Shown here: piece by piece, positions 1 to 64,000 of the stretch
How positions within the stretch are numbered: position 1 is the stretch's first letter
Layout: each line of letters starts with the position of its first letter
NCBI RefSeq assembly: GCF_000243255.1
Contig: NZ_CM001436.1
Location: 3,021,175-3,085,174 of the forward strand
Length of the DNA: 64,000 bases
Reading direction: 5' to 3'
DNA from: Methanoplanus limicola DSM 2279
GTDB taxonomy: Archaea; Halobacteriota; Methanomicrobia; Methanomicrobiales; Methanomicrobiaceae
The notes under the pieces: model-generated
What the model saw: the letters and a program-made list of their open reading frames with translations, nothing else
The model's database searches: none
What the model was told of the DNA's origin: nothing
Program-made: the position numbers and the translations under genes

Positions 1-35
1 AATTTCTATAATTATCTGAGTAAAACAAAACCTGT

Positions 36-43
36 AAAAAAAA
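36..43 (-). terminator. T-run after surface protein gene
   Basis: A run of eight A on the plus strand (T8 on the minus strand) lies about 70 bases beyond the stop of the minus-strand surface protein gene. Oligo-T on the coding strand is the usual archaeal termination signal. No hairpin was seen, so the assignment is weak. Confidence 0.3.
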
Positions 44-113
44 GAATTTAAATTTCTTGGATAGGCCTTCCCAGCCTTTTACTTATTTATTTATTCCTTT
101 TTTTTTCAGCAGC

Positions 114-3100
114 TTATTTATTCTCCGGCTTTCTGAACCGGTAAACAACACCACATACCGCAATTATCGCAAAGACTGCAATTACTGCAAATACAACACT
201 GCTGCCGGATGCTTTTGCAGGTGTATCTGCACCGTTTACTGTCTGCTCGACATTGGTCTGCGGTCCTGAGCTTATTCCGGAATCCGGCTCTGCGGATGGA
301 GTTGTTCCGGATGAAACAGCGGAGGAAGATGCCGCTCCCTTCTCAGCCGTTACTGCAAAGAGGCTGAATGAAGGTGTGTCTGCGAAGAATTTATAACCGG
401 AATCTGTCTCGCCGTTTGCTACGGTTGAGAGCATGACCCAGGTCTCGGAGTCTTCGTCATAGCGGTACATCTTAACCCCTGAATCTGAAGAGCCGACAGA
501 TGAGAGCCACCCCTTGTCAACGCTGAACTTCAGGGTTGCCATCTGCATGCTGCCTTCAGGTGCAAGATATTCATTAATCTGTATGTACTGGTAAACCTCA
601 CCCGGAGCTTCGTCAATTCCGGACGGCTTTGAGACCTTTTCGGATGTGAGCATCATCTCAGGAATTTCAGCGGATGCTAGAAGCTCAACTGATGAGATTG
701 CAGTCTCACCAAGGGTAAATACTCCGGTTTTCCCTGCTCCGATGCTGTCAATACGGCTTGTGCCGATTGAGCTTGAGCCTCCGCCGCCTGATGACGAGGA
801 AGAGGAGGAAGAACCGGTTGATGTTCCCGGGGACGGTGTTGACGCCGTACTTGTAGCTGAGAGACCAAATACCGACAGGCCGTTTGGTGATACTGCCTCA
901 AAGGTCTCCATTACACCGTCAAATGCTATGGATTTCGTATCCAGGATCTCTTTTGTCCCGTCTTCTGCACAGCGGATAATCTTTATGGATTCATTTCCGC
1001 CGTGTGCATCAACCCATGCCTTATCTGCTGAAAGGCGTATTACTGCCGATTCAACATCGTTTCCGTTTGCGAGGTTCTGCCTGACAACTGTTAATGTGCA
1101 GGCGACCGCATCAACCTTAAGCCCGTCTCCGGAGGCGGCAAGCTGGAATGCAGCATTCTGGTCTGATGTAGCTCCGTCCATTAAGGAAGAATCCACACCT
1201 GCCCCGTCAGGGATATCATTAAGATTTACAACCAGAGAACCGGACACATTTCCTGCACTGCAGTTGCATTTCATGAGATTTTCGGTTTTAAGCTGAACGG
1301 ATTTGACTGTTCCGGTGATCTGGTCTCCGGTTACTGCCATGTCGCTGTCATACTCAATCACGAGATCGTAATTTGCACGTGAGATTGTGACATTGTTGCC
1401 GTTCTGAGTGGTTTCAGTCAGGGTAGTGTTAACCGTTGCAGTCTGTTTTCCGCCTGCACCGGTTTTCACACCAAGACCCTTAAAGTTCAGGGTTGTGTTC
1501 TGTGATTCCGGTGCAACTTTACCTTCGGAAATAATCCTGTAATCGGAGTATGTACCTGTCAGCGGGTGATAGTCATATACTCCGTCTTCCTCAAGCGGTG
1601 TCTCTCCAATACCGTCACCATTGGTATCAAATCCTGAATAAATGTTGTAACTGTTACCTATGAAATCGGTGAAAGTCTCACCATTGTATTCATAGGTGTA
1701 CTGTGTGGTTGAATTGAGGGTTGGAATTGCAGCATAAAGAAGACCCCCAGTATTCAATTCATTGATTGTAATATTATTGCCATAAATATCAATTTTTGAT
1801 TTAATAGAACGCAAATATAGCACATAAGGTGCACTAGATTCAATTAAATCATTACCATGTATTGAAATATCCCCAGTTGGTGCATATACCATAATGATAC
1901 CATATTTACCTCCGCCACTCAATTTGTCTCCTGATATTTCAATGTCACTACCGGTTCTAAAGATCTTTATAGAATCTGTAGTGGAATAAATTGTATTGTT
2001 TAAGATCTTAGCTGATCTTACATCAACGCCGCCACCATAAGCAGATATACCAACCAGTACATTTGAGATATTATTATCCGAAATCGTAATATTATCACAG
2101 ACTACTGGCATTATTCCTACCGAACTTTCTGAATTCCCAACAATATTATTTCCAGACACACATATAAATGAACCACTGACTAATTCAACTCCAGGGCTTA
2201 CGGACATTGTAATATTATTATTAGAAATTGTGGAATTTCTAAATTCCTCAACACAGATATTACTTTTAGAGATAAAGGTATTATTTTTGATTGTACAATT
2301 CTCAGTTGTAGATGTTTGAAACGAATGTGGACTTGAGAAAAAATTCTCTGAAATTATACAATTATCAGAACCACTAATCTTCAGGCTTCCCTCTGAAGCA
2401 ATACTTGCATCAGGCAAACCAGATATATTAAATCCTGTAATCTGCACATTGTCTGCAGTCACTGTAACTGCCCATTCTTCGCGATTATAATTTTTAATAG
2501 CAGTTGAATCATAACCATTCTCAGATATTAACCTAATTTCCTTGTCAATTGTTATTTTTTCGGAATAAACACCATCCCTGACAACAATTAGATCTCCATC
2601 TCTTACATAGTCAATAGCAGCCTGAATTGTCTTAAAATCACCATTTCCAGCCAAGTCTACATACCATGTCTTTGAACCTGGAGAATTATCTATAACAGTT
2701 ACAGTCACAGACCCGCCAACTGATTTATATGCTGCAATAACATCCGTTTCGCCGGCATTAATTGGAGTGAAAAGACCATCCTGATCTATTGAACCCACAG
2801 AGCTGTCAGATACTGACCATGTAAATGGAATATATTCAATTTCCTGATCATCAGGTCCATATGCAGTTGCAGCAAACTGTATTGATTCACCTCCTGCTAA
2901 CGTTTTCAGAGAATCTGAGGATAAAACAATTTTTCTAACATCAGGTGGGAATTCAATTGAAATTTCAGAGATTTCTTCAATATTCCTGCCAAAGTTAGCA
3001 ATTGCAGACCCTGTAAGCTTCAGTGGCCAGTAGGTTCTTCCATCTACAGGAGTTTCCGGAATTTCATAACCATCCATTATATAGGCTAAAAAGAATGTTT

Positions 3101-5522
3101 TGTCTGTATCAAGAAGCTCACGGCTGGTAATAATAATATTCTTACTGTTACCCGATGCCTTACCTGTAATCGTAATATTATAATCAAGATTTGCAAGAGT
3201 CTCATTGAAACCTGATGGATTACTGTCATCCACAAGACCAATGACTTTTGAGAGATTTACTCCTTCCCAGAAGATGTTTCTGTTATCAGTATATGACTCA
3301 AGACCTCCGGATGATAATTCAGTTATCTTTGAACGGGTAAGTGTACTGTTCACTGCCCCAATAAGAGAAACAGACCAGTCCGGACGTGGCTTAATTGTTA
3401 CAGTTGCATTTCCTGAAATGCTTCCGTTTGTTGCTTTAATAATAGTTGTTCCTTCAGAAAGACCGGTGAATTCCCCGGCATTATCAATTGTTCCCACTGA
3501 GAGTTCACTGCTTGTCCATGTATAGGTTAATGGAGTTATCTCATCACCAAACTGGTCATAACCGGTCGCTGAAAAAGTACAGTTCTCTATATGATCAGTG
3601 TACATCACAATCTCAGACGGATCTAATGTAATCGTTGTCAACACTATCTCAACAGGATCACTTACAGTTACTTCCGCAGTCTGGGAAGCACCTTTTGCAG
3701 AAGCAGTAATTGTTGTGCTGCCTACTGAAACAGGAGTGAATAAACCTTCATCATTAATTGTTCCGACACCGGCATCACTGCTTGACCATGTTATAGGCGC
3801 TCCTGATATAACACTGCCTTCCGAATCATAAGCAGTTGCAGTGAACTCCTTTTTCCCGTTTAACGGAACATTAGCTGTGGAAGGTGATATTGTAACAGAT
3901 GCAGCATCCGGAAGCGGCGTTCCCGATACATACCATCCGCTCCAGTGTCCTGTGCTTGTCAGGCGGTTTGTCCACTCAGTTGTATTATATACAATATCAC
4001 TCATGCTTGAGCCAAGAACATTTCTGGCATAGCCGTAAACATTGAAGGCCAGCATAGTGTTGAGATTTTCAGCTTCATACCTGATTCTAAGTGTCTCTTC
4101 CGTTAAGACACCACCATTAAGATCCACGAGCATAATGCTGAATTTGTTGGATGTATCACTTACATCCTGGTTCGGGAAGATCGGGTACTGGATATTCACA
4201 GCCGGACGCCATGTCTGTGGCCCATAGATCAGATCGTCTTTGTCAAACCACTCATCAACTGTAGCATCATTATAGATTATATCCTGTAGTGCAGGAGGCA
4301 GGTGAGGTGTTGAATTAGGTGTCCACTGGTACCCGTCTGCATGGATACGCAGGCGGAAGTCATCCGGAATAGTTCCGTTGACCGCGACCATCAGGAGAAT
4401 GTTATCCTGGTAACCTCTTCCTCCTGTTGTGGAGACATAGAATGTACCTGAGAGATCATTTGTATATGTAATCTGCCCGTAATTGACAAAATAACCATCA
4501 GAACCACGGCTGTCATTTGTAATATGCAGGGAATTTTCACCGCCGCCATTCCATTTTATACGATAAGTCTGGTTGCCCCAGCAATTGTAATAGGCACCTT
4601 CAGCATTCGCGACTTTAAGATAGACGTTGTCAACCGCAGGTATGACTCCGCCGAAAGATTCCTCGGCTGAGATGGAGGAAATTACCTCAGTTATTGTTTT
4701 TTGTTCTGCTGTCGGCTCAGGCGTAGGTTCTAATGTATGTTCCGGTGTAGGCTCTGATGTCGCCTCCGGAATTTCAGCCCCGGATACAGTGACTGCTGCA
4801 TCGGCAGAGAAATCTCCAGCAGTTGCAGTGACAGTAACAGTTCCCTCTGCAAGAGCAGTGAAAAGACCGGTGCTGTCAATAGTTCCGACCGTTTCATCGC
4901 TTACAGCCCAGGTAAACTCAGCATCTGCGACCTCTGAACCGGATTCATTGAAGGCTGATGCAGTGAATAACTGCTCATCTCCGATGATAAGTTCAGATTC
5001 GGAAGGTGAAACTTCTACAGGGAATACTTCTGAAAGATTTTCAGGAGATTCTTCCTCTGGAGATTCTTCATCCGGATTGCCGGATTCAGACTCACTTTCA
5101 GTCTCAGTAACAGACTCAGATTCGGATTCATCTTCAGACACTGTAATATTACATCCTGAGTTAAGTTCACCGCAGAATACCGTTACAGTTGAAGTTCCGG
5201 GTGACAGAGCAGTGAAAAGTCCTGCGCTGTCAACCGTTCCGACCGTTTCATCGCTGCTTTCCCAGATTAATCCGGTACAGGAGGTTTCCTGACCTTCAGA
5301 ATCATAGGCGGCTGCTGTAAGCTGTACTGTATCCTCAATGAGGATGTCGGCAGAAACAGGTGTAATTTCGAGATAAGAAATCCCGGCAGTGACCTGTTCC
5401 GTGCCTGAAATATCACCTGTACTTAAAGCCGTTTCCGCCCCAAAAACCGGAGATACGGCAAAAAGCACAAGTAAAAATGCCAGAAGGCATGTTTTTTTCA
5501 GACCATTGTTCAATCCATTCAT
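114..5522 (-). CDS. Giant modular surface protein (Big_2, DUF3344, NosD, PGF-pre-PGF)
   Basis: About 1800 residues, secreted and C-terminally anchored. A signal peptide (about 1-30, ending in VFGAE) is followed by Big_2-type Ig domains, recognisable by recurring 'SS(D/E)xxVGTxDxxGLFT' strands near 50-132, 165-248, 590-675, 680-770 and 905-985. There is a Ser/Glu-rich spacer near 133-165, a TPEPT linker near 255-275, a DUF3344 module near 300-590, a NosD/parallel beta-helix segment near 990-1330, a Gly/Ser linker, a PGF-pre-PGF-like domain near 1600-1720, and a final membrane helix with basic tail. I chose the ATG at 5522; a TTG lies one codon earlier. The same module set recurs in the minus-strand protein ending at 10565. 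The beta-helix segment is much more AT-rich than the rest of the gene. Likely role is cell envelope or adhesion; substrate unknown. Confidence 0.85.
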   Translation of the reverse strand: MNGLNNGLKKTCLLAFLLVLFAVSPVFGAETALSTGDISGTEQVTAGISYLEITPVSADILIEDTVQLTAAAYDSEGQETSCTGLIWESSDETVGTVDSAGLFTALSPGTSTVTVFCGELNSGCNITVSEDESESESVTETESESESGNPDEESPEEESPENLSEVFPVEVSPSESELIIGDEQLFTASAFNESGSEVADAEFTWAVSDETVGTIDSTGLFTALAEGTVTVTATAGDFSADAAVTVSGAEIPEATSEPTPEHTLEPTPEPTAEQKTITEVISSISAEESFGGVIPAVDNVYLKVANAEGAYYNCWGNQTYRIKWNGGGENSLHITNDSRGSDGYFVNYGQITYTNDLSGTFYVSTTGGRGYQDNILLMVAVNGTIPDDFRLRIHADGYQWTPNSTPHLPPALQDIIYNDATVDEWFDKDDLIYGPQTWRPAVNIQYPIFPNQDVSDTSNKFSIMLVDLNGGVLTEETLRIRYEAENLNTMLAFNVYGYARNVLGSSMSDIVYNTTEWTNRLTSTGHWSGWYVSGTPLPDAASVTISPSTANVPLNGKKEFTATAYDSEGSVISGAPITWSSSDAGVGTINDEGLFTPVSVGSTTITASAKGASQTAEVTVSDPVEIVLTTITLDPSEIVMYTDHIENCTFSATGYDQFGDEITPLTYTWTSSELSVGTIDNAGEFTGLSEGTTIIKATNGSISGNATVTIKPRPDWSVSLIGAVNSTLTRSKITELSSGGLESYTDNRNIFWEGVNLSKVIGLVDDSNPSGFNETLANLDYNITITGKASGNSKNIIITSRELLDTDKTFFLAYIMDGYEIPETPVDGRTYWPLKLTGSAIANFGRNIEEISEISIEFPPDVRKIVLSSDSLKTLAGGESIQFAATAYGPDDQEIEYIPFTWSVSDSSVGSIDQDGLFTPINAGETDVIAAYKSVGGSVTVTVIDNSPGSKTWYVDLAGNGDFKTIQAAIDYVRDGDLIVVRDGVYSEKITIDKEIRLISENGYDSTAIKNYNREEWAVTVTADNVQITGFNISGLPDASIASEGSLKISGSDNCIISENFFSSPHSFQTSTTENCTIKNNTFISKSNICVEEFRNSTISNNNITMSVSPGVELVSGSFICVSGNNIVGNSESSVGIMPVVCDNITISDNNISNVLVGISAYGGGVDVRSAKILNNTIYSTTDSIKIFRTGSDIEISGDKLSGGGKYGIIMVYAPTGDISIHGNDLIESSAPYVLYLRSIKSKIDIYGNNITINELNTGGLLYAAIPTLNSTTQYTYEYNGETFTDFIGNSYNIYSGFDTNGDGIGETPLEEDGVYDYHPLTGTYSDYRIISEGKVAPESQNTTLNFKGLGVKTGAGGKQTATVNTTLTETTQNGNNVTISRANYDLVIEYDSDMAVTGDQITGTVKSVQLKTENLMKCNCSAGNVSGSLVVNLNDIPDGAGVDSSLMDGATSDQNAAFQLAASGDGLKVDAVACTLTVVRQNLANGNDVESAVIRLSADKAWVDAHGGNESIKIIRCAEDGTKEILDTKSIAFDGVMETFEAVSPNGLSVFGLSATSTASTPSPGTSTGSSSSSSSSGGGGSSSIGTSRIDSIGAGKTGVFTLGETAISSVELLASAEIPEMMLTSEKVSKPSGIDEAPGEVYQYIQINEYLAPEGSMQMATLKFSVDKGWLSSVGSSDSGVKMYRYDEDSETWVMLSTVANGETDSGYKFFADTPSFSLFAVTAEKGAASSSAVSSGTTPSAEPDSGISSGPQTNVEQTVNGADTPAKASGSSVVFAVIAVFAIIAVCGVVYRFRKPENK

Positions 5523-5730
5523 CAAAAAACTCCATGGCTACACATCATATAAGTTAAATTAATCAAATTAATTTAATTAATATAATATTCGGCCAACAAT
5601 AATTAACAAATTTTTATCTGATATTTATTAAATATAAGAGTTCCGAAATCAGATTCCGGAATATAGCCCTAGCACATATAAATTGAAATTAATGTACAAA
5701 AAAAGAAAATTTAAAAGCTGGTATTAATTA

Positions 5731-6555
5731 TTAAAAATCAATAGTCCAGCAGCTGTTGCCTCCAAGTATATCAGAAAGCTTGTTGGTCCATGAAACACCC
5801 TGGCCACGTTTTGACTGATTGCAGTAGGCATATGCATCAAATACAGCATCACCATTATAATCTGAAATAGTATAATCCACCTTTACAGCACCATAATTAG
5901 TAAGGCTCTGTGCAGTATCATTGAGTGTTCCAAGATTCAGGTCAATAAAAATAAATTTGAACTCTTCGCCAGCAGACACATTCTGATTATTATAAACAGG
6001 ATAATTTGATAAAGAAGATGGGCGCCAACTGGATGTACCTCCTAAAAAGTCACTAGTATCAAATGTCTCACTGAAGTAATTTGCCTGATAAGAACCTGGA
6101 TTGGACGGTTTCAGACCATCACCAGTTGGTGTCCACTGATATCCTGACGTAGTAACTGTCAGACTCATAAATTCATTATTTAAATAATCTGAATTAGGTA
6201 CTGCAAACATCAAAATAGCATCATCATGATACTGTGTATCTGTGCTTGTATCTGTAATATAAAATGTTCCTGAATTACCCTTATTTGAGTAAACGTCACC
6301 TTCATAATCTGAATAATTATCAGAGATATGAATAGAGTTAAGTCCACCACCGGATTTTGTAAAGATGTAGTAGTAAGTCTCATTTCCGAAATGATCAAAT
6401 CTTGCCCCGGCATCATTTCCCACAGGAACATAGATTTGCTTATAACTTGAGAACGTATCCGTTGCCGAAACCGGCGTTATGCAGAGCATGAGCATTAAGA
6501 GAACTGCAGAGACAGTTGCTATGCCCAGTATACTTTTTTTGTTTTTTTGTGTCAT
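5731..6555 (-). CDS. Small secreted DUF3344-family protein
   Basis: 274 residues with a signal peptide (about 1-31, ending PVSA) followed by a single DUF3344-like domain and no membrane anchor. The domain has two blocks. Block A (about 59-140) contains the motif 'GGGLNSIHISDNY', a GTFYITDT strand and the landmark YQWTP. Block B (about 168-245) contains SSWRP, a FIFIDLN strand and a DAYAY strand. The same A-then-B order is seen in both giant surface proteins of this region. The gene has a strong Shine-Dalgarno (AAGGAGGT, six bases before the ATG) and its own promoter, so it is probably a monocistronic extracellular protein. Function is unknown. Confidence 0.8.
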   Translation of the reverse strand: MTQKNKKSILGIATVSAVLLMLMLCITPVSATDTFSSYKQIYVPVGNDAGARFDHFGNETYYYIFTKSGGGLNSIHISDNYSDYEGDVYSNKGNSGTFYITDTSTDTQYHDDAILMFAVPNSDYLNNEFMSLTVTTSGYQWTPTGDGLKPSNPGSYQANYFSETFDTSDFLGGTSSWRPSSLSNYPVYNNQNVSAGEEFKFIFIDLNLGTLNDTAQSLTNYGAVKVDYTISDYNGDAVFDAYAYCNQSKRGQGVSWTNKLSDILGGNSCWTIDF

Positions 6556-6580
6556 ATTTTACCTCCTTCACCATATGCGG

Positions 6581-6594
6581 AAATATATAAATTT
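6581..6594 (-). promoter_or_regulatory. TATA box for the small DUF3344 gene
   Basis: On the minus strand this reads AAATTTATATATTT, an archaeal TATA-like element about 26-39 bases upstream of the ATG at 6555. The predicted transcript start would fall only about ten bases before the start codon, just including the AAGGAGGT ribosome site (complement of 6561-6568). Confidence 0.5.
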
Positions 6595-6994
6595 AAATTT
6601 TGTTTTAAACTCGCCCATATCCCGCGAATGAAAAGGTTAAATTTACGTCAACAAACATAATCGCAAATATATCAATCAATAATATATGTTTAAAAAGATC
6701 GATTTATTAACAAGGAATAGATGACCAAGTAAGATAAATACATTTCTATTTCAAATTAAATGGAATTATTTTTGACAAAATAACCGCTCATAATAAAAAA
6801 ATCCAAAATTTATACAGAAAAATGAAAAATGAAAAATAATACTAATCCCGGAAAAGAGAGAACTCACAGGGTTCAAAGAATCCAATCGAAAAATCTGATG
6901 GAAAAACTAATTGGAAAAATCAGTAAATTCTGCTGGAATATCCAGTTTTATTCATATTATCCGGAGCTATCAATATCTCTGCATTTTTCTCTGA
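6595..6994. other. AT-rich intergenic region, no gene seen
   Basis: About 400 AT-rich bases lie between the promoter of the DUF3344 gene and the end of the ECF ATPase gene, both on the minus strand. A plus-strand reading frame of 68 codons from 6829 has no ribosome site and no recognisable features. I see no RNA gene or repeat here. Confidence 0.5.
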
Positions 6995-8485
6995 TTAACT
7001 GTCCCCGCCTGCAAGACACCCGTTCTCAAACCTGAGATAGCGGTCAGCACAAAGCCGGGCAAACTCCATGTCATGAGTAATGATGATAAACGTCTTACCT
7101 CTACCTTTCAGATCATTTATCGTCGAGGCCAGGTGCATCTTTAAAACTTTGTCAAGGCCGAGTGTAGGTTCGTCAAGAACAACTATGGGAGTATCCATAA
7201 TCATATGCCCTGCCATTGCAACCCTCTGCTTCTCACCCATCGAAAGCTTAAGCGGTCTGCCCTTCCTCCCAAGATGAGAGATATTCATAAGCTTCATTGT
7301 TTCATCAACAGAATTGTCTATCGCTCTTTTATCCATGCCGAGATTACGCGGCCCGAATGCAAGCTCAGCCTCAATAGTCTCCTCAAAGAGCTGATAATCC
7401 GCATGCTGTCCGAGAAGGGCAATATAATGTGCATTCTCCGAGACCGTCCTTCCGGCAATATCCTCACCAAAGAGGCGGACACAGCCGGAATCAGGTATTA
7501 AAAGACCATTCAGGTGTTTAATAAACGTACTCTTCCCCGAACCATTCGGCCCGCAGACAAATACAGCCTCACCCGGATAAAAAGAGGCATTGACAGAGAT
7601 AAGAGCCGGTCTTTTGCTGCGAGGATAGGTGTAGCAGAGATCAACTGCCTCCAGTACAGGAGAACAATCAGGACTGCCGGATACCTCACCTGAATCTGCC
7701 TTAAAGCCTTCAGTCCCCGATAACAATGAAATATCTGAGACATCTGACTTTCCGGAAAAGTCAGCAACAGGGCCGTCATACACAACCCTCCCGTCATCCA
7801 TGACAATGACCCGGTCCATAAAACCGGCAAGCAGATCAAGCCTGTGCTCAACGATCACAACCGCAATATCCCATTCATCACTCACAGTCCTGAGATTTTT
7901 AAGAAGTGATGCAGCAGAAGCTGTATCAAGACCGGACAAAGGCTCATCAAGAACAATAATCGCCGGCCGCATCACAAGAACAGATGCAATGGCAACCTTC
8001 TGCCTCTCACCCCACGAAAGTTCTGATATCTCCCTGCCCCTCAGATGAGTGATATTTAAAACCGCAGAAACACCTGCAATCCTCTCCTCGATCTCTTCAG
8101 GAGAAATACCGGACTGCTCAGGCCCGAAAGCAATCTCGGAGTCAACCTCATTGGAAACAATCTGATAGTCAGGGTCCTGAAAGACAAAACCGACAATCCC
8201 GGAGAGATTCTGTATCGTAGTTCCGGACGTATCCAGACCATCAACAAAGACCCGTCCTTTTATCTTCCCATGACCGGAATGCGGAATTAAACCGATAAAT
8301 GTCTGAATAAGGGTTGACTTCCCCGAACCGCTCGGCCCGGTGAGAACAACCCTCTCTCCCCTCATTATCTCAAGGCTGACCCCTGATATCGCCTCTTTTT
8401 TCCTTTCAGATAAAGAACGGGGATATGAATATGATAAAGACTCCACCAGAATCAGCGGATTATCCTTCCTTTTCACCGATAACAC
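6995..8485 (-). CDS. ECF-type transporter ATPase, two fused ABC domains
   Basis: 496 residues with two complete ABC ATPase domains in one chain, like EcfA-EcfA' or YkoD fusions. Domain 1 has Walker A GPSGSGKST (about 40), signature LSWGERQKV and Walker B VLDEPLSGLD. Domain 2 has Walker A GPNGSGKST, signature LSMGEKQRV and Walker B VLDEPTLGLD, then a conserved ITHDMEFA switch. It should power uptake of a vitamin or metal through the adjacent S component, whose gene it overlaps by 26 bases. A GTG at 8485 is used here as start; a second in-frame GTG lies at 8476. No T component (EcfT) gene is present nearby, so either it is encoded elsewhere or recruitment is shared. Substrate unknown. Confidence 0.85.
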   Translation of the reverse strand: MLSVKRKDNPLILVESLSYSYPRSLSERKKEAISGVSLEIMRGERVVLTGPSGSGKSTLIQTFIGLIPHSGHGKIKGRVFVDGLDTSGTTIQNLSGIVGFVFQDPDYQIVSNEVDSEIAFGPEQSGISPEEIEERIAGVSAVLNITHLRGREISELSWGERQKVAIASVLVMRPAIIVLDEPLSGLDTASAASLLKNLRTVSDEWDIAVVIVEHRLDLLAGFMDRVIVMDDGRVVYDGPVADFSGKSDVSDISLLSGTEGFKADSGEVSGSPDCSPVLEAVDLCYTYPRSKRPALISVNASFYPGEAVFVCGPNGSGKSTFIKHLNGLLIPDSGCVRLFGEDIAGRTVSENAHYIALLGQHADYQLFEETIEAELAFGPRNLGMDKRAIDNSVDETMKLMNISHLGRKGRPLKLSMGEKQRVAMAGHMIMDTPIVVLDEPTLGLDKVLKMHLASTINDLKGRGKTFIIITHDMEFARLCADRYLRFENGCLAGGDS

Positions 8486-9002
8486 CCGCTCTTGTAAGCC
8501 TCCGGATAATTAAAACCGAAATCAGGCCTCCAAGCCCGCCAAAGATAATATGTGTAAATGAACTGATCCCAATTCCGACAATTATAAAAAACGGCTGAAC
8601 ACCCACAAAAAGCTGCAAAGAATAATTTATAACCATCTTAACGATATTCGCAACCGCACCGGTAATCACGCCTACAGCAATGGAGTCATAACGGTACGCA
8701 AACAGCACACTGCACACATCTGTGGCAAGACCGACACCCACAAATTTAAAGATATCAAAGAGATGAAGAGCGCCAATGCCGAAGAAAGATGACAGAAGAC
8801 CTGAAATCAGCCCGATATATATCCCTGCCCCCGGCTTTTTCACAATCGAAACTCCGACAATCAACGGAATAACCCAGAATATCCCGGAATGGCCGGGGAT
8901 GTGCACCGGAATTTTGAATATAATCTTCATTACAAAGACCATTGCACCGCAGATTGACATCAGGGCAATCTCATTCAGTGAAAAATACTTATCAATACGC
9001 AA
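8460..9002 (-). CDS. ECF transporter S component-like membrane protein
   Basis: 180 residues, almost entirely hydrophobic, with about five to six membrane helices and a short basic C-terminus. Size, topology and position directly before a double ECF ATPase fit a substrate-binding S component (YkoE/ThiW/MptE-like), which gives specificity to ECF importers. Substrate cannot be read from the sequence. It begins two bases after the end of the upstream gene (9005-9820) and overlaps the ATPase gene, so the set is one transcription unit. Confidence 0.7.
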   Translation of the reverse strand: MRIDKYFSLNEIALMSICGAMVFVMKIIFKIPVHIPGHSGIFWVIPLIVGVSIVKKPGAGIYIGLISGLLSSFFGIGALHLFDIFKFVGVGLATDVCSVLFAYRYDSIAVGVITGAVANIVKMVINYSLQLFVGVQPFFIIVGIGISSFTHIIFGGLGGLISVLIIRRLTRAGVIGEKEG

Positions 9003-9004
9003 AT

Positions 9005-9820
9005 TTATTCCCTCCTTACAAATGAGGTCTCAATATCAAGCCTGAAATCCTCAGGCTGCACCTCACTGACACAGACGACAATAAGCAGATCATCCACAAT
9101 ACTGCCGCCCGTATGGGTAATATAAAAACTTCCGGACTGCTCAGTGGTCTTAATAACACCACCCTTTATCCTCTCCTGGGTATTCTCATCGGTGATGTGA
9201 AGAGAACCGGCACCACCTGAGAGCGGATCAAAGTATATGAAGTAATAATACTCCTCCACTCCTTCATCAGTATCATACTCACCAGGCGGAAGAACAGCCA
9301 CATTATTCCACGAACTCATCGGTGAAGATGACGGAAGAGAACTGCCGGCAGCAGAATTTCCGGTAACATAATACGAAGAGGAGCCATAGCCGTCCTGCTG
9401 GTTTGTCCTGCATTTTGCAGTTACATCAAAACCGATAACATGAAAGGCAGCCGTACCTGCGAGGTTCTCAAATGAATAATTCACAAGCACGTTTCCCCTC
9501 CTGTGAAAGGATGGATTGCCGCCATACGGTGTCGCATTGGCTTTTACAAACATCAGGTACCATTCATTGTCCCCGTAAGGAGCATTTGAGATATTCATGG
9601 GAGTCTTATACGGCCTCCACTCCTGTGGCCCGTAATTGAAGTCGCCCGGGTAAAAGGTCTCCTTCATCCCGGCATCGGAGAGCGGGGTAATCTTATCGGG
9701 GCTTATACCCTTTACCCACTCCTCACCGCCGACCTGAAGGGCTAACATCGACCCTGCAAAGACAATCAGAACTGCAAGGGCAATACCAACCCTTCTTCTG
9801 AACTTATCTGTTCCGGTCAT
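9005..9820 (-). CDS. Membrane-anchored protein with permuted DUF3344 blocks
   Basis: 271 residues with an N-terminal basic stretch and one hydrophobic segment (about 10-30) that could be a signal peptide or anchor. The remainder holds both blocks of the DUF3344 domain but in reverse order compared with its neighbours. The block with QEWRP, a WYLMFVK strand and AAFHVIGFDV comes first (about 61-135). The block with YYYFIYF, a GSLHITDE strand, GSFYITHTGG and DDLLIVV comes last (about 190-265). A Ser/Gly-rich connector joins them. The start overlaps the stop of the DDTD gene (ATGA), and the end abuts the S-component gene. That operon context suggests an extracytoplasmic role linked to the ECF importer, for example ligand capture, but this is inference. 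Confidence 0.7.
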   Translation of the reverse strand: MTGTDKFRRRVGIALAVLIVFAGSMLALQVGGEEWVKGISPDKITPLSDAGMKETFYPGDFNYGPQEWRPYKTPMNISNAPYGDNEWYLMFVKANATPYGGNPSFHRRGNVLVNYSFENLAGTAAFHVIGFDVTAKCRTNQQDGYGSSSYYVTGNSAAGSSLPSSSPMSSWNNVAVLPPGEYDTDEGVEEYYYFIYFDPLSGGAGSLHITDENTQERIKGGVIKTTEQSGSFYITHTGGSIVDDLLIVVCVSEVQPEDFRLDIETSFVRRE

Positions 9821-10521
9821 CCTCTCTTTACAGCGTGATACTGTCCGTCAATATTCTCAACAAAAATTATTTTCCTGCCATCCACAGGGCAGGCTTTGGC
9901 AAATTTGTCCTCCTCAACTATAATATGCCCTTCACTTAATTCATGCCCGTCAATGGTATAGACGGCATCAACTCCTGCATTGATAAAATCCTCAACCTCA
10001 GCCGGCCCCATAAGTTCTCTTATCCTGCCGCAGAGAAGATACCTGCCGTCATTGCCGCCTCTGGCAAGGCCAAGCCCGGCCATTGTCCCGATGACACCGT
10101 CTTCAGTACCGCCAAGCCCCTCAAGACGGATGCCGAGATTCTTTGCAAGCCCTCTCGCCTTCTCCTGGTTGAGTACAACCCTCTGTGCATCCCTGCCAAA
10201 AGCGATCAGAGGCGGAACAACCTCATCGGAACATGCCACCGCAAGACCGGGATCGCTACCCTCAATAAAATCATTGAGCATGCACTCTTTTGCAGTCTCA
10301 AAGAGCCACTCCTTGTCATCCACCTCACGGGCTTCGACATGAATCACAGCACAGCTGTTATGCGATGTAAACGGAATGTCCTCATGAACATAAAGCTGAT
10401 GCCTTGTAATCCCGTCCACATGAAACTCCTTCATAATCGCTTCTGCAGTATCCCTTGCAAGCCTTCCTGTACCGCGTGAATTCAGATTGTCCGTATCGTC
10501 CATAGCTACAAAAATTCTCAT
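9817..10521 (-). CDS. TiaS-like DDTD-domain protein, function unknown
   Basis: 234 residues beginning with a strand and a DDTD motif at residues 8-11, then a Gly/Arg helix (GTGRLARDTAEAI). This pattern matches the N-terminal domain of TiaS, the archaeal enzyme that makes agmatidine in tRNA-Ile2, whose DDTD domain handles ATP. The protein is much shorter than TiaS (about 400 residues) and lacks its OB-fold and zinc-ribbon parts, so it is unlikely to be TiaS itself. It leads an operon with the permuted DUF3344 protein and the ECF importer. A GAGGTTAT ribosome site precedes the ATG. Two further DDTD proteins occur at 42443-44261. Confidence 0.7.
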   Translation of the reverse strand: MRIFVAMDDTDNLNSRGTGRLARDTAEAIMKEFHVDGITRHQLYVHEDIPFTSHNSCAVIHVEAREVDDKEWLFETAKECMLNDFIEGSDPGLAVACSDEVVPPLIAFGRDAQRVVLNQEKARGLAKNLGIRLEGLGGTEDGVIGTMAGLGLARGGNDGRYLLCGRIRELMGPAEVEDFINAGVDAVYTIDGHELSEGHIIVEEDKFAKACPVDGRKIIFVENIDGQYHAVKRG

Positions 10522-10564
10522 ATATATAACCTCAAAATTTTTTCCTTTAAACTCTTAGCGAAAT

Positions 10565-13500
10565 TCATTCTTCTCTTCTCCTCACTGAAGCAAACAACAG
10601 GATTACAGTAATACAGACTGCACCAATTACCGAAAGCCAACCTCCGAAGAGAAGACCTGACGGTCTGGCAGGAATTTCTTTATTCTCTCCTTCAGAAACA
10701 GAGTTACCATCACCTGATGACTGTTCTGATTCTGTTAGACCTGATTTTACAGTCTCAGCCGGAACTTTCTCTCCGGCAGAGGCATCACTCTTATGCAGAA
10801 CTATTGCAAAGTTTCCAAGCGAGGCACTGTCAGCAAAGAATTCATATGAACTGCCTCTCTCACCATCATAAACAGTGGAGAGACTCTGCCATGACTCTTC
10901 ATCAGCATTATAATAAACAAGCTCAGTCAGTTCAGGATCACAGCCGCCTGTAAAAGCACTCTTATCAACGGCAAAACTGAGAGTTGTTCTCTCAATCTCT
11001 GACGGATCTGCCTTGTAAAGCGTTACGCTGATATACTGGTAAACATCTCCGGACGGCTTCACTGCTCCTGAAGGCATCCTGCCCTTTTCTGCGGTGAGCA
11101 TAATCTCCTTCATATCCCTCTCTGCAACGATGGAGATCTCATATATGGCAGTCTTACCGATACTGAAATCAATCACCTCTCCGGCAGTCACCCCTTTCTT
11201 AAATACAACTCCGACTGAACCTGATCCGCCGCCACCGCTGCTGCCTGATGAACCTGTATCTCCTGACGGCGTGGGAGCAGAGACGGATGACAGGCCGAAG
11301 AGTGAAAGACCGGACGGGCTGTAGCCGTAAAAGGTGTAAACATCATTAACCGGACCTGTAAAGGTTGTCGAAAGCACCTGGCCGTCACCGCTGTCAGCAA
11401 TTCTTAAAATGCGGACTGCTGAAGGTCCGCCGTGTGCATCAACCCACCCGGAACCTATTCTCATAGTTACATTTGCATTGTTTACAAGACCATCAAATCC
11501 TGCTGATTTTACAATACGAAGTGTAAATGCAATATCTCCCGGATTAAGCCCTCCGGCAGAGACAATGGATGAGAATACGGATAAATCACCTGCCGAAACA
11601 GTTCTGTTTACAGAGGAGTTTATTTCAGATCCCGGAGAAAGTCCGGTCAGGTTCACTGATACAGAACCTCCCGCTGCACCTGTAATGTTGAAATTAGTTC
11701 TAATCTCTGACGTAACAATCTCAACTGAACTGATGTCACCCGTTATCGAGCCAATATTTCCACCCGGAGGATTGACTGTGTTTATGATTATATCAAAACC
11801 GTTCTCTGAAAGTCTTATGCTGTTGCCTGATACTGTGGCATGTCCGGAACTATTGTCCACGACTACCGACTGTGAACCGGGAACACCAATGAATGTGCAC
11901 TCCGGAGGGTTGAGCGGAACGTCTTCAGTAACATCTCCGTTATAATCACCGTTCAGATAATAACTGCTGAATTCAGATACAAGCGGGTAATTATCAGTTA
12001 CACCGTCTGAATAAGGACTGTCGGCGATGCCGTTTCCGTCAGAATCAGTCTTATCCGCACCAGTCCAGTAATTGCCAAGGAAGGAGGAACTCTGCCGGCC
12101 ATTATAGACATAATTCTTTACGACATCAGTGGTATTGTAGAGATTTCCGGAACCCTCATCCTTTGGCCCCTTTCCTTTTGAGAAAGTGTTTTCACATACC
12201 CGGTTATAACCACATTCGGCAGATTTTACCGAGAACATTCTCTTACTGTTAGAGTTCAGGCTGACTGTATTGAATGATATAATATTCCTGTCCGAATCTC
12301 CGTCTATAACAATACCCACACCGTCACCACCGACCGAATTGTTGGCAACTGTGCAGCCTGAGGCATTATACAGGAAAATACCGCCGGAATCCGATTCATC
12401 TGAAACATTTGAAACCGTAAACCCGTCAAGCAGAATCCCATCTGCATTCAGGAAAAATCCCCTGTAACCGGCAGACTGAACTGTCACTGCTCCGGCACCG
12501 TTCTCAGAGCGGACTGTCAGGTTTTTGCGGATACTGACTGATTCATAGTATGTCCCGTCCCTGACAATGACCCTGTAACCCGGATTTGCGGCATCGACCG
12601 CCGACTGAATCGTCCTGAAATCCTCATCAGGGCCGACATAGAATGTATCCCCTGCCGGAATTGAAGAGCCGAATGTATAGTTGCAGACCGGTGAAATCAG
12701 TGGGTAACTGTCAGTTCCGACATCAGGAATTTCATATGCAGAGGAACCGATACCGGGCTTATCCCCGGAAACACCGGCATAACCTTTCCAGAAATTTCCC
12801 ACCTTTGAACTGCCCTGATAGACTTCAGAACCGTCCGAATAGGTGTACTGCCAGATATCCTGTGTATTCCAGAGATTTCCTGACGACTGCCCTGCTTTCT
12901 TCAGATTTCCGGATAAAAAGGAATTGCGGAAAATTTTATTCGCACCGGAATTCTTCTTGATAGAAAGGGCATAGTGATCAGCAGACTCCGGGCAGCTGAT
13001 AACATTACCGGAAACTGTATTGTTATCGCCGGAATTGAAATATATTCCGTCAGAATTTCCGGAGATCACATTATTATGCAGGATACTGTCAGATGCTGAA
13101 TTGAACCTTACTGCATAGCCACCTGTGCTGCCATCACCGGACGCACCTGTTATATTAAAGCCGGAAACATTTACAGAATCTGCATTGAATACAAATCCGT
13201 CAGTATTTGCCGGAAGTCCCGAGAGATCGAGAAATGTTTTATCCGGCCCGTTTTCAGAACGTATAAAGAGAGTTCTTGGAATATCCACACTCTCTGTGTA
13301 TATGCCGTCTCTTACAATAATTTCAGTTCCTGCGTGAGCAAAGGTTACTGCATCCGATATTGCTGTATAATTGCCGCTTCCGTCACCAGCAACGTAAAGG
13401 GGAGATACGGCCGGAGAGACAACGATCCGGCTCTTCCCGATTATGCTTCCGTTTGACGCGGTTACATTGCATATACCCCGGCTGACTGCCGTAAAGAGGC

Positions 13501-14533
13501 CGTCTGAATCAACAGTCCCTACAGAGAGGTCATCTGACTGCCAGTCAAATATTACACCCGGAATCTCATTGCCGCCCTGGTCCAGACCCTTTGCAGTCAT
13601 CTGAAGGCCAGATGCAGGTTCAACCACCGATGATTCCGGAGAAACAGTTACAGAAGTCAGTTTAGGAACAAAGAGGGACCAGACCGAATATCCGCTGACT
13701 GATCTTCCGGACTCATCATTGAGCCTGTTGGTCCACTGCACAGTCTTATCCACACTGCGGGTGTCAGATTCGGGCATTTTGGCATAGGCATAGACATTGA
13801 ATGCTGCATAACAGTCATCAAGGTTTCGGAACTCATAATTGACCTTCAGTGAACCGCTGTTCCTAAGTGAAGTATATCCGAGTTTCTCCGCATTTAAAAC
13901 ACCGGCGTTGAGATCAATAAACATCAGCTTAAAAGAATTGTCGGTATCCGAGACGTCCTGCCCGTAATAAAGCGGATAATCGGAGGAATTGTAAAGTTTC
14001 CAGTTCTGCTTTACGTTATTTCCACCATAAACGGAGAAATTATCCTTATTAAAGTCTGCATTCAGACAGTCCTTCACATAAGTGACCTCGCTCTCTACAG
14101 GAGGAGTATGTCCGGTTGAATTGGGTGTCCACTGTAAACCGTTGCATCTGAGATTTACTGAGAAATTATCACTTACAGAACCATTTACAGCCAGAAGAAG
14201 AAGAATGTCATCTTTATAATTCATCCCCCCCGTATCTGTGACATAAAAAGATCCTGACATCTCCGCAGTCCGGGTAACCTGCCCGTAGGAGTCAGTATAA
14301 TCATCAGTAATATGCAGGGTATTAAGGCCCGCATTTTCAGGGAACCAGAACCAGTATGTCCCGTTACCCCAGTCATCAAAGCGGGGATCATTTGCAGTCT
14401 GAATATACAGATTGTTATAATCAGGCAGAGAGGCACTCTTCGCCCCAACTAACTGAACAGATATAGACAATATAAATATTACAGCCAGAATTTTTAGTAC
14501 CGGAATAAACGAATTAAATCTTTCAGAAACCAT
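10565..14533 (-). CDS. Giant surface protein (DUF3344, Big_2, two NosD, PGF-pre-PGF)
   Basis: About 1320 residues. A signal peptide (about 1-32) leads into a DUF3344 module (block A about 60-150 with LNTLHITDDY and YQWTP-like LQWTP; block B about 185-275), one Big_2 domain (about 298-375), two NosD-type parallel beta-helix modules (about 385-640 and 645-865, each opening with a DGSGNYTAISDA/DEDFRTIQSA-like strand and containing N-rich turns), a beta-rich domain with the WVDAHGG motif (about 1040), a Gly/Ser linker, a PGF-pre-PGF-like domain (about 1120-1250) and a C-terminal membrane helix with RRREE tail. I chose the ATG at 14533; an in-frame TTG is three codons upstream. It is a shorter relative of the protein at 114-5522, probably envelope-anchored; substrate unknown. 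Confidence 0.85.
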   Translation of the reverse strand: MVSERFNSFIPVLKILAVIFILSISVQLVGAKSASLPDYNNLYIQTANDPRFDDWGNGTYWFWFPENAGLNTLHITDDYTDSYGQVTRTAEMSGSFYVTDTGGMNYKDDILLLLAVNGSVSDNFSVNLRCNGLQWTPNSTGHTPPVESEVTYVKDCLNADFNKDNFSVYGGNNVKQNWKLYNSSDYPLYYGQDVSDTDNSFKLMFIDLNAGVLNAEKLGYTSLRNSGSLKVNYEFRNLDDCYAAFNVYAYAKMPESDTRSVDKTVQWTNRLNDESGRSVSGYSVWSLFVPKLTSVTVSPESSVVEPASGLQMTAKGLDQGGNEIPGVIFDWQSDDLSVGTVDSDGLFTAVSRGICNVTASNGSIIGKSRIVVSPAVSPLYVAGDGSGNYTAISDAVTFAHAGTEIIVRDGIYTESVDIPRTLFIRSENGPDKTFLDLSGLPANTDGFVFNADSVNVSGFNITGASGDGSTGGYAVRFNSASDSILHNNVISGNSDGIYFNSGDNNTVSGNVISCPESADHYALSIKKNSGANKIFRNSFLSGNLKKAGQSSGNLWNTQDIWQYTYSDGSEVYQGSSKVGNFWKGYAGVSGDKPGIGSSAYEIPDVGTDSYPLISPVCNYTFGSSIPAGDTFYVGPDEDFRTIQSAVDAANPGYRVIVRDGTYYESVSIRKNLTVRSENGAGAVTVQSAGYRGFFLNADGILLDGFTVSNVSDESDSGGIFLYNASGCTVANNSVGGDGVGIVIDGDSDRNIISFNTVSLNSNSKRMFSVKSAECGYNRVCENTFSKGKGPKDEGSGNLYNTTDVVKNYVYNGRQSSSFLGNYWTGADKTDSDGNGIADSPYSDGVTDNYPLVSEFSSYYLNGDYNGDVTEDVPLNPPECTFIGVPGSQSVVVDNSSGHATVSGNSIRLSENGFDIIINTVNPPGGNIGSITGDISSVEIVTSEIRTNFNITGAAGGSVSVNLTGLSPGSEINSSVNRTVSAGDLSVFSSIVSAGGLNPGDIAFTLRIVKSAGFDGLVNNANVTMRIGSGWVDAHGGPSAVRILRIADSGDGQVLSTTFTGPVNDVYTFYGYSPSGLSLFGLSSVSAPTPSGDTGSSGSSGGGGSGSVGVVFKKGVTAGEVIDFSIGKTAIYEISIVAERDMKEIMLTAEKGRMPSGAVKPSGDVYQYISVTLYKADPSEIERTTLSFAVDKSAFTGGCDPELTELVYYNADEESWQSLSTVYDGERGSSYEFFADSASLGNFAIVLHKSDASAGEKVPAETVKSGLTESEQSSGDGNSVSEGENKEIPARPSGLLFGGWLSVIGAVCITVILLFASVRRREE

Positions 14534-14542
14534 GAGAACCAA

Positions 14543-14746
14543 CCGAAGTTAAACAAGTATTAGATATAAATAATTTTGAAATAACCAATAACTCTCTATT
14601 TCAGAAACCATATAAATCCTCACATTTAATGCCATAATTCATTTTTGGGTTAAATTAACTACATTTACAGCATGACGCCAAACATAAATCAGATCCTGCC
14701 ACAGGACATGATAATTTCATAAATATTTAACTTCAATAACTTATCC
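14543..14746. promoter_or_regulatory. Divergent promoter region
   Basis: This 204-base AT-rich gap separates divergent genes. On the minus strand TTATTTATATC (complement of about 14563-14573) is a TATA candidate for the surface protein. On the plus strand CATAAATATTTAA (14719-14730) is a TATA candidate for the MoxR gene. Its expected transcript start, about 25 bases downstream, falls close to the GTG at 14747, suggesting a leaderless or nearly leaderless message. Confidence 0.45.
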
Positions 14747-15766
14747 GTGAATTTAATGCCGGAAGATAAACATAAAAGGCCAAAGATAGATGAAAACAAA
14801 CCGGATAAATCTCCGGAGAACTATTCAGATAAACTTCTCCTCCTTGAATCCGAGATAAAAAAAGTAATCATCGGGCATGAGAGCGCAATCCGGGAACTAA
14901 TAATAGCCTTTGCAGCAGGAGGCCATGTCCTTCTGGAGGGAGTGCCCGGCATTGCAAAGACTCTCCTTGTAAAGACCCTCTCAGACTGCACAGGCTGCAA
15001 CTACAGCAGAATCCAGTTTACACCAGACCTTCTTCCGGCTGACATCACAGGCACAAAAATATACAGATTTGAAAAGTCATCCTTTGAAACGGTAAAAGGG
15101 CCGGTATTCTCAAACATAATCCTCGCAGATGAGATAAACCGTGCCCCGCCAAAGGTCCAGTCCGCACTTCTTGAAGCGATGCAGGAGAAGCAGGTCACAA
15201 TACAGGGCGACAGGCACGGCATAACTCCGCCTTTTTTTGTCCTTGCAACACAAAACCCAATAGAATCAGAAGGCACATACCCGCTGCCTGAGGCGCAGAC
15301 TGACAGGTTTATGCTAAAACTTCTGATGAACTACCCGTCAAAAGAGGAGGAAATCCGGATAATCAGGAACTTTACGGGAGGCTTCAGCCCGGCAGCAGAG
15401 AAGATAATTGACAACAGCGACATCCTGGAGATACAGTCGCAGATAAGGGCTGTGTACTGCGGCCCCCTTGTCGAGAACTACGCCGCTGAGATCGTTGATT
15501 CAACCAGGCACCCGGAAAAATACGGAATAGAACTCAGAGACTATATAGAATTCGGGGCGTCACCGCGTGCATCGATAAGCCTGATACTGTCCGCAAAGGC
15601 AAAAGCAGTGATGGAAAATAGGGATTATGTCATCCCGGACGATCTGAGGGAGATGGCACATCCGGTTCTGAGGCACAGAATTCTCCTGAATTACAGGGCT
15701 GAAGCAGACGGAATTGAAACAGAGGAGATAATTGATGAAATCCTCTCAAAGGTGAAGATCCCTTGA
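14747..15766 (+). CDS. MoxR-family AAA+ ATPase
   Basis: 339 residues with the MoxR pattern: Walker A GVPGIAKT near 67-75, Walker B LADEINRAPP near 125-135, the conserved SALLEAMQEKQVT segment, sensor 1 ATQNPIE and the TYPLPEAQ(T)DRF arginine-finger region. MoxR ATPases act as chaperones that help assemble or insert metal into partner complexes, usually with DUF58 and VWA proteins, exactly the genes that follow. The start is taken as GTG 14747; an ATG three codons later is equally possible. Its TGA stop overlaps the TTG start of the next gene by four bases, so translation is probably coupled. Confidence 0.9.
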   Translation: MNLMPEDKHKRPKIDENKPDKSPENYSDKLLLLESEIKKVIIGHESAIRELIIAFAAGGHVLLEGVPGIAKTLLVKTLSDCTGCNYSRIQFTPDLLPADITGTKIYRFEKSSFETVKGPVFSNIILADEINRAPPKVQSALLEAMQEKQVTIQGDRHGITPPFFVLATQNPIESEGTYPLPEAQTDRFMLKLLMNYPSKEEEIRIIRNFTGGFSPAAEKIIDNSDILEIQSQIRAVYCGPLVENYAAEIVDSTRHPEKYGIELRDYIEFGASPRASISLILSAKAKAVMENRDYVIPDDLREMAHPVLRHRILLNYRAEADGIETEEIIDEILSKVKIP

Positions 15767-16677
15767 AGATTACAGAGGAAGAGAATTATTCATCATTTGC
15801 CGGATATTCTGCTGAGGACTGCCTTGAAATTGTCAGCAGAATCAGAATAATCAGCCGCAGCCGGACAGAGAGAACACAGACGGGCATTCACAGGTCTCTA
15901 CTCAGGGGAGGCGGCATCGATCTTGCGGACATAAGGGAATACGAATACAGTGATGACATCAGAACAATGGACTGGAAGGTCACTGCAAGATACAGAAAGC
16001 CCCATGTAAGAATATACAACGAAGAGCGGGAGAGGGCAGTATATCTGATGATCGACCGTTCGGCATCATCCTCCTTCGGGGACGGGGTTTCAAAGGAATT
16101 AAAAATCCTTGAGATCTCAGCGACAATAATTTACTCATTACTAAAAGACGGAGACGCTTCAGGCATCCTCTTATTCACCGATGAAATAGAGAGATTTATT
16201 CCGGCACGCAAGGGAAGAAGACACTCCGCACTGGCCATAAACACAATAATCTCACACAAAACAGCCTCAAAGGGAACTGACATAAAAAATGCCGCAGAAT
16301 TTCTCCTCTCAAGACTGAAACGGAAGAGCCATATTATAATCATCTCAGACTTTGACTCACCTGATTTCTCAGAGGCCATATCACTCCTTGGAAAGAAGCA
16401 TGACGTTCAGGCAATAAGAGTATCAGACAGTCATGAAACTGAACTGCCGGACATTGGCCTGGTGGAGATCTCAGATCCTGAAACAGGTGAACAGATGATG
16501 ATCGATACATCTGACAGGAATTTCAGGGAAAGGTACAGGGAGATAACAGAAGAATACCAGAGAGATCTCTCACAATTATTCAGAAAGAACAGAATTCCGG
16601 AGTTAAACATTATAACATCCGACCCTTACAGGGATCTTCATCTGAAACTCTCAGCATTTTTCCGGAGGACAGCATAA
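15763..16677 (+). CDS. DUF58 domain protein
   Basis: 304 residues, soluble, with the DUF58 signature region near 60-80 (DIREYEYSDDIRTMDW) and a VWA-like fold. MIDAS-like residues (MIDRSASSSFG) follow near 95-105. DUF58 proteins are constant partners of MoxR ATPases. The start is a TTG inside a TTGA overlap with the moxR stop, a coupling arrangement repeated in this operon. The stop is immediately followed by the ATG of the VWA gene. Expected to act with MoxR and the VWA protein in complex assembly or envelope stress; the exact client is unknown. Confidence 0.85.
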   Translation: MKITEEENYSSFAGYSAEDCLEIVSRIRIISRSRTERTQTGIHRSLLRGGGIDLADIREYEYSDDIRTMDWKVTARYRKPHVRIYNEERERAVYLMIDRSASSSFGDGVSKELKILEISATIIYSLLKDGDASGILLFTDEIERFIPARKGRRHSALAINTIISHKTASKGTDIKNAAEFLLSRLKRKSHIIIISDFDSPDFSEAISLLGKKHDVQAIRVSDSHETELPDIGLVEISDPETGEQMMIDTSDRNFRERYREITEEYQRDLSQLFRKNRIPELNIITSDPYRDLHLKLSAFFRRTA

Positions 16678-17643
16678 ATGTCCGGATTTTACCACCCGGA
16701 ATTTCTGGCAGGACTGCTCCTGATACCATGCCTGATTTATTACTACATATACCACGAAAAGCACAGCCGGCGCAGAGCCCTTGAATTTTCAAAACTCTCC
16801 TTTGCAAAGGCGGCAGCGGCAGAAGATAAAACCCGGAGAAGAAAATTTCTCAGCCCGAAAAATACCGTATTCATACTCCTTCTCCTGGCATCCGGACTGA
16901 TATTCACCGGGCTTGCAGGGCCGCATATGCCGCTTGAGACGGAAAAAGAGGGAGTAAATGTCGTCCTTGCAATGGATGTCTCCGGGAGTATGCATGCAAC
17001 CGACTATAAACCCGACAGGCTTGAGGTGGCAAAAGAGTCCGCCCTCACACTGATAGAAAACCTTGGAGAAAAGGACTTTGCCGGAGTCGTGACGTTTGAT
17101 TCCGGGGCGGCATCAGCCGCTTACCTGAGCCCCGACAAGGAAAAAACCGGCAGAAAACTGATGGCAGTAAGCATAAAAGACGGAAATACGGCGATAGGTG
17201 ACGGACTCGCACTTGCGGCTGACATGGCCGACTCCATACCTGACAGAAGAAAGGTCGTCATACTGTTATCAGACGGTGAGAACAATGCAGGCGGTATTAC
17301 CCCTGAAGAAGCCATATCATTTGCAAAAAACCGGAACATTCAGGTCTTCACCATCGGCCTTGGATCGGACGAACCTGTCCTTTATGACTATGACACATTC
17401 GGAAATCCCCTCTATGCCAACCTGGATGAAGGGATACTGAAAAAAATCGCCGAAGAGACAGACGGCAGATACTTCAGATCAGTAGATGAAGAGACACTAA
17501 GTGAGATCTATTCGGGGCTGAACCAGGCAATAATCCGTGAGGCAGAGGAGAGTGACATAGATTACATATTCTATCTGATTGCTGCGGTCGCACTGATTGC
17601 CGCCATACTGAAAGCATTCGGAAGGAGGCAGGCAGTCCCTTGA
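16678..17643 (+). CDS. BatA-like VWA membrane protein
   Basis: 321 residues with the BatA layout: membrane helix near 7-24, a second near 62-80, a von Willebrand A domain with intact MIDAS (DVSGSM near 100) plus T and D residues further on (GNTAIGDG; LLSDGENN), and a third helix near the C-terminus (about 293-312). The metal-dependent adhesion site should face outside or bind partner proteins at the membrane. It lies between the DUF58 gene (zero gap) and the following membrane-protein gene (TTGA overlap). By analogy with MoxR/BatA loci it helps maturation of envelope or metal proteins. Confidence 0.85.
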   Translation: MSGFYHPEFLAGLLLIPCLIYYYIYHEKHSRRRALEFSKLSFAKAAAAEDKTRRRKFLSPKNTVFILLLLASGLIFTGLAGPHMPLETEKEGVNVVLAMDVSGSMHATDYKPDRLEVAKESALTLIENLGEKDFAGVVTFDSGAASAAYLSPDKEKTGRKLMAVSIKDGNTAIGDGLALAADMADSIPDRRKVVILLSDGENNAGGITPEEAISFAKNRNIQVFTIGLGSDEPVLYDYDTFGNPLYANLDEGILKKIAEETDGRYFRSVDEETLSEIYSGLNQAIIREAEESDIDYIFYLIAAVALIAAILKAFGRRQAVP

Positions 17644-19193
17644 AAATTCAACCAGTCCTCCTCATACTGCTGCTCACAGCAGCACTGACCGTAACGGCAA
17701 GTGCAGAAGAGGCCGTATTCATCTCAACAGGTTCTGCACATTATGGTTTTTCATCAGATGAGGAGGCACAGATACCTGTTAAAATCACCAACACCCTCGG
17801 AAAGGATCTTCCCGGAACCCTTGTGTTAAAGGTTAAAGACCCAAATACCGGAGAATACTCATCCTCACAGAGAAAACAGGTCACGGCATTTTCAGGAGAG
17901 GAGACATATTACGTCTCAGCCGGAAGTTCAGGAGAGAACAGGGACCTCTTAATAGACATCTCGTTTGAATACGGAAATTCACCTGTATACAGCTCGGAAC
18001 TGAATGGAATAGGCATAAGCTTTGCCAGCAGTCCGGATGAAGACAACAGTGACAGCCCGTTAAACTCAGAGCCGGTAAAAGGCACTTCAGGGATAAAAGC
18101 AGAGAGTCAGGAGAAGCCGTCATATTCTCCCGGAGAGAGCAGCGGTGAAATCAGAGCCGAAGAAGAGTATTCCGACTCATCCGCACTGAAAAAGACACTT
18201 ATGGAAGAGGAGATAGAGAGAGAGTTCAGGAAAAACGCAATAGTAAGGGCCGCATATAATGACACATTACTTAACGGAATAAACAGTTCACTGTATGAAC
18301 AGAATTTCTCAAAAACCTCATTTGCAGCAAATCCCAAAGGAGAAAATTCAGGCTGTTTCTACTCGGCATACATAAACGGCAATGAAAAAACCGTATCAGT
18401 ATCAGGCACTGTAGATGAAGGAGAAGTAAAAAATATTCTTGAAAAGACAAATGCGACAATAACTCTGCCGCAGGACTTCCTGAAAAATGCAACACTGGCA
18501 GGTATAATCACAGAGACAGAGGCAGAGGGATTTGAGAGAGCAGATACCGAAGTAAATATCTCACTGTACGGCAGTCCGGCGGTTCATTCAGAACTGAAAC
18601 TCACATACAAAAAGGGCATATATGCAGCAGAAATACACGCAGTATCAGAAGACGGAACTGTAATCTCAGTCACTCTGGAAAAGGACGATATTGTACCATT
18701 CTGGGTAATGCCCATACTGTTACTTATTTTTGCCTCCGCCAATGCCATTGCAGTCTATGTATACTATTCAGTAATAACAGAATACCCGGGTAACATTCAC
18801 AGAGAAACTCCTGCGCCCGATGACCTAAGCAGAAGAGAGCCTGATCTTTTAAAGGATGCAGAACGGCTCTTCATGCAGGGATATAAAAAAGAAGCCGTCA
18901 GCATGGCGGTGAGAGCACTCAGGAGAAATATATCATATAAATTCTCTTCAGGAGAAGAGATCTCGGACAGGGAATGCAGAGACTGTCTCCTCTCAGCCGG
19001 GCAGACCGGTATAGGCGAGTCAGTAACCAGAATCATAAAATCCACAGAAGAACAGAGATTTTCTGAAACCGGGATAACGGAAGAGGAATTTAAAAACCTC
19101 CTTAATGAGATCAAATCGGCAGTTGCAGAACAGAAAACGGGAATAACAGCAGACAAACGTAATAACAAAATCTCAGGTCCAAAGGACGATTAA
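17640..19193 (+). CDS. Membrane protein with extracellular beta domain, end of moxR operon
   Basis: 517 residues. A cleavable-looking signal peptide (1-22, TASA) is followed by an extracellular beta-rich domain (about 25-120), a Ser/Glu/Asp-rich region (about 125-185), another folded region, a membrane helix near 355-378 (WVMPILLLIFASANAIAVYV) and a cytoplasmic helical C-terminal domain (about 395-490, with LLKDAERLFMQGYKKEAVSMA). This layout resembles BatD/DUF4129-like partners of MoxR systems, but I do not recognise a specific family. It starts with TTG in a TTGA overlap with the VWA gene, so it is part of the same four-gene operon. Confidence 0.7.
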   Translation: MKIQPVLLILLLTAALTVTASAEEAVFISTGSAHYGFSSDEEAQIPVKITNTLGKDLPGTLVLKVKDPNTGEYSSSQRKQVTAFSGEETYYVSAGSSGENRDLLIDISFEYGNSPVYSSELNGIGISFASSPDEDNSDSPLNSEPVKGTSGIKAESQEKPSYSPGESSGEIRAEEEYSDSSALKKTLMEEEIEREFRKNAIVRAAYNDTLLNGINSSLYEQNFSKTSFAANPKGENSGCFYSAYINGNEKTVSVSGTVDEGEVKNILEKTNATITLPQDFLKNATLAGIITETEAEGFERADTEVNISLYGSPAVHSELKLTYKKGIYAAEIHAVSEDGTVISVTLEKDDIVPFWVMPILLLIFASANAIAVYVYYSVITEYPGNIHRETPAPDDLSRREPDLLKDAERLFMQGYKKEAVSMAVRALRRNISYKFSSGEEISDRECRDCLLSAGQTGIGESVTRIIKSTEEQRFSETGITEEEFKNLLNEIKSAVAEQKTGITADKRNNKISGPKDD

Positions 19194-19492
19194 GGATTAT
19201 AAATCATAAAAAAAGAAAACCGGATATAATTCCGGCAGATTAGAGCGGTGTCATTGTGGCATTGCCAACTTAATCCCATTTCAAGAACATTTAACCCGTA
19301 ATATTTACAGGGTCGGCAGATCAACATAGTTTACAATATAACTTAACATTTACGATTTTAAATTTAATCAAATTAACAAAGTAGATTATTCCGAAATATC
19401 AACAACAACCAAATAATCCAGAACAACATTACATTCTTCAAAAGTTCAGAGATATCGATAAACTATTCTTATCCAAAGATCAGATTAAATAT

Positions 19493-19678
19493 ATGGACGA
19501 AGATTTGAAAATAAAAATCGCAAAAGCATTTGAAGAAGCCGGCATCACAGATATGATCCAGTGTCAGCAGGCATTTGACATCTGCGAAAAATATGACATA
19601 AGAAAGATCGACATTGCAAGATTCTGCAATGCAAACAGCATAAAGATCAGAAAATGTCAGCTGGGCTGCTTTAAATGA
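19493..19678 (+). CDS. Small Cys-rich helical protein upstream of moeA
   Basis: 61 residues, predicted mostly helical, with five cysteines (24, 31, 45, 55, 59) and the C-terminal motif RKCQLGCFK. It looks like a small helix-turn-helix-like domain (CEKYDIRKIDIARFCNANSI) ending in a CX3C pair. The ATGA overlap with moeA (19675) shows co-translation, so a role in molybdenum/tungsten handling or sensing is likely; similar short domains are annotated in methanogens as ModE-family-like, which I recall only loosely. No clear ribosome site precedes the ATG. Could be a regulator or a metal-binding chaperone. Confidence 0.6.
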   Translation: MDEDLKIKIAKAFEEAGITDMIQCQQAFDICEKYDIRKIDIARFCNANSIKIRKCQLGCFK

Positions 19679-20877
19679 GCCTGTTTTTATCACTAAAATC
19701 AGTAGAATCTGCAAAAATCACATTAAAAAGCATAGCCGGAAAAAGAGAGACAGAGATAATAGACCTCGCAGAAGCTCATGGAAGAACATTGTCAGAGGAT
19801 ATCACCTCTCCAATGGATCTCCCGGGTTTTTCAAGGTCCATAGTCGATGGCTATGCAGTCTTTTCCAAAGATACACTTGGCGCATCAGAATCCCTCCCCG
19901 CAATGCTTGACTACTCCGGCAGGGTTGAGATGGGTCAGCCGGCAGCATCCGATATAAAACCCGGCAGCTGCGCATATGTCCCGACCGGAGGAAATGTTCC
20001 GGATGGTGCCAATGCGGTTGCAATGGTTGAGTACTCTGAAGAGTTAGGCGATCAGGTGCTCATCTACCGCCCCATGGCAGACGGTGAAAACATCGTCTTT
20101 GCCGATGAGGACTTTGCAGAATCTGAAGTTGTTCTAAAAGCAGGAACAACTCTAAGGCCACAGGAATGTGGTGTGCTTGCAGCACTTGGATTTTTAAAAG
20201 TCAGTGTATTCAGAAGACCGGTTGTCGGCATTATCTCAACCGGAAACGAACTCGTACCTGTCGGAGAGGTGCCCGGATTCGGCAAGGTAAGGGACGTAAA
20301 CTCAATGCTATGCTCAGGATTTGCAGAGAAGCACGGCTGCATACCTAAGAGATACGGCATTGTCGCAGATGAGAGGGAGACGCTGTTTTCGGCTGTAAAA
20401 AAAGCCTCAGAAGAGTGCGACATAGTTCTCATCTCCGGAGGCAGCTCCAAAGATCTCAGGGACAACACATCAGTGATTATTGGTGAACTCGGAGAAGTCC
20501 TGATACACGGCATTGCCATCTCACCCGGAAAACCGACCATAATCGGAAAAGCACTCGATAAACCTGTAATCGGGCTTCCCGGACATCCCGCATCCGCCTA
20601 TGTCGTACTTCACATACTCATATCCGGACTGCTTGACGCATACAGGGATCAGGAGACGGTGTTCAGAACAAAAAACCTGACCCTTATACAGAATATCTCA
20701 TCCGCACAGGGAAGAGAGGACTACATACGGGTAAAGATAACTCCTGAGGGTGCAGTGCCAGTATTTGGAAAATCCGGGCTGTTAAACACACTTATCAACA
20801 GTGACGGAGTATTAAAAATCCCGGCAGGCTCCGAAGGTCTTGAAGCGGGAGAGCAGGTGGAGGTGATCCTGTGGTAA
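19675..20877 (+). CDS. moeA: Molybdopterin molybdenumtransferase MoeA
   Basis: 400 residues, the normal MoeA length. MoeA inserts molybdate or tungstate into adenylylated molybdopterin. Visible signatures are DLPGFSRSIVDGYAV (about 48-62), a VPTGGNVPDGANAV motif, ISTGNELVPVGE in the MoaB-like domain, SGGSS with a following D, and GLPGHPASA near the C-terminus. It overlaps the small Cys-rich gene by four bases at its start and the second moeA at its end. Its location before fmdDBAC suggests dedicated supply of the pterin cofactor to formylmethanofuran dehydrogenase. Confidence 0.92.
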   Translation: MSLFLSLKSVESAKITLKSIAGKRETEIIDLAEAHGRTLSEDITSPMDLPGFSRSIVDGYAVFSKDTLGASESLPAMLDYSGRVEMGQPAASDIKPGSCAYVPTGGNVPDGANAVAMVEYSEELGDQVLIYRPMADGENIVFADEDFAESEVVLKAGTTLRPQECGVLAALGFLKVSVFRRPVVGIISTGNELVPVGEVPGFGKVRDVNSMLCSGFAEKHGCIPKRYGIVADERETLFSAVKKASEECDIVLISGGSSKDLRDNTSVIIGELGEVLIHGIAISPGKPTIIGKALDKPVIGLPGHPASAYVVLHILISGLLDAYRDQETVFRTKNLTLIQNISSAQGREDYIRVKITPEGAVPVFGKSGLLNTLINSDGVLKIPAGSEGLEAGEQVEVILW

Positions 20878-22724
20878 AACGCTATCTTGACATGGTCTCC
20901 TTAAAAGAAGCAAAGGATACAATAAAGAGGGAATTCACACTGACCCCTGGCAGAGGTAAGGCAACCCTTATGGATGCACACGGAAAGATCTCAGCAGGTC
21001 CGGTCTTTTCAAAGTACTCCGTCCCCATGCTCCACCTCTCTGCAATGGACGGCATAGCAGTAAAATCAGAAGAGACAAAAGGCGCAGCCGAGACAAAACC
21101 GGTTCTAATTACAGATTTTAAGCGATTAAACACTGGAAATATCATCCCGTCCGGCTATGACGCAGTCATAATGATCGAGGACACCTGGGAAGCTGAAGGC
21201 GGATTTGACATAAGAAAAGCGGCAGCACCTTATCAGCATGTACGCCCTGTCGGTGAGGACATCGGGGAGTCAGAGATGATAATCCCCTCACTGCACAGGA
21301 TAAGATTCAACGACACTGCCGCCCTTGCAAGCTACGGCATATCAGAAGTCGATGTTCTCTCGCTCAGAGCCGGAATTATACCGACAGGTTCTGAACTGCT
21401 TGAGCCGGGAAGTGAACCTGAGCCCGGAAAGGTGATAGACAGCAACTCCATCATGGCAGGAGCAATGCTCAGTGAAGCAGGCGTTGACTTCACCCGCTAC
21501 CCGATTGTAGAAGATGATTTTGACCTAATCAAAAATGCAGTAAAAAAAGGGATTGAAGAGAACGATTTCCTCATAACATCGGCAGGATCTTCTGCCGGAA
21601 CAAAAGACCATACAGCGTCTGTTATTGCAGAACTTGGCGAAGTTCTCATTCACGGCATAGCGATAAAACCCGGAAAACCGGCAATAATCGGCAGAATAAA
21701 CGGCAAGCCCGTAATCGGACTGCCCGGATATCCCCTCGCCGCCATGACCATCATGCGTGAGATAGTAATGCCTATGGTTGAGAGTTATGGATTCAAAGTT
21801 CCGTACAGGTACAAAACCAATGTTGAACTCTCAACATCGCTCCACTCACCAATCGGAACTGATGAATTCGTTATGATGTCAGTCGGAAAGGTAGGCGGGC
21901 GCTATATCGGCGTGCCCATGTCAAGAGGTGCAGGTGTTCAGATGTCTGCCGTCAGGGCAAACGCATACATTAAAATTCCGGCAGAATCCGAAGGAATCTC
22001 TTCCGGAGAGGAAACAGAGGCAAATTTCACCGTTACACCCGACCTTGCTGAAAACTCCCTGCTGATAGTCGGCAGCCACGATCCATGCCTCGACTATCTT
22101 GCAAGCCTTGCATCAGAGAAGGGCATTCAGGTATTCTCTGTTCATTCCGGAAGCATGGGTGGAGTTTTAGCGCTTAAGAAGAGCTACTGCCACGCCGCAC
22201 CCGTCCACCTCCTCTCAGATGACGGTGATTACAATGTCCCTTATATCAGAAAGTATCTGGCAGGTGAGGAGATCTCTTTATTCTGTGTTGCAGAGAGGGA
22301 GCAGGGCATTGCATCAATATCAGGTGCTGGTTTTGATGAAATAACTGAACTGAGCTATGTTAACCGGCAGAAGGGATCAGGTACAAGAATACTGCTTGAC
22401 TACATACTTAGAGAGAATGGAATCAGCCCTTCAGCCGTCAATGGCTATGAGAGAGAGATGACTACACATCTCGATGTCGCGCTTGCGGTTAAGAACGGTG
22501 AGGCAGACGGGGGAATGTGCGTATATAGTGCAGCAAAGGCACTTGGCCTGAAGTTCAGTCCGGTTGCAAAGGAGAGATATGAACTGGCAATACCGGCAAA
22601 ATTCTTAGAAGACGAGAGAATAAAAGCAATACTTGAGATAATAAAGAGTGACAAATTCAGAGCGCAGCTGACCTCACTTGGCGGATATGACACTTCAAAA
22701 ACCGGAGATATAAGAAAAGTCTAA
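20871..22724 (+). CDS. moeA: MoeA fused to a PBP-like (molybdate-binding-type) domain
   Basis: 617 residues: a full MoeA (about 1-390) with SAMDGIAVKSEE, PTGSELLEPG, SAGSSAG and GLPGYPLAA motifs, followed by a periplasmic-binding-protein-like domain (about 395-610; VGSHDPCLDYLASLA, then INGYERE-like and AAKALGLKF segments). The fusion is common in archaea and is thought to bind molybdate/tungstate or a related ligand in the cytosol. It starts with GTG inside the end of the first moeA (7-base overlap). Archaea often carry two MoeA forms, one possibly specific for tungsten, matching the two formylmethanofuran dehydrogenases nearby; that division of labour is inference. Confidence 0.9.
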   Translation: MVKRYLDMVSLKEAKDTIKREFTLTPGRGKATLMDAHGKISAGPVFSKYSVPMLHLSAMDGIAVKSEETKGAAETKPVLITDFKRLNTGNIIPSGYDAVIMIEDTWEAEGGFDIRKAAAPYQHVRPVGEDIGESEMIIPSLHRIRFNDTAALASYGISEVDVLSLRAGIIPTGSELLEPGSEPEPGKVIDSNSIMAGAMLSEAGVDFTRYPIVEDDFDLIKNAVKKGIEENDFLITSAGSSAGTKDHTASVIAELGEVLIHGIAIKPGKPAIIGRINGKPVIGLPGYPLAAMTIMREIVMPMVESYGFKVPYRYKTNVELSTSLHSPIGTDEFVMMSVGKVGGRYIGVPMSRGAGVQMSAVRANAYIKIPAESEGISSGEETEANFTVTPDLAENSLLIVGSHDPCLDYLASLASEKGIQVFSVHSGSMGGVLALKKSYCHAAPVHLLSDDGDYNVPYIRKYLAGEEISLFCVAEREQGIASISGAGFDEITELSYVNRQKGSGTRILLDYILRENGISPSAVNGYEREMTTHLDVALAVKNGEADGGMCVYSAAKALGLKFSPVAKERYELAIPAKFLEDERIKAILEIIKSDKFRAQLTSLGGYDTSKTGDIRKV

Positions 22725-22742
22725 TCGCTTACGGTTTTAAAA

Positions 22743-22763
22743 AAAAAGGAAAAAATCCTTTTT
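22743..22763 (+). terminator. Hairpin with T-run after the moeA operon
   Basis: AAAAAGGA (22743-22750) pairs with TCCTTTTT (22756-22763) around a five-A loop, ending in five T, 18 bases after the second moeA stop. Good intrinsic-terminator geometry. Confidence 0.6.
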
Positions 22764-23099
22764 CCGGAATAACACAACATCATGAGATTATACCAAATAT
22801 CTTAACAGCATAGAAAATAAGCAGCTGAAATCAGGAATCTAAGAATAAAATACAAATTCCATTAAACCCGCAGCCTCTCAGAGAGAGATCTAAAAACAGC
22901 GGGGAAATATTTCAAAAAAAATAAAAATTATTCATGGAATTTAATTAACATCACACAATAATTAACATATAAGATAAAACTACGTTTTTTTAAATTCAAA
23001 CAAAGAACAAACCTTTAATTTAATTGCGAAATAAGTAGTTATTACTCAGCATTATAAATATTAAATTTCGGAATAATTGCCGGAGAATCGGAGATCCAT
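22764..23099 (+). promoter_or_regulatory. Leader and promoter of fmd operon
   Basis: A strongly AT-rich 336-base region separates moeA from fmdD. A TATA-like ATTATAAATATTA at 23051-23063 would place the transcript start near 23080-23090, and GGAGATCC just before the ATG is the ribosome site. No coding frame, repeat or RNA gene is visible. Its length leaves room for a molybdenum/tungsten-responsive operator, but I cannot point to one with confidence. Confidence 0.45.
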
Positions 23100-23483
23100 A
23101 TGAAATTTCACATGATTACCGGAAGAACTGTTAAACAGGGAGAGGGGGTCGAAAGAAAACTCTCAGCGGATTATAAGAGAGAGACATCTGCATGCAGAAT
23201 GAATCCGCTCGATATGATGGATCTCGGACTAAACGAAGGAAGTCATATTAAATTAATCAGCAGTTACGGAGAAGTCGTCATGAGGGCGGTTGAGGATAAA
23301 ACCCTCACATCAGGCATGATATTCATCGCTTACGGCCCTTACTGCAATGTCATAACCTCCCATGACACACACGGAACAGGAATGCCGGACTACAAATCAA
23401 CATTTGTCAGAATTGAGAGTACAGATGAAGATTTAAAAACAGTAGAAGAGTTGTTCAAAGATATGGGGGGAAGAGCACCATGA
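23100..23483 (+). CDS. fmdD: Formylmethanofuran dehydrogenase subunit D (first isoenzyme)
   Basis: 127 residues, matching the small FmdD/FwdD subunit that completes the molybdopterin guanine dinucleotide pocket. Features seen are the opening strand ITGRTVKQGEGVE, the LDMMDLGLNEGSHIKLISSYGE double-psi barrel segment, and YGPYCNVITSHDTHGTGMP near 82-100. It pairs with fmdB, which it overlaps by four bases. A second copy (31345-31737) serves the Hdr-linked isoenzyme. The fmd versus fwd naming is by convention only; metal type cannot be read here. Confidence 0.88.
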   Translation: MKFHMITGRTVKQGEGVERKLSADYKRETSACRMNPLDMMDLGLNEGSHIKLISSYGEVVMRAVEDKTLTSGMIFIAYGPYCNVITSHDTHGTGMPDYKSTFVRIESTDEDLKTVEELFKDMGGRAP

Positions 23484-24769
23484 AAATAACGGATGTAATC
23501 TGCCCCTTCTGCGGATGCCTCTGCGATGACCTCACAGTTACCGTTGAGGGTAACAGAGTCACCGGTGTCGATAACGGATGTGCCCTTGCAGAAGCCAAAT
23601 TCATGCATACCGAAAGGCTGAACAACCCGGTTATAAAAGACGGTGACAGGTTCAGGGAGACCGGATATGAAGAGGCGATAGGCATTGCGGCAGATATACT
23701 CAAAGATTCTGAAAGACCGCTTCTCTTCGGATGGAGTGGAACACAGGGGGAGGCGCAGTGCGCAGGTGTGCACCTCTGTGAACTCTTAGGTGGCGTTATT
23801 GACAACACGTCCTCCATATGCCACGGCCCGTCCATCCTTGCAATACAGGAAGTCGGACATCCGGGATGCACACTCGGACAGGTCAAGAACAGGGCAGACC
23901 TTATAATATACTGGGGAGCAAATCCCGTGGAGGCACACCCGCGGCATATGAGCAGATACACCAACTATGCAGACGGATTTTTTCTGGACAATGCATTCAG
24001 GGAGAGAAAACTGATTGTCGCAGATGTCAGAAAGACAGAATCGGCAAACCTTGCAGATGAGTTCATCCAGATAAAACCCGGCGGAGATTATGCTGTATTT
24101 TCAGCATTAAGGGCAATAATCAGGGGCAAAGGAGATATTTTACCGGATTATGTTGCAGGAGTTGCCAAAAGCCAGCTTGAAAGGGTTGCCAAAATGTGCC
24201 TGGAGGCAAAATTCGGAGCGATCTTCTTTGGCCTCGGCCTGACAATGTCGAGGAACAAATACAAAAACATCCGTAATGCCATTGAACTGACCGACCTGCT
24301 CTGCCGGCACACAAAATTCACCATAAGCGCTATGCGTGGACACTGGAATGTTTACGGATCAAACGAGGTGATGACATGGCTTACAGGGTACCCTTACGGC
24401 GTTGATTTCAGCAGAGGAATAGCATTTTACAACCCGGGAGAGACAACAGCAGTTGATATTCTCGCGAAAAAAGAGTGCGATGCCATGTTTGTCGTTGCCA
24501 GTGATCCCGCTGCACATATGCCAAAAAAATGTGCAGAGCATATGGCAGAAATTCCTGTAATCCAGATAGACCCGCATATCAACTGCACAACCCTGTTGAG
24601 TGATGTTCAGATCCCCGTTGCAGTCACCGGAATTGAAACTCCGGGCACAGCATACAGAATGGACGGCATACCCCTCAGAACAAAGAAAGTGATAGATTCA
24701 GTTCATCCAAATGACAGGGAAATTATCGACAGAATATACAAAAAACTTCTGGAGGTGAAAAAACAATGA
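23480..24769 (+). CDS. fmdB: Formylmethanofuran dehydrogenase subunit B, catalytic (first isoenzyme)
   Basis: 429 residues. This is the Mo/W-pterin subunit that reduces CO2 to formate in the first step of methanogenesis. The N-terminal [4Fe-4S] site is C8, C11, C15 and C34 (CPFCGCLC plus NGC). The predicted metal-ligating cysteine is C114 in SSICHGPS; it is a cysteine, not the selenocysteine found in some methanogens. Further marks are WGANPVEAHPRHMSRY and MRGHWNVYGSNEV. It overlaps fmdD and fmdA by four bases each. No W- or Mo-specific residue can be identified by eye. Confidence 0.93.
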   Translation: MKITDVICPFCGCLCDDLTVTVEGNRVTGVDNGCALAEAKFMHTERLNNPVIKDGDRFRETGYEEAIGIAADILKDSERPLLFGWSGTQGEAQCAGVHLCELLGGVIDNTSSICHGPSILAIQEVGHPGCTLGQVKNRADLIIYWGANPVEAHPRHMSRYTNYADGFFLDNAFRERKLIVADVRKTESANLADEFIQIKPGGDYAVFSALRAIIRGKGDILPDYVAGVAKSQLERVAKMCLEAKFGAIFFGLGLTMSRNKYKNIRNAIELTDLLCRHTKFTISAMRGHWNVYGSNEVMTWLTGYPYGVDFSRGIAFYNPGETTAVDILAKKECDAMFVVASDPAAHMPKKCAEHMAEIPVIQIDPHINCTTLLSDVQIPVAVTGIETPGTAYRMDGIPLRTKKVIDSVHPNDREIIDRIYKKLLEVKKQ

Positions 24770-26466
24770 GTGAACTTCTGGTAAAAAACGCCTTTGTCAT
24801 CGATCCATTAAACGGAATTAACGGTGAAATTATGGACATAGCCGTCAAAGACGGTAAAATCGTTGAATCGGTGAAGGATTCCTCAAATGTCATTGATGCA
24901 AAGGGCAACCTTACGCTCCCGGGCGGTGTCGATTCACACACCCATATCTGCGGCACGAAAGTGAACTTCGGACGCTACATGAGTCCTGAGGATATGCGTG
25001 CCGGACGTGGGAGGGCACAGAAGTACATGTACCCTGTTTCAGGATACAGTGTCCCGACTGTATATGCAAATACCTACAGATACAGCAGTCTCGGATATAC
25101 CACAGTTCTTGAAGGTGCAATGGCACCCCTTGAGGCAAGGCACACTCATGAAGAATTTTCCTACAACACCCTCCAGGACACAATGGCAAACACACTCTTT
25201 GACGGCAACTGGGCAGTCATGGAGGCAGTCGCCGAGAAGGATTTAAAGAAAGTTGCGGCTATCGTTGGCTGGACACTTGCAGCCGTAAAGGGATTTGCGG
25301 TTAAAATTACAAATCCCGGCGGGACCGAGATGTGGGGGTGGGGTAAGGACGTTGGATGTATGCACAGTAAAGTGGATCACTTCGGAGTCACTCCGGCAGA
25401 GATCGTTGATTACCTTGTCCGTGCAAATGAACTCCTTAATCTGCCCCATTCGGCACACCTCCATACAAACAACCTGGGCAAACCCGGCAATTACAAATGC
25501 ACGCTTGAGATGATGCAGAGGACACCAGACCTTAACGAAAAGCGTCAGACCCTCTATATGACCCATGTCCAGTTCCACTCCTACGGCGGGTCATCCTGGG
25601 CAGATTTCTGCTCAAAAGCTGATGATGTCGCCTGGATGATCAACAGAAAACCGCAGATAGCAATCGATATGGGGCAGGTTATGTTTGGCAAGACAACGAC
25701 AATGACAGCCGACGGCCCGATGGAGTTTAACCTATACCGGCTGTACAACAACAAATGGAGCAATCATGACGTTGAGCTTGAGACAGGATCAGGCATAATT
25801 CCGGTAATCTACTCTAAGAAAAACCTCGTAAACTCAATCATGTGGGCAATAGGTCTTGAACTTGCACTAATGACTAAAAACCCCTGGCAGTGCATGCTTG
25901 CAACCGATAACCCGAACGGAGCACCGTTTGTAAAATATCCTGAAGTGATAGCCCTTCTTATGAGCAGCAAGTACAGAGATGAAGAGTTATCAACATTACA
26001 GAAAGATACTGGAAAACGTACATTCCTTTCTTCACTTGACAGGGAGATGGACTGGAATGAGATCGCTGTAATGACAAGGGCCGCACAGGCAAAAGCGCTT
26101 GGCATCGCTGAACTCGGAAAAGGGCACCTTGGAATTGGAGCAGAAGCCGACATAGCAATATATCCGGTAAAAACCGGAGAGATAGATCCTGCACAGGAAT
26201 ATGAGAAGGTGATAAAAGGTCTTGCAGTCACCACCCATACTATAAAGCGCGGCAGGACAGTATCAAGAGATGGAAACTGTCTCGTATTCGGAGACAATGC
26301 AACAATATGGGTAAAACCAAAGATTCCCGAAAAATATGACATCTCAAAAGATCCGGAATTTATCAAAAGATTTGAGAGATATTATACTGTAAATATGGCC
26401 AATTATCCGGTTGAAAACGAATACCTCAACAGGAATATCTGCATTGAGACGGAGACAGGACTATGA
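24766..26466 (+). CDS. fmdA: Formylmethanofuran dehydrogenase subunit A, amidohydrolase (first isoenzyme)
   Basis: 566 residues of the dinuclear-zinc amidohydrolase subunit that condenses formate with methanofuran. Metal ligands are visible as HTH at 58-60 (GGVDSHTHICG), a lysine near 180 in VKITNPGG that is carboxylated in the family, LHTNNLG, HVQFHSYG and the ATDNPNGAP segment. A buried tunnel delivers formate from subunit B in known structures. Start overlaps fmdB (ATGA) after the ribosome site GGAGGTG. Its paralogue is fwdA at 28297-30012. Confidence 0.93.
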   Translation: MSELLVKNAFVIDPLNGINGEIMDIAVKDGKIVESVKDSSNVIDAKGNLTLPGGVDSHTHICGTKVNFGRYMSPEDMRAGRGRAQKYMYPVSGYSVPTVYANTYRYSSLGYTTVLEGAMAPLEARHTHEEFSYNTLQDTMANTLFDGNWAVMEAVAEKDLKKVAAIVGWTLAAVKGFAVKITNPGGTEMWGWGKDVGCMHSKVDHFGVTPAEIVDYLVRANELLNLPHSAHLHTNNLGKPGNYKCTLEMMQRTPDLNEKRQTLYMTHVQFHSYGGSSWADFCSKADDVAWMINRKPQIAIDMGQVMFGKTTTMTADGPMEFNLYRLYNNKWSNHDVELETGSGIIPVIYSKKNLVNSIMWAIGLELALMTKNPWQCMLATDNPNGAPFVKYPEVIALLMSSKYRDEELSTLQKDTGKRTFLSSLDREMDWNEIAVMTRAAQAKALGIAELGKGHLGIGAEADIAIYPVKTGEIDPAQEYEKVIKGLAVTTHTIKRGRTVSRDGNCLVFGDNATIWVKPKIPEKYDISKDPEFIKRFERYYTVNMANYPVENEYLNRNICIETETGL

Positions 26467-27251
26467 AGACTGTAAAGCTGAAGAGAAAAGAGGTCAAAAA
26501 TCCATATATTCCGGTAGAAGCTGAAAAGATAACAACCGAAACATTCCTGGAAAGCGACCTCTCAGAAGTCAGGATCTGGTCAGGGAATAAGGAGCATAAA
26601 CTCGAAGACCTGTTCACTGTGGAGATAGAAGGTGAAGCGGAATCTGTTGATGATGTTCATATAATTCTCTTAGGGGACTGTTCAATGGTGAAGAGAATCG
26701 GCGAATACATGACCGGCGGAAAGATCACTGTTGAGGGTGATATAGGGATGCACTGCGGAAATTTCATGGCCGGAGGTGTGATTGAAGTAAAGGGCAATGC
26801 GGATTCATGGCTCGGCAGGGAGATGAGAGGCGGAGAGATAATATGCAGAGGCAATGCCGCACTCTACTGCGGGTCAGGATATCGCGGTGAAAAGAAAGGC
26901 ATGAGAGGCGGCCTTATCCATGTAAATGGAGATGCCGGGGATTTCCTTGGCGAGACACTCTGGGGAGGAAAGATTGTTGTTGACGGAAATGCCGGAAATA
27001 TGCCCGGTGCCGAGATGATCGGAGGAGAGCTCATAATCGGAAAGGATGCCGAAATTCCGGGTGCGAACATGAAAGGCGGAGTATGTATTGTCAGGGGCAC
27101 TGCATATGATATCCTGCCCACATTTCTGCTTGAAGACAGCAAAAAAGAATTAGATGATTTTAAAGCCGGATTTTTTGAATTTACAGGCGACCATGCCAAC
27201 CGTAAACCAAAAGGAAAAATTTACGCAAAGGATTACAGGTACCATGAATAA
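26463..27251 (+). CDS. fmdC: Formylmethanofuran dehydrogenase subunit C (first isoenzyme)
   Basis: 262 residues with the FmdC/GltB-type right-handed beta-helix: repeated turns of the form 'MxGGxIxVxGNAG' run from about 75 to 215. It scaffolds subunits A and B and resembles the C-terminal domain of glutamate synthase. It ends the fmdDBAC operon, which lies tail-to-tail with the second operon and is followed by a hairpin terminator. No fmdE, F or G gene accompanies this copy, so ferredoxin subunits may be shared with the other operon. Confidence 0.9.
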   Translation: MKTVKLKRKEVKNPYIPVEAEKITTETFLESDLSEVRIWSGNKEHKLEDLFTVEIEGEAESVDDVHIILLGDCSMVKRIGEYMTGGKITVEGDIGMHCGNFMAGGVIEVKGNADSWLGREMRGGEIICRGNAALYCGSGYRGEKKGMRGGLIHVNGDAGDFLGETLWGGKIVVDGNAGNMPGAEMIGGELIIGKDAEIPGANMKGGVCIVRGTAYDILPTFLLEDSKKELDDFKAGFFEFTGDHANRKPKGKIYAKDYRYHE

Positions 27252-27309
27252 TCCGGCAGAGATCAGGACTGCCATAAGAATATAAGAGAAATAACAACGG
27301 ATAAGAGAA

Positions 27310-27337
27310 GCTGATAATATCAGCACGCCCTTTTTTT
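27310..27337 (+). terminator. Terminator of fmd operon
   Basis: GCTGA (27310-27314), TAATA loop and TCAGC (27320-27324) form a perfect five-base stem, followed by T7 at 27331-27337. Confidence 0.6.
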
Positions 27338-27440
27338 AATTCATACCCGGCACTGCCATTCCGGCAACGAAACCGGCTGTATCCAGATATGCAATTGCCG
27401 ATTCGGAAGAAACCTGAAGGTAATTATTCTGCATTAATTT

Positions 27441-27474
27441 GGGTATAACTGTCATGATACCCAAACAAAAAAAA
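27441..27474 (-). terminator. Terminator of fwd operon
   Basis: Read on the minus strand, T8 (27467-27474) follows four bases after the fwdC stop, and an inverted repeat (GGGTAT 27441-27446 with ATACCC 27457-27462) lies just beyond it. Likely transcription end of the long Hdr-Fwd operon. Confidence 0.5.
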
Positions 27475-27477
27475 GAT

Positions 27478-28278
27478 TTAGGCTTTTATATATAGCTGTC
27501 CATAGGTGACAACCCCTTTAGACTTTGGGTGCCTCTCGCCGAGATCTCCCTCAAAGCGCTTAAAGTTAGCCTTTGTGCCATCTACTTCTAGATCAATATT
27601 ATCGCGGTGCGCAAATCCTGGCATCATGACGTCAATTGTGCCAAAAACAATTATTTCGCCCTTGACCATCTGACCGCCGACTTTGCTCTTTGCATTGCCT
27701 TTAATTACTATCTTTCCGCCTTCCTGGTGAGTACCTACGTGAACATCGGTATTTCCGCCGATAATAATCTCACCGCCACGCATGAAAGTTCCGACATCGC
27801 TGCCTGCATCACCGTCAACGCGGAGGACTCCGCCCATCATACCACGCCAGTCTCCACGGTATGCAGCACCAAGGTAGTTGCCTGCACTGCCCTTGATGTG
27901 GATGTTGCCACCCTTCATACCGAGGGCTGTGAAATGACCGGCATTGCCGTTTACAGTGATCTCGCCGCCCTCCATGAAAGCGCCGGTGTACATATCAGTA
28001 TTACCATCAATAATAATCTTTCCGGCAGTCATCTTTGCGCCAATCCACTTGACACGAAGGAGATCGCCTTTGACTTTGATGACAGTATCCTGTGCTGTTT
28101 CACCCGGAGCTCCGGAGATTGTGAAATAATCACCGAGTTTATGGGTAAGATTCCCCTCATAAACATCAAGAGCAGCGATCTCATCAGCTGACTTTCCGGC
28201 AAATGAATCAGGGGATATCTTCTCTGTTTCAAGGTAAAGTTCAGGCTGCTGTTTTAATGTTAATTCTACAGTGCTCAT
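27478..28278 (-). CDS. fwdC: Formylmethanofuran dehydrogenase subunit C (Hdr-linked isoenzyme)
   Basis: 266 residues with the same 'GGxIxIxGNxxxxxG' beta-helix turns (about 85-225) as the other copy, but clearly diverged from it, showing two old isoenzymes rather than a recent duplication. It is the last gene of the ten-gene minus-strand unit and ends against the fmd operon. It scaffolds FwdA and FwdB. Confidence 0.9.
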   Translation of the reverse strand: MSTVELTLKQQPELYLETEKISPDSFAGKSADEIAALDVYEGNLTHKLGDYFTISGAPGETAQDTVIKVKGDLLRVKWIGAKMTAGKIIIDGNTDMYTGAFMEGGEITVNGNAGHFTALGMKGGNIHIKGSAGNYLGAAYRGDWRGMMGGVLRVDGDAGSDVGTFMRGGEIIIGGNTDVHVGTHQEGGKIVIKGNAKSKVGGQMVKGEIIVFGTIDVMMPGFAHRDNIDLEVDGTKANFKRFEGDLGERHPKSKGVVTYGQLYIKA

Positions 28279-28296
28279 ATTACAATAACCTCCGGA

Positions 28297-30012
28297 TTAT
28301 GCAGCTTTTACCTCAATCATATACTCGTTTGGAACATAGTGGTGCTCTTTTACCTCGTAGTTGTTCCTGGTAACGGTATAGTATTTCTTGAAACGCTCTG
28401 ACACATCACGCTCAACCTGTGGAGTTAGCTCTTTTCCGGCATTTACCCAGAATGTACGCTTGCTGCCGTTGCTGATGATATCACTCTCATTAATGATGAG
28501 TTCTCCCTTCTTGATGAAGTACTCTGCATTCCCGAAAGCGTGCTCAATCTTCTCACCGTCTCCGAGATCGTTTTCCGGATTGAGTGGATAGACAACAACG
28601 TCACCCTCCATGCCCGGTTTAAGTGAACCAAACATATTGGAAAGACCAAGCATCTTTGCAGCACCCTGACGGGTCATCTCTGCAATTTCGTACAGACTGA
28701 GTTCACGATCTAATTCGCCGATGTAACACTGGTTACGTACAGAATCGCCGAATTTGCATGCATCAAGTATCTCATTGCGTGAATTTAAGCTCATCAGCCA
28801 TTTGATAACACGCGGGTACCTGTGAACAGGACCTGCATTTGGTGCATCTGTTGTAACGAAACACTTCTTCATGTCTTTACAGAGAAGTGCAAGTTCAAGA
28901 CCGATTGCCCACTGTGCAACACCAATGAAGGAATTCGGGTTGTAAATGAACGGAACGACACCTGCTGCGGTTTCAAGTTCAACATCCTTGTTTACCCACT
29001 TGAGATTGTTCATATGAGAGAGATGGTACTCAAAAGGACCGTCTGCTGTCATTGTCGTTGTCTCATCAAGTGTTACGCATCCCATATCAAAGGTAAGATT
29101 CTCAGTGCTGTTGAAGTAATTCATGACTTCCTTAGACTTTGATTCAAACCTCTTTGACATATATGAGTCTCCACCGTATGAGTGGAACTGAAGATGCGTG
29201 TGGTGAAGAACCTGATCACGTCCAAAGTCATTGTCTGCCTTTATACCCTCTGCACACTTCAGTGAGTCAATTGTAATCTGATAATTACCAGGCTCGCCAA
29301 GTGAGTTTGAGTGTACGTGCATTGAATGTGGAAGCCTGAGATACTCATTTGCTTCAATAAGACCGGTAATTATCTGCTTTGGTGTTACATCGAAGAAAGG
29401 AACAGGGTCATCAATTGTAAGACAGTTCATACCCCATCCCCAGGCCTCAGTTCCTCCGGGATTTACGCATTTAACACCGTATCCCTTTGTCATTTTAAGA
29501 AGCCATGAGATGTAGCTGGCTGTATTTTCTACCTCGTTGTTTTTGAGGTATTCCATAACAAACCAGTTGTTTCCAAAGACAGGGAGTGCAGCCTCATCAA
29601 CGATAGGTGTATCCCTCATCTCTTCATGGACGTGGCGTGCATATAGCGGAGGCATTGCTGCTTCCGTTACAAAACCATATCCCATTCTTGCGAATGTATA
29701 GCCGGAACCGAGTGTTGTAGGAACAGAAAAACCTGCTTCCATACGCTTTACACCCTTTGCCGGTTTGTAGAAGTTGAGCTTGTCTTCCGGACGGAAATTC
29801 CTTCCTACATTGACCTTAGGACCTGCGGAGTGGGAGTGTACATCAACAGCACCGGCCATTACAAGCTTTCCGGATGCATCGATTGCCTTTGCACCCTTTA
29901 CTTCAGATGCATCGACAATTTTGCCGTCCTTAACTGCTACATCCATCTTTTCGCAGTTGATACCCTGTGTCGGGTCAACTACAAAACCGTTCTTAATAAT
30001 GTATTCAGCCAT
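28297..30012 (-). CDS. fwdA: Formylmethanofuran dehydrogenase subunit A (Hdr-linked isoenzyme)
   Basis: 571 residues of the zinc amidohydrolase subunit. Marks are HSHSAGPK (metal His pair), GVKCVNPGGTEAWGWG with the lysine expected to be carboxylated, MHVHSNSLG, HTHLQFHSYGG and TTDAPNAGP. I place the start at the ATG 30012, preceded by GGGGGT on the coding strand; an upstream in-frame extension to 30054 would overlap fwdB by 38 bases and adds no conserved residues. Function as for the fmdA copy, here in the complex with Hdr. Confidence 0.92.
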   Translation of the reverse strand: MAEYIIKNGFVVDPTQGINCEKMDVAVKDGKIVDASEVKGAKAIDASGKLVMAGAVDVHSHSAGPKVNVGRNFRPEDKLNFYKPAKGVKRMEAGFSVPTTLGSGYTFARMGYGFVTEAAMPPLYARHVHEEMRDTPIVDEAALPVFGNNWFVMEYLKNNEVENTASYISWLLKMTKGYGVKCVNPGGTEAWGWGMNCLTIDDPVPFFDVTPKQIITGLIEANEYLRLPHSMHVHSNSLGEPGNYQITIDSLKCAEGIKADNDFGRDQVLHHTHLQFHSYGGDSYMSKRFESKSKEVMNYFNSTENLTFDMGCVTLDETTTMTADGPFEYHLSHMNNLKWVNKDVELETAAGVVPFIYNPNSFIGVAQWAIGLELALLCKDMKKCFVTTDAPNAGPVHRYPRVIKWLMSLNSRNEILDACKFGDSVRNQCYIGELDRELSLYEIAEMTRQGAAKMLGLSNMFGSLKPGMEGDVVVYPLNPENDLGDGEKIEHAFGNAEYFIKKGELIINESDIISNGSKRTFWVNAGKELTPQVERDVSERFKKYYTVTRNNYEVKEHHYVPNEYMIEVKAA

Positions 30013-30016
30013 TGAT

Positions 30017-31330
30017 TTATACCCCCTTAATCTCTTTAATGCGTCCAAGGACAAGTTTAAGGAACTCTTCGTCGGTCAGCATGCCTTCAGGAGCATCGAC
30101 TACCTTGTGAGATTCAATAGGTACATTGTCCATTCTGTACGCACATCCGCCCACCTCAACACCGACAAATGCCACAGGAACATGGAGATCTACAACAACT
30201 GTTGAAGGTGTGATATGAGGATCGACAACAACACACGGAAGTGCATTCATCTTCTTTACAGAGCTGAACGGGAAGTGTGCTCCGGGATCACTGCCAAGTA
30301 CAAATACAGAGTCAACCTCTTCTCTCATGAGAAGATCGTTTGAGGAAGACTCACCAGGATTATATCTTGCAAATCCTCTGGATAGGTCAACACAGAACGG
30401 GAATCCGAACTGCCATCCCCACACTTCACCGGCTCCGGTAACATTGTAGTGACCACGCATTGGCATAATGCTCCATTTTGTAAACTCGTTTAAGTCACGG
30501 GTTACCTGAATGGCTATGTCAATGTTGTGGTTCTTTGAAAGTGAGTGAGTTACACCCATTCCGAAGAAAATACAGCCAAATCTTGCATTCTTCATCTTCT
30601 CTGCAACTTCGTAGATGGTCTCCTTAGGAACACCTGCAACTATGTCAGGAAGCTGTTCGTTACGGAATGCCACACGAAGCGCTGAGAGAAGTTCATAGTC
30701 ACGCCCCTGCTCAACCTGGAGATGTACATCTGCAAGGCTTGCAGAGTCAGTAGGCCTTGGGTCAACCACTACAACAGTTCTGCCCCTGTGTCCCTTTGCT
30801 GTAAAGAATCCACGCGGGAAGAGGGAGTAGCGGCTCATGTGACGCGGGTGTGCATGTGCCGGGTTACATCCCCAGAACACTACCATGTCAGCACGATTCT
30901 TGACCTCTCCAAGAGTACAGCTTGGTACACCAACGTCCTGTACTGCAATGAGAGTTGAACCGTGACACACAGTTGCTGTATTGTCAAGCTGTCCGCCCAC
31001 AAGTTCTGCAACGTAAGAACCTACAACCTGTGATTCACAGTTTGTGGAACTCCATCCGTACATCAGTGGTTTTTTGGACTTTGCAAGCATCTGTGCGGTA
31101 AACTCAACAGCCTCATCATAAGAGACCTCTCTCCATGATCCATCCTCATTTCTCATTCTTGGACGGGTAAGCCTGTCTTTTGCCTGTGAGTGAAGAAACT
31201 TTTCAGCACCGATTGCACAGGCATTATTTACCTCAAGAAGCTCTTTGCCATCGTCACTTACAACAACTTCGAGATCGTCACAGAGTGTGCCACAGAACGG
31301 GCAAACCACATCTGTTATCAGTTTTGTCAT
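30017..31330 (-). CDS. fwdB: Formylmethanofuran dehydrogenase subunit B, catalytic (Hdr-linked isoenzyme)
   Basis: 437 residues. The [4Fe-4S] ligands are C10, C13, C17 and C38. The predicted Mo/W ligand is C122 in TVCHGSTL, again cysteine rather than selenocysteine. CNPAHAHPRHMSRY and MRGHYNVTGAGEV match the pterin-binding family. It is flanked by fwdD and fwdA in one transcript with hdrCBA and mvhD, so low-potential electrons from flavin bifurcation can pass straight to this subunit through FwdF/FwdG. Confidence 0.93.
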   Translation of the reverse strand: MTKLITDVVCPFCGTLCDDLEVVVSDDGKELLEVNNACAIGAEKFLHSQAKDRLTRPRMRNEDGSWREVSYDEAVEFTAQMLAKSKKPLMYGWSSTNCESQVVGSYVAELVGGQLDNTATVCHGSTLIAVQDVGVPSCTLGEVKNRADMVVFWGCNPAHAHPRHMSRYSLFPRGFFTAKGHRGRTVVVVDPRPTDSASLADVHLQVEQGRDYELLSALRVAFRNEQLPDIVAGVPKETIYEVAEKMKNARFGCIFFGMGVTHSLSKNHNIDIAIQVTRDLNEFTKWSIMPMRGHYNVTGAGEVWGWQFGFPFCVDLSRGFARYNPGESSSNDLLMREEVDSVFVLGSDPGAHFPFSSVKKMNALPCVVVDPHITPSTVVVDLHVPVAFVGVEVGGCAYRMDNVPIESHKVVDAPEGMLTDEEFLKLVLGRIKEIKGV

Positions 31331-31344
31331 AATTTATTCACCAA

Positions 31345-31737
31345 CTAAAGCATTTCCTCTAATACTGCAAGTGAGTCCAGAACCTTCTCATCAGGTGCCG
31401 GTTCGACAGTCACAGGAACACCTTTGAATGTCGGCATTCCCATAGAGTAGGTATTTGGATCAATTACCCTGTTTGCCCATGGCCCCATTGGAATCCATCC
31501 AAGACCGGGGTGGGGTCCCTGTGTAGCCTTAATGGCTTTGACAATAACCCATCCATACTGGCTGGCTACACGGACACTTGTCCCGTGCCATATCCCAAGT
31601 TTTTTGAGATCTTCAGGGTCGAGTTCAATAATGCCACAGGCATCACGATAGGCAGGCTTTTCCTTACCGCCCTCCATTGTCACGCCCTGCATGATTGTTC
31701 TACCTGAAATCAGGTTCAGTTCAATCTTTTCTGCCAC
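31345..31737 (-). CDS. fwdD: Formylmethanofuran dehydrogenase subunit D (Hdr-linked isoenzyme)
   Basis: 130 residues, molybdopterin dinucleotide-binding subunit. ISGRTIMQGVTMEGGK opens the protein; LDPEDLKKLGIWHGTSVRVA and MGPWANRVIDPNTYSMGMP match the family. It sits between mvhD and fwdB. Diverged from the 23100-23483 copy but the same length and fold. Confidence 0.88.
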   Translation of the reverse strand: MAEKIELNLISGRTIMQGVTMEGGKEKPAYRDACGIIELDPEDLKKLGIWHGTSVRVASQYGWVIVKAIKATQGPHPGLGWIPMGPWANRVIDPNTYSMGMPTFKGVPVTVEPAPDEKVLDSLAVLEEML

Positions 31738-31761
31738 AATAATTCACCCCATAAAATGGGA

Positions 31762-32187
31762 TTAGTTCTTTTTTTCAGCCAATGGGCTTGGACCTAGCTC
31801 TTTTACAGTCTTAACGACATCTTCCATGACCATACCCCATTTTGCACCCTCGGATGCTGAAACAAAGGTCATTCTTAGTCTGTTATCGTTAAGTCCGATG
31901 TTCTTGAGAACATTTTTCACGAGGAACATACGCTTTGCACACTTATAGTTACCTTCAAGGTAATGACAGTCACCAAAGTGACATCCTGATACAAGTACAC
32001 CGTCTGCTCCATCCTGGAATGCTTTCATTATGAAAAGCGGGTCAACACGGCCAGTACACATTACACGTACAGCACGTATATCCGGTGGGTACTGGATACG
32101 TGCTCCTCCGGCAAGATCTGCTCCGGCGTAAGAACACCAGTTACAGATGATTGCGATAATCTTTGGTTTCCATTCTCCGTCTGACAT
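31762..32187 (-). CDS. mvhD: MvhD-type iron-sulfur subunit linking electron input to HdrA
   Basis: 141 residues of the MvhD/HdrD-delta family. Cysteines occur in IICNWCSYAGAD, VMCTGRVD and SGCHFGDCHYLEGN; in the family they hold a [2Fe-2S] cluster that passes electrons from a hydrogenase or formate dehydrogenase to HdrA. Its start abuts the hdrA stop with no gap. No mvhA/mvhG hydrogenase or fdhAB gene is present in the window, so the electron donor module is encoded elsewhere. The gene is embedded between hdrA and fwdD, physically joining the two enzymes. Confidence 0.9.
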   Translation of the reverse strand: MSDGEWKPKIIAIICNWCSYAGADLAGGARIQYPPDIRAVRVMCTGRVDPLFIMKAFQDGADGVLVSGCHFGDCHYLEGNYKCAKRMFLVKNVLKNIGLNDNRLRMTFVSASEGAKWGMVMEDVVKTVKELGPSPLAEKKN

Positions 32188-34215
32188 TTACTCTTCGCCT
32201 CCAAGCGGGTTAAGAAGGAATGCATCAATCTGTGCCACAATCTGCTGTGATGTGAAGTGCTGCATGCGTATAGCACCACCAGGGCAGAATCCTCCGCATG
32301 TACCGCAGCCTTTACACTTTGCTTCGGTTACGGTCATAACCTGTTTGTCATCTTTTTCAATCAGTGAGAGTGCACCGTATGGACACTGCGGAACACACAT
32401 TCCGCATCCTGCACAAAGATCTTCAACACACTGTGCAAAGTAAGGCTCAAGCTGAACCTCTCCCTGGTGAATTGGAATGGATGCTGCGGATGCTGCTCCC
32501 TCTGCCTGTGCTACTGTGTCAGGAATATCCTTTGGCCCCTGACAGACACCTGCAAGGAAGATACCGGCAGTTGTTGTACCGCAAGGGTTGAGCTTCGGAT
32601 GTGCCTCAAGATACCATCCGTCCTGTGATTTGGAAATACCAAACATCTGGCGGATTGGTTCTGCGTCAGGCTTTGGCTGAATCGCAGCTGCGAGTACGAC
32701 CATTTCACACTCTACAGTTACAGGTCTTCCAAGAAGTGTATCCTCGGTTCTTACATACAGGTTCTTTGTAACAGGGTCTTCTTCAACACTTGATACACGA
32801 CCACGTATGAACTTTGCACCCTCATTCTGGATACGGTAGTAGAACTCCTCGTACATCTTACCGAATGAACGGATATCCATGTAGAAGAGGTAAGGAACAG
32901 CACCCGGGATCTTCTCCATGATCTGGTGAGCGTGCTTGAGTGAGTACATACAGCAGAACCTTGAACAGTATGGCTTTGCAACGCCGCCCGTATTGTCTCT
33001 TGATCCTGCACAGAGAACAAATCCAACCTTCTTTGGAATTACACCATCAGACGGGCGGATAAGTTTTCCACCGGTAGGTCCGGATGCACAGATGAGACGC
33101 TCAAATTCAAGACCTGTGATGACATTCTCATGTCTCTTGTATCCCCATTCGGTCTTCTCCTCAATTGGTATGAGGTCGTAACCGGTTGCAAGGATTACAC
33201 AGCCGACCTTGACTTTCTCAAGTTCGTCTTTCATATTAAGGTCAATTGCATTCTTCTCAACACCACAGATCTCTGCACAGAGTCCGCACTTAACACATGA
33301 ATCAAAGTCAATTGTGTACTGGAGCGGCATTACCTGCGGGTGGTAGATATAAATTGCCTTTCTTGGGGCCATTCCCATCTCAAATGGATTTGGCTTAATT
33401 ACCGGACATACCTCTGCACAGTCACCACAGCCATTACATCCTGAACCTTCGATTCCATCTGCAATCATCTCGGCACCGTCTCTTGTACCGCGTGCCTTCT
33501 TGCGGAGTGTGATCTCAAAGTTTCCGATGTAACCTTCTACATTTTCAACTTCAGTATATGTCCTGAGAATGATATTCGGGTGACGTCCTGCATCGACCAT
33601 CTTAGGTGTAAGAATACACTGGGAACAGTCAAGTGTAGGGAATGTCTTGTCGAGCTGGGACATGCGTCCACCGATCGTAGGATCTTTCTCGACAAGATAT
33701 GTCTTGATACCTGCATTTGCAAGGTCAAGTGCTGCCTGCATTCCACCAACACCGGCGCCTACGACCATTGCTGCGTGTTCGACAGGGACAGACTTTGGCT
33801 GGAGATCTTCAAGGAGTGCTGCTTTTGCAACCGCAATCCTGACCTGATCCTTTGCCTTTGATGTTGCTCCGTCCCAGTCATGCATGTGAACCCATGAGTT
33901 CTGGTCACGGATGTTTGCCATCTCGAAACGGAACTTGTTAAGTCCACCTTCTGCTGTTGCGGTCCTGAATGTTGGTTCGTGAAGGCGTGGGGAACATGCT
34001 GCAACTACGATACCGTTCAGGTTGTGTTCCTTGATTGCGTCAATGATCTTGTTCTGACCTGGTGTTGAGCACATATACTGGTATTCATCTGCAACAACAA
34101 CACCCGGAAGTGTCATTGAATAGTTCATTACTTCCTCAATAGAAAGTGAACCTGCGATGTTTGTACCACAGTGGCAAATGAATACACCTATTCTTGGTTC
34201 CTGATTTTCTGCCAT
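32188..34215 (-). CDS. hdrA: Heterodisulfide reductase subunit A, flavin bifurcating
   Basis: 675 residues. The N-terminal domain (IGVFICHCGTNI) is followed by an FAD Rossmann motif (VVGAGVGGMQAA near 150), an inserted ferredoxin domain (CNGCGDCAEVCP near 250; CVKCGLCAEIC near 300), the FAD domain, and a C-terminal two-cluster ferredoxin (CAGCGMCVPQCP and CKGCGTCGGFCP near 600-650). All expected cysteines are present as cysteine, none as selenocysteine. HdrA splits electron pairs: one goes to the CoM-CoB heterodisulfide through HdrBC, the other to ferredoxin and so to Fwd. It lies between hdrB and mvhD. Confidence 0.93.
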   Translation of the reverse strand: MAENQEPRIGVFICHCGTNIAGSLSIEEVMNYSMTLPGVVVADEYQYMCSTPGQNKIIDAIKEHNLNGIVVAACSPRLHEPTFRTATAEGGLNKFRFEMANIRDQNSWVHMHDWDGATSKAKDQVRIAVAKAALLEDLQPKSVPVEHAAMVVGAGVGGMQAALDLANAGIKTYLVEKDPTIGGRMSQLDKTFPTLDCSQCILTPKMVDAGRHPNIILRTYTEVENVEGYIGNFEITLRKKARGTRDGAEMIADGIEGSGCNGCGDCAEVCPVIKPNPFEMGMAPRKAIYIYHPQVMPLQYTIDFDSCVKCGLCAEICGVEKNAIDLNMKDELEKVKVGCVILATGYDLIPIEEKTEWGYKRHENVITGLEFERLICASGPTGGKLIRPSDGVIPKKVGFVLCAGSRDNTGGVAKPYCSRFCCMYSLKHAHQIMEKIPGAVPYLFYMDIRSFGKMYEEFYYRIQNEGAKFIRGRVSSVEEDPVTKNLYVRTEDTLLGRPVTVECEMVVLAAAIQPKPDAEPIRQMFGISKSQDGWYLEAHPKLNPCGTTTAGIFLAGVCQGPKDIPDTVAQAEGAASAASIPIHQGEVQLEPYFAQCVEDLCAGCGMCVPQCPYGALSLIEKDDKQVMTVTEAKCKGCGTCGGFCPGGAIRMQHFTSQQIVAQIDAFLLNPLGGEE

Positions 34216-34228
34216 TTTTCAGACCTCC

Positions 34229-35134
34229 TTACTCTAATTTCTCCAGGTATGGTTTGCAGTCTATTGCATGCAGGTCAAGGGCGAGTTCCTGTGGGGACAT
34301 GCCCTGCGCAAGGCCGAGAAGTTCATTATAATGGAGAACCGGAAGGTTGTATGTCTGACCGAAGTTCTCCTGGATCTCAATCTGACCACGGTCGAACTGA
34401 AGCTGACAGAACGGACAGACCTCAGTAAGTGCATCTGCTCCTGCTTCGCGGAGGTTGATCATCTTCTCGTTTGTGATATCAAGTGAGTGGAGAATATCGT
34501 ATCCACGTACACCGCCACCGGCACCACAGCACTGCATTCTGTTTCTGTAGTACACAGCCTCAGCACCGAGTGCCTCAACCATCTCTTCAAGCCATGTAGG
34601 GTTTTCTGTGTCACCGAAGTGGCGCTCCTTGCCCGGCTTCATCAGGTGGCATCCGTAGTGGACTGCCACTCTTGTTCCGGTAAGAGGGCGTGTGACACTG
34701 TCAGCAAGCTTCTGAACACCGCAGATCTTCTCGTCATAGTAGAGTTCTGCAAGATGCCAGACGTCTATTGTACCCTTAAACTCCATGTCAGCCTCTGCGA
34801 GGACCTCATTGACGCCGTCGCGGAGTTCGTCATTGTGTTTAAGTTTGTGGTTTACTTCGTAGATGGACTTGTAGCAGCCATTGCAGATGAGTGTGATGTC
34901 CTTTCCCATCTCTTCTGCAAGGACAAGGTTTCTTGCTGCAAGTGCATACCATACATTCAGGTCGATTGAACCGAATGCACCAGGTGCCGGACAGCATCCT
35001 GCACCCTTGAGAGGTAGAAGTTCGATACCAAGTTTTGCACTTGTCTGAATAGCTGCTGCTTCACAACCGGGATAACGGTTTGGAGCAATGCAGCCAAGGA
35101 AGAATGCGTATGAATGATCAAAATGTCCTGACAT
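34229..35134 (-). CDS. hdrB: Heterodisulfide reductase subunit B, catalytic
   Basis: 301 residues with two CCG domains, the ligands of the noncubane [4Fe-4S] clusters: an N-terminal set (GAGCCPAPG, then CNGCYKS) and a C-terminal set (HYGCHLMKPG, MQCCGAGGG, CPFCQLQFD). These reduce the CoM-S-S-CoB heterodisulfide. The gene follows hdrC by three bases and precedes hdrA. Confidence 0.93.
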   Translation of the reverse strand: MSGHFDHSYAFFLGCIAPNRYPGCEAAAIQTSAKLGIELLPLKGAGCCPAPGAFGSIDLNVWYALAARNLVLAEEMGKDITLICNGCYKSIYEVNHKLKHNDELRDGVNEVLAEADMEFKGTIDVWHLAELYYDEKICGVQKLADSVTRPLTGTRVAVHYGCHLMKPGKERHFGDTENPTWLEEMVEALGAEAVYYRNRMQCCGAGGGVRGYDILHSLDITNEKMINLREAGADALTEVCPFCQLQFDRGQIEIQENFGQTYNLPVLHYNELLGLAQGMSPQELALDLHAIDCKPYLEKLE

Positions 35135-35137
35135 AAA

Positions 35138-35719
35138 TTACTCTCCCTCCGACAGAATTCTGTCTGCTTCTGCCTTGAGTTTATAGAAGTCCATAATCTT
35201 CCTGACTCCGTCCATATATTCAGGATAGCTGTGTGTTGTCGGAGGATCTCTCGGAAGACCTAGTTTTTCACGTGCTGCACGGTTTACATCATTGTTTGGT
35301 ACACCGTGACCGGTAGTATAGATCAGCTGAACTGTCTTGAGGAAATTGCGTGGTACAATATCTCTCTTAAACGCGAGATTCCTCATTGCCATTATTACAT
35401 CGGTTGGCAGAATATCACGCGGACAGCGGTCTGAACATGAGTAGCATGTTGTGCAGAGCCAGAGATCAGGGTCGGTAAGTGCCTCATCCTCAAGTCCGAG
35501 AACGGCTCTTCTCATGAACTTGCGGATACGGTACGAACTGCGGGGTGCAGACGGGCATGACCCGGTACAGGTACCGCACTGGTAACACATGTGATAGATT
35601 GTGCCACTGATTTTTCCAACCTGTTCTGAAAAGTCCTTGTTTGAATCAGCAAGATAATAATTCTGATCTTTGAGTTTCTCTTCAAGCTCAGGATTTCCGT
35701 AATTCTTTTCTACAGCCAT
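35138..35719 (-). CDS. hdrC: Heterodisulfide reductase subunit C
   Basis: 193 residues with two [4Fe-4S] motifs (CYQCGTCTGSCP near 42-53 and CTTCYSCSDRCP near 87-98). The small soluble electron carrier links HdrA to HdrB. It is placed between fwdF and hdrB, inside the fwd gene set. Confidence 0.92.
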   Translation of the reverse strand: MAVEKNYGNPELEEKLKDQNYYLADSNKDFSEQVGKISGTIYHMCYQCGTCTGSCPSAPRSSYRIRKFMRRAVLGLEDEALTDPDLWLCTTCYSCSDRCPRDILPTDVIMAMRNLAFKRDIVPRNFLKTVQLIYTTGHGVPNNDVNRAAREKLGLPRDPPTTHSYPEYMDGVRKIMDFYKLKAEADRILSEGE

Positions 35720-35735
35720 ATTATTGTCACCTCAC

Positions 35736-36893
35736 TCAAACTGTCTTGAGCTCCACTTCGCCAACTTCTACGCTCTCCTTCACCCTGGAAGTTCTTGGCT
35801 GGAGAAGTTTTTCCTTGATCGTTAAGAAGAGATCTGTCTCCTTTCCGGATACATTGATGCCTGTACGCTTCATGACAATTATATCCTCACCAGGGCATGC
35901 ATTGACACATACACCACAGAGAATACAGAAGTCCTCATTGACTGCAATATTTGCTTCAATTTCTCCGTGCATATCAGCAGGGGACTTTGGTGATGGCATA
36001 TAGATTGCATTTGCCGGACAGATATCCATACAGGTTGAGCAGCCACCAGGGCATTTCTCTGCATGGAATTCAATTGTACCTTCAAAGGGCTTAGTTACTG
36101 TAATTGCTTCTGTTGGACAGTTAATTGCACACCAGCGGCAGCTGCAGCAGTTCTCTTCAATTGTGACTTTACCATACTTCTTCTGAGCTGCTTCACCCTC
36201 TTTTGCAACAGTAATTGCATCTGAAGGACAGATCTCAGCACATACACCACAGCCATCACAGAGTGACTCTGTCCATTTTACAATACCCTCAGGCACTCCG
36301 GACTCTGCTGTAAATGGTTTTCTCTCAACATTGAGTGCTGCACAGACCTCAGCACAGAGACCACAGACTGTACACTTCTCATCATCACATTCGAAGTTTA
36401 CCTTCCATTCAACTGCCTCTGCTTTCTTAAGGCCGTCTGCTGCAACTCCCTCAAAGTCAGGCACATCACGCTTAATTGCATCACGTGGGCAGGCGTCATC
36501 ACAGGTAGTACACCTGACACATTTCTCATCATCGATAATTCTTGTTACATCGTAGGATGGGAAACCCTCTTTTTCTACAATAGGAAGTCTTGACTCTCCG
36601 TCAATCTTTAAATCAAGTGCCCCAAACGGACACATTACTACACAAACACCACAGTATGAACAATCTTTTTCATTGATTGAAATTGACTGACCATACTCAA
36701 TTGAACCCTTTCGGACAGCGCCTACAGGGCCAATGCTAATTGCTTCTTCCGGACAGGACTCTACACAGATACCACAGCCTGTGCACTTGCCATTGTCAAG
36801 CACAAGATTGTTTACCTGTTTGAGGAGCTTCTGCTCCATTGTGATTATATCACCGTCCTGTTTACGGGAGTATTTTGGGAAAAGCGTATTCAT
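35736..36893 (-). CDS. fwdF: Polyferredoxin subunit F, eight [4Fe-4S] motifs
   Basis: 385 residues. I count eight CX2CX2CX3C-type motifs (for example CTGCGICVESCP, CSYCGVCVVMCP, CVRCTTCDDACP, CTVCGLCAEVC, CDGCGVCAEICP, CCSCRWCAINCP, one CX3CX2CX3C variant CPGGCSTCMDICP, and CILCGVCVNACP). FwdF is the wire that joins catalytic sites in formylmethanofuran dehydrogenase. An internal ATG at residue 19 (MEQKLLKQ) is an alternative start. It is the second gene of the operon. Confidence 0.9.
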   Translation of the reverse strand: MNTLFPKYSRKQDGDIITMEQKLLKQVNNLVLDNGKCTGCGICVESCPEEAISIGPVGAVRKGSIEYGQSISINEKDCSYCGVCVVMCPFGALDLKIDGESRLPIVEKEGFPSYDVTRIIDDEKCVRCTTCDDACPRDAIKRDVPDFEGVAADGLKKAEAVEWKVNFECDDEKCTVCGLCAEVCAALNVERKPFTAESGVPEGIVKWTESLCDGCGVCAEICPSDAITVAKEGEAAQKKYGKVTIEENCCSCRWCAINCPTEAITVTKPFEGTIEFHAEKCPGGCSTCMDICPANAIYMPSPKSPADMHGEIEANIAVNEDFCILCGVCVNACPGEDIIVMKRTGINVSGKETDLFLTIKEKLLQPRTSRVKESVEVGEVELKTV

Positions 36894-36917
36894 TACTTTA
36901 ACACTCCTTTAAAATAT

Positions 36918-37187
36918 TTAGGCCTCTCCTGGAACCTGTACCATGTCTTTCCAACGCCCTTCAAGTTTAATAACGCCATACGGACACGCCGAGATGCATA
37001 CTCCGCATCCGGCACATAACTCGTGGTCAAAGTCGAGCACAATTGCCTTACCATTGACAACCCTGTAAATCTTCTCTGTTGTTACAGGGTCAACAGTGGA
37101 AAGTTCAAGTGCATCAACCGGGCATGCGACCACACAGTTGTTGCAGCCTGTACAACGTTCCATGTTTACATGAACAGCAAATGCCAT
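36918..37187 (-). CDS. fwdG: Ferredoxin subunit G, two [4Fe-4S] clusters
   Basis: 89 residues with two motifs (CTGCNNCVVACP at about 12-23; CAGCGVCISACP at about 57-68). First gene of the ten-gene Hdr-Fwd unit. It probably feeds electrons into FwdF. A purine-poor leader (GGTGCGTG) precedes the ATG. It could also serve as a general ferredoxin, but its place points to FwdG. Confidence 0.85.
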   Translation of the reverse strand: MAFAVHVNMERCTGCNNCVVACPVDALELSTVDPVTTEKIYRVVNGKAIVLDFDHELCAGCGVCISACPYGVIKLEGRWKDMVQVPGEA

Positions 37188-37777
37188 TTTTTTTCACGCA
37201 CCGCTATATCGATCTTAAATCGATCGCTAAAAGTTTGTAAAAAATATAGATAAAGGTTCTGAAGTAATACCCTGTTTTTTCCCGCAAAAATCTAAAAAAA
37301 TAGAGAATACATATTTACAAAACAAAATAGTAAAATCAAACTTATTTACTGGGCGAAAAACCCCGCATGCGTCCTGAAATTAAAATAGAAACCCTTATAG
37401 TGAGTTAAGGGATTTTAATACCGGATTTTCCGAAAAAACAAAACGTAAATAATCGCCTAAAATTGCCGGATTTCAGTATAAAAGAGAATACAATACTTAA
37501 AATTTAAAAATAATTTAGCTACACGCCGTTTTATCCAAAGAGATTAATTTAACCTGAACAGGAAAATAACCACATTTTAGTCCCGGATTCTTTGGGAAAA
37601 TCACAATCCGCAGTGATCTGATCGCAGGATCATGCGCCACACTGTAATAACGTGCCGCACCTGTCAGAGAGATACGGGGAACAGGTAAAAATACAAGACA
37701 TCCGAGGATAAAAATGAAACATTATTTTAACTTCCCGGATAGAAAATTAAACCATAGCTAAATGAGGTATATGAGAT
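37188..37777. promoter_or_regulatory. 590-base divergent control region between fwd operon and ftr
   Basis: No protein gene is seen. Next to fwdG a perfect inverted repeat TCGAT-CTTAA-ATCGA (37209-37223) lies 22-36 bases before the ATG, with a TATA-like TATATTTTT on the minus strand further out (about 37240-37250); it is a candidate operator. A second perfect repeat CCCTTA...TAAGGG (37392-37411) lies in the AT-rich middle. Bases 37605-37690 are clearly less AT-rich, with paired elements TGATC/GATCA and ACCTGT/ACAGGT, and may be a leader or small RNA for ftr. Confidence 0.45.
37605..37690. ncRNA. Candidate structured RNA or leader upstream of ftr
   Basis: A relatively GC-rich island of about 85 bases inside a very AT-rich spacer. 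It contains TGATC (37614-37618) with GATCA (37628-37632), and ACCTGT (37659-37664) with ACAGGT (37681-37686), which could form hairpins. In AT-rich archaea such islands often mark structured RNA. It ends about 90 bases before ftr. The strand is uncertain and no known family was recognised. Confidence 0.25.
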
Positions 37778-38665
37778 ATGGAACTCAATGGCGTAAAAAT
37801 TGATGACAATTATGCAGAGGCATTCCCAAACTGGGCATGCAGAGTAATAATCACGGCAATTAATGAACAGTGGGCAATCCAGGCAGCAACCGAAGCAACA
37901 GGATTCGCAACATCAGCAATCGGATGTCCATGTGAAGCCGGAATTGAAGGTGCAGTTGATGCATCAGAGACCCCTGACGGCAGGCCCGGAATCTCCGTTC
38001 TCTTCTTTGCAGGAGGAAAAAAGAAGCTTAAGGAGCAGGTAATAGAGCGCCTCGCAGAATGTGTCCTGACACAGCCAACAACAGCAGTCTTTGATGGCAT
38101 GCCTGACGCAGAAGAGAGAATTGATGTGAAACTCCACTTCTTCGGCGACGGATTCGAGTACAAAAAAGAAGTCGGCGGACGCGAATGCTGGGCAATTCCA
38201 ATCATGAACGGAGAGTACATCGGAGAGGAGAACTTCGGAATTGTAAAAGGTGTCGCAGGCGGCAACTTCTTCATCATGGGTGAGAACATCCCCGCAGCAC
38301 TCATGGCAGCAGAGTCAGCAGTGGATGCAATTATGCTTGTTCCAGGATGTATGTGCTCATTCCCAGTTGTAGCATCAGGCTCAAAGGTCGGTTCAAACAA
38401 GTACAAGTTCATGCCGGCAACAACAAACGAGAAGTACTGCCCGTCAATCCGTGACAAGGTAGAAGGGTCACTTGTACCTGAAGGTGTTGGTGCAGTTTAT
38501 GAGATCGTCATTGACGGAGTTGACGAGGATTCAATAAAGGAAGCAACAAAGGCAGGCATTGAAGCCGCAACAATGATTCCGGGAATCAAATTCATCACCG
38601 CAGGAAACTTCGGCGGAAGCCTCGGCCCGTTCAAGTTCGATCTTAAAGAGATCCTTGGATTATAA
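37778..38665 (+). CDS. ftr: Formylmethanofuran:tetrahydromethanopterin formyltransferase
   Basis: 295 residues, close to the usual 296-298. Ftr moves the formyl group from formylmethanofuran to tetrahydromethanopterin, the second step of methanogenesis from CO2. The start MELNGVKIDDNYAEAFP, the internal GCPCEAGIEG and the ending GGSLGPFKFDLKEIL-type segment are typical. It is acidic, as for cytosolic Ftr. Ribosome site GAGGT precedes the ATG. It is transcribed away from the fwd operon, sharing the long control region, so first and second pathway steps can be co-regulated. Confidence 0.95.
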   Translation: MELNGVKIDDNYAEAFPNWACRVIITAINEQWAIQAATEATGFATSAIGCPCEAGIEGAVDASETPDGRPGISVLFFAGGKKKLKEQVIERLAECVLTQPTTAVFDGMPDAEERIDVKLHFFGDGFEYKKEVGGRECWAIPIMNGEYIGEENFGIVKGVAGGNFFIMGENIPAALMAAESAVDAIMLVPGCMCSFPVVASGSKVGSNKYKFMPATTNEKYCPSIRDKVEGSLVPEGVGAVYEIVIDGVDEDSIKEATKAGIEAATMIPGIKFITAGNFGGSLGPFKFDLKEILGL

Positions 38666-38715
38666 AACCAAATTTAACTGAACCGGAATTTCCGGTAAAA
38701 AAAACCAACAGATTC

Positions 38716-38722
38716 TTTTTTT
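38716..38722 (+). terminator. T7 run after ftr
   Basis: A run of seven T about 50 bases after the ftr stop on the coding strand; no clear stem. Confidence 0.35.
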
Positions 38723-38842
38723 CGCAGGTAAGAACAAGACCAGAATCTCTGATTCAGGGCTAAAAATGAAGATAAACCCCATTTTAAGATTTTGAAGATT
38801 AAACAGTTAAAGGATTCACACTTAAGCCTCCGGACTGTCCGT

Positions 38843-39580
38843 TCAGCAACTGCGGTATATATCTGCCATATCTTCAGAGATAAAAAACCTGGTGAATTTA
38901 CCTTCTTTTTTGGAGCTTACAATGCCGGAATCCGTCAGTCTCCTTATGTGCCAGTTAACTGTACTCTTATCGAGACTGATAATCCTGGAGATATGGTTAT
39001 GTGAAATCCCAGGCCTGTCTTTGATCAGACGAACAATATCCTTTGTTTTCTCATTCCGGCAAAATGCAATAAAAACCATCTCATCATGCCCATATCTGGA
39101 TTTATTCTGGAAATAACATAGTTTATGCCCTGTATTTATTGATACAACATCCCTTTCCCTTTCAAGCACGCGGATATGATACCTGATAGTTCCTGTGTTT
39201 AGACCTGTACATCTGCCTATTTCGGTTGTAGTGCAACCCGGATTTTTGTGGATAAATTCCATAATATTACTTCTTTTCAGATTCGGATTCTTACTCTCCA
39301 GTATCCTGCCGATAAAAGGAACAAGTTTTATGAAACAGAGTGATGAAACAAACAATCCCGACATCACAGATAATTTAATCCATAACGGCACATCTTCAAA
39401 ATCCCTGATACTGTCAGTTCCTGAAGAGTCAATATAGTCCCCCGGAACAGCTGAATCTGTAATAGTATACCCTTCATCATATGATGCAGATGCCGGGACA
39501 ACCAGAAACAGCACCCATATAGTGAAGAGCACTACAAGCTTCACGCCGGATATATTATATGCAGTATTTTTGTGTGCCAT
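38843..39580 (-). CDS. Membrane-anchored regulator with two winged helix-turn-helix domains
   Basis: 245 residues. A hydrophobic N-terminus (about 11-33, signal or anchor), a short outside loop and a second helix (about 68-90) precede two wHTH domains. The first (about 95-160) has TTTEIGRCTGLNTGTIRYHIRVLE. The second (about 175-240) has HNHISRIISLDKSTVNWHIRRL. The layout is that of methanogen membrane-bound one-component regulators. It starts within the last 26 bases of the upstream secreted-protein gene, after GAGAAGGT, so they are co-expressed. Repeated elements near 40228-40255 and 40917-40983 are candidate targets. Confidence 0.75.
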   Translation of the reverse strand: MAHKNTAYNISGVKLVVLFTIWVLFLVVPASASYDEGYTITDSAVPGDYIDSSGTDSIRDFEDVPLWIKLSVMSGLFVSSLCFIKLVPFIGRILESKNPNLKRSNIMEFIHKNPGCTTTEIGRCTGLNTGTIRYHIRVLERERDVVSINTGHKLCYFQNKSRYGHDEMVFIAFCRNEKTKDIVRLIKDRPGISHNHISRIISLDKSTVNWHIRRLTDSGIVSSKKEGKFTRFFISEDMADIYRSC

Positions 39581-40133
39581 TTACCTTCTCACCTTCTACA
39601 GCGTACCACCATTCCCCAAAAGGAAGTCCGTCATCTTTCCGGATATAAAAATAGATCTGCCCATTGCTTACACCATCTATGTCATCATAAAATGGTCCGA
39701 AGATATCTCCCTTTGGGGAATATACCATAAGGCTCAGATTTGATCTCTCATCCTCCCATTTGAGATTTATGTTGAGCGCAGTGGAATATGAAGTTATATT
39801 CTGGCTATGCCAGTTCCGGCTATTCTCCTCAATTATTACAGAGTCTTTTGGCCATCCTCTTTTCCACCTGTCCACTCTGGTTTTCTGATCACATGAAAGC
39901 TCATCATAAAATTCCGGCCATGTTTTCTGAAGGTATTCACCGATTGTTATATCTGCCCCCTCAATTTCATTCATAACTTCAAGCTGCTCTTCTGTAGCCT
40001 CCGCATATAATGCCTGTGCAGGCAGAATAATAATCATACAGAGTAGAATAACCGGAAGTATGAACTGAAATATCACAGGAAACCTTCTTCTTTGTCTCAT
40101 TAAGGAAATCTGCCGATTGAATTTTGTATTCAT
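39555..40133 (-). CDS. Small secreted protein, tandem paralogue 1
   Basis: 192 residues with a signal peptide (ending PAQA near 42). An acidic helical segment follows (about 44-90; QLEVMNEIEGADITIGEYL, EFYDEL, RWKRGWPKD), nearly the same as in the neighbouring gene at 40579-40860, and then a beta-rich C-terminal domain (LMVYSPKGDIFGPFYDD...; FYIRKDDGLPFGEWW). I do not recognise the family. ATG 40133 is used, but an internal ATG at 40100 is possible. It is transcribed with the wHTH regulator. Confidence 0.65.
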   Translation of the reverse strand: MNTKFNRQISLMRQRRRFPVIFQFILPVILLCMIIILPAQALYAEATEEQLEVMNEIEGADITIGEYLQKTWPEFYDELSCDQKTRVDRWKRGWPKDSVIIEENSRNWHSQNITSYSTALNINLKWEDERSNLSLMVYSPKGDIFGPFYDDIDGVSNGQIYFYIRKDDGLPFGEWWYAVEGEKVNGTQKYCI

Positions 40134-40227
40134 AGTATCACCTCTAAAATGAGTATTAGATAATTCCCGTATTAATTCAAAAGGAATTAACAGTTATTTA
40201 AACTACCTTTTGGATAACCGGAATATA

Positions 40228-40255
40228 TATCATTTCTCTGACAATCATCCAACAA
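40228..40255. repeat. Upstream element copy 1 (28 bp)
   Basis: This 28-base element, ending CATCCAACAA, matches 40917-40944 at 24 of 28 positions by eye; all four differences are C/T transitions. Each copy lies upstream of one of the two small secreted paralogues in the same orientation, so it is either a shared control element or residue of the duplication. Confidence 0.6.
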
Positions 40256-40275
40256 AAAAGTGATCTCAAATGAGA

Positions 40276-40860
40276 TCATGAATAATACATTGGGCCTGCT
40301 GAATCTGAGTCTTCAGCGTCAGGACTTAATGAGTAGCTCCATGCATTTGAGTTATAATATCCTGATGCAGGATACATATAGAGATTGGATGCGTCAATAT
40401 AACTTGCTGAGTTGCTGTATGCTGTTGAGCTTACAACCTGATCAGAGCTGTTTTTCAATTTCACCTCGATATAATGATATTGTGGTGTTCCTCCATAGAC
40501 AGTTGAATCACCACCGTAAGAGATTCTGTTCGTTCCACTGCCGATATAAGCATTTGTTGACATTGATGTCCTTGTTTTTCAACTTTCAGACACCTGATTT
40601 TCAGATAAACTTTTTGGCCAGCTTTTTTTCCAGCAGTTTACTTTTTCTTTCTGTTCTTCTGAAAGTTCATCATAGAACTGAGGCCAGACTTTCTGCAGGT
40701 ATTCACCAATTGTTATATCAGTTCCTTCGATCTCATTCATCACTTTCAGCTGTTCATCTGTTGCTTCTGCTTTCAGAGCGCTGACAGGAGATACTGAACA
40801 TATCACCATCCCCAGGATTAAAAAAATCCCGAACACTGTAAATTTCCTCGATTTATTCAC
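40276..40860 (-). pseudogene. Small secreted protein, tandem paralogue 2, interrupted by in-frame TGA
   Basis: The first part (start GTG 40860 after GGAAAGG; an in-frame ATG exists at 40944) has a signal peptide ending SPVSA and the same QLKVMNEIEGTDITIGEYL and EFYDEL-type segment as the neighbour. It stops at TGA 40579-40581. Five codons later, in the same frame, an ATG at 40563 begins 95 more residues with no signal peptide. They are rich in Ser, Tyr and Asn, extracellular-looking, and end GPMYYS. The simplest reading is one secreted protein split by a nonsense change. However, AAGGA seven bases before the 40563 ATG would allow independent translation of the second part. The C-terminal parts of the two paralogues are not similar. 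Confidence 0.5.
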
Positions 40861-40916
40861 TTTTCCTTTCCTGTACCTTTCTATGGCACAGACAAAGTTA
40901 TAATATTTTGAATAAA

Positions 40917-40944
40917 TATTATCTCTCTGATAACCATCCAACAA
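40917..40944. repeat. Upstream element copy 2 (28 bp)
   Basis: Second copy of the element at 40228-40255. Its end overlaps the left arm of the inverted repeat at 40937-40983. Confidence 0.6.
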
Positions 40945-40983
40945 TCTGCAATTAGATGATTGTACCAGTTCTAAATTGTTGGA
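40937..40983. promoter_or_regulatory. Perfect 9-bp inverted repeat between divergent genes
   Basis: TCCAACAAT (40937-40945) and ATTGTTGGA (40975-40983) are exact reverse complements, 29 bases apart, in the spacer between the secreted paralogue and the divergent beta-propeller gene. The core CCAACAA also occurs in the element at 40228-40255. It may be the operator of the adjacent wHTH regulator; this is inference. Confidence 0.45.
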
Positions 40984-41032
40984 CGGAAATCAGATATGAC
41001 ATATATCCTCATGGGATAAGATATTATATTCA

Positions 41033-42289
41033 GTGAATGATATGCACGATCACGCAAGCAGAAAAACACAGATACTTTTTTCCCTGCTCCTGATCACCGG
41101 GATTATTCTCCCCGGTGTTCAGGCAGCCGGCATCCCGGGCGATGAAGTGACAATATTTACAGCTGAAGAAGGCGCCTATGCCTATGGAATAGTTGACTCA
41201 GGGAACATATTAATCTCAGAAATCTACCCTGATAGTGACGAACCCGGATGGGTTAAACTGTACAGATACAATATCAGCAGGGCCAGTATTGTAACACTGC
41301 CTGCCGGAAATCCGGATGGCATAAATATGGACATCTGTGGAGACACAATAATATGGGCTGAAATCACTGAGAAAAACGACTTTTCAGGCCCCGAAATTAC
41401 CCTGAATATATACCCGGACAGAGAAGATATGCCGATGGAAATCCCCGATAAATTTAAATCAGTCAGTGATTTAAAACTCGTAAACGGGAATGTTGTTATC
41501 ACCGGAAGAGATTCATTTATGCTGAATTCCGGTTCCGGAATGAGTGACATTTACATATATTATCCTGACGAAAAGAGACTGATACATCAGGAAATTCCGG
41601 GAAGGCAGGGATCGGTATCTGCCTCAGGAGACTACATAGTATTTCAGGATGACCGGTATGGTCAGATGAAAAATACTGTCCATATTATGAACCTCAAAAA
41701 CTCTGTATCATGGCAGATCGGTGATGAAAAAAATGGCGTTTTTTCATCCCCCGACATATCCGGTGAAAAAGTAGTATACCGGTTTGATGAGGACTTTGGA
41801 TCATTTCTGAAAGAAGAGGTATCACAGCAGCTATTACTGACCGAAATTTCGACAAATAAAACAAAAATTATCGCATCGCCAGGTGCGAGAATATCAGAAC
41901 CAAAAATTGACGGCGACAATATTGTCTGGAGCGACAGGAGATATAAAGAGCACTATAAAATATGGCTTTATGACCTTAATGAAGAGAGGGAAACACTGGT
42001 AGCAGTGACCGGTAATGAATATCCCGGAGCAGTTGAGATATCCGGCAGTACAGTAATGTGGTCTGATTTTGTGGATGGTCGCAGTACATTAAAAATAAGA
42101 GAGATGTCTTCCCTAAAAGCATCAGACAGTGATCCTTTATACACTGAAACTACACAGCAGAATTCAGAGAACAAAGGAATAAATGATCAGGATAAATACC
42201 CTGCTGAAAGAAAATCAGGTACTTCTTTGGAACTGTCACTGGTTGCAGTAATTTCCGGATTAGTCCTCATCGCAGGGAAGAGATATTGA
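41033..42289 (+). CDS. Secreted beta-propeller-like surface protein
   Basis: 418 residues with a signal peptide (about 10-32, PGVQAAG). About six repeated units of four beta-strands follow, with motifs such as GDTIIWAEI, GNVVITGR, GDYIVFQDDRYG, GEKVVYRFDED, GDNIVWSDRRY and GSTVMWSDFVDGR. These are TolB/WD-like propeller blades. It ends in a hydrophilic stalk and a membrane segment with basic tail (LVAVISGLVLIAGKRY). Probably an extracellular binding or adhesion protein. It is divergent from the small secreted paralogues and may share their control region. Confidence 0.7.
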   Translation: MNDMHDHASRKTQILFSLLLITGIILPGVQAAGIPGDEVTIFTAEEGAYAYGIVDSGNILISEIYPDSDEPGWVKLYRYNISRASIVTLPAGNPDGINMDICGDTIIWAEITEKNDFSGPEITLNIYPDREDMPMEIPDKFKSVSDLKLVNGNVVITGRDSFMLNSGSGMSDIYIYYPDEKRLIHQEIPGRQGSVSASGDYIVFQDDRYGQMKNTVHIMNLKNSVSWQIGDEKNGVFSSPDISGEKVVYRFDEDFGSFLKEEVSQQLLLTEISTNKTKIIASPGARISEPKIDGDNIVWSDRRYKEHYKIWLYDLNEERETLVAVTGNEYPGAVEISGSTVMWSDFVDGRSTLKIREMSSLKASDSDPLYTETTQQNSENKGINDQDKYPAERKSGTSLELSLVAVISGLVLIAGKRY

Positions 42290-42388
42290 AGCAGAAAATA
42301 GATTTTCAGGCTTCAGCACAACTGAGGACGCACACCCGGATTCAAAAACCAGCTACATTTCAGAGAGAAACCGGCAAAAACCAAACCC

Positions 42389-42402
42389 ATTATATACTTT
42401 GT
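42389..42402 (+). promoter_or_regulatory. TATA box of the coenzyme B operon
   Basis: CATTATATACTTTG is a TATA candidate about 45 bases before the TTG start at 42443. CCGAAA and TTTCGG (about 42403-42433) form an inverted repeat in the leader. GGTGA before the TTG is the ribosome site. Confidence 0.45.
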
Positions 42403-42442
42403 TGCCGAAAATCCTGTTAACGAAAATTTCGGTGACAAACAA

Positions 42443-43399
42443 TTGACTATTATATTAACTCCCGAAGAGGTCAGAGAACGCTTTGGCACAATGTTTTGCA
42501 GAAAATTTCTGGTTATAGTTGATGAAGAAGCAGAGAAGGCAGAAATTATCGAACATTGCTGTCACAGAGGGGCAATTGAATGGGATGTGATGAACCGCAG
42601 GCGTGCCGGCGGTGCTGTGGAATCAATAAGTGTTGAGGGTGCATCAATGACCATATCAGCAAAAATCGGCAAATTCCCGATTAATTTTGGTGCCGCAGGT
42701 GATGACATCGGAGGACAGGCGCTTGAAGGTGTATCTGTAGAAGGTGACCTTGTGGCAACCGACTGGGCAGGCATTGCAGGCGCCGGTGTCGGTGTTGCAG
42801 TATGCCTGCCGCAGGCACCGGGTGTTATCAGAACAGAATACCCGACAGAAGATGATCTAAAGGCAGGCGGGGCAAGGACATGCAGGACGAGGATCTACTC
42901 ACCGAAATATGTCAAAATATCAATCGGAATTGACGACACGGACACAAAGGAGTCAGGGGCAACCTGGGTGCTTGCATCCAAATGTGCCGAGGCGTGCACC
43001 ATTGAAGGTGTTGAATACCTCGACATGAGGCTCATTCAGTTAAACCCGAAGGTCCCGAACAAGACGACAAACTGCGTAGGATCTGCACTCAATTTTGCTG
43101 TCCGGCCGGATAAGGTGGATGAACTGCTTGCATTTGTAAAGGAGTTTATCGAGGAGAGATCTGTCAGTGAGGATACAGGCATTGCAGTATGGCGTGGACT
43201 TACACAGCCCGAATCACCGTATCTTGAAAAGATTAAGACTGAAGTTTTAAATGTTGAGGAGTGCGAGGCTGAAGCAGAAAGGCTTGGCATAGAGTATATA
43301 GATTCTGCAAAGAGCAAGGGCAGAATCGGTGCTCTTGGTGCAGTGCTCTGGGCAAACAGAGGAATTGAGGCGGCGGGGCTGTATGGAGAACATCTTTAA
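42443..43399 (+). CDS. DDTD protein, methanogenesis marker 11-like, paralogue 1
   Basis: 318 residues. The N-terminal half is a beta-rich domain with a Gly-rich core (AGIAGAGVGVAVCLPQ near 109-124). The second half begins with IGIDDTDT (161-168) followed by SGATWVLASKC, a TiaS-like nucleotide-handling motif. Conserved CC at 39-40 may be functional. Architecture and motifs match the protein encoded next door (43383-44261). That pair resembles TIGR03280, a family found only in methanogens and of unknown function. The start is TTG after GGTGA. It is the first gene of a nine-gene operon ending in aksF. An alternative is a separate, unnamed DDTD subfamily. Confidence 0.7.
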   Translation: MTIILTPEEVRERFGTMFCRKFLVIVDEEAEKAEIIEHCCHRGAIEWDVMNRRRAGGAVESISVEGASMTISAKIGKFPINFGAAGDDIGGQALEGVSVEGDLVATDWAGIAGAGVGVAVCLPQAPGVIRTEYPTEDDLKAGGARTCRTRIYSPKYVKISIGIDDTDTKESGATWVLASKCAEACTIEGVEYLDMRLIQLNPKVPNKTTNCVGSALNFAVRPDKVDELLAFVKEFIEERSVSEDTGIAVWRGLTQPESPYLEKIKTEVLNVEECEAEAERLGIEYIDSAKSKGRIGALGAVLWANRGIEAAGLYGEHL

Positions 43400-44261
43400 T
43401 AATCCATATTCCATCTCCTATCCGGAGATAATTGCTGTAAGCTCTGAGGACAACTCCAGGATAGAGCTTATAGAAAAATTTGACTGTATTGGCGGTGCGA
43501 TGTGGGCCGGAAATCATTACAGGAAAAGTCCGCTTACAGAATCAGTCAGAGTCGTGGGAAATACCCAGAGATTTATGCTGAGTACAGGGTGTGTGGACCT
43601 TGAGCTTGAGGGTTCATACTTCCCTGCCGGAATATGCGGTGCGGAAATTTCCGGTGATGAAATATCCATATCATACGTCGGCATGGGCGGCGGAGGAGTA
43701 GGAGCATCGGTGTGCAGATCCACTGCAAAGGGTGTCATAAAAAGTTCATCAGAGCCATGCGGAGGAGGGAAGGTTGCCGGTTCGACAATTACCCTTCCAA
43801 AGATGCAGAGGGTTGTAATCGGGATTGATGATACCGATACTGCCGAGGAGGGTGCAACGTGGACACTTGCACATAATATATCAAAGGCAGTTGAGGATGA
43901 GAATTCAAGATATCTCTCCCATACAATAGTTCAGCTCTTTCCCGTTCCTTACAGAACAAAAAACTGTGTGGCAATTGCATGTGAATTCGCCACCAGAGAG
44001 CCTGAGAAACTTATAAGCAGTTTTGAAGAGCTTGTCAGGAAGTACACACTCTCGGATGAGACAGGGCTATGTGCATTCTCCGGTTTTGATACAACACCAC
44101 TCAGAAAATACGGGGAGCAGGTTAAAGCCGGAGAAGTAAGCAATGCTGAGTTTGAAGAGATAAGAGAACTTCTTGAGATCAGAATTGAAGGAAGGGGAAT
44201 TATCGGTGCTGCGGCTGCAATTCCATTTTATACAGATTACGAAGAGGCTCTGAAGATATGA
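43383..44261 (+). CDS. DDTD protein, methanogenesis marker protein 11, paralogue 2
   Basis: 292 residues from the ATG 43383, which lies inside the end of the previous gene; longer upstream frames are not supported. It has FDCIGGAMW near 33-41, a Gly-rich VGMGGGGVGASVC loop (about 99-111), and IGIDDTDT at 146-153 followed by EEGATWTLAHN. The C-terminus includes GIIGAAAAIPF. I believe this is methanogenesis marker 11 itself. The reaction is unknown. Its gene overlaps that of the radical SAM protein by four bases. Confidence 0.75.
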   Translation: MENIFNNPYSISYPEIIAVSSEDNSRIELIEKFDCIGGAMWAGNHYRKSPLTESVRVVGNTQRFMLSTGCVDLELEGSYFPAGICGAEISGDEISISYVGMGGGGVGASVCRSTAKGVIKSSSEPCGGGKVAGSTITLPKMQRVVIGIDDTDTAEEGATWTLAHNISKAVEDENSRYLSHTIVQLFPVPYRTKNCVAIACEFATREPEKLISSFEELVRKYTLSDETGLCAFSGFDTTPLRKYGEQVKAGEVSNAEFEEIRELLEIRIEGRGIIGAAAAIPFYTDYEEALKI

Positions 44262-45232
44262 GATGGTGTGAATTAAAGGCCGGACTTCTGGAAGCGGGCA
44301 CTGCAAAGATTACAGGCGGAACTGAGGGTATAACTTCATTCTCAAAGGCAGGCCCGTCATCAGGAGAGGGCGGATCGGTCTTTTTTTCATCCGGAAACAT
44401 GAGAGTCCGGTTAAGCATTACGGATGACAGTCCGGTTGAGATTGTCATCACTGACAGAGATAATGCCGTACTTAAGTTTGAGGGAGAGGAAGTCGAAGGG
44501 AGGGTAGAACCTGCCACCCTTCACTGCCCCCGGCAGGCATTTATTACAGTCAGTGAGGGCTGTATATTCAGGTGCAGATACTGCTCTGTTCCCACCCAGG
44601 AGAAGAAGTTCAAGAGTCCTGAAGAGATTGATAGGATGATCGAAGGAGTTCTGCCTGATATAGACTGCATCTCACTTACAAGCGGAGTTATAGGTTCTCC
44701 CGAAGAGGATGAGGAGAGGGTCATTGAGGTTGTAACAAGGGTTATGAGATTCGGCTTGCCAGTCGGAGTTTCTATATACCCCCTTAAGGAAACTCCAAAA
44801 AAGCTCTTTGATCTCGGAGTTTTGGAGGTGAAGTTCAACCTTGAGGCTGCAACAGAGAAACTCTTTCAGGAGATCTGCCCGGAGATGGAGAGAGATCAGA
44901 TTATGGACGCACTCATAGAATCCGTGCGGCTTTTCGGGAAGAACAGGGTTTTTACCAATATAATCCTTGGTGCAGGTGAGAGTGATTCAGAGATGAGAGC
45001 CTGCATCTCAGAAGTCACAGCTCTTGGCATAATTCCGGTCATCCGTCCGCTGACACCTAAGGCAGAGATGTCTGAGAAAGCCGGATACAGCAGACCTGCA
45101 CGTGAGAGAATCCTGAATATTACAGAGTTTCTTGATGACGAACTACTCAAAAACGGACTTGATACCGGAGTTGCAGAGACTATGTGCACAGCCTGCACCG
45201 GCTGTGATCTTGTGCCAGGGAGGGATTTTTAG
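44258..45232 (+). CDS. Radical SAM protein with C-terminal CX2CX2C, biotin-synthase-related
   Basis: 324 residues. An unusual N-terminal region of about 90 residues precedes the radical SAM core with CX3CX2C at C102, C106 and C109 (CIFRCRYC). A further CX2CX2C (C310, C313, C316) at the C-terminus could hold an auxiliary iron-sulfur cluster. It resembles the archaeal biotin-synthase-related radical SAM group (COG2516-like). Within the operon it lies between two DDTD proteins and the thiamine-diphosphate protein. In lipoyl and biotin synthase, auxiliary clusters give sulfur; whether this one does so for the coenzyme B thiol is a hypothesis. Confidence 0.8.
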   Translation: MRWCELKAGLLEAGTAKITGGTEGITSFSKAGPSSGEGGSVFFSSGNMRVRLSITDDSPVEIVITDRDNAVLKFEGEEVEGRVEPATLHCPRQAFITVSEGCIFRCRYCSVPTQEKKFKSPEEIDRMIEGVLPDIDCISLTSGVIGSPEEDEERVIEVVTRVMRFGLPVGVSIYPLKETPKKLFDLGVLEVKFNLEAATEKLFQEICPEMERDQIMDALIESVRLFGKNRVFTNIILGAGESDSEMRACISEVTALGIIPVIRPLTPKAEMSEKAGYSRPARERILNITEFLDDELLKNGLDTGVAETMCTACTGCDLVPGRDF

Positions 45233-46414
45233 ATGACAAATCAGAAGTCCGGCTGTGATATACTTGCAGATGCACTGCTGAGAGCAGCAGATACTTACTA
45301 CACCGTCCCCGGATATCCGGTGACAGATCTTGCTGAGAAAGTTGATGCAGAATATGTCATAAATGAGAAAACAGCCCTTGAATATGCCCTTGGAGACTCT
45401 CTCTCAGGCAGGCGTTCGGCAGTGATCGTAAAAAATGCCGGAATGAACATTCTCGCTGATCCTATGGTAAACGCGGTTTATCAGGGGATAATCAGCGGAG
45501 TGCTGATAATTGCCGGAGACGATACAAAAGCCATTGGATCACAGACCTGCCAGGATTCAACGCATTATGCAGAGGTTGCAGATGTGCCCCTCATAGTGCC
45601 CAACAGAGATAACCTCTTCTCATCCGCAGAAACGGCCTTTCAGGCATCAGAGCGGTTCTCAAGACCGGCCATACTGAAAGTTACTGAAGACATTCTTGAA
45701 AACAGTGCCAAATCCGGCACTGTGATGCGCAAAGACCTGAAAGGAGAACTTGCTGACCCTCTGCTGACCATGAAAGGACGGTGTGAATCAGCCGGAAATA
45801 TAACGGCGGATATGTATGAGCAGACAGAATTTCCGCTAACATATCCTCCGGCAGACGACAGTAATCCAAAAGCCCGGACGAGGACAGAAAACCCGCAGAC
45901 CATGCCGGGCCGTGGTTATGCACGGACATTGTGCAGAAACTGCCCGTACAAAGAATTATTCTCAGCAATAAAAGATTCCAAAAGAGAGGTCATCTGCGAC
46001 ACCGGATGTTCACTTCTCTCCAAAAATCCGCCGTATAACTTCGGTATTGCAAATTACGGCCTTGGATCGTCAGTTGCAGCTGCCGCGAAGAGTACAGGCA
46101 TTGCCCTTACCGGCGACTACGCACTGCTCCATTCCGGAATTAACTCCCTGATCGATGTCTTTGAGAAAGAACTGCCCGTTCTGGTCATTGTCCTCTTAAA
46201 CAAAAAAATGGGAATGACCGGAGGGCAGGACTCACCCGATCTATTGAGGTACATACAGTGGGCAGAACCTGAAATTATCAGCTCGGATTCAATCAAACGC
46301 GGAAGCACCGGAGAGCTGTCCGTATATCTGAATGAAAAGCCTGACCGGCCAAAGGTCATCCTTATCAGCGGGGCATGCCCTGCGGGGGAGAAACATGAAA
46401 AAATTAAATGTTGA
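45233..46414 (+). CDS. IorA-like thiamine-diphosphate protein lacking the ferredoxin domain
   Basis: 393 residues. The N-terminal PYR-like domain has VINEKTALEYALGDSLSG (likely catalytic Glu 45) and KNAGMNILADPMVN. The C-terminal PP-like domain has CRNCPYKELF (C234, C237), CDTGCSLL (C255, C259), and the diphosphate/metal motif GD (294-295) to N323 with MTGGQ after it. These match the alpha subunit of indolepyruvate:ferredoxin oxidoreductase, but the middle domain and the C-terminal 2[4Fe-4S] ferredoxin (about 200 residues) are absent. It lies between the radical SAM gene (adjacent) and aksA (20-base overlap). A 2-oxo-acid decarboxylase or lyase acting on 2-oxosuberate is a reasonable guess. 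Confidence 0.75.
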   Translation: MTNQKSGCDILADALLRAADTYYTVPGYPVTDLAEKVDAEYVINEKTALEYALGDSLSGRRSAVIVKNAGMNILADPMVNAVYQGIISGVLIIAGDDTKAIGSQTCQDSTHYAEVADVPLIVPNRDNLFSSAETAFQASERFSRPAILKVTEDILENSAKSGTVMRKDLKGELADPLLTMKGRCESAGNITADMYEQTEFPLTYPPADDSNPKARTRTENPQTMPGRGYARTLCRNCPYKELFSAIKDSKREVICDTGCSLLSKNPPYNFGIANYGLGSSVAAAAKSTGIALTGDYALLHSGINSLIDVFEKELPVLVIVLLNKKMGMTGGQDSPDLLRYIQWAEPEIISSDSIKRGSTGELSVYLNEKPDRPKVILISGACPAGEKHEKIKC

Positions 46415-47522
46415 AATATGTGATGTCACATTAAGAGACGGTGAACAGACACCCGGTGTCTCATTCACCTGCGAAGAGAAGAAGAGTATTGCCCTTATGC
46501 TTGATGAGATAGGGGTTGAGGTCATTGAGGCGGGATTTCCAAGCGTCTCTGAAAATGAGAAGAGATGCGTCAGGGAGATAGCAGACATGGGCCTTTCCGC
46601 ACGGACATGCTGCCTGTCAAGAGCCGTTAAGAGCGATGTGGATGCTGCCATTGACTGTGGTGTCGATCTCGTCTCGATCTTCTTTGCAACCTCCGACCTG
46701 CATATAAGAATTAAATACAAAAAGACCCGCGAGGAGATGCTTGAGGAAGCGCTCAGAATGGTGGAGTACGCAACCGAACACGGCATTGATGTGAGGTTCT
46801 CCGCCGAGGAAGGGTCAAGGACCGACATTTCGTTCTTAAAAGAGATGTTTGAGAGAGGATATGAGGCCGGTGCAAAGTACAGCAGTATTGCCGATACTGT
46901 CGGGTGCATGACTCCGGTTGAGATGTACAATACTGTCCTTGATGTTACAGAGACCCTGAAAAACCCGCTCTGTGTCCACTGCCATGACGATATGGGCTGT
47001 GCAACCGCCAATACAATATCAGCCGCACAGGCAGGGGCATTTCAGCTGCATACAACCATAAACGGAATTGGTGAACGTGCCGGAAACGCTGCTCTTGAAG
47101 AGGTGCTTGTGGCACTGAGGATGAAAGGCGGAATTGACCGTTATAACCTGACACCGCTTATGAAGACCTCTAAAATGGTGGAGGAGTATTCCGGAATTAA
47201 GGTCGCAAAGAACAAGGCTGTTGTCGGGGACCATGCATTCTCGCATGAGAGCGGGATACATATCGCCGCAATGCTCGTTGAACCGTCCGCATATGAGTAT
47301 TTCCCTCCGGAACTTGTGGGCGGGCAGAGAAAGTTCATACTTGGCAAGCATACCGGAAGAAAAGCCCTTGAGCATGTAGTAAAATGCCTTGGGTGCAGTA
47401 TAACCAGAGATGAATGTGCCTGGGTTTTGGAGCAGATAAAAACCAAGAGTGAGGGGAAGTGCAGTATAACACCGGAAGTTCTTCTTGCAATATTAAAAGA
47501 GGCCAGGGAGGAGAAGCATTGA
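46395..47522 (+). CDS. aksA: Homocitrate/homologue synthase AksA
   Basis: 375 residues from the ATG 46395 (ribosome site GGGGGAG). CDVTLRDGEQTPGVSF, the HCHDDMG metal site and GERAGNAALEEV are diagnostic of the isopropylmalate/homocitrate synthase family. The methanogen AksA condenses acetyl-CoA with 2-oxoglutarate and then with its longer homologues to build the C7 chain of coenzyme B. LeuA and CimA are alternatives, but the operon with aksD, aksE and aksF favours AksA. Confidence 0.88.
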   Translation: MKKLNVEICDVTLRDGEQTPGVSFTCEEKKSIALMLDEIGVEVIEAGFPSVSENEKRCVREIADMGLSARTCCLSRAVKSDVDAAIDCGVDLVSIFFATSDLHIRIKYKKTREEMLEEALRMVEYATEHGIDVRFSAEEGSRTDISFLKEMFERGYEAGAKYSSIADTVGCMTPVEMYNTVLDVTETLKNPLCVHCHDDMGCATANTISAAQAGAFQLHTTINGIGERAGNAALEEVLVALRMKGGIDRYNLTPLMKTSKMVEEYSGIKVAKNKAVVGDHAFSHESGIHIAAMLVEPSAYEYFPPELVGGQRKFILGKHTGRKALEHVVKCLGCSITRDECAWVLEQIKTKSEGKCSITPEVLLAILKEAREEKH

Positions 47523-48730
47523 CAACACTTTCTGAAAAAATTTTAGGTGGAAAGGAGGGGAGTTTTGTTGACCGGAAGGTTGACAGGGCTTTTGCACATG
47601 ACGGAACAGGTGTTCTGGCACTTGACTCATTCAGGAAGATGGGCGGGGTTAAGCCTGAAAATCCGGGTAAGATCTCAATAATTTACGACCATATAACTCC
47701 GGCAAACAACTCGACAACGGCAGAACTTCAGCACGAACTGAGGGATTTTTCAAAAAGTGCCGGGGTTAACTTTTATGACATCGGATGCGGAATCTGCCAC
47801 CAGGTGATGAGTGAAGGCGTATGCAGACCGGGAGAGATTGTTGTAGGTGCTGACTCACATACCTGCACGCTCGGTGCATTCGGTGCATTCGCAACCGGAG
47901 TAGGGGCAACGGATATGGCCGCCATCTGGGAGACAGGTGAGACATGGTTTAAGGTTCCGGAGACAATCCGGGTAAATCTTGAAGGCAAACTGACCGGGCA
48001 TACCGAGGCCAAGGACGCAGCACTTGAATATATCCGGATGCTCGGCATGGACGGGGCTTCATATATGGCACTGGAGTTCACAGGTGAGGGTGCTGAAAGT
48101 CTCCCGATGGAAGGCCGGCTTACCATGTCAAATATGGCAATTGAGGCAGGAGCGAAGGCAGGACTTTTTTATTCAGACAAAGTGACAGCAGAATATCTCG
48201 CACATTTGGGCATTGAGTCTGAGAGGCAGAATGCTGAGAATCCGTCATATGCAAAGGAGATCGACATCGATCTCGGGATTCTGTCTCCAATGCTTGCAGT
48301 CCCCCACAGAGTAGATACTGGAGTTCCGGTTGAGAAGTATGCCGGAACAGCCCTTGATCAGGTCTTTGTCGGGACATGCACAAACGGGAGGTATGAAGAC
48401 CTGAAACGGTTTGCCGACATTGTCAGGGGCAGGACAGTAAAGGTGAGGACGGTTGTTGTCCCGGCATCAAAGAGTGTGCTTGAGAAGGCTGTCTCCACCG
48501 GAATTCTGCTCGACATTATCAGGGCAGGATGTGCCGTCGGAACACCGGGATGCGGGCCGTGCCTTGGTATGCACATGGGCGTATTGGGTGAAGGTGAGGT
48601 AGGACTTTCGACTGCCAACCGGAATTTTAAGAACAGAATGGGAGTCGGTGCTGAATATTATCTCTGCTCTCCGTCAACCGCCGCCGCAAGTGCCCTTGCA
48701 GGCGAGATCAGATCTCCGGAGGAGAACTGA
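47519..48730 (+). CDS. aksD: Homoaconitase large subunit AksD
   Basis: 403 residues. It starts with TTG inside a TTGA overlap with the aksA stop, preceded by GGGAGG. Aconitase-family signatures are GADSHTCT, the cluster cysteines TCTNG (about 300) and GCGPCLG (about 355). The methanogen large subunit works on homoaconitate and longer homologues. LeuC is the close alternative; context decides. Confidence 0.87.
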   Translation: MTTLSEKILGGKEGSFVDRKVDRAFAHDGTGVLALDSFRKMGGVKPENPGKISIIYDHITPANNSTTAELQHELRDFSKSAGVNFYDIGCGICHQVMSEGVCRPGEIVVGADSHTCTLGAFGAFATGVGATDMAAIWETGETWFKVPETIRVNLEGKLTGHTEAKDAALEYIRMLGMDGASYMALEFTGEGAESLPMEGRLTMSNMAIEAGAKAGLFYSDKVTAEYLAHLGIESERQNAENPSYAKEIDIDLGILSPMLAVPHRVDTGVPVEKYAGTALDQVFVGTCTNGRYEDLKRFADIVRGRTVKVRTVVVPASKSVLEKAVSTGILLDIIRAGCAVGTPGCGPCLGMHMGVLGEGEVGLSTANRNFKNRMGVGAEYYLCSPSTAAASALAGEIRSPEEN

Positions 48731-48731
48731 G

Positions 48732-49205
48732 ATGGAAAATAAAGGAACAGCGGTATGCATCGGTGAGGATGTCGATACCGATATGATAATCGCAGGGCGG
48801 TATCTCAGGACAAAGGACCGTAAGGTCTGGGCAGATCATGCCTTTGAGGATTATGACCCTGATATTGCAGGCAGGCTTAAAGGATCTGTAATAATTGCCG
48901 GAAAGAATATCGGCTGCGGATCGTCACGTGAGCAGGCGGCAATTGCACTTAAAGAGGCAGGGGTCCTTGCCGTGGTATCACCCTCATTTGCAAGGATATT
49001 CTTCAGAAATCTGGTGAACACCGGAATTTTGGTCTTTGAGACAGATGAGATAAAATGTAAGGACGGTGACGAAGTTATCTTCTCAGCCGATGAAGACCGG
49101 GTTGAGGTTGCCGGTATTCGCTATGACGCAAAACCGATCTCCGAGAGTATGAAGGAGATTATCAGGGCAGGCGGACTCATCGAGTATATGAGGAAGAGGA
49201 GATGA
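48732..49205 (+). CDS. aksE: Homoaconitase small subunit AksE
   Basis: 157 residues from the ATG 48732, one base after the aksD stop (ribosome site GGAGGAG). EDVDTDMIIAGRYL opens the swivel domain and GCGSSREQAAIAL is the substrate loop. YLRT and related residues in the loop fit the homoaconitase type. It pairs with AksD. Confidence 0.87.
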   Translation: MENKGTAVCIGEDVDTDMIIAGRYLRTKDRKVWADHAFEDYDPDIAGRLKGSVIIAGKNIGCGSSREQAAIALKEAGVLAVVSPSFARIFFRNLVNTGILVFETDEIKCKDGDEVIFSADEDRVEVAGIRYDAKPISESMKEIIRAGGLIEYMRKRR

Positions 49206-50008
49206 TCTTTCCCCGGCACTGCAAAGAGGTCGGAATGGCTGAATCCGCACCTTATGGTGAGGATCAGATCTATTTTTTAAGCAGGTATGTAATCCGGAAA
49301 TTTCCGGACGGGACTTTTGAGACCGGAACTGTGGAAGTGGATGAGAAGGGGGGGCTTCTACGAAGTGTCAGGGAGTATAAGAAGATCTCAGGGCCGGATG
49401 AGACATGGCTGTATCCGGAAAAGGTCATCCTGCATGACAGGGCGGACTTAATCAGGAAGGCTGCCGGTTCAGGGAGAAAATGCACAATTTTTGAGGGCTT
49501 TGACGGCCATATGACATTTGTTGCAGATCCTGATCTGTCAGTTCTTCTGAAAGTTCACATTTACGACTCAAAGCCACCCTTTCCGGTATTATCCGAAACT
49601 GTCAGAAACCTTGAGAAGACGGGGATATTCGGCGGCCTTGAAATTGAGTTTGTACACCATATCATTGACATTGAAGATATTAAGGCAGATGTCTATCCCT
49701 GCCGGGCGGCCGGGTTTGATAAGACACTTGACAATGACAGACTAAAAGGCGGTGAGAGGATTGCCGGATGCCTGACTGCACGGCAGATGGTTGCCGAGTG
49801 GTATGGGGATGAAAAGGAATTTGAATTCATTAATATATGTCCGCTTGATCTTGCAGATGAGGAGCCTTTTGTTGCCCGTTGCTGCAGGTCGGAGAGATCC
49901 GGGCTGTACGTGGGCGAGAGAACCGGAGTTGCAGTGCACTGGGGAGTATCTCCAAAGGAGATCTCTGATGCAGTTTATGAAGCAGTAAGTGCATGGAGAA
50001 AAATATGA
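49202..50008 (+). CDS. Unknown protein inside the coenzyme B operon
   Basis: 268 residues, soluble, no signal or membrane segment. I do not recognise a family with certainty. Visible features are a mixed alpha/beta fold, an acidic profile, C93 in KCTIFEGFDGH, a VHHIIDIEDI segment, GCLTARQMVAEWYG, and a C-terminal CCR (about 227-229) followed by GVAVHWGVSP. The start is either ATG 49202 (ATGA overlap with aksE) or ATG 49235 after GAGGT. It is coupled on both sides, between aksE and aksF, which argues for a part in coenzyme B synthesis. Confidence 0.65.
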   Translation: MIFPRHCKEVGMAESAPYGEDQIYFLSRYVIRKFPDGTFETGTVEVDEKGGLLRSVREYKKISGPDETWLYPEKVILHDRADLIRKAAGSGRKCTIFEGFDGHMTFVADPDLSVLLKVHIYDSKPPFPVLSETVRNLEKTGIFGGLEIEFVHHIIDIEDIKADVYPCRAAGFDKTLDNDRLKGGERIAGCLTARQMVAEWYGDEKEFEFINICPLDLADEEPFVARCCRSERSGLYVGERTGVAVHWGVSPKEISDAVYEAVSAWRKI

Positions 50009-50964
50009 AGATTGCTGTTGTGCCGGGGGACGGTATAGGAAAGGAAGTTACACCGGTTGCTGAAGAAGCCGTCAGGCATTACCTTCTGGATGCTGAGTAT
50101 ATTTATGCCGAGGTTGGCTATGGCAGGTGGGAGAGAACCGGTGAGGCAGTCACTGATGAGGATATAGATCTCCTGAAAGAATCAGATGCTGTCTTATTCG
50201 GTGCAATCACAACCGTGCCTCACCCGGACTATAAAAGTGTCATACTCAGAATCAGGAAAGAACTTGATCTCTACGCAAACCTAAGACCCGTATCCGGTCC
50301 CGGATTTGATATCGAGATAGTTCGGGAAAATACCGAAGGGCTTTACTCCGGCATTGAGGAGACGGGGGACGGGAGATCGACCACACTCAGGGTTGTAACC
50401 AGGAAGGGAAGCGAAAGGATTGCGGAGTTTGCATGCGAAAGGGCAAAGCTGAGAAAAAAAGAAATTGTCATCGGTAATAAGGCCAATGTGCTGAAGTCTG
50501 ATGTTCTCTTCAGGGACACCTGCATAAAGGTAGCCGAAGAGAATGGCATTGCTTCAAAGCCGATGTATATTGACGCCCTTGCCCTCGATGTCCTGATGCA
50601 CCCGAAGCGCTATGACGTTATTGTCACAACAAATATCTTCGGGGATATTCTGAGTGATGTATGCGGGTTCTTAACCGGAGGATTGGGCACACTTCCGAGC
50701 GGCAACTACGGCGTTAAGAATGCCCTTTTTGAACCGGTTCACGGGAGTGCTCCGGATATTGCAGGAAGGGGCATTGCAAATCCGGTGGCGGCACTCAGAA
50801 GCGCAGGTATGCTTCTTGATTATCTTGGTGTTGATGGAGCTAAAAATGAGATTGAAGAGTCTATACAGGCGCTACTTAATAAAGGCATTTCAACTCCTGA
50901 TCTCGGTGGAGACATTAGAACAGCAGATTTTGGTGAGAAGGTCATTGCCGGAATTATGAGATAA
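50005..50964 (+). CDS. aksF: Homoisocitrate dehydrogenase AksF
   Basis: 319 residues from the ATG 50005 (ATGA overlap with the unknown gene; an in-frame ATG four codons upstream is possible). VVPGDGIGKEV, RENTEGLYSGIE, TNIFGDILSD and EPVHGSAPDIAG mark the isopropylmalate/isocitrate dehydrogenase family. AksF oxidises and decarboxylates homoisocitrate and longer homologues. LeuB is the close alternative. A good hairpin terminator follows. Confidence 0.87.
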   Translation: MKIAVVPGDGIGKEVTPVAEEAVRHYLLDAEYIYAEVGYGRWERTGEAVTDEDIDLLKESDAVLFGAITTVPHPDYKSVILRIRKELDLYANLRPVSGPGFDIEIVRENTEGLYSGIEETGDGRSTTLRVVTRKGSERIAEFACERAKLRKKEIVIGNKANVLKSDVLFRDTCIKVAEENGIASKPMYIDALALDVLMHPKRYDVIVTTNIFGDILSDVCGFLTGGLGTLPSGNYGVKNALFEPVHGSAPDIAGRGIANPVAALRSAGMLLDYLGVDGAKNEIEESIQALLNKGISTPDLGGDIRTADFGEKVIAGIMR

Positions 50965-51061
50965 AAGTGAAATTGTGGTAGTCGGGATATATCTGCCGGA
51001 AGACTGCATAAGATTCATTAAGGCTCTCAGATCAACTATATTAAGGCAGTATAACCGTTCT

Positions 51062-51096
51062 TCTGTTCTCCGGGACAGGAGAATCAGACATTTTTT
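51062..51096 (+). terminator. Terminator of the coenzyme B operon
   Basis: TTCTCC (51066-51071) pairs with GGAGAA (51078-51083), extended by TCTG/CAGA around a one-base bulge, and T6 follows at 51091-51096. Confidence 0.6.
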
Positions 51097-51183
51097 CACA
51101 GCAGATTTATTAATTGTTAATAAATATATGAATAATATCATAGTTTGGAACCGGGGATACGGTTCTGGTTGTGAGGGGAAAAT

Positions 51184-52614
51184 ATGCGGACATACATAAT
51201 TGCAGTTTTGGTTTTGATTATTGGATTAATATCGCCTGTCTGTGCAACCGGACCTGAACCGGTATCATTATTTAAGGCTTCTCCGGTGTCAGGAGAAAAC
51301 CCACTGAAAGTTCAGTTCACTGATCTCTCGGAGGGAAATCCGGTAACATGGAGCTGGGATTTTGGGGACGGGGCGACTTCAACAGTTCAGAATCCTGAGC
51401 ACATATATATGGATGAAGGATTTTTTGATGTTACACTTATCACAACAAATGCATACGGAAAGAGTACAGGCAAAAAAGTCAAGTATATCAGGGCTGGCAT
51501 TGAGCCTACCGCAAGTTTCACAGCAGGTCCTGTGAGCGGCACTCCGCCTCTGACTGTTGCATTTACTGATCTCTCATCCGAATCCCCGACATCATGGGAA
51601 TGGGATTTTGGAGACGGGACAACGTCAGTGCTTCAGAATCCGGTTCATGAATATACGGCTTCAGGGACATACGATGTATCATTAATTGTTGAGAGTGCGG
51701 TAGGAACGAGCTACATAATTCGTGATAATTATATTGCAGTCGGACTTGCTCCTGTAGCAGAGATTGGTGCATCGCCCGGATCCGGAGATATACCTCTTGA
51801 GGTTACTTTTACTGATCTCTCAGCGAATAATCCTGATACATGGCTGTGGTCCTTTGGTGACGGATATACTTCAACTGAAGAGAATCCGGTTCATACATAT
51901 TCACGTGCAGGTGAATATGAGGTTGCACTGACAGCTGAGAACTCATTTGGGAGTGACAGGAAAGTATTAGGGACAAAAATAACTGCTGTTGAGCCAGGCA
52001 GTCCGACACCGGTTCCGACTTCAGGGCCGGTAAATCCGCCAGGCCCGTCAATTGAACCTCCGGTTGCAAACTTCTCTGCAAGTCCGCTCACAGGTGACGC
52101 ACCCCTGACAGTCGCTTTTACTGACAGGTCAAAAGGAGGGGTGACTGAGTGGAGATGGAATTTTGGTGACGGAAAGATGTCATATGTAAGTTTTCCGACC
52201 CATACATACTACTATCCCGGAGTTTATGATGTCACTCTGGTAATCAAAAATGATGACTCAGGTGATTCGCTGACAAAGACTGCATATATTAATGTCGCAG
52301 GATCTGCCCCCGTCAATCCTGACCCAACTGAGACAGACGGTCCTTCTCCGTATGTTCCAACCGCAACTGCAACCGTAACTCCGGGTGGTTCTGACCCGGA
52401 CAACCCTTACGGTTCAGACAGCAGTGTATCAGGTTCAGGCGGCGGAAATCCGGCAGATAAATCAGGTAATTCGACATCAGGCAACCCTGACGGGGATGAT
52501 GGTTCAGTCTGGTTCTGGGTTCCGGTATTCGGATTTATATTTGTGATACTTATTGCCGTTGTACTGTATATGTGGATGCAGATGTACGGCGGCGGGGGAC
52601 GGGATACACTGTAA
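51184..52614 (+). CDS. PKD-repeat surface protein with C-terminal anchor
   Basis: 476 residues. A signal peptide (1-21) is followed by four PKD domains starting near 27, 109, 189 and 290. Each carries a (W)xWxFGDG core (for example WSWDFGDG, WEWDFGDG, WLWSFGDG, WRWNFGDG) and ends in a Y(D/E)V strand. A Pro/Thr linker separates domains three and four. A Gly/Ser/Asn stalk leads to a membrane helix (about 443-465, VFGFIFVILIAVVLYMW). Ribosome site GAGGGGA precedes the ATG, with a TATA candidate near 51115-51125. Its 3' end is repeated downstream of the restriction genes. Confidence 0.85.
   Translation: MRTYIIAVLVLIIGLISPVCATGPEPVSLFKASPVSGENPLKVQFTDLSEGNPVTWSWDFGDGATSTVQNPEHIYMDEGFFDVTLITTNAYGKSTGKKVKYIRAGIEPTASFTAGPVSGTPPLTVAFTDLSSESPTSWEWDFGDGTTSVLQNPVHEYTASGTYDVSLIVESAVGTSYIIRDNYIAVGLAPVAEIGASPGSGDIPLEVTFTDLSANNPDTWLWSFGDGYTSTEENPVHTYSRAGEYEVALTAENSFGSDRKVLGTKITAVEPGSPTPVPTSGPVNPPGPSIEPPVANFSASPLTGDAPLTVAFTDRSKGGVTEWRWNFGDGKMSYVSFPTHTYYYPGVYDVTLVIKNDDSGDSLTKTAYINVAGSAPVNPDPTETDGPSPYVPTATATVTPGGSDPDNPYGSDSSVSGSGGGNPADKSGNSTSGNPDGDDGSVWFWVPVFGFIFVILIAVVLYMWMQMYGGGGRDTL
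52480..52614 (+). repeat. 3' end of PKD gene, repeat copy 1
   Basis: These 135 bases align without gaps with 54890-55024 at about 120 positions by eye (about 89%). They code the stalk, membrane helix and tail of the PKD protein. Weaker similarity extends some 40 bases upstream. The restriction-modification pair lies between the copies. Confidence 0.8.
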
Positions 52615-52624
52615 ATATTTATTG

Positions 52625-52691
52625 TTCCGGATTCAACTCATACTATCAGATTGATCAGATTAACCTTTCCGGGTTCAAATCATAATTATCA
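52625..52691 (+). repeat. Imperfect 25-bp tandem pair before the methyltransferase gene
   Basis: TTCCGGATTCAACTCATA (from 52625) and TTCCGGGTTCAAATCATA (from 52667) begin two closely similar elements of about 25 bases in the 92-base spacer. A weaker third version lies at 55036-55060, just past the second copy of the PKD 3' end. Confidence 0.45.
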
Positions 52692-52706
52692 CTCAGGGAC
52701 CTTAAC

Positions 52707-53933
52707 ATGCTTACCAATGAAGAACAAAAAGTGGGATTATATACATTTAAAGAAATACCAACCAATCCAAAAGAAGTTACGCCATTTACTCCCGTAAATA
52801 ATCTGAATCTGAACTGGAGTGAGAAAGATCTGCCTGAGAGAATACGTACCAGGCACGTTAACCGCCTTCATCCATATCTTGGAAAATATATTCCACAGCT
52901 TGTGGAAGTATTCCTAAGAAAATATTTTGTCAGGGGGCAGACAGTAATTGATCCATTCTGTGGTTCCGGAACGACTCTTGTTCAGGCTAACGAACTTGGA
53001 ATTAATTCAATTGGTTATGATATATCAGCATTTAATGTCCTTTTAACAAGAGCAAAAACTTCAGATTATGACATTCCTTCAATGAGAAGGGAAATTCTTG
53101 ATATTCTTGAGAAGGTAAGAATTTCAACCCAGACTGAGCCTAAACAGCAGACACTCTGGGCAGAATGCACAAAAGAGCCGTTTCTAACTGAGGAAAATAA
53201 CGAATATCTTAATATGTGGTTTGCCCCGCAGGCTTTAAAAGAACTTCTGACATACCGCTACTTTATTGAAAGTGGAGATTATCAGTATAAAGATCTTTTA
53301 AAAGTTATTCTAAGCAGATCTGCCAGATCTGCAAGGCTTACCACACATTTTGACCTTGATTTCCCAAAAAAACCTGTGACAGAACCGTACCACTGTTACA
53401 AGCATAACAGAATCTGTCAACCCACACAGGTTGCCTTTAAATTTTTAAAACGCTACAGTACGGACACTATTAAAAGAGTTACAGAATATTCTTCACTTAA
53501 AACCGATGCATCCGTAGAAATACGCCACGAAGACTGCCGCTATGCAGATTTCCCAAAATCAAACGGAGTAATCACAAGCCCCCCTTATGTAGGACTGATT
53601 GATTATCATGAGCAGCATGCATATGCATACCATCTGCTTGGTCTTGAGGATAAGAGAGAAAGAGAGATAGGACCGGCAGCAAAAGGGAAAAGCAAAAATG
53701 CAAAGGAAAATTATCAAAGGGATATTGCTGAAGTTTTCCGGAGAGCTATAAATTCAATGGAACCTGAAGGCCGCCTGGTTGTTGTTGCCAATGACAGGGA
53801 TAATCTATATGACGATATTGCAGATTCGCTTGAGATTGAAGTTGAGGATATAATTCAACGTCATGTTAACCGGAGAACCGGGAGACGTGCAGGAGAATAT
53901 TATGAATCCATCTTCATCTGGAAAAAAGTGTAG
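52707..53933 (+). CDS. Site-specific DNA methyltransferase, N4-cytosine type
   Basis: 408 residues. Motif I DPFCGSGTT is at 82-90 (S-adenosylmethionine binding) and motif IV SPPY at 291-294 (catalytic, the N4-cytosine/N6-adenine form; SPPY favours N4-cytosine). The 200 residues between them leave room for a target-recognition region, an alpha-like order. It protects host DNA from the endonuclease encoded two bases later. Codon use and base content look more AT-rich than the neighbouring methanogenesis genes, fitting acquisition by transfer. A start at ATG 52707 is used. Confidence 0.88.
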   Translation: MLTNEEQKVGLYTFKEIPTNPKEVTPFTPVNNLNLNWSEKDLPERIRTRHVNRLHPYLGKYIPQLVEVFLRKYFVRGQTVIDPFCGSGTTLVQANELGINSIGYDISAFNVLLTRAKTSDYDIPSMRREILDILEKVRISTQTEPKQQTLWAECTKEPFLTEENNEYLNMWFAPQALKELLTYRYFIESGDYQYKDLLKVILSRSARSARLTTHFDLDFPKKPVTEPYHCYKHNRICQPTQVAFKFLKRYSTDTIKRVTEYSSLKTDASVEIRHEDCRYADFPKSNGVITSPPYVGLIDYHEQHAYAYHLLGLEDKREREIGPAAKGKSKNAKENYQRDIAEVFRRAINSMEPEGRLVVVANDRDNLYDDIADSLEIEVEDIIQRHVNRRTGRRAGEYYESIFIWKKV

Positions 53934-53935
53934 TT

Positions 53936-54805
53936 ATGTCTGATTCTGATGAGATGAAAAATGCCATTCAGACTGTCATAAAAGATCTGATGGATAAAAT
54001 TATGGATAAGGTCCTTGATTCTGATCCCTTTGTAAAAGAGGAACATCATTTAAAGAAACCTCTTTATGCCGCACTTGTTCCTGATGAAATATTTAAGGGA
54101 TCGCACTTCGAGAGGAGATTTGTAACTCCGTTTGGAAAGGTGTGGGAACAACTGGCTGTAGTTGCTGCCACAAACGGCATGGGGTATGGAACTACCGGAT
54201 ACAGAATAGACGGAATGATCAGAGAGAAACGTCTGCACAGAATTGCAGAAACTCTTAACAGACTTGAGCATTCAGCAAAAGGTGATAATAAGGTAAAACC
54301 AGACTGGGAAAAAGAACTTGCCTATATTAAAAAAGAAAAAGGGGAATTAATTCCGGTTTCAGTAGTATGTGACCTCTATGTTGAGGACCGTAATAATGAC
54401 AGAAAATATGCCTTTGAACTTAAGGCTCCACTACCCAACAGCGATCAGACAAAAGTGAGTAAAGAGAAGATATTGAAACTTCACTGCATGGAACCGTCTG
54501 TAATTGACGGTGCCTACTTTGCCCTGCCATACAATCCTTATGGAACCCGTGAGAATTATTCATGGAGTTTTCCGGCGAGATGGTTTGATATGAAAAATGA
54601 CGAAGTTGTCCTGATCGGAAATGATTTCTGGGACTACATTGGCGGAAAAGGAACATATGAGGCCTTTATCTCAGCAGTAAATGAAATCGGCCCGAAGTAC
54701 AGAGAGAAAATCTACCGGGAATACCTTGCAATTTCACCTCCTAAAGGTTATAATTCGGAATTTGATCTGCTGAGGGAAACCACAGGGAATTATTATTACG
54801 AGTAG
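53936..54805 (+). CDS. Type II restriction endonuclease, TdeIII-like
   Basis: 289 residues. The likely catalytic core is D146 and E161-L-K163 (VVCDLYVED, then FELKAPLPNSDQTK), a PD-(D/E)XK site. The conserved run after it (SDQTKVSKEKILKLH) resembles the TdeIII/MjaII family. Members known to me cut GGNCC; that specificity is a guess for this protein. The gene starts two bases after the methyltransferase stop, forming a typical R-M pair. Confidence 0.75.
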   Translation: MSDSDEMKNAIQTVIKDLMDKIMDKVLDSDPFVKEEHHLKKPLYAALVPDEIFKGSHFERRFVTPFGKVWEQLAVVAATNGMGYGTTGYRIDGMIREKRLHRIAETLNRLEHSAKGDNKVKPDWEKELAYIKKEKGELIPVSVVCDLYVEDRNNDRKYAFELKAPLPNSDQTKVSKEKILKLHCMEPSVIDGAYFALPYNPYGTRENYSWSFPARWFDMKNDEVVLIGNDFWDYIGGKGTYEAFISAVNEIGPKYREKIYREYLAISPPKGYNSEFDLLRETTGNYYYE

Positions 54806-54823
54806 GTATCTTATCATTTCAGA

Positions 54824-55024
54824 TTGATCTCTCACAAAAAAAGTCCATTCTTTTCAGGATCTGACGGCAGATCTCCGGCATATAAATCAGGCAACCATGA
54901 CAGTGATGACGGTTCAGTCTGGCTCCGGGTTCCGGTATTCGGGTTTATATTTGTGATACTTATTGCCGTTGTGCTGTATATATGGACCCAGATGTATGCC
55001 GGCGGGGGGCGGGATTCACTGTAA
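54824..55024 (+). pseudogene. Remnant of a PKD surface protein, 3' end only
   Basis: The reading frame here (66 codons if opened at TTG 54824) repeats the stalk, membrane helix and tail of the PKD protein at 51184-52614 (VFGFIFVILIAVVLYIW; ending GGGRDSL against GGGRDTL). It has no signal peptide, no repeat domains and no ribosome site, so it should not be exported. It is best read as the displaced end of a surface protein gene. Confidence 0.75.
54890..55024 (+). repeat. 3' end of PKD gene, repeat copy 2
   Basis: Second copy of the 135-base repeat at 52480-52614. Weak similarity seems to continue into the 3' untranslated region (around 55036-55060). Confidence 0.8.
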
Positions 55025-55217
55025 GATAAAAATAATTCCCGGATTAACCATTATAATCAGGATATTTAATTTCGTAATTCCGCATTGTCAGATCAATATC
55101 GACACAGATATATGCAATAAAATCACAATGGAAAATATCCGGTTTACTATAAACGGGTTATGGGGTGTGGGATATTGGGGAATATTACTTACTATGTATA
55201 TCATATTTTAATTTCAG

Positions 55218-55345
55218 GACTGTGAGCTAGGGCTCTGAATAAAATATGACCTCAGCGAAACCCCCGGTAATAATTACCTGTATGTTAGCGGGCGATGGAG
55301 GATTAACAGGTTAGCCACTTTTTTGTCCGCCGGTTTAATAAAAAT
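55218..55345 (+). ncRNA. Candidate structured 5' leader of surface protein gene
   Basis: About 130 bases upstream of the TTG start at 55361 are richer in G and C than the bases before them and hold several pairings: GAGC/GCTC (55224-55235), GGTAA/TTACC (55266-55278), and a long-range GCGGGC (55288-55293) with GTCCGC (55325-55330). GTTAGC occurs twice (55284-55289 and 55310-55315). A T6 run sits inside the long-range helix (55319-55324), and AGGAGG follows. This looks like a regulatory leader, perhaps a riboswitch, but matches no family I know. Confidence 0.35.
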
Positions 55346-55360
55346 CAGGAGGAATCTCAT

Positions 55361-57145
55361 TTGAACAGATCACACATAAAGGACAATTACTCAGAAGTGA
55401 AAAGATTAAAAAATGGAAAAATAATCCTGAAATCAGCGCTTCTGCTTATCTTTGCATTGTTTTTGATGACATCACCGGTTATGGCCGGAAGTTATGGGAC
55501 GACCATACATTCGGGAGATACAGTTTTCATCGGGGAAGCCGGGCTTGACATCTCCAATGCGACAGCTTGGTGGCAACCAAAACCAACTATTGCTTGGTAT
55601 ACTGCTGGAGCGAACCCTGCAACCGATGCTCCTTCATCAATAATAACAATCTCAGACCGTACTGACTTTTACGTATCACCGGATATTTTCACTGGAAAAA
55701 CGGGAGCATGGTATTTCAATCCGGGTACAGCAACAGTAAATGTTTCATTCTACGTTGAGGAAGCATCTCTTTCAGTATCACTGTTTAACGCTAATACCAA
55801 AAAAGACATTTCCAATCTCAAAGCAGTAACAGATGACAACATTGCCATACGTATTGACAGCAACCTTGAGGCACTATTTTCACGACGGGGAGGAGGATAT
55901 TCCGGGATAAATGTTCTTGTAGAAACACCTGAGGGTGCAACGCTTAATGCACTGTATAATGGCTCATGGACAAACAGTATAACTTCAATTCAGCCTGCAA
56001 ACACTCTTTTCTGGATACCAAACGGAAATATGGAGACCATATGGAAACTTGATCCGGACATGTACAAAACAGGGACATACAAAGTCTATGCACAGTGCAA
56101 TGTCAACGGCATGAAAGACAATCTCGGAGTTGTTACCGGAGTAACACAATCGGAAATTACAACTCTCACTGTTGAGGAAGATTATGTTGCAATAACAGCG
56201 ACCAAAGAACCGGTTATCAAAGAGGATGATTTCACAGTAACAATTGCAGGTGCACCAAAGACACTTTATACAGTCTGGTTATCCGGAACAAACGGTTATT
56301 CAAACACAACAGACTGCCCGCCAAAGTTCCTGCAAAATCAGGATGATGTATATTCCCTGAACCAGGCAACAGTTGATACAACCTACTACATGAACGGAAC
56401 AACAGTCGGGCAGGATATACCATACGCAGCAGACGGTACAATCAATGAATGGGCAGTTGTAGCAAAGACAGGAAGTGACGGAACAATCACAGTCGGACTT
56501 ACAACAGACAGCAATACAAAAACAGGGAAGTACACAGTCAGAGCAGAAAAATGGCTCAGTTACACTGAACTTGATTATGATATCTACGACACTGTTGATA
56601 TAAAAGTAACAGAAGAAGGAGAAGGGCCGACAATCAGCCTGAATCCGGGATGGAACTTCATATCAACACCAAAGCGCCTTGAAAACGGGAACAATACAGC
56701 CGGAAAGATATTCGGAGATATTGATTCCGGTGGCCATTCAGCTCTGATGTATAATGCATCATCCAAAAAATGGGACACTGTTAAGGCAGACACTGAAGTA
56801 AAACCTCTTGAAGGAATCTGGATCTATAACAATGATGCAAACAGCGCCGAAGTATCCATGAAGTATGACTCAAATCCGCTTCAGACACCACCGTCAGAAG
56901 ATCTTCAGTCTGGCTGGAATGCAGTAGGATTTTCATCACTCACTCCTGCAACTGCAAAGGACACACTGGTTGATGTTTCAGGGAAATGGACAAAAGCCAT
57001 AGGATGGGATTCAGAAGAGCAGATGTATGAGACAGCAATTATCAGTGGCGGAAGCGGCATATACAGCGATACAAGAGATATGAATCCCGCAAAGGCATAC
57101 TGGGTATGGATGAAAGAGGAAGGTACAATTGCAGCACTCAGCTGA
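55361..57145 (+). CDS. Abundant-type surface (S-layer-like) protein, DUF3821 type
   Basis: 594 residues. After a basic N-terminus and a signal helix (about 22-42, VMAGS) comes the GTTIHSGDTVFIGEAGLDI motif that opens DUF3821 domains in Methanomicrobiales surface proteins. Several beta-rich segments follow. The C-terminal module (about 425-594) begins SLNPGWNFISTPKRL and ends with AYWVWMKEEG. There is no clear C-terminal membrane anchor. The start is TTG with AGGAGG seven bases before it. Possibly a major envelope protein; the next gene encodes a dockerin-bearing protein. Confidence 0.75.
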   Translation: MNRSHIKDNYSEVKRLKNGKIILKSALLLIFALFLMTSPVMAGSYGTTIHSGDTVFIGEAGLDISNATAWWQPKPTIAWYTAGANPATDAPSSIITISDRTDFYVSPDIFTGKTGAWYFNPGTATVNVSFYVEEASLSVSLFNANTKKDISNLKAVTDDNIAIRIDSNLEALFSRRGGGYSGINVLVETPEGATLNALYNGSWTNSITSIQPANTLFWIPNGNMETIWKLDPDMYKTGTYKVYAQCNVNGMKDNLGVVTGVTQSEITTLTVEEDYVAITATKEPVIKEDDFTVTIAGAPKTLYTVWLSGTNGYSNTTDCPPKFLQNQDDVYSLNQATVDTTYYMNGTTVGQDIPYAADGTINEWAVVAKTGSDGTITVGLTTDSNTKTGKYTVRAEKWLSYTELDYDIYDTVDIKVTEEGEGPTISLNPGWNFISTPKRLENGNNTAGKIFGDIDSGGHSALMYNASSKKWDTVKADTEVKPLEGIWIYNNDANSAEVSMKYDSNPLQTPPSEDLQSGWNAVGFSSLTPATAKDTLVDVSGKWTKAIGWDSEEQMYETAIISGGSGIYSDTRDMNPAKAYWVWMKEEGTIAALS

Positions 57146-57181
57146 ATTAATCTATGAAAAGTAATTATGGAGGAATATAAT

Positions 57182-57814
57182 ATGACAAAATTTAGTATGA
57201 GAAAATCCAGGAATAGGTTATTCACCGGAATTATCCTCACCCTGGGGATAATTTTCCTTGCAGGAATTGCATCGGCAGCAACAGCGACATTTGCAGTACC
57301 GGAAATACCCGATGGGATGGATGGAGCAGATGCAGAAGCACTTCCGGTACTGCCATGTGAATTTACAGGAAGCGTTATGATAGGTGATATCCCGGCACCA
57401 TCCGGCACAATCATCAGGGCATTTATCGGTGAGGAAGAAGCCGGACGCTTTGTTGTAAATCAGGCAGGAACCTACGGCGGAGAAGGTCTCTTTGATGACA
57501 GACTTTTGGTTGAAGGGGATGAAGAAGTAATAAATCAGGAGATCGTCTTTAAAATCTGGAGCAATGACGCAGATGAGAGACTTCTTTATCAGCCAGGGGA
57601 CAGCCGGACATTTGACCTGACTGTTGCAGGAATTGACGGAGACTTCAACGCAAATGCCTTTGTGGACATAGGGGACGTCTCAAAAGTATCTTACATGGTT
57701 GCAGATAAAATTCAGCCAGAAATCTCTGCTGATTTCAACGGCAACGGAGAGGTTGATGTCGGAGATGCTGCAATGATTGCTTATTTCCTTGTCCGGAAGA
57801 TTGAATTCCTGTGA
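57182..57814 (+). CDS. Secreted protein with C-terminal dockerin-like domain
   Basis: 210 residues from ATG 57182 (ribosome site GGAGG). A signal helix (about 13-33) is followed by a beta domain with PAPSGTIIRAFI and GTYGGEG motifs seen in many methanogen surface proteins. The C-terminus (about 150-205) has two calcium-loop/helix units: DFNANAFVDIGD and DFNGNGEVDVGD. These match dockerin type I, which binds cohesin domains. No cohesin is recognised in the window. It is 36 bases after the DUF3821-type gene, so co-transcribed; a physical partnership is likely but unproven. Confidence 0.75.
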   Translation: MTKFSMRKSRNRLFTGIILTLGIIFLAGIASAATATFAVPEIPDGMDGADAEALPVLPCEFTGSVMIGDIPAPSGTIIRAFIGEEEAGRFVVNQAGTYGGEGLFDDRLLVEGDEEVINQEIVFKIWSNDADERLLYQPGDSRTFDLTVAGIDGDFNANAFVDIGDVSKVSYMVADKIQPEISADFNGNGEVDVGDAAMIAYFLVRKIEFL

Positions 57815-57906
57815 ATTTCTGAAAAAATAGCATAACAAAAACATTTTTTTCTTTCCCTTACCCACTACAATAAATTATATCTCTGATTATAACAATTATT
57901 CAGATA

Positions 57907-58224
57907 ATGGATTCTGAAATGCTGAATACTGCCAAAAAATTTTCAGAGTTAATAAGATTAAAATTCAGAGATAAAATAAAAGATATAATAGTATTTGGAT
58001 CAGTAGCAAGGCATGAAGAAACAGAAATGTCAGACATTGACATACTGGTTATAACAAAGATAAGTGATTTCAGACTTAAACATTCTATCATCAGTGAAGC
58101 CTTTGATATGAGCATTGAATCAGGCCATTATATCTCAGTCAAAGTGCTCGATGAAACTGAATACCAAAAGAAAAAATACCTCTCATTTTTCAGAAATATT
58201 TCCGCGGACGGTATTGCAGTATGA
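57907..58224 (+). CDS. MNT-type nucleotidyltransferase (antitoxin-like)
   Basis: 105 residues with the minimal nucleotidyltransferase motif IVFGSVARHEETEMSDID (GS and D-X-D). Family members modify or neutralise HEPN partner toxins. The stop overlaps the HEPN gene start by four bases. Almost no leader lies between a TATA-like AAATTATATC (about 57871) and the ATG, so the transcript may have a very short leader. Confidence 0.85.
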   Translation: MDSEMLNTAKKFSELIRLKFRDKIKDIIVFGSVARHEETEMSDIDILVITKISDFRLKHSIISEAFDMSIESGHYISVKVLDETEYQKKKYLSFFRNISADGIAV

Positions 58225-58607
58225 ACAATCCTGAAATTAATGCCCTGATCAAAAAATCAAAAGAGAGACTTAAAGCTGCTGAAAGCCTTTTAAACGAAAA
58301 CTATTCAGAAGATTCAGTTAACAGGTCTTATTATGCTATGTACCTTGCTTCAACAGCACTTCTATTGCTTAAAGGAATAAAGTTCAAAACACATAAAGGT
58401 CTTATTTCAGCCATCGGGAATGAATTTGTGAAAACAGGTATAATGGACAAAAAATACGGGAGAACTTTAAATATTGCAGAAGAAGCACGTGAGAATGCTG
58501 ATTATGCATCTTTTATTGAAATCGAAATATCTGAAGCACGTGAAATACTTCAGAATGCCCGGTTGTTCGTCAGGGAAGCTGAAAGAATAATCAGTGAATC
58601 TGAATAA
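58221..58607 (+). CDS. HEPN domain protein (toxin-like)
   Basis: 128 residues, all helical, with the HEPN hallmark NRSYYAMYLASTALLL near 34-49 and a second helix KTHKGLISAIGNEF. The strict R-X4-6-H ribonuclease motif is not clearly present (R35 is followed by Tyr residues, no His at the right distance), so it may belong to the SYYAMY subclass. It pairs with the MNT protein, a common archaeal toxin-antitoxin arrangement. The 30-bp repeats start four bases after its stop. Confidence 0.82.
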   Translation: MNNPEINALIKKSKERLKAAESLLNENYSEDSVNRSYYAMYLASTALLLLKGIKFKTHKGLISAIGNEFVKTGIMDKKYGRTLNIAEEARENADYASFIEIEISEAREILQNARLFVREAERIISESE

Positions 58608-58610
58608 AAC

Positions 58611-58690
58611 ACAATACCACACAATATATCATAAATTAATACAATACCATACAATATATAATAAATTAATACAATACAACACAATATAAT
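58611..58690. repeat. 30-bp tandem repeat, about 2.7 copies
   Basis: Units at 58611-58640 and 58641-58670 differ at two positions; a partial third runs to about 58690. Each begins ACAATACCA and ends ATAAATTAAT. No spacers, so not a CRISPR array. It lies directly after the MNT/HEPN pair. Confidence 0.8.
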
Positions 58691-58939
58691 ATGATCAGAA
58701 ACACGAATATTTGACATCATAGCCGAATTTAGGCACCAAAAATCAACCAAAATATACCTTACTCTTAATAAAAATCAACCCGGAAAATGTATATCCCTTC
58801 AGGATAAACAACCGATATTATCAAAGACTTTGCAGACATAACAGATAATATACTTACAGGCAGCAAAAAAAATCTGCAAAATTAATTCGTGGAACAAATC
58901 TGTTAAATAAATCATTCAGATAAAAATAAAGGAGCTAAA
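58691..58939 (+). other. AT-rich spacer, no gene seen
   Basis: About 250 AT-rich bases between the tandem repeats and the signalling-protein gene. A weak TATA candidate (GTTAAATAAATC, near 58901) and the ribosome site AAAGGAG (58929-58935) serve the next gene. Nothing else is recognised. Confidence 0.4.
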
Positions 58940-60394
58940 ATGGAATACGAAGACATCAGATCAATACTCTCATCCGGAATTCCTGACAGTGAGAAATTAA
59001 ACAGGATAAAGGAAGCCTGCAATAACAGGGACAAAGCCGCAAGGGAATTTACAACCGATCTTAAAAGAGCAGCAGCAGAGATATCCGAAGGAAAAACAGA
59101 TACAGAGATAAAAACATCCGGACTATCACCGGAATTCCGGGAAATTGCTGAATCCTTCAACACAGTAATAAACTCATACAAAACCCCGTTTAAAGAAACA
59201 CTAAAAGTTCTTAATGAGTATGAACACAGCAGATTTTATGCTAAAATAGAAGATAAAAACAAATTCAGAGGCGACTTCCTCCTCCTCAAAAACTCGGTCA
59301 ACAAAGTAGGCGAAGGCATAAACCGGGCAGTGAAAGAGATTATAAAAATTGCAGAGGAATTCGACAAGGGAAACTTCAGTGCAAGATTTGATGAAAATCT
59401 CACATTTGAAGGTGACATAAAAACCATAAAAGATAACCTCAATAACGTCGGAGAGATATTCTCAGCTACAATTAAGGAAGCAAAAGGCTCATTTAACAAG
59501 ATAAACTCAAGCAGCAACGAGATAGGCAAAAGTTCTGACCAGGTCGCAATTGCGGCAGAGAAGGTCGCAACAACAAGCACCAACGCCGCGGCAATGACAA
59601 GGACGCTCAACCGCCATATCGAGGACATACACCGGCAGATTGCCGACCTGTCGGAATCCAACGAAGAGATCTCCTCGACAGCAAAAGATGTACTTAAAAA
59701 TGCAAACCATGTTGTTGAAATAGGAAAGGAAGCCCAGATCTCCGGAGACGAAGCGAAAGAGAGCATGAACAGTGTGGAAGTAATCGCAAACAAAAGTGTG
59801 GGCGAGATAAACAGCCTTGCAGAGAGGATAAAAGAGGTCAGCGGAGTAGTTAACCTGATTCACGACATCACAGGGCAGATTAACCTTCTGGCCCTGAATG
59901 CCGCAATTGAAGCCGCCCACGCCGGCGAACAGGGACGCGGATTTGCCATAGTCGCCGGAGAGGTCAAAAACCTTGCAGGAGAGGCAAGGGCGGCAACCGG
60001 AAATATAGAAACGGTTGTGAAAGGAGTACAGGAGTCATCCGCAAAAACGGCAGAGGCAATCAAATCCGCAAGCCTTGAGATAACCGAGAGTGTATCAAGC
60101 GTAAACAAGGCGATAAACGGACTTAACGATATTATAAAGAATGCAGAAACGGTCAACAACGACATCGGAAAGATCGCCGGTGCAATTGAAAACCAGGCCG
60201 ACATTGCAACAAACGTAGTTAATGCCGCAGACGAAGGATCAAAACTTACAGGCAATGTAATGGAAGAGGCAGAAGAACTTGCAGCGCTTGCAGAAGAAGC
60301 CAGTGCATCAATAGAAGAGATCGGCAGTGCAATCCACGAAGTAAATGACCTTGTAAAGGAATTATCGGCCAGCATGGACAGGTATAAAATCTGA
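58940..60394 (+). CDS. Soluble methyl-accepting chemotaxis-type signalling protein
   Basis: 484 residues without membrane helices. The N-terminal half (about 1-190) has two similar helical segments, around 70-125 and 133-190 ([38 protein letters not shown]), which look like HAMP-type repeats. The C-terminal half is the coiled-coil signalling domain, with the conserved hairpin [20 protein letters not shown] near 322-341. It should act on a CheA-CheW complex; none is in the window. It faces the PAS kinase gene tail-to-tail. Confidence 0.85.
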
Positions 60395-60476
60395 AAAAAT
60401 CAGAAATCCTGTCCATAAATCAGAAAAAATAATCTGCACAGGCTTTCCGGCAAAAAAATATACCGGACTCTTTTTT

Positions 60477-63125
60477 TCAGACAGACTGCCACTTGCCCGA
60501 AGGGACAGTAATCTCAAAGCAGGCCCCTTCACCCTCACCGCCCATTTCTTTAATTGTAATTCCTGTGATCGAAAGAATCTCCCTGACCAGAAACAACCCA
60601 TAACCATGCTTTCTTCCAAATGCCGGCCGGAAAATACTCTCTTTTTTGTCCTCCGGCACACCGCTCCCGTCATCATAGATCCTGATTAACAGGTTACCAT
60701 TCTCATTTCCGGAAATTACAGATAAATTCTTCATACCAAAAGCATGCTTATAGGCATTTGTGATAATATTGCAGAAGGCCTTCCTAAGCATAACATCGGC
60801 ATAGACCACAACAGGTTTAATCTCAAGTGTCACATGAACCCCTGAAGGCACACCTCCACCCTCGGAGAGGCACTCAAGAATAATTGGTTCAATCACCTGC
60901 CATTCAGGAGGTTTTACACCCATATCCTGATAATCACGGGTAAACTCGATCTGCCTCTGTATGTTCTTTATCGATATTTCAAGCTTTGAAGCATAATCCC
61001 TGTCCTCAGCCGGAATATTCTCCTTCATAAGACCAAGATAACCGGTGGCTATGGTAATGGAGTTTAAAATATCATGCCTCGTAATGCCTGAGAGAAGATT
61101 CAGCTTCTTATTTGCCTCCTCCAGAGAACTCCGGTAATTATTCATATCAGTAATATTGCGTGCAGAGATAACGGCCTGAATAACATTACCTGAGAGATCG
61201 GTTATCGGAGAACCAAATGTATCATAGTATGCAACTGAACCGTCAGGATTTATTACAGACTTCTCAACCCGGCCGGAAGTGCCCGTTTTAAAAACACCCC
61301 CCGCAGCACAGAGTTCACAGGGTTTATCTGCACCATGAAAGACGCTATAACATTTCCGGCCAGTAAGATCTTCCGGTTTAAACCCGAATGCATCATAAAT
61401 TCCCTTATTGACATCAACGATACTGTAATCCCTGTCAATTACATACATCGCATCGCCTATTGAATCAAAGACTGTTCTTATTTTGATAGCTGCATCCTTA
61501 AGTTCATCTTCATACTTTTTCCTCTCGGAGATATCCCTGATAATGGAAACAATGAATTTTTCTCCGCCCGACTCCAGCACCGACGAGGAGATCTCAACCG
61601 GAACTCTGACAGAATCACGGGTTAAAAGCTCAGATTCAAATATCTTATTAATATATGGATACAGACCGTCACCAGCACCGATATTCCCGCCTTCCGGGAC
61701 AAAAACATCGACAAAATTCCTGCCCGAAACATCACCGGACGAATATCCAAACATCTCTCCGGCAGCCTTATTCCAGAAGACTACAGCTCCGGAATCATCC
61801 ATTATGCATATGGCATCAGTTGCAGTCTCACTTACCGCCCTGAATTTCTCCTCACTCTCCTTTAACTTCTCCTCAATGATCTTCTGCCCGGTCATATCAT
61901 GGATTATTGTAATGAGGCACTTCGCATCCTCAAGTTCGATAATTCTGCCAGACATAAAAACAGTCCGGACCATATCCTGAATATTCAGATCCAGCTCAAA
62001 GTTAAGAACAGAACCGGACTCCTCAAGCTCCCTGACATACCTTTCACGGTCCTCATGACATAGGTAAAAATTCAAATCAAGTATCTTTCTGCCTATGACA
62101 TCATCACGCTGAATTCCGGAGAAAGACTCCCATCTGTCATTCACCTCAAGGACAACCCCCTCATCGAGAGTCGAGAGAATGATGACATCCGGATTCAGGC
62201 TGAATACAGTCGAGTACTTCTCATTTGCGAGTTTTAACTCCTCTTCCGTTACAACCCGCTCTGTGATATCGATTATAATACCTTCAAATAAAACAGGACT
62301 GCCTTCCTCATCTCTCCTGACAATCGTACGGTCGTAAATATTGCGCAGTTCACCGTCACGATTAAAAACCCTGTACTCCTGTGAGTAATCATCAGCCCCG
62401 GCGGAGAGGTGCCCGGATATCTCATCTTCGACCCTCTTCAAGTCATCAGGGTGGATTAGGTCGGCATATAGAATTTTTCCGGAATAGAAATCATCAGGAC
62501 TGTACCCAAGAACACTTACATTGTCAGAGACAAACCTGACCGGCCAGCCCTCACCGGTCTCCCATAAAAATGCAATGACCGGACTGTTGTTTAAAATCTG
62601 CCTGTAAGCACCGGCATCCGCATTACAGCGGTTCAGTTCAGCCCTGCTGCTGTCCTTCAGGCATATTATTAAAATCCGGCAGGAGACTGCATCCAGAAAT
62701 AACTCATCTGCATCTGTAAAATATTCATCGCCGGAATAACTGCTGCCATAATAGACGACATTTATATAACCATAACTTATGCCGCTGAGTTCAAGGTTTC
62801 TCTTTAAAAATACCGGACATTCCTTTGAAGAGTCATAAGAAGATGAATGCCACACTTCATCACCTACAGATATTACTGCGCCCGTGTTCTCCGGTTCCCG
62901 AAATACAGAAGAGATTATTTCGGCCATGATGCCATAGATCTCATCGCCGGAGACTTCCAGGGAGATCAATTCCGAAAGTTTATCAAGGCATTTTTTTCCC
63001 GCAGAAATACTGCAATTACTATCATCTGACATATTAACCGGAAAAATCCTCTGATTCAGATATAGCAGACGGCAGTCATATAATCCTTTCGCATCCTCAT
63101 CCGGATAAATCCAAAAAGACCGCAA
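60477..63125 (-). CDS. Multi-PAS sensor histidine kinase
   Basis: 882 residues, no membrane helix. An N-terminal sensory domain (about 40-165) is followed by four PAS domains (about 170-300, 305-420, 430-550, 555-665). The fourth contains CYSVFHGADKPCELC, a cysteine pattern that could bind a metal or act as a redox sensor. The phospho-acceptor box is GITRHDILNSI (about 683) and the ATPase has NIITNAYKHAFG, DDGSGVP and HGYGLFLVREI. The start is TTG 63125 after GGAGAGG; an ATG at 63032 is the alternative. The signal and response regulator are unknown. Confidence 0.88.
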   Translation of the reverse strand: MRSFWIYPDEDAKGLYDCRLLYLNQRIFPVNMSDDSNCSISAGKKCLDKLSELISLEVSGDEIYGIMAEIISSVFREPENTGAVISVGDEVWHSSSYDSSKECPVFLKRNLELSGISYGYINVVYYGSSYSGDEYFTDADELFLDAVSCRILIICLKDSSRAELNRCNADAGAYRQILNNSPVIAFLWETGEGWPVRFVSDNVSVLGYSPDDFYSGKILYADLIHPDDLKRVEDEISGHLSAGADDYSQEYRVFNRDGELRNIYDRTIVRRDEEGSPVLFEGIIIDITERVVTEEELKLANEKYSTVFSLNPDVIILSTLDEGVVLEVNDRWESFSGIQRDDVIGRKILDLNFYLCHEDRERYVRELEESGSVLNFELDLNIQDMVRTVFMSGRIIELEDAKCLITIIHDMTGQKIIEEKLKESEEKFRAVSETATDAICIMDDSGAVVFWNKAAGEMFGYSSGDVSGRNFVDVFVPEGGNIGAGDGLYPYINKIFESELLTRDSVRVPVEISSSVLESGGEKFIVSIIRDISERKKYEDELKDAAIKIRTVFDSIGDAMYVIDRDYSIVDVNKGIYDAFGFKPEDLTGRKCYSVFHGADKPCELCAAGGVFKTGTSGRVEKSVINPDGSVAYYDTFGSPITDLSGNVIQAVISARNITDMNNYRSSLEEANKKLNLLSGITRHDILNSITIATGYLGLMKENIPAEDRDYASKLEISIKNIQRQIEFTRDYQDMGVKPPEWQVIEPIILECLSEGGGVPSGVHVTLEIKPVVVYADVMLRKAFCNIITNAYKHAFGMKNLSVISGNENGNLLIRIYDDGSGVPEDKKESIFRPAFGRKHGYGLFLVREILSITGITIKEMGGEGEGACFEITVPSGKWQSV

Positions 63126-63257
63126 TTATACCTCTCCGGAAGAAGAGCAGCATTAACTGTGTCACAACGGAGTAATCTGAGAAACAATATAAGTTCAGTG
63201 GAGATGTTTTATAAATCCTGAATACAATCTCCTGAAAAGAGATCCGGAGTCATACCT

Positions 63258-64000
63258 GTGAACGAAAAGGAACCTGATATAATCGAGATTATAAACCCTG
63301 CAACCGGCGAAAGGGCAGGCACAGTTAACAGATGCACAAAAGAGGATGTACATTCTGCAATAGACGGGGCAGAAGATGCCTTTTCAGGATGGGCAGCAAA
63401 AAGTCCGCGTGAGAGGGGAAAGATGCTCTTTCTGGCAGCACAGGAGATAAGAAACAAGCAGGTCGGACTTGCGGAACTCCTTACGGCAGAGCAGGGAAAA
63501 CCCCTATCTGAGGCAAAAAACGAGATACAGGGCTGTGCAGCAGTACTTGAATACTACTCATCCATATCAGGAACTGTAAGGGGTGACTTTCTGCCCAAAT
63601 CCGATTACGGCTACTCATTCACAGTAAAAAAACCGCTTGGCATCTGCGGGGCAATAATTCCCTGGAATATGCCTGTGCTGATTATGGCATGGAAGACCGG
63701 ACCTGCACTCGTTGCCGGAAACTGCCTGATAGTGAAGCCTTCATCCAAAACACCCCTTACAAGCCTGAAAATCGCATCCATACTGCACAGATGCGGCATC
63801 CCGGAAGATGTCCTCCCGGTTGTAACCGGAAGCGGCAGTGAGGCAGGCAGTGCACTGGCAGAGAGCAGAAAGATTGCAGCACTCTCATTTACCGGGTCGG
63901 CTGAGACCGGAAATTTTGTTGAGAAACTCTCATGCGGGACAGGAAAACGGCTGACACTCGAACTGGGAGGAAGCGATCCAATGATTGTATGCCGTGATGC
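63258..64000 (+). CDS. Aldehyde dehydrogenase, 5' part only
   Basis: Open from a GTG at 63258 to the window end (about 247 residues). It has PWNMPVLIMAWKTGPAL, the NAD-binding VKPSSKTPLT, FTGSAETG and LELGGSDP, all classic aldehyde dehydrogenase motifs. The catalytic cysteine lies beyond the window. Similar archaeal genes are annotated as lactaldehyde or succinate-semialdehyde dehydrogenase; the substrate cannot be told here. It is divergent from the histidine kinase gene. Confidence 0.85.
   Translation, partial: MNEKEPDIIEIINPATGERAGTVNRCTKEDVHSAIDGAEDAFSGWAAKSPRERGKMLFLAAQEIRNKQVGLAELLTAEQGKPLSEAKNEIQGCAAVLEYYSSISGTVRGDFLPKSDYGYSFTVKKPLGICGAIIPWNMPVLIMAWKTGPALVAGNCLIVKPSSKTPLTSLKIASILHRCGIPEDVLPVVTGSGSEAGSALAESRKIAALSFTGSAETGNFVEKLSCGTGKRLTLELGGSDPMIVCRD

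Follow-up and report, generated by a model that had tools for sequence, protein, structure and literature searches.

Methyl-coenzyme M reductase, the maker of biological methane, takes its electrons from coenzyme B, a cofactor whose accepted pathway includes free 7-oxoheptanoate. An analogue by reaction is ComDE of coenzyme M biosynthesis, which decarboxylates an acidic 2-oxo acid non-oxidatively before a thiol-forming step. For coenzyme B itself, the enzymes between 2-oxosuberate and the cofactor are given as unknown (PMC10384328, PMC12068725; see also PMC3087415). The bacterial route to coenzyme M offers a further point of comparison in XcbA, a protein tied to its sulfoacetaldehyde step (PMC11507031).

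Here we examine a thiamine-diphosphate (ThDP) enzyme encoded in the window, the 64,000-nucleotide stretch of the Methanoplanus limicola DSM 2279 genome that was analysed. We consider it very likely that the protein acts in coenzyme B biosynthesis, and put at about 0.6 the probability that it is the non-oxidative 2-oxosuberate decarboxylase of that pathway. No mention of the gene in such a role was found in the literature searched, which is weak evidence as few subscription papers were covered. The gene and its neighbours are as follows.

42443..43399, + strand: second, divergent marker-11 paralogue (TIGR03280, below cut-off)
43329..44261, + strand: methanogenesis marker 11, TiaS-like (TIGR03280, over cut-off)
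44258..45232, + strand: radical-SAM protein of 324 aa with invariant Cys at 102/106/109 and also at 90, 207, 310, 313, 316
45233..46414, + strand: ThDP enzyme (PYR and PP domains), 393 aa; candidate 2-oxosuberate decarboxylase
46395..47522, + strand: aksA-like synthase of chain elongation (start taken at MKKLNVEICDV); matches HMGL-like and 2-isopropylmalate/homocitrate synthase families without reaching equivalog cut-offs
47459..48730, + strand: aksD-like homoaconitase large subunit (TIGR02086 / PRK00402, over cut-off); longest ORF, true start probably further in
48648..49205, + strand: aksE-like homoaconitase small subunit (TIGR02087, over cut-off); longest ORF
49202..50008, + strand: DUF7714 (PF24830, E 3.5e-83), distantly related to XcbA, a coenzyme M protein
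49993..50964, + strand: aksF-like homoisocitrate dehydrogenase (Iso_dh; best specific matches LEU3_arch and AksF2_Meth, below cut-off)

The ThDP reading frame occupies exactly 45233-46414 on the plus strand, its ATG lying directly behind the TAG stop of the radical-SAM gene. At its other end the likely aksA start (46395) falls 20 nt before the end of the ThDP stop codon, so the overlap proposed in the sequence-only reading of this locus is real and about 20 nt long. Elsewhere in the window, two neighbouring ORFs (39555-40133 and 40579-40944, minus strand) are almost the same over one stretch (EATEEQLEVMNEIEG...EYLQKTWPEFYDELS), which looks like a duplication. At 52707-54805 a gene resembling a DNA methyltransferase adjoins what looks like its partner, and the two may form a restriction-modification pair.

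The protein carries the catalytic glutamate of a ThDP enzyme in its PYR domain and a G-D-x(27)-N motif in its PP domain, both preserved in 61 relatives. The residues that bear on this and on the cysteines discussed below are these.

45365..45367, + strand: codon of catalytic Glu45 (NEK motif), invariant in 61 sequences and also present in IorA
45932..45943, + strand: C234-x-x-C237, proposed [4Fe-4S] ligands, invariant and aligned with IorA
46007..46009, + strand: C259, proposed [4Fe-4S] ligand, invariant, aligned with the 'GIGC' cysteine of one beta subunit of a 2-oxoacid:ferredoxin oxidoreductase (OFOR)
46112..46117, + strand: Gly294-Asp295, start of the ThDP/Mg motif, invariant in 61 sequences
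46199..46201, + strand: Asn323, end of the ThDP/Mg motif, invariant in 61 sequences
46376..46378, + strand: C382, fourth proposed [4Fe-4S] ligand, invariant, matched in the alignment by a C-terminal cysteine in IorA and in an OFOR beta subunit

The sequence-only reading had placed Glu45, Gly294-Asp295 and Asn323 correctly, and the glutamate on which it depended is present in every relative compared. It had also described an IorA-like protein stripped of the ferredoxin and middle domains, and this too agrees with the profiles: NCBIfam IOR_alpha (TIGR03336) scores 138.9 bits where its cut-off is 650.9, and does so over two separate stretches that correspond to PYR and PP, the C-terminal TPP domain (PF02775) matches over its Pfam cut-off, the IorA middle domain is absent, and neither Pfam nor NCBIfam profiles find a 4Fe-4S ferredoxin domain (Fer4) in the 393 residues. 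Loss of the ferredoxin domain alone proves nothing, because some bacterial proteins that group with IorA have lost it as well, nor is the absence of a middle domain decisive, since the likely orthologues of Methanosarcinales and Methanocellales have one. The residues around the cofactor add to the picture, as two positions of the ThDP loop have changed from IorA to this family in near-fixed manner (Y27 to V, T30 to Y) and the GDS of IorA has become GD[YF]. The VPGYPVTDL loop weakly resembles VPGIPITDL of oxalyl-CoA decarboxylase, with which it shares the VPG-x-P pattern.

An AlphaFold2 model of the protein (pLDDT 93.8, pTM 0.94) has the PYR/PP fold of solved members of the decarboxylase superfamily, which supply its top structural matches (Z scores of 25.7-28.1, with 318-348 residues aligned at an rmsd of 3.3-4.7 A). 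The 50 best matches include no oxidoreductase structures, which excludes nothing, and a predicted fold common to this protein and the decarboxylases does not show function. The resemblance to oxalyl-CoA, benzoylformate and pyruvate decarboxylases and to acetolactate synthase lies in fold and PYR/PP arrangement; unlike them, the ThDP protein has no middle domain, has cluster-type cysteines, and is only 12-18% identical.

The genome that encodes the protein (3.2 Mb, one contig) also has a separate, full IorA (591-aa frame, at 1415639), which matches both TPP domains and Fer4 domains and has an IorB-type gene directly behind it. The genome holds five IorB/gamma-type genes, the other four each lying beside another oxidoreductase ORF; none of the five is near the ThDP gene and no IorB-type gene is unpaired. 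The claim that no beta subunit lies nearby is thereby upheld, every potential partner being located elsewhere with other subunits. In the tree, canonical IorA forms one clade (99/97) that excludes the ThDP protein, which belongs to a separate clade of methanogens; the ferredoxin-less forms, including the 390-aa form, fall outside the IorA clade, and three divergent short sequences (L174, L177 and L179) branch on the IorA side and are not regarded as clear members. A true IorA is ruled out on four grounds: score, architecture, partner and tree. With IorA the protein has in common PYR and PP, the catalytic glutamate, the ThDP/Mg residues and four cluster-type cysteines, and it differs in lacking the ferredoxin domain, middle domain and IorB, in its low score and separate clade, and in its changed signature residues.

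ComDE was likewise rejected as the identity of the protein. A genuine, fused ComDE is encoded separately at 1521051 of the same genome and has no significant sequence similarity to the ThDP protein (0.7-2.7 bits), and the ComD and ComE families are absent among its NCBIfam matches up to E 0.1. The two are alike in consisting of PYR and PP only (381 aa in ComDE, 393 aa here), so that ComDE is a works-like analogue, not a close relative.

The cysteines required the largest revision. The sequence-only reading had named residues 234, 237, 255 and 259 as possible cluster ligands; C234, C237 and C259 are indeed invariant across 61 relatives, whereas C255 is kept in only 19 of 32, and the fourth invariant position is instead C382. 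All four align with cysteines of IorA, and a trimmed OFOR beta subunit from the same genome, whose alignment covers C259 and C382, agrees at those two, so that the protein has the four ThDP-proximal cluster cysteines of an OFOR. Related OFOR beta subunits with solved structures carry a [4Fe-4S] cluster at these positions. Because all four cysteines matching that ThDP-adjacent cluster are invariant, an iron-sulfur cluster is probably retained here, and we infer from the alignments one [4Fe-4S] cluster beside the ThDP. The similarity to the two-subunit (alpha/beta) OFORs is confined to these proposed proximal-cluster cysteines; unlike those enzymes, the ThDP protein joins PYR and PP in a single chain and has neither a CoA/gamma domain nor distal clusters. 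The earlier argument that the protein has no electron outlet thus stands as far as the ferredoxin domain is concerned, and is weakened by the four retained cysteines. A non-oxidative reaction therefore has to be deduced from the pathway and not from anatomy. The retained site may have a structural role, or may couple to the radical-SAM partner.

Gene context ties the protein to coenzyme B much more strongly than the sequence-only reading could tell. The gene is found in about 104 of 120 Methanomicrobiales genomes, the other 16 giving IorA-level matches only. Among 71 loci compared, 68 cover the stretch behind the ThDP gene and in every one aksA follows directly on the same strand, overlapping in 67; the radical-SAM gene adjoins it in all 65 loci that contain that gene. 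Such conservation takes the observation beyond chance. Across families of the order, 20 loci have the arrangement radical SAM, ThDP, aksA, aksD, aksE, DUF7714, aksF, preceded by marker 11 and with minor rearrangements; a few are without the second marker-11 paralogue or an upstream formyltransferase gene. In all 68 of these loci, then, the ThDP gene accompanies genes for the chain elongation of coenzyme B synthesis, as it does in Methanomassiliicoccales (see below). G048, a Methanomicrobiales genome that is 97% complete and has McrA, is missing the gene. The 1.81 Mb of it that were searched gave neither a DUF7714 nor a radical-SAM match, nothing close to marker 11, and only 38-40% paralogues of the aks genes. 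Eight of 16 sampled genomes of its genus also have no ThDP gene. Joint loss of the set in G048 is only suggestive, because flanking genes including hdrBC also gave weak matches only in those 1.81 Mb and an assembly gap could account for this. The two tandem marker-11 paralogues of the window (42443-44261) are related to the tRNA ligase TiaS, and as a kinase/ligase relative in the operon marker 11 is a candidate for joining threonine phosphate.

The radical-SAM neighbour is fused to the ThDP protein in a single 719-aa ORF in two other genomes. It has five invariant cysteines beyond its CX3CX2C motif, its best family matches include, weakly, the LipS2 lipoyl synthases, and it may be a sulfur-handling enzyme of the coenzyme B pathway. 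In the window (45230-45238) its gene shares a reading frame with the ThDP gene and stops at a TAG; the stop is TAG in six of six unfused in-frame loci (including L040, L051, L089, L095 and L104) and TGA or TAA in other loci, and read-through or recent fission of a fusion are both possible. A second radical-SAM paralogue in the same genome (G000:C1:2548390-2549364) contains one in-frame TGA.

DUF7714 has six invariant cysteines and falls below the cut-off of the XcbA family (NF052538 CoM_XcbA_fam) at E 5e-12, as does its Methanocellales-type relative at E 7e-22. A fold search with its model (pLDDT 89.6) returned no significant solved relative (best E 3.5e-3), so that its proposed chemistry derives from the XcbA-family match. 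On that footing DUF7714 is a candidate for the aldehyde-to-thiol step.

Similar associations occur outside the order. In Methanomassiliicoccales, which belong to another phylum, a form of 355-384 aa heads an aksA-D-E-F run in genomes that have McrA; only four of 100 genomes of the class carry this short form, other matches being essentially full-length IorA. These copies are nested within Methanomicrobiales in the tree, and therefore the sequences suggest gene transfer. In one of these runs an aldehyde dehydrogenase gene lies behind aksF (L074:12809-14167). Methanosarcinales, Methanoperedens and ANME-2 have a form of about 500 aa that has no ferredoxin domain, keeps the middle domain and adjoins marker 11 or aksA/aksD; in Methanosarcinales the neighbour is usually marker 11, not the aks genes. 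This longer form also lies, in one Methanocellales-type genome (L249), between marker 11 and radical SAM on one side and aksA-D-E-F and DUF7714 on the other, completing the full set; the Methanocellales-type label of the genomes concerned (G127 and G142) was assigned from genome content. In such genomes a protein of 209-222 aa with no Pfam or NCBIfam match is encoded between the ThDP gene and aksA (L248:6933-7598, L249:8216-8842).

Twelve sampled genomes, which are not independent samples and include G264, the source of divergent sequence L174, have the radical-SAM orthologue (E at most 1e-75), DUF7714 and a short ThDP form together. In three others (G163, G123 and G223) neither DUF7714 nor the radical-SAM orthologue was found; two of the three have McrA and are also without the ThDP form, and the third, G223, has only the divergent short form L179. 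Marker 11 of G163, which has McrA, and of G223, both without DUF7714, has a more distantly related radical-SAM gene as its neighbour (E about 1e-23; G163:C5:72163-74044, G223:C3:116899-118569). Further lineages in the phylum sample are without the short form, and as a control DUF7714 was present in M. acetivorans and absent in M. jannaschii. Given McrA genomes without the ThDP form and M. jannaschii without DUF7714, other methanogens would need another enzyme if they make coenzyme B.

In the mechanism we favour, the ancestor would have been an OFOR of IorA type from which the ThDP protein lost the ferredoxin domain and the IorB partner and, in Methanomicrobiales, also the middle domain. 2-Oxosuberate, the product of AksA/D/E/F, would bind ThDP and lose CO2, and the resulting enamine would be protonated to release 7-oxoheptanoate without net oxidation, after which a downstream enzyme, probably the XcbA-like DUF7714, would convert the aldehyde to 7-mercaptoheptanoate. 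The main argument for a non-oxidative outcome is that if DUF7714 makes a thiol from an aldehyde, the preceding enzyme must release an aldehyde. Such chemistry finds support in a ferredoxin-linked relative, the P. furiosus POR, because that oxidoreductase is known to release aldehyde too (PMC4030962). Against it, judging from the conserved positions, a pure decarboxylase would not obviously need four invariant proximal-cluster cysteines. The substrate, the non-oxidative outcome and the roles of the partners are what we infer from this: gene position most likely indicates the step, and the superfamily the chemistry. The sequence-only proposal of a 2-oxosuberate decarboxylase instead of an IorAB oxidoreductase is accordingly strengthened by the operon, the radical-SAM fusion, co-occurrence with DUF7714 and the want of a free IorB, and it loses the electron-outlet argument.

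Those same cysteines are the starting point for an unlikely alternative, in which the ThDP and radical-SAM proteins jointly catalyse a redox or radical reaction of coenzyme B synthesis, a ThDP enamine or radical exchanging electrons with the radical-SAM protein through the cluster to give an oxidised or directly sulfurated C7 unit and no free aldehyde. The fusion or adjacency and co-occurrence of the two orthologues, the lipoyl synthases among the family matches, and the room for an auxiliary cluster in the five extra cysteines all speak for this, but free 7-oxoheptanoate is listed as a pathway compound (PMC10384328), DUF7714, as a relative of a sulfoacetaldehyde-linked protein, suggests an aldehyde intermediate, and in Methanomassiliicoccales the radical-SAM and ThDP genes are not adjacent. 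That the two form one machine, with a cluster-coupled, ThDP-bound 2-oxosuberate intermediate sulfurated by radical-SAM chemistry without free aldehyde, seems to us distinctly improbable. We give very little credence to the related idea, prompted again by the fusion and the cysteines, that the enzyme is an electron source which oxidises a 2-oxo acid to reduce the radical-SAM cluster and does not use the chain-elongated acid at all: Methanomassiliicoccales and ANME-2 link the ThDP gene to aks genes without an adjacent radical-SAM gene, ferredoxin is available as a general donor, and the protein has no IorB/CoA partner.

The substrate might also be another 2-oxo acid (2-oxoadipate, 2-oxopimelate or an aromatic one) leading to a different product, as superfamily relatives use many 2-oxo acids and the aks genes also make 2-oxoadipate and 2-oxopimelate; the presence of DUF7714 and the complete set of four aks genes in the operon points instead to the final chain length, and a separate IorAB serves the aromatic acids, which makes this quite unlikely. 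Finally, the protein could be an oxidoreductase alpha subunit that borrows a gamma/IorB subunit from elsewhere in the genome, in keeping with its cluster cysteines and with the bacterial IorA-grouped proteins that also lack the ferredoxin domain. This is the most doubtful of the readings, the probability being very slight indeed, given that one of the five gamma-type genes directly follows IorA and the remaining four are neighbours of other oxidoreductase ORFs, and that the ThDP signature residues differ from those of IorA.

A non-oxidative decarboxylase therefore remains our preferred reading, and it puts forward a definite, conserved protein that can be tested as the enzyme decarboxylating 2-oxosuberate, among the last missing steps of coenzyme B biosynthesis. 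The ThDP enzyme and DUF7714, proposed for the thiol step, are both linked to the radical-SAM protein and marker 11. If the reading is true, a ferredoxin-linked oxidoreductase would have been turned into a biosynthetic decarboxylase, apparently with its iron-sulfur site kept.
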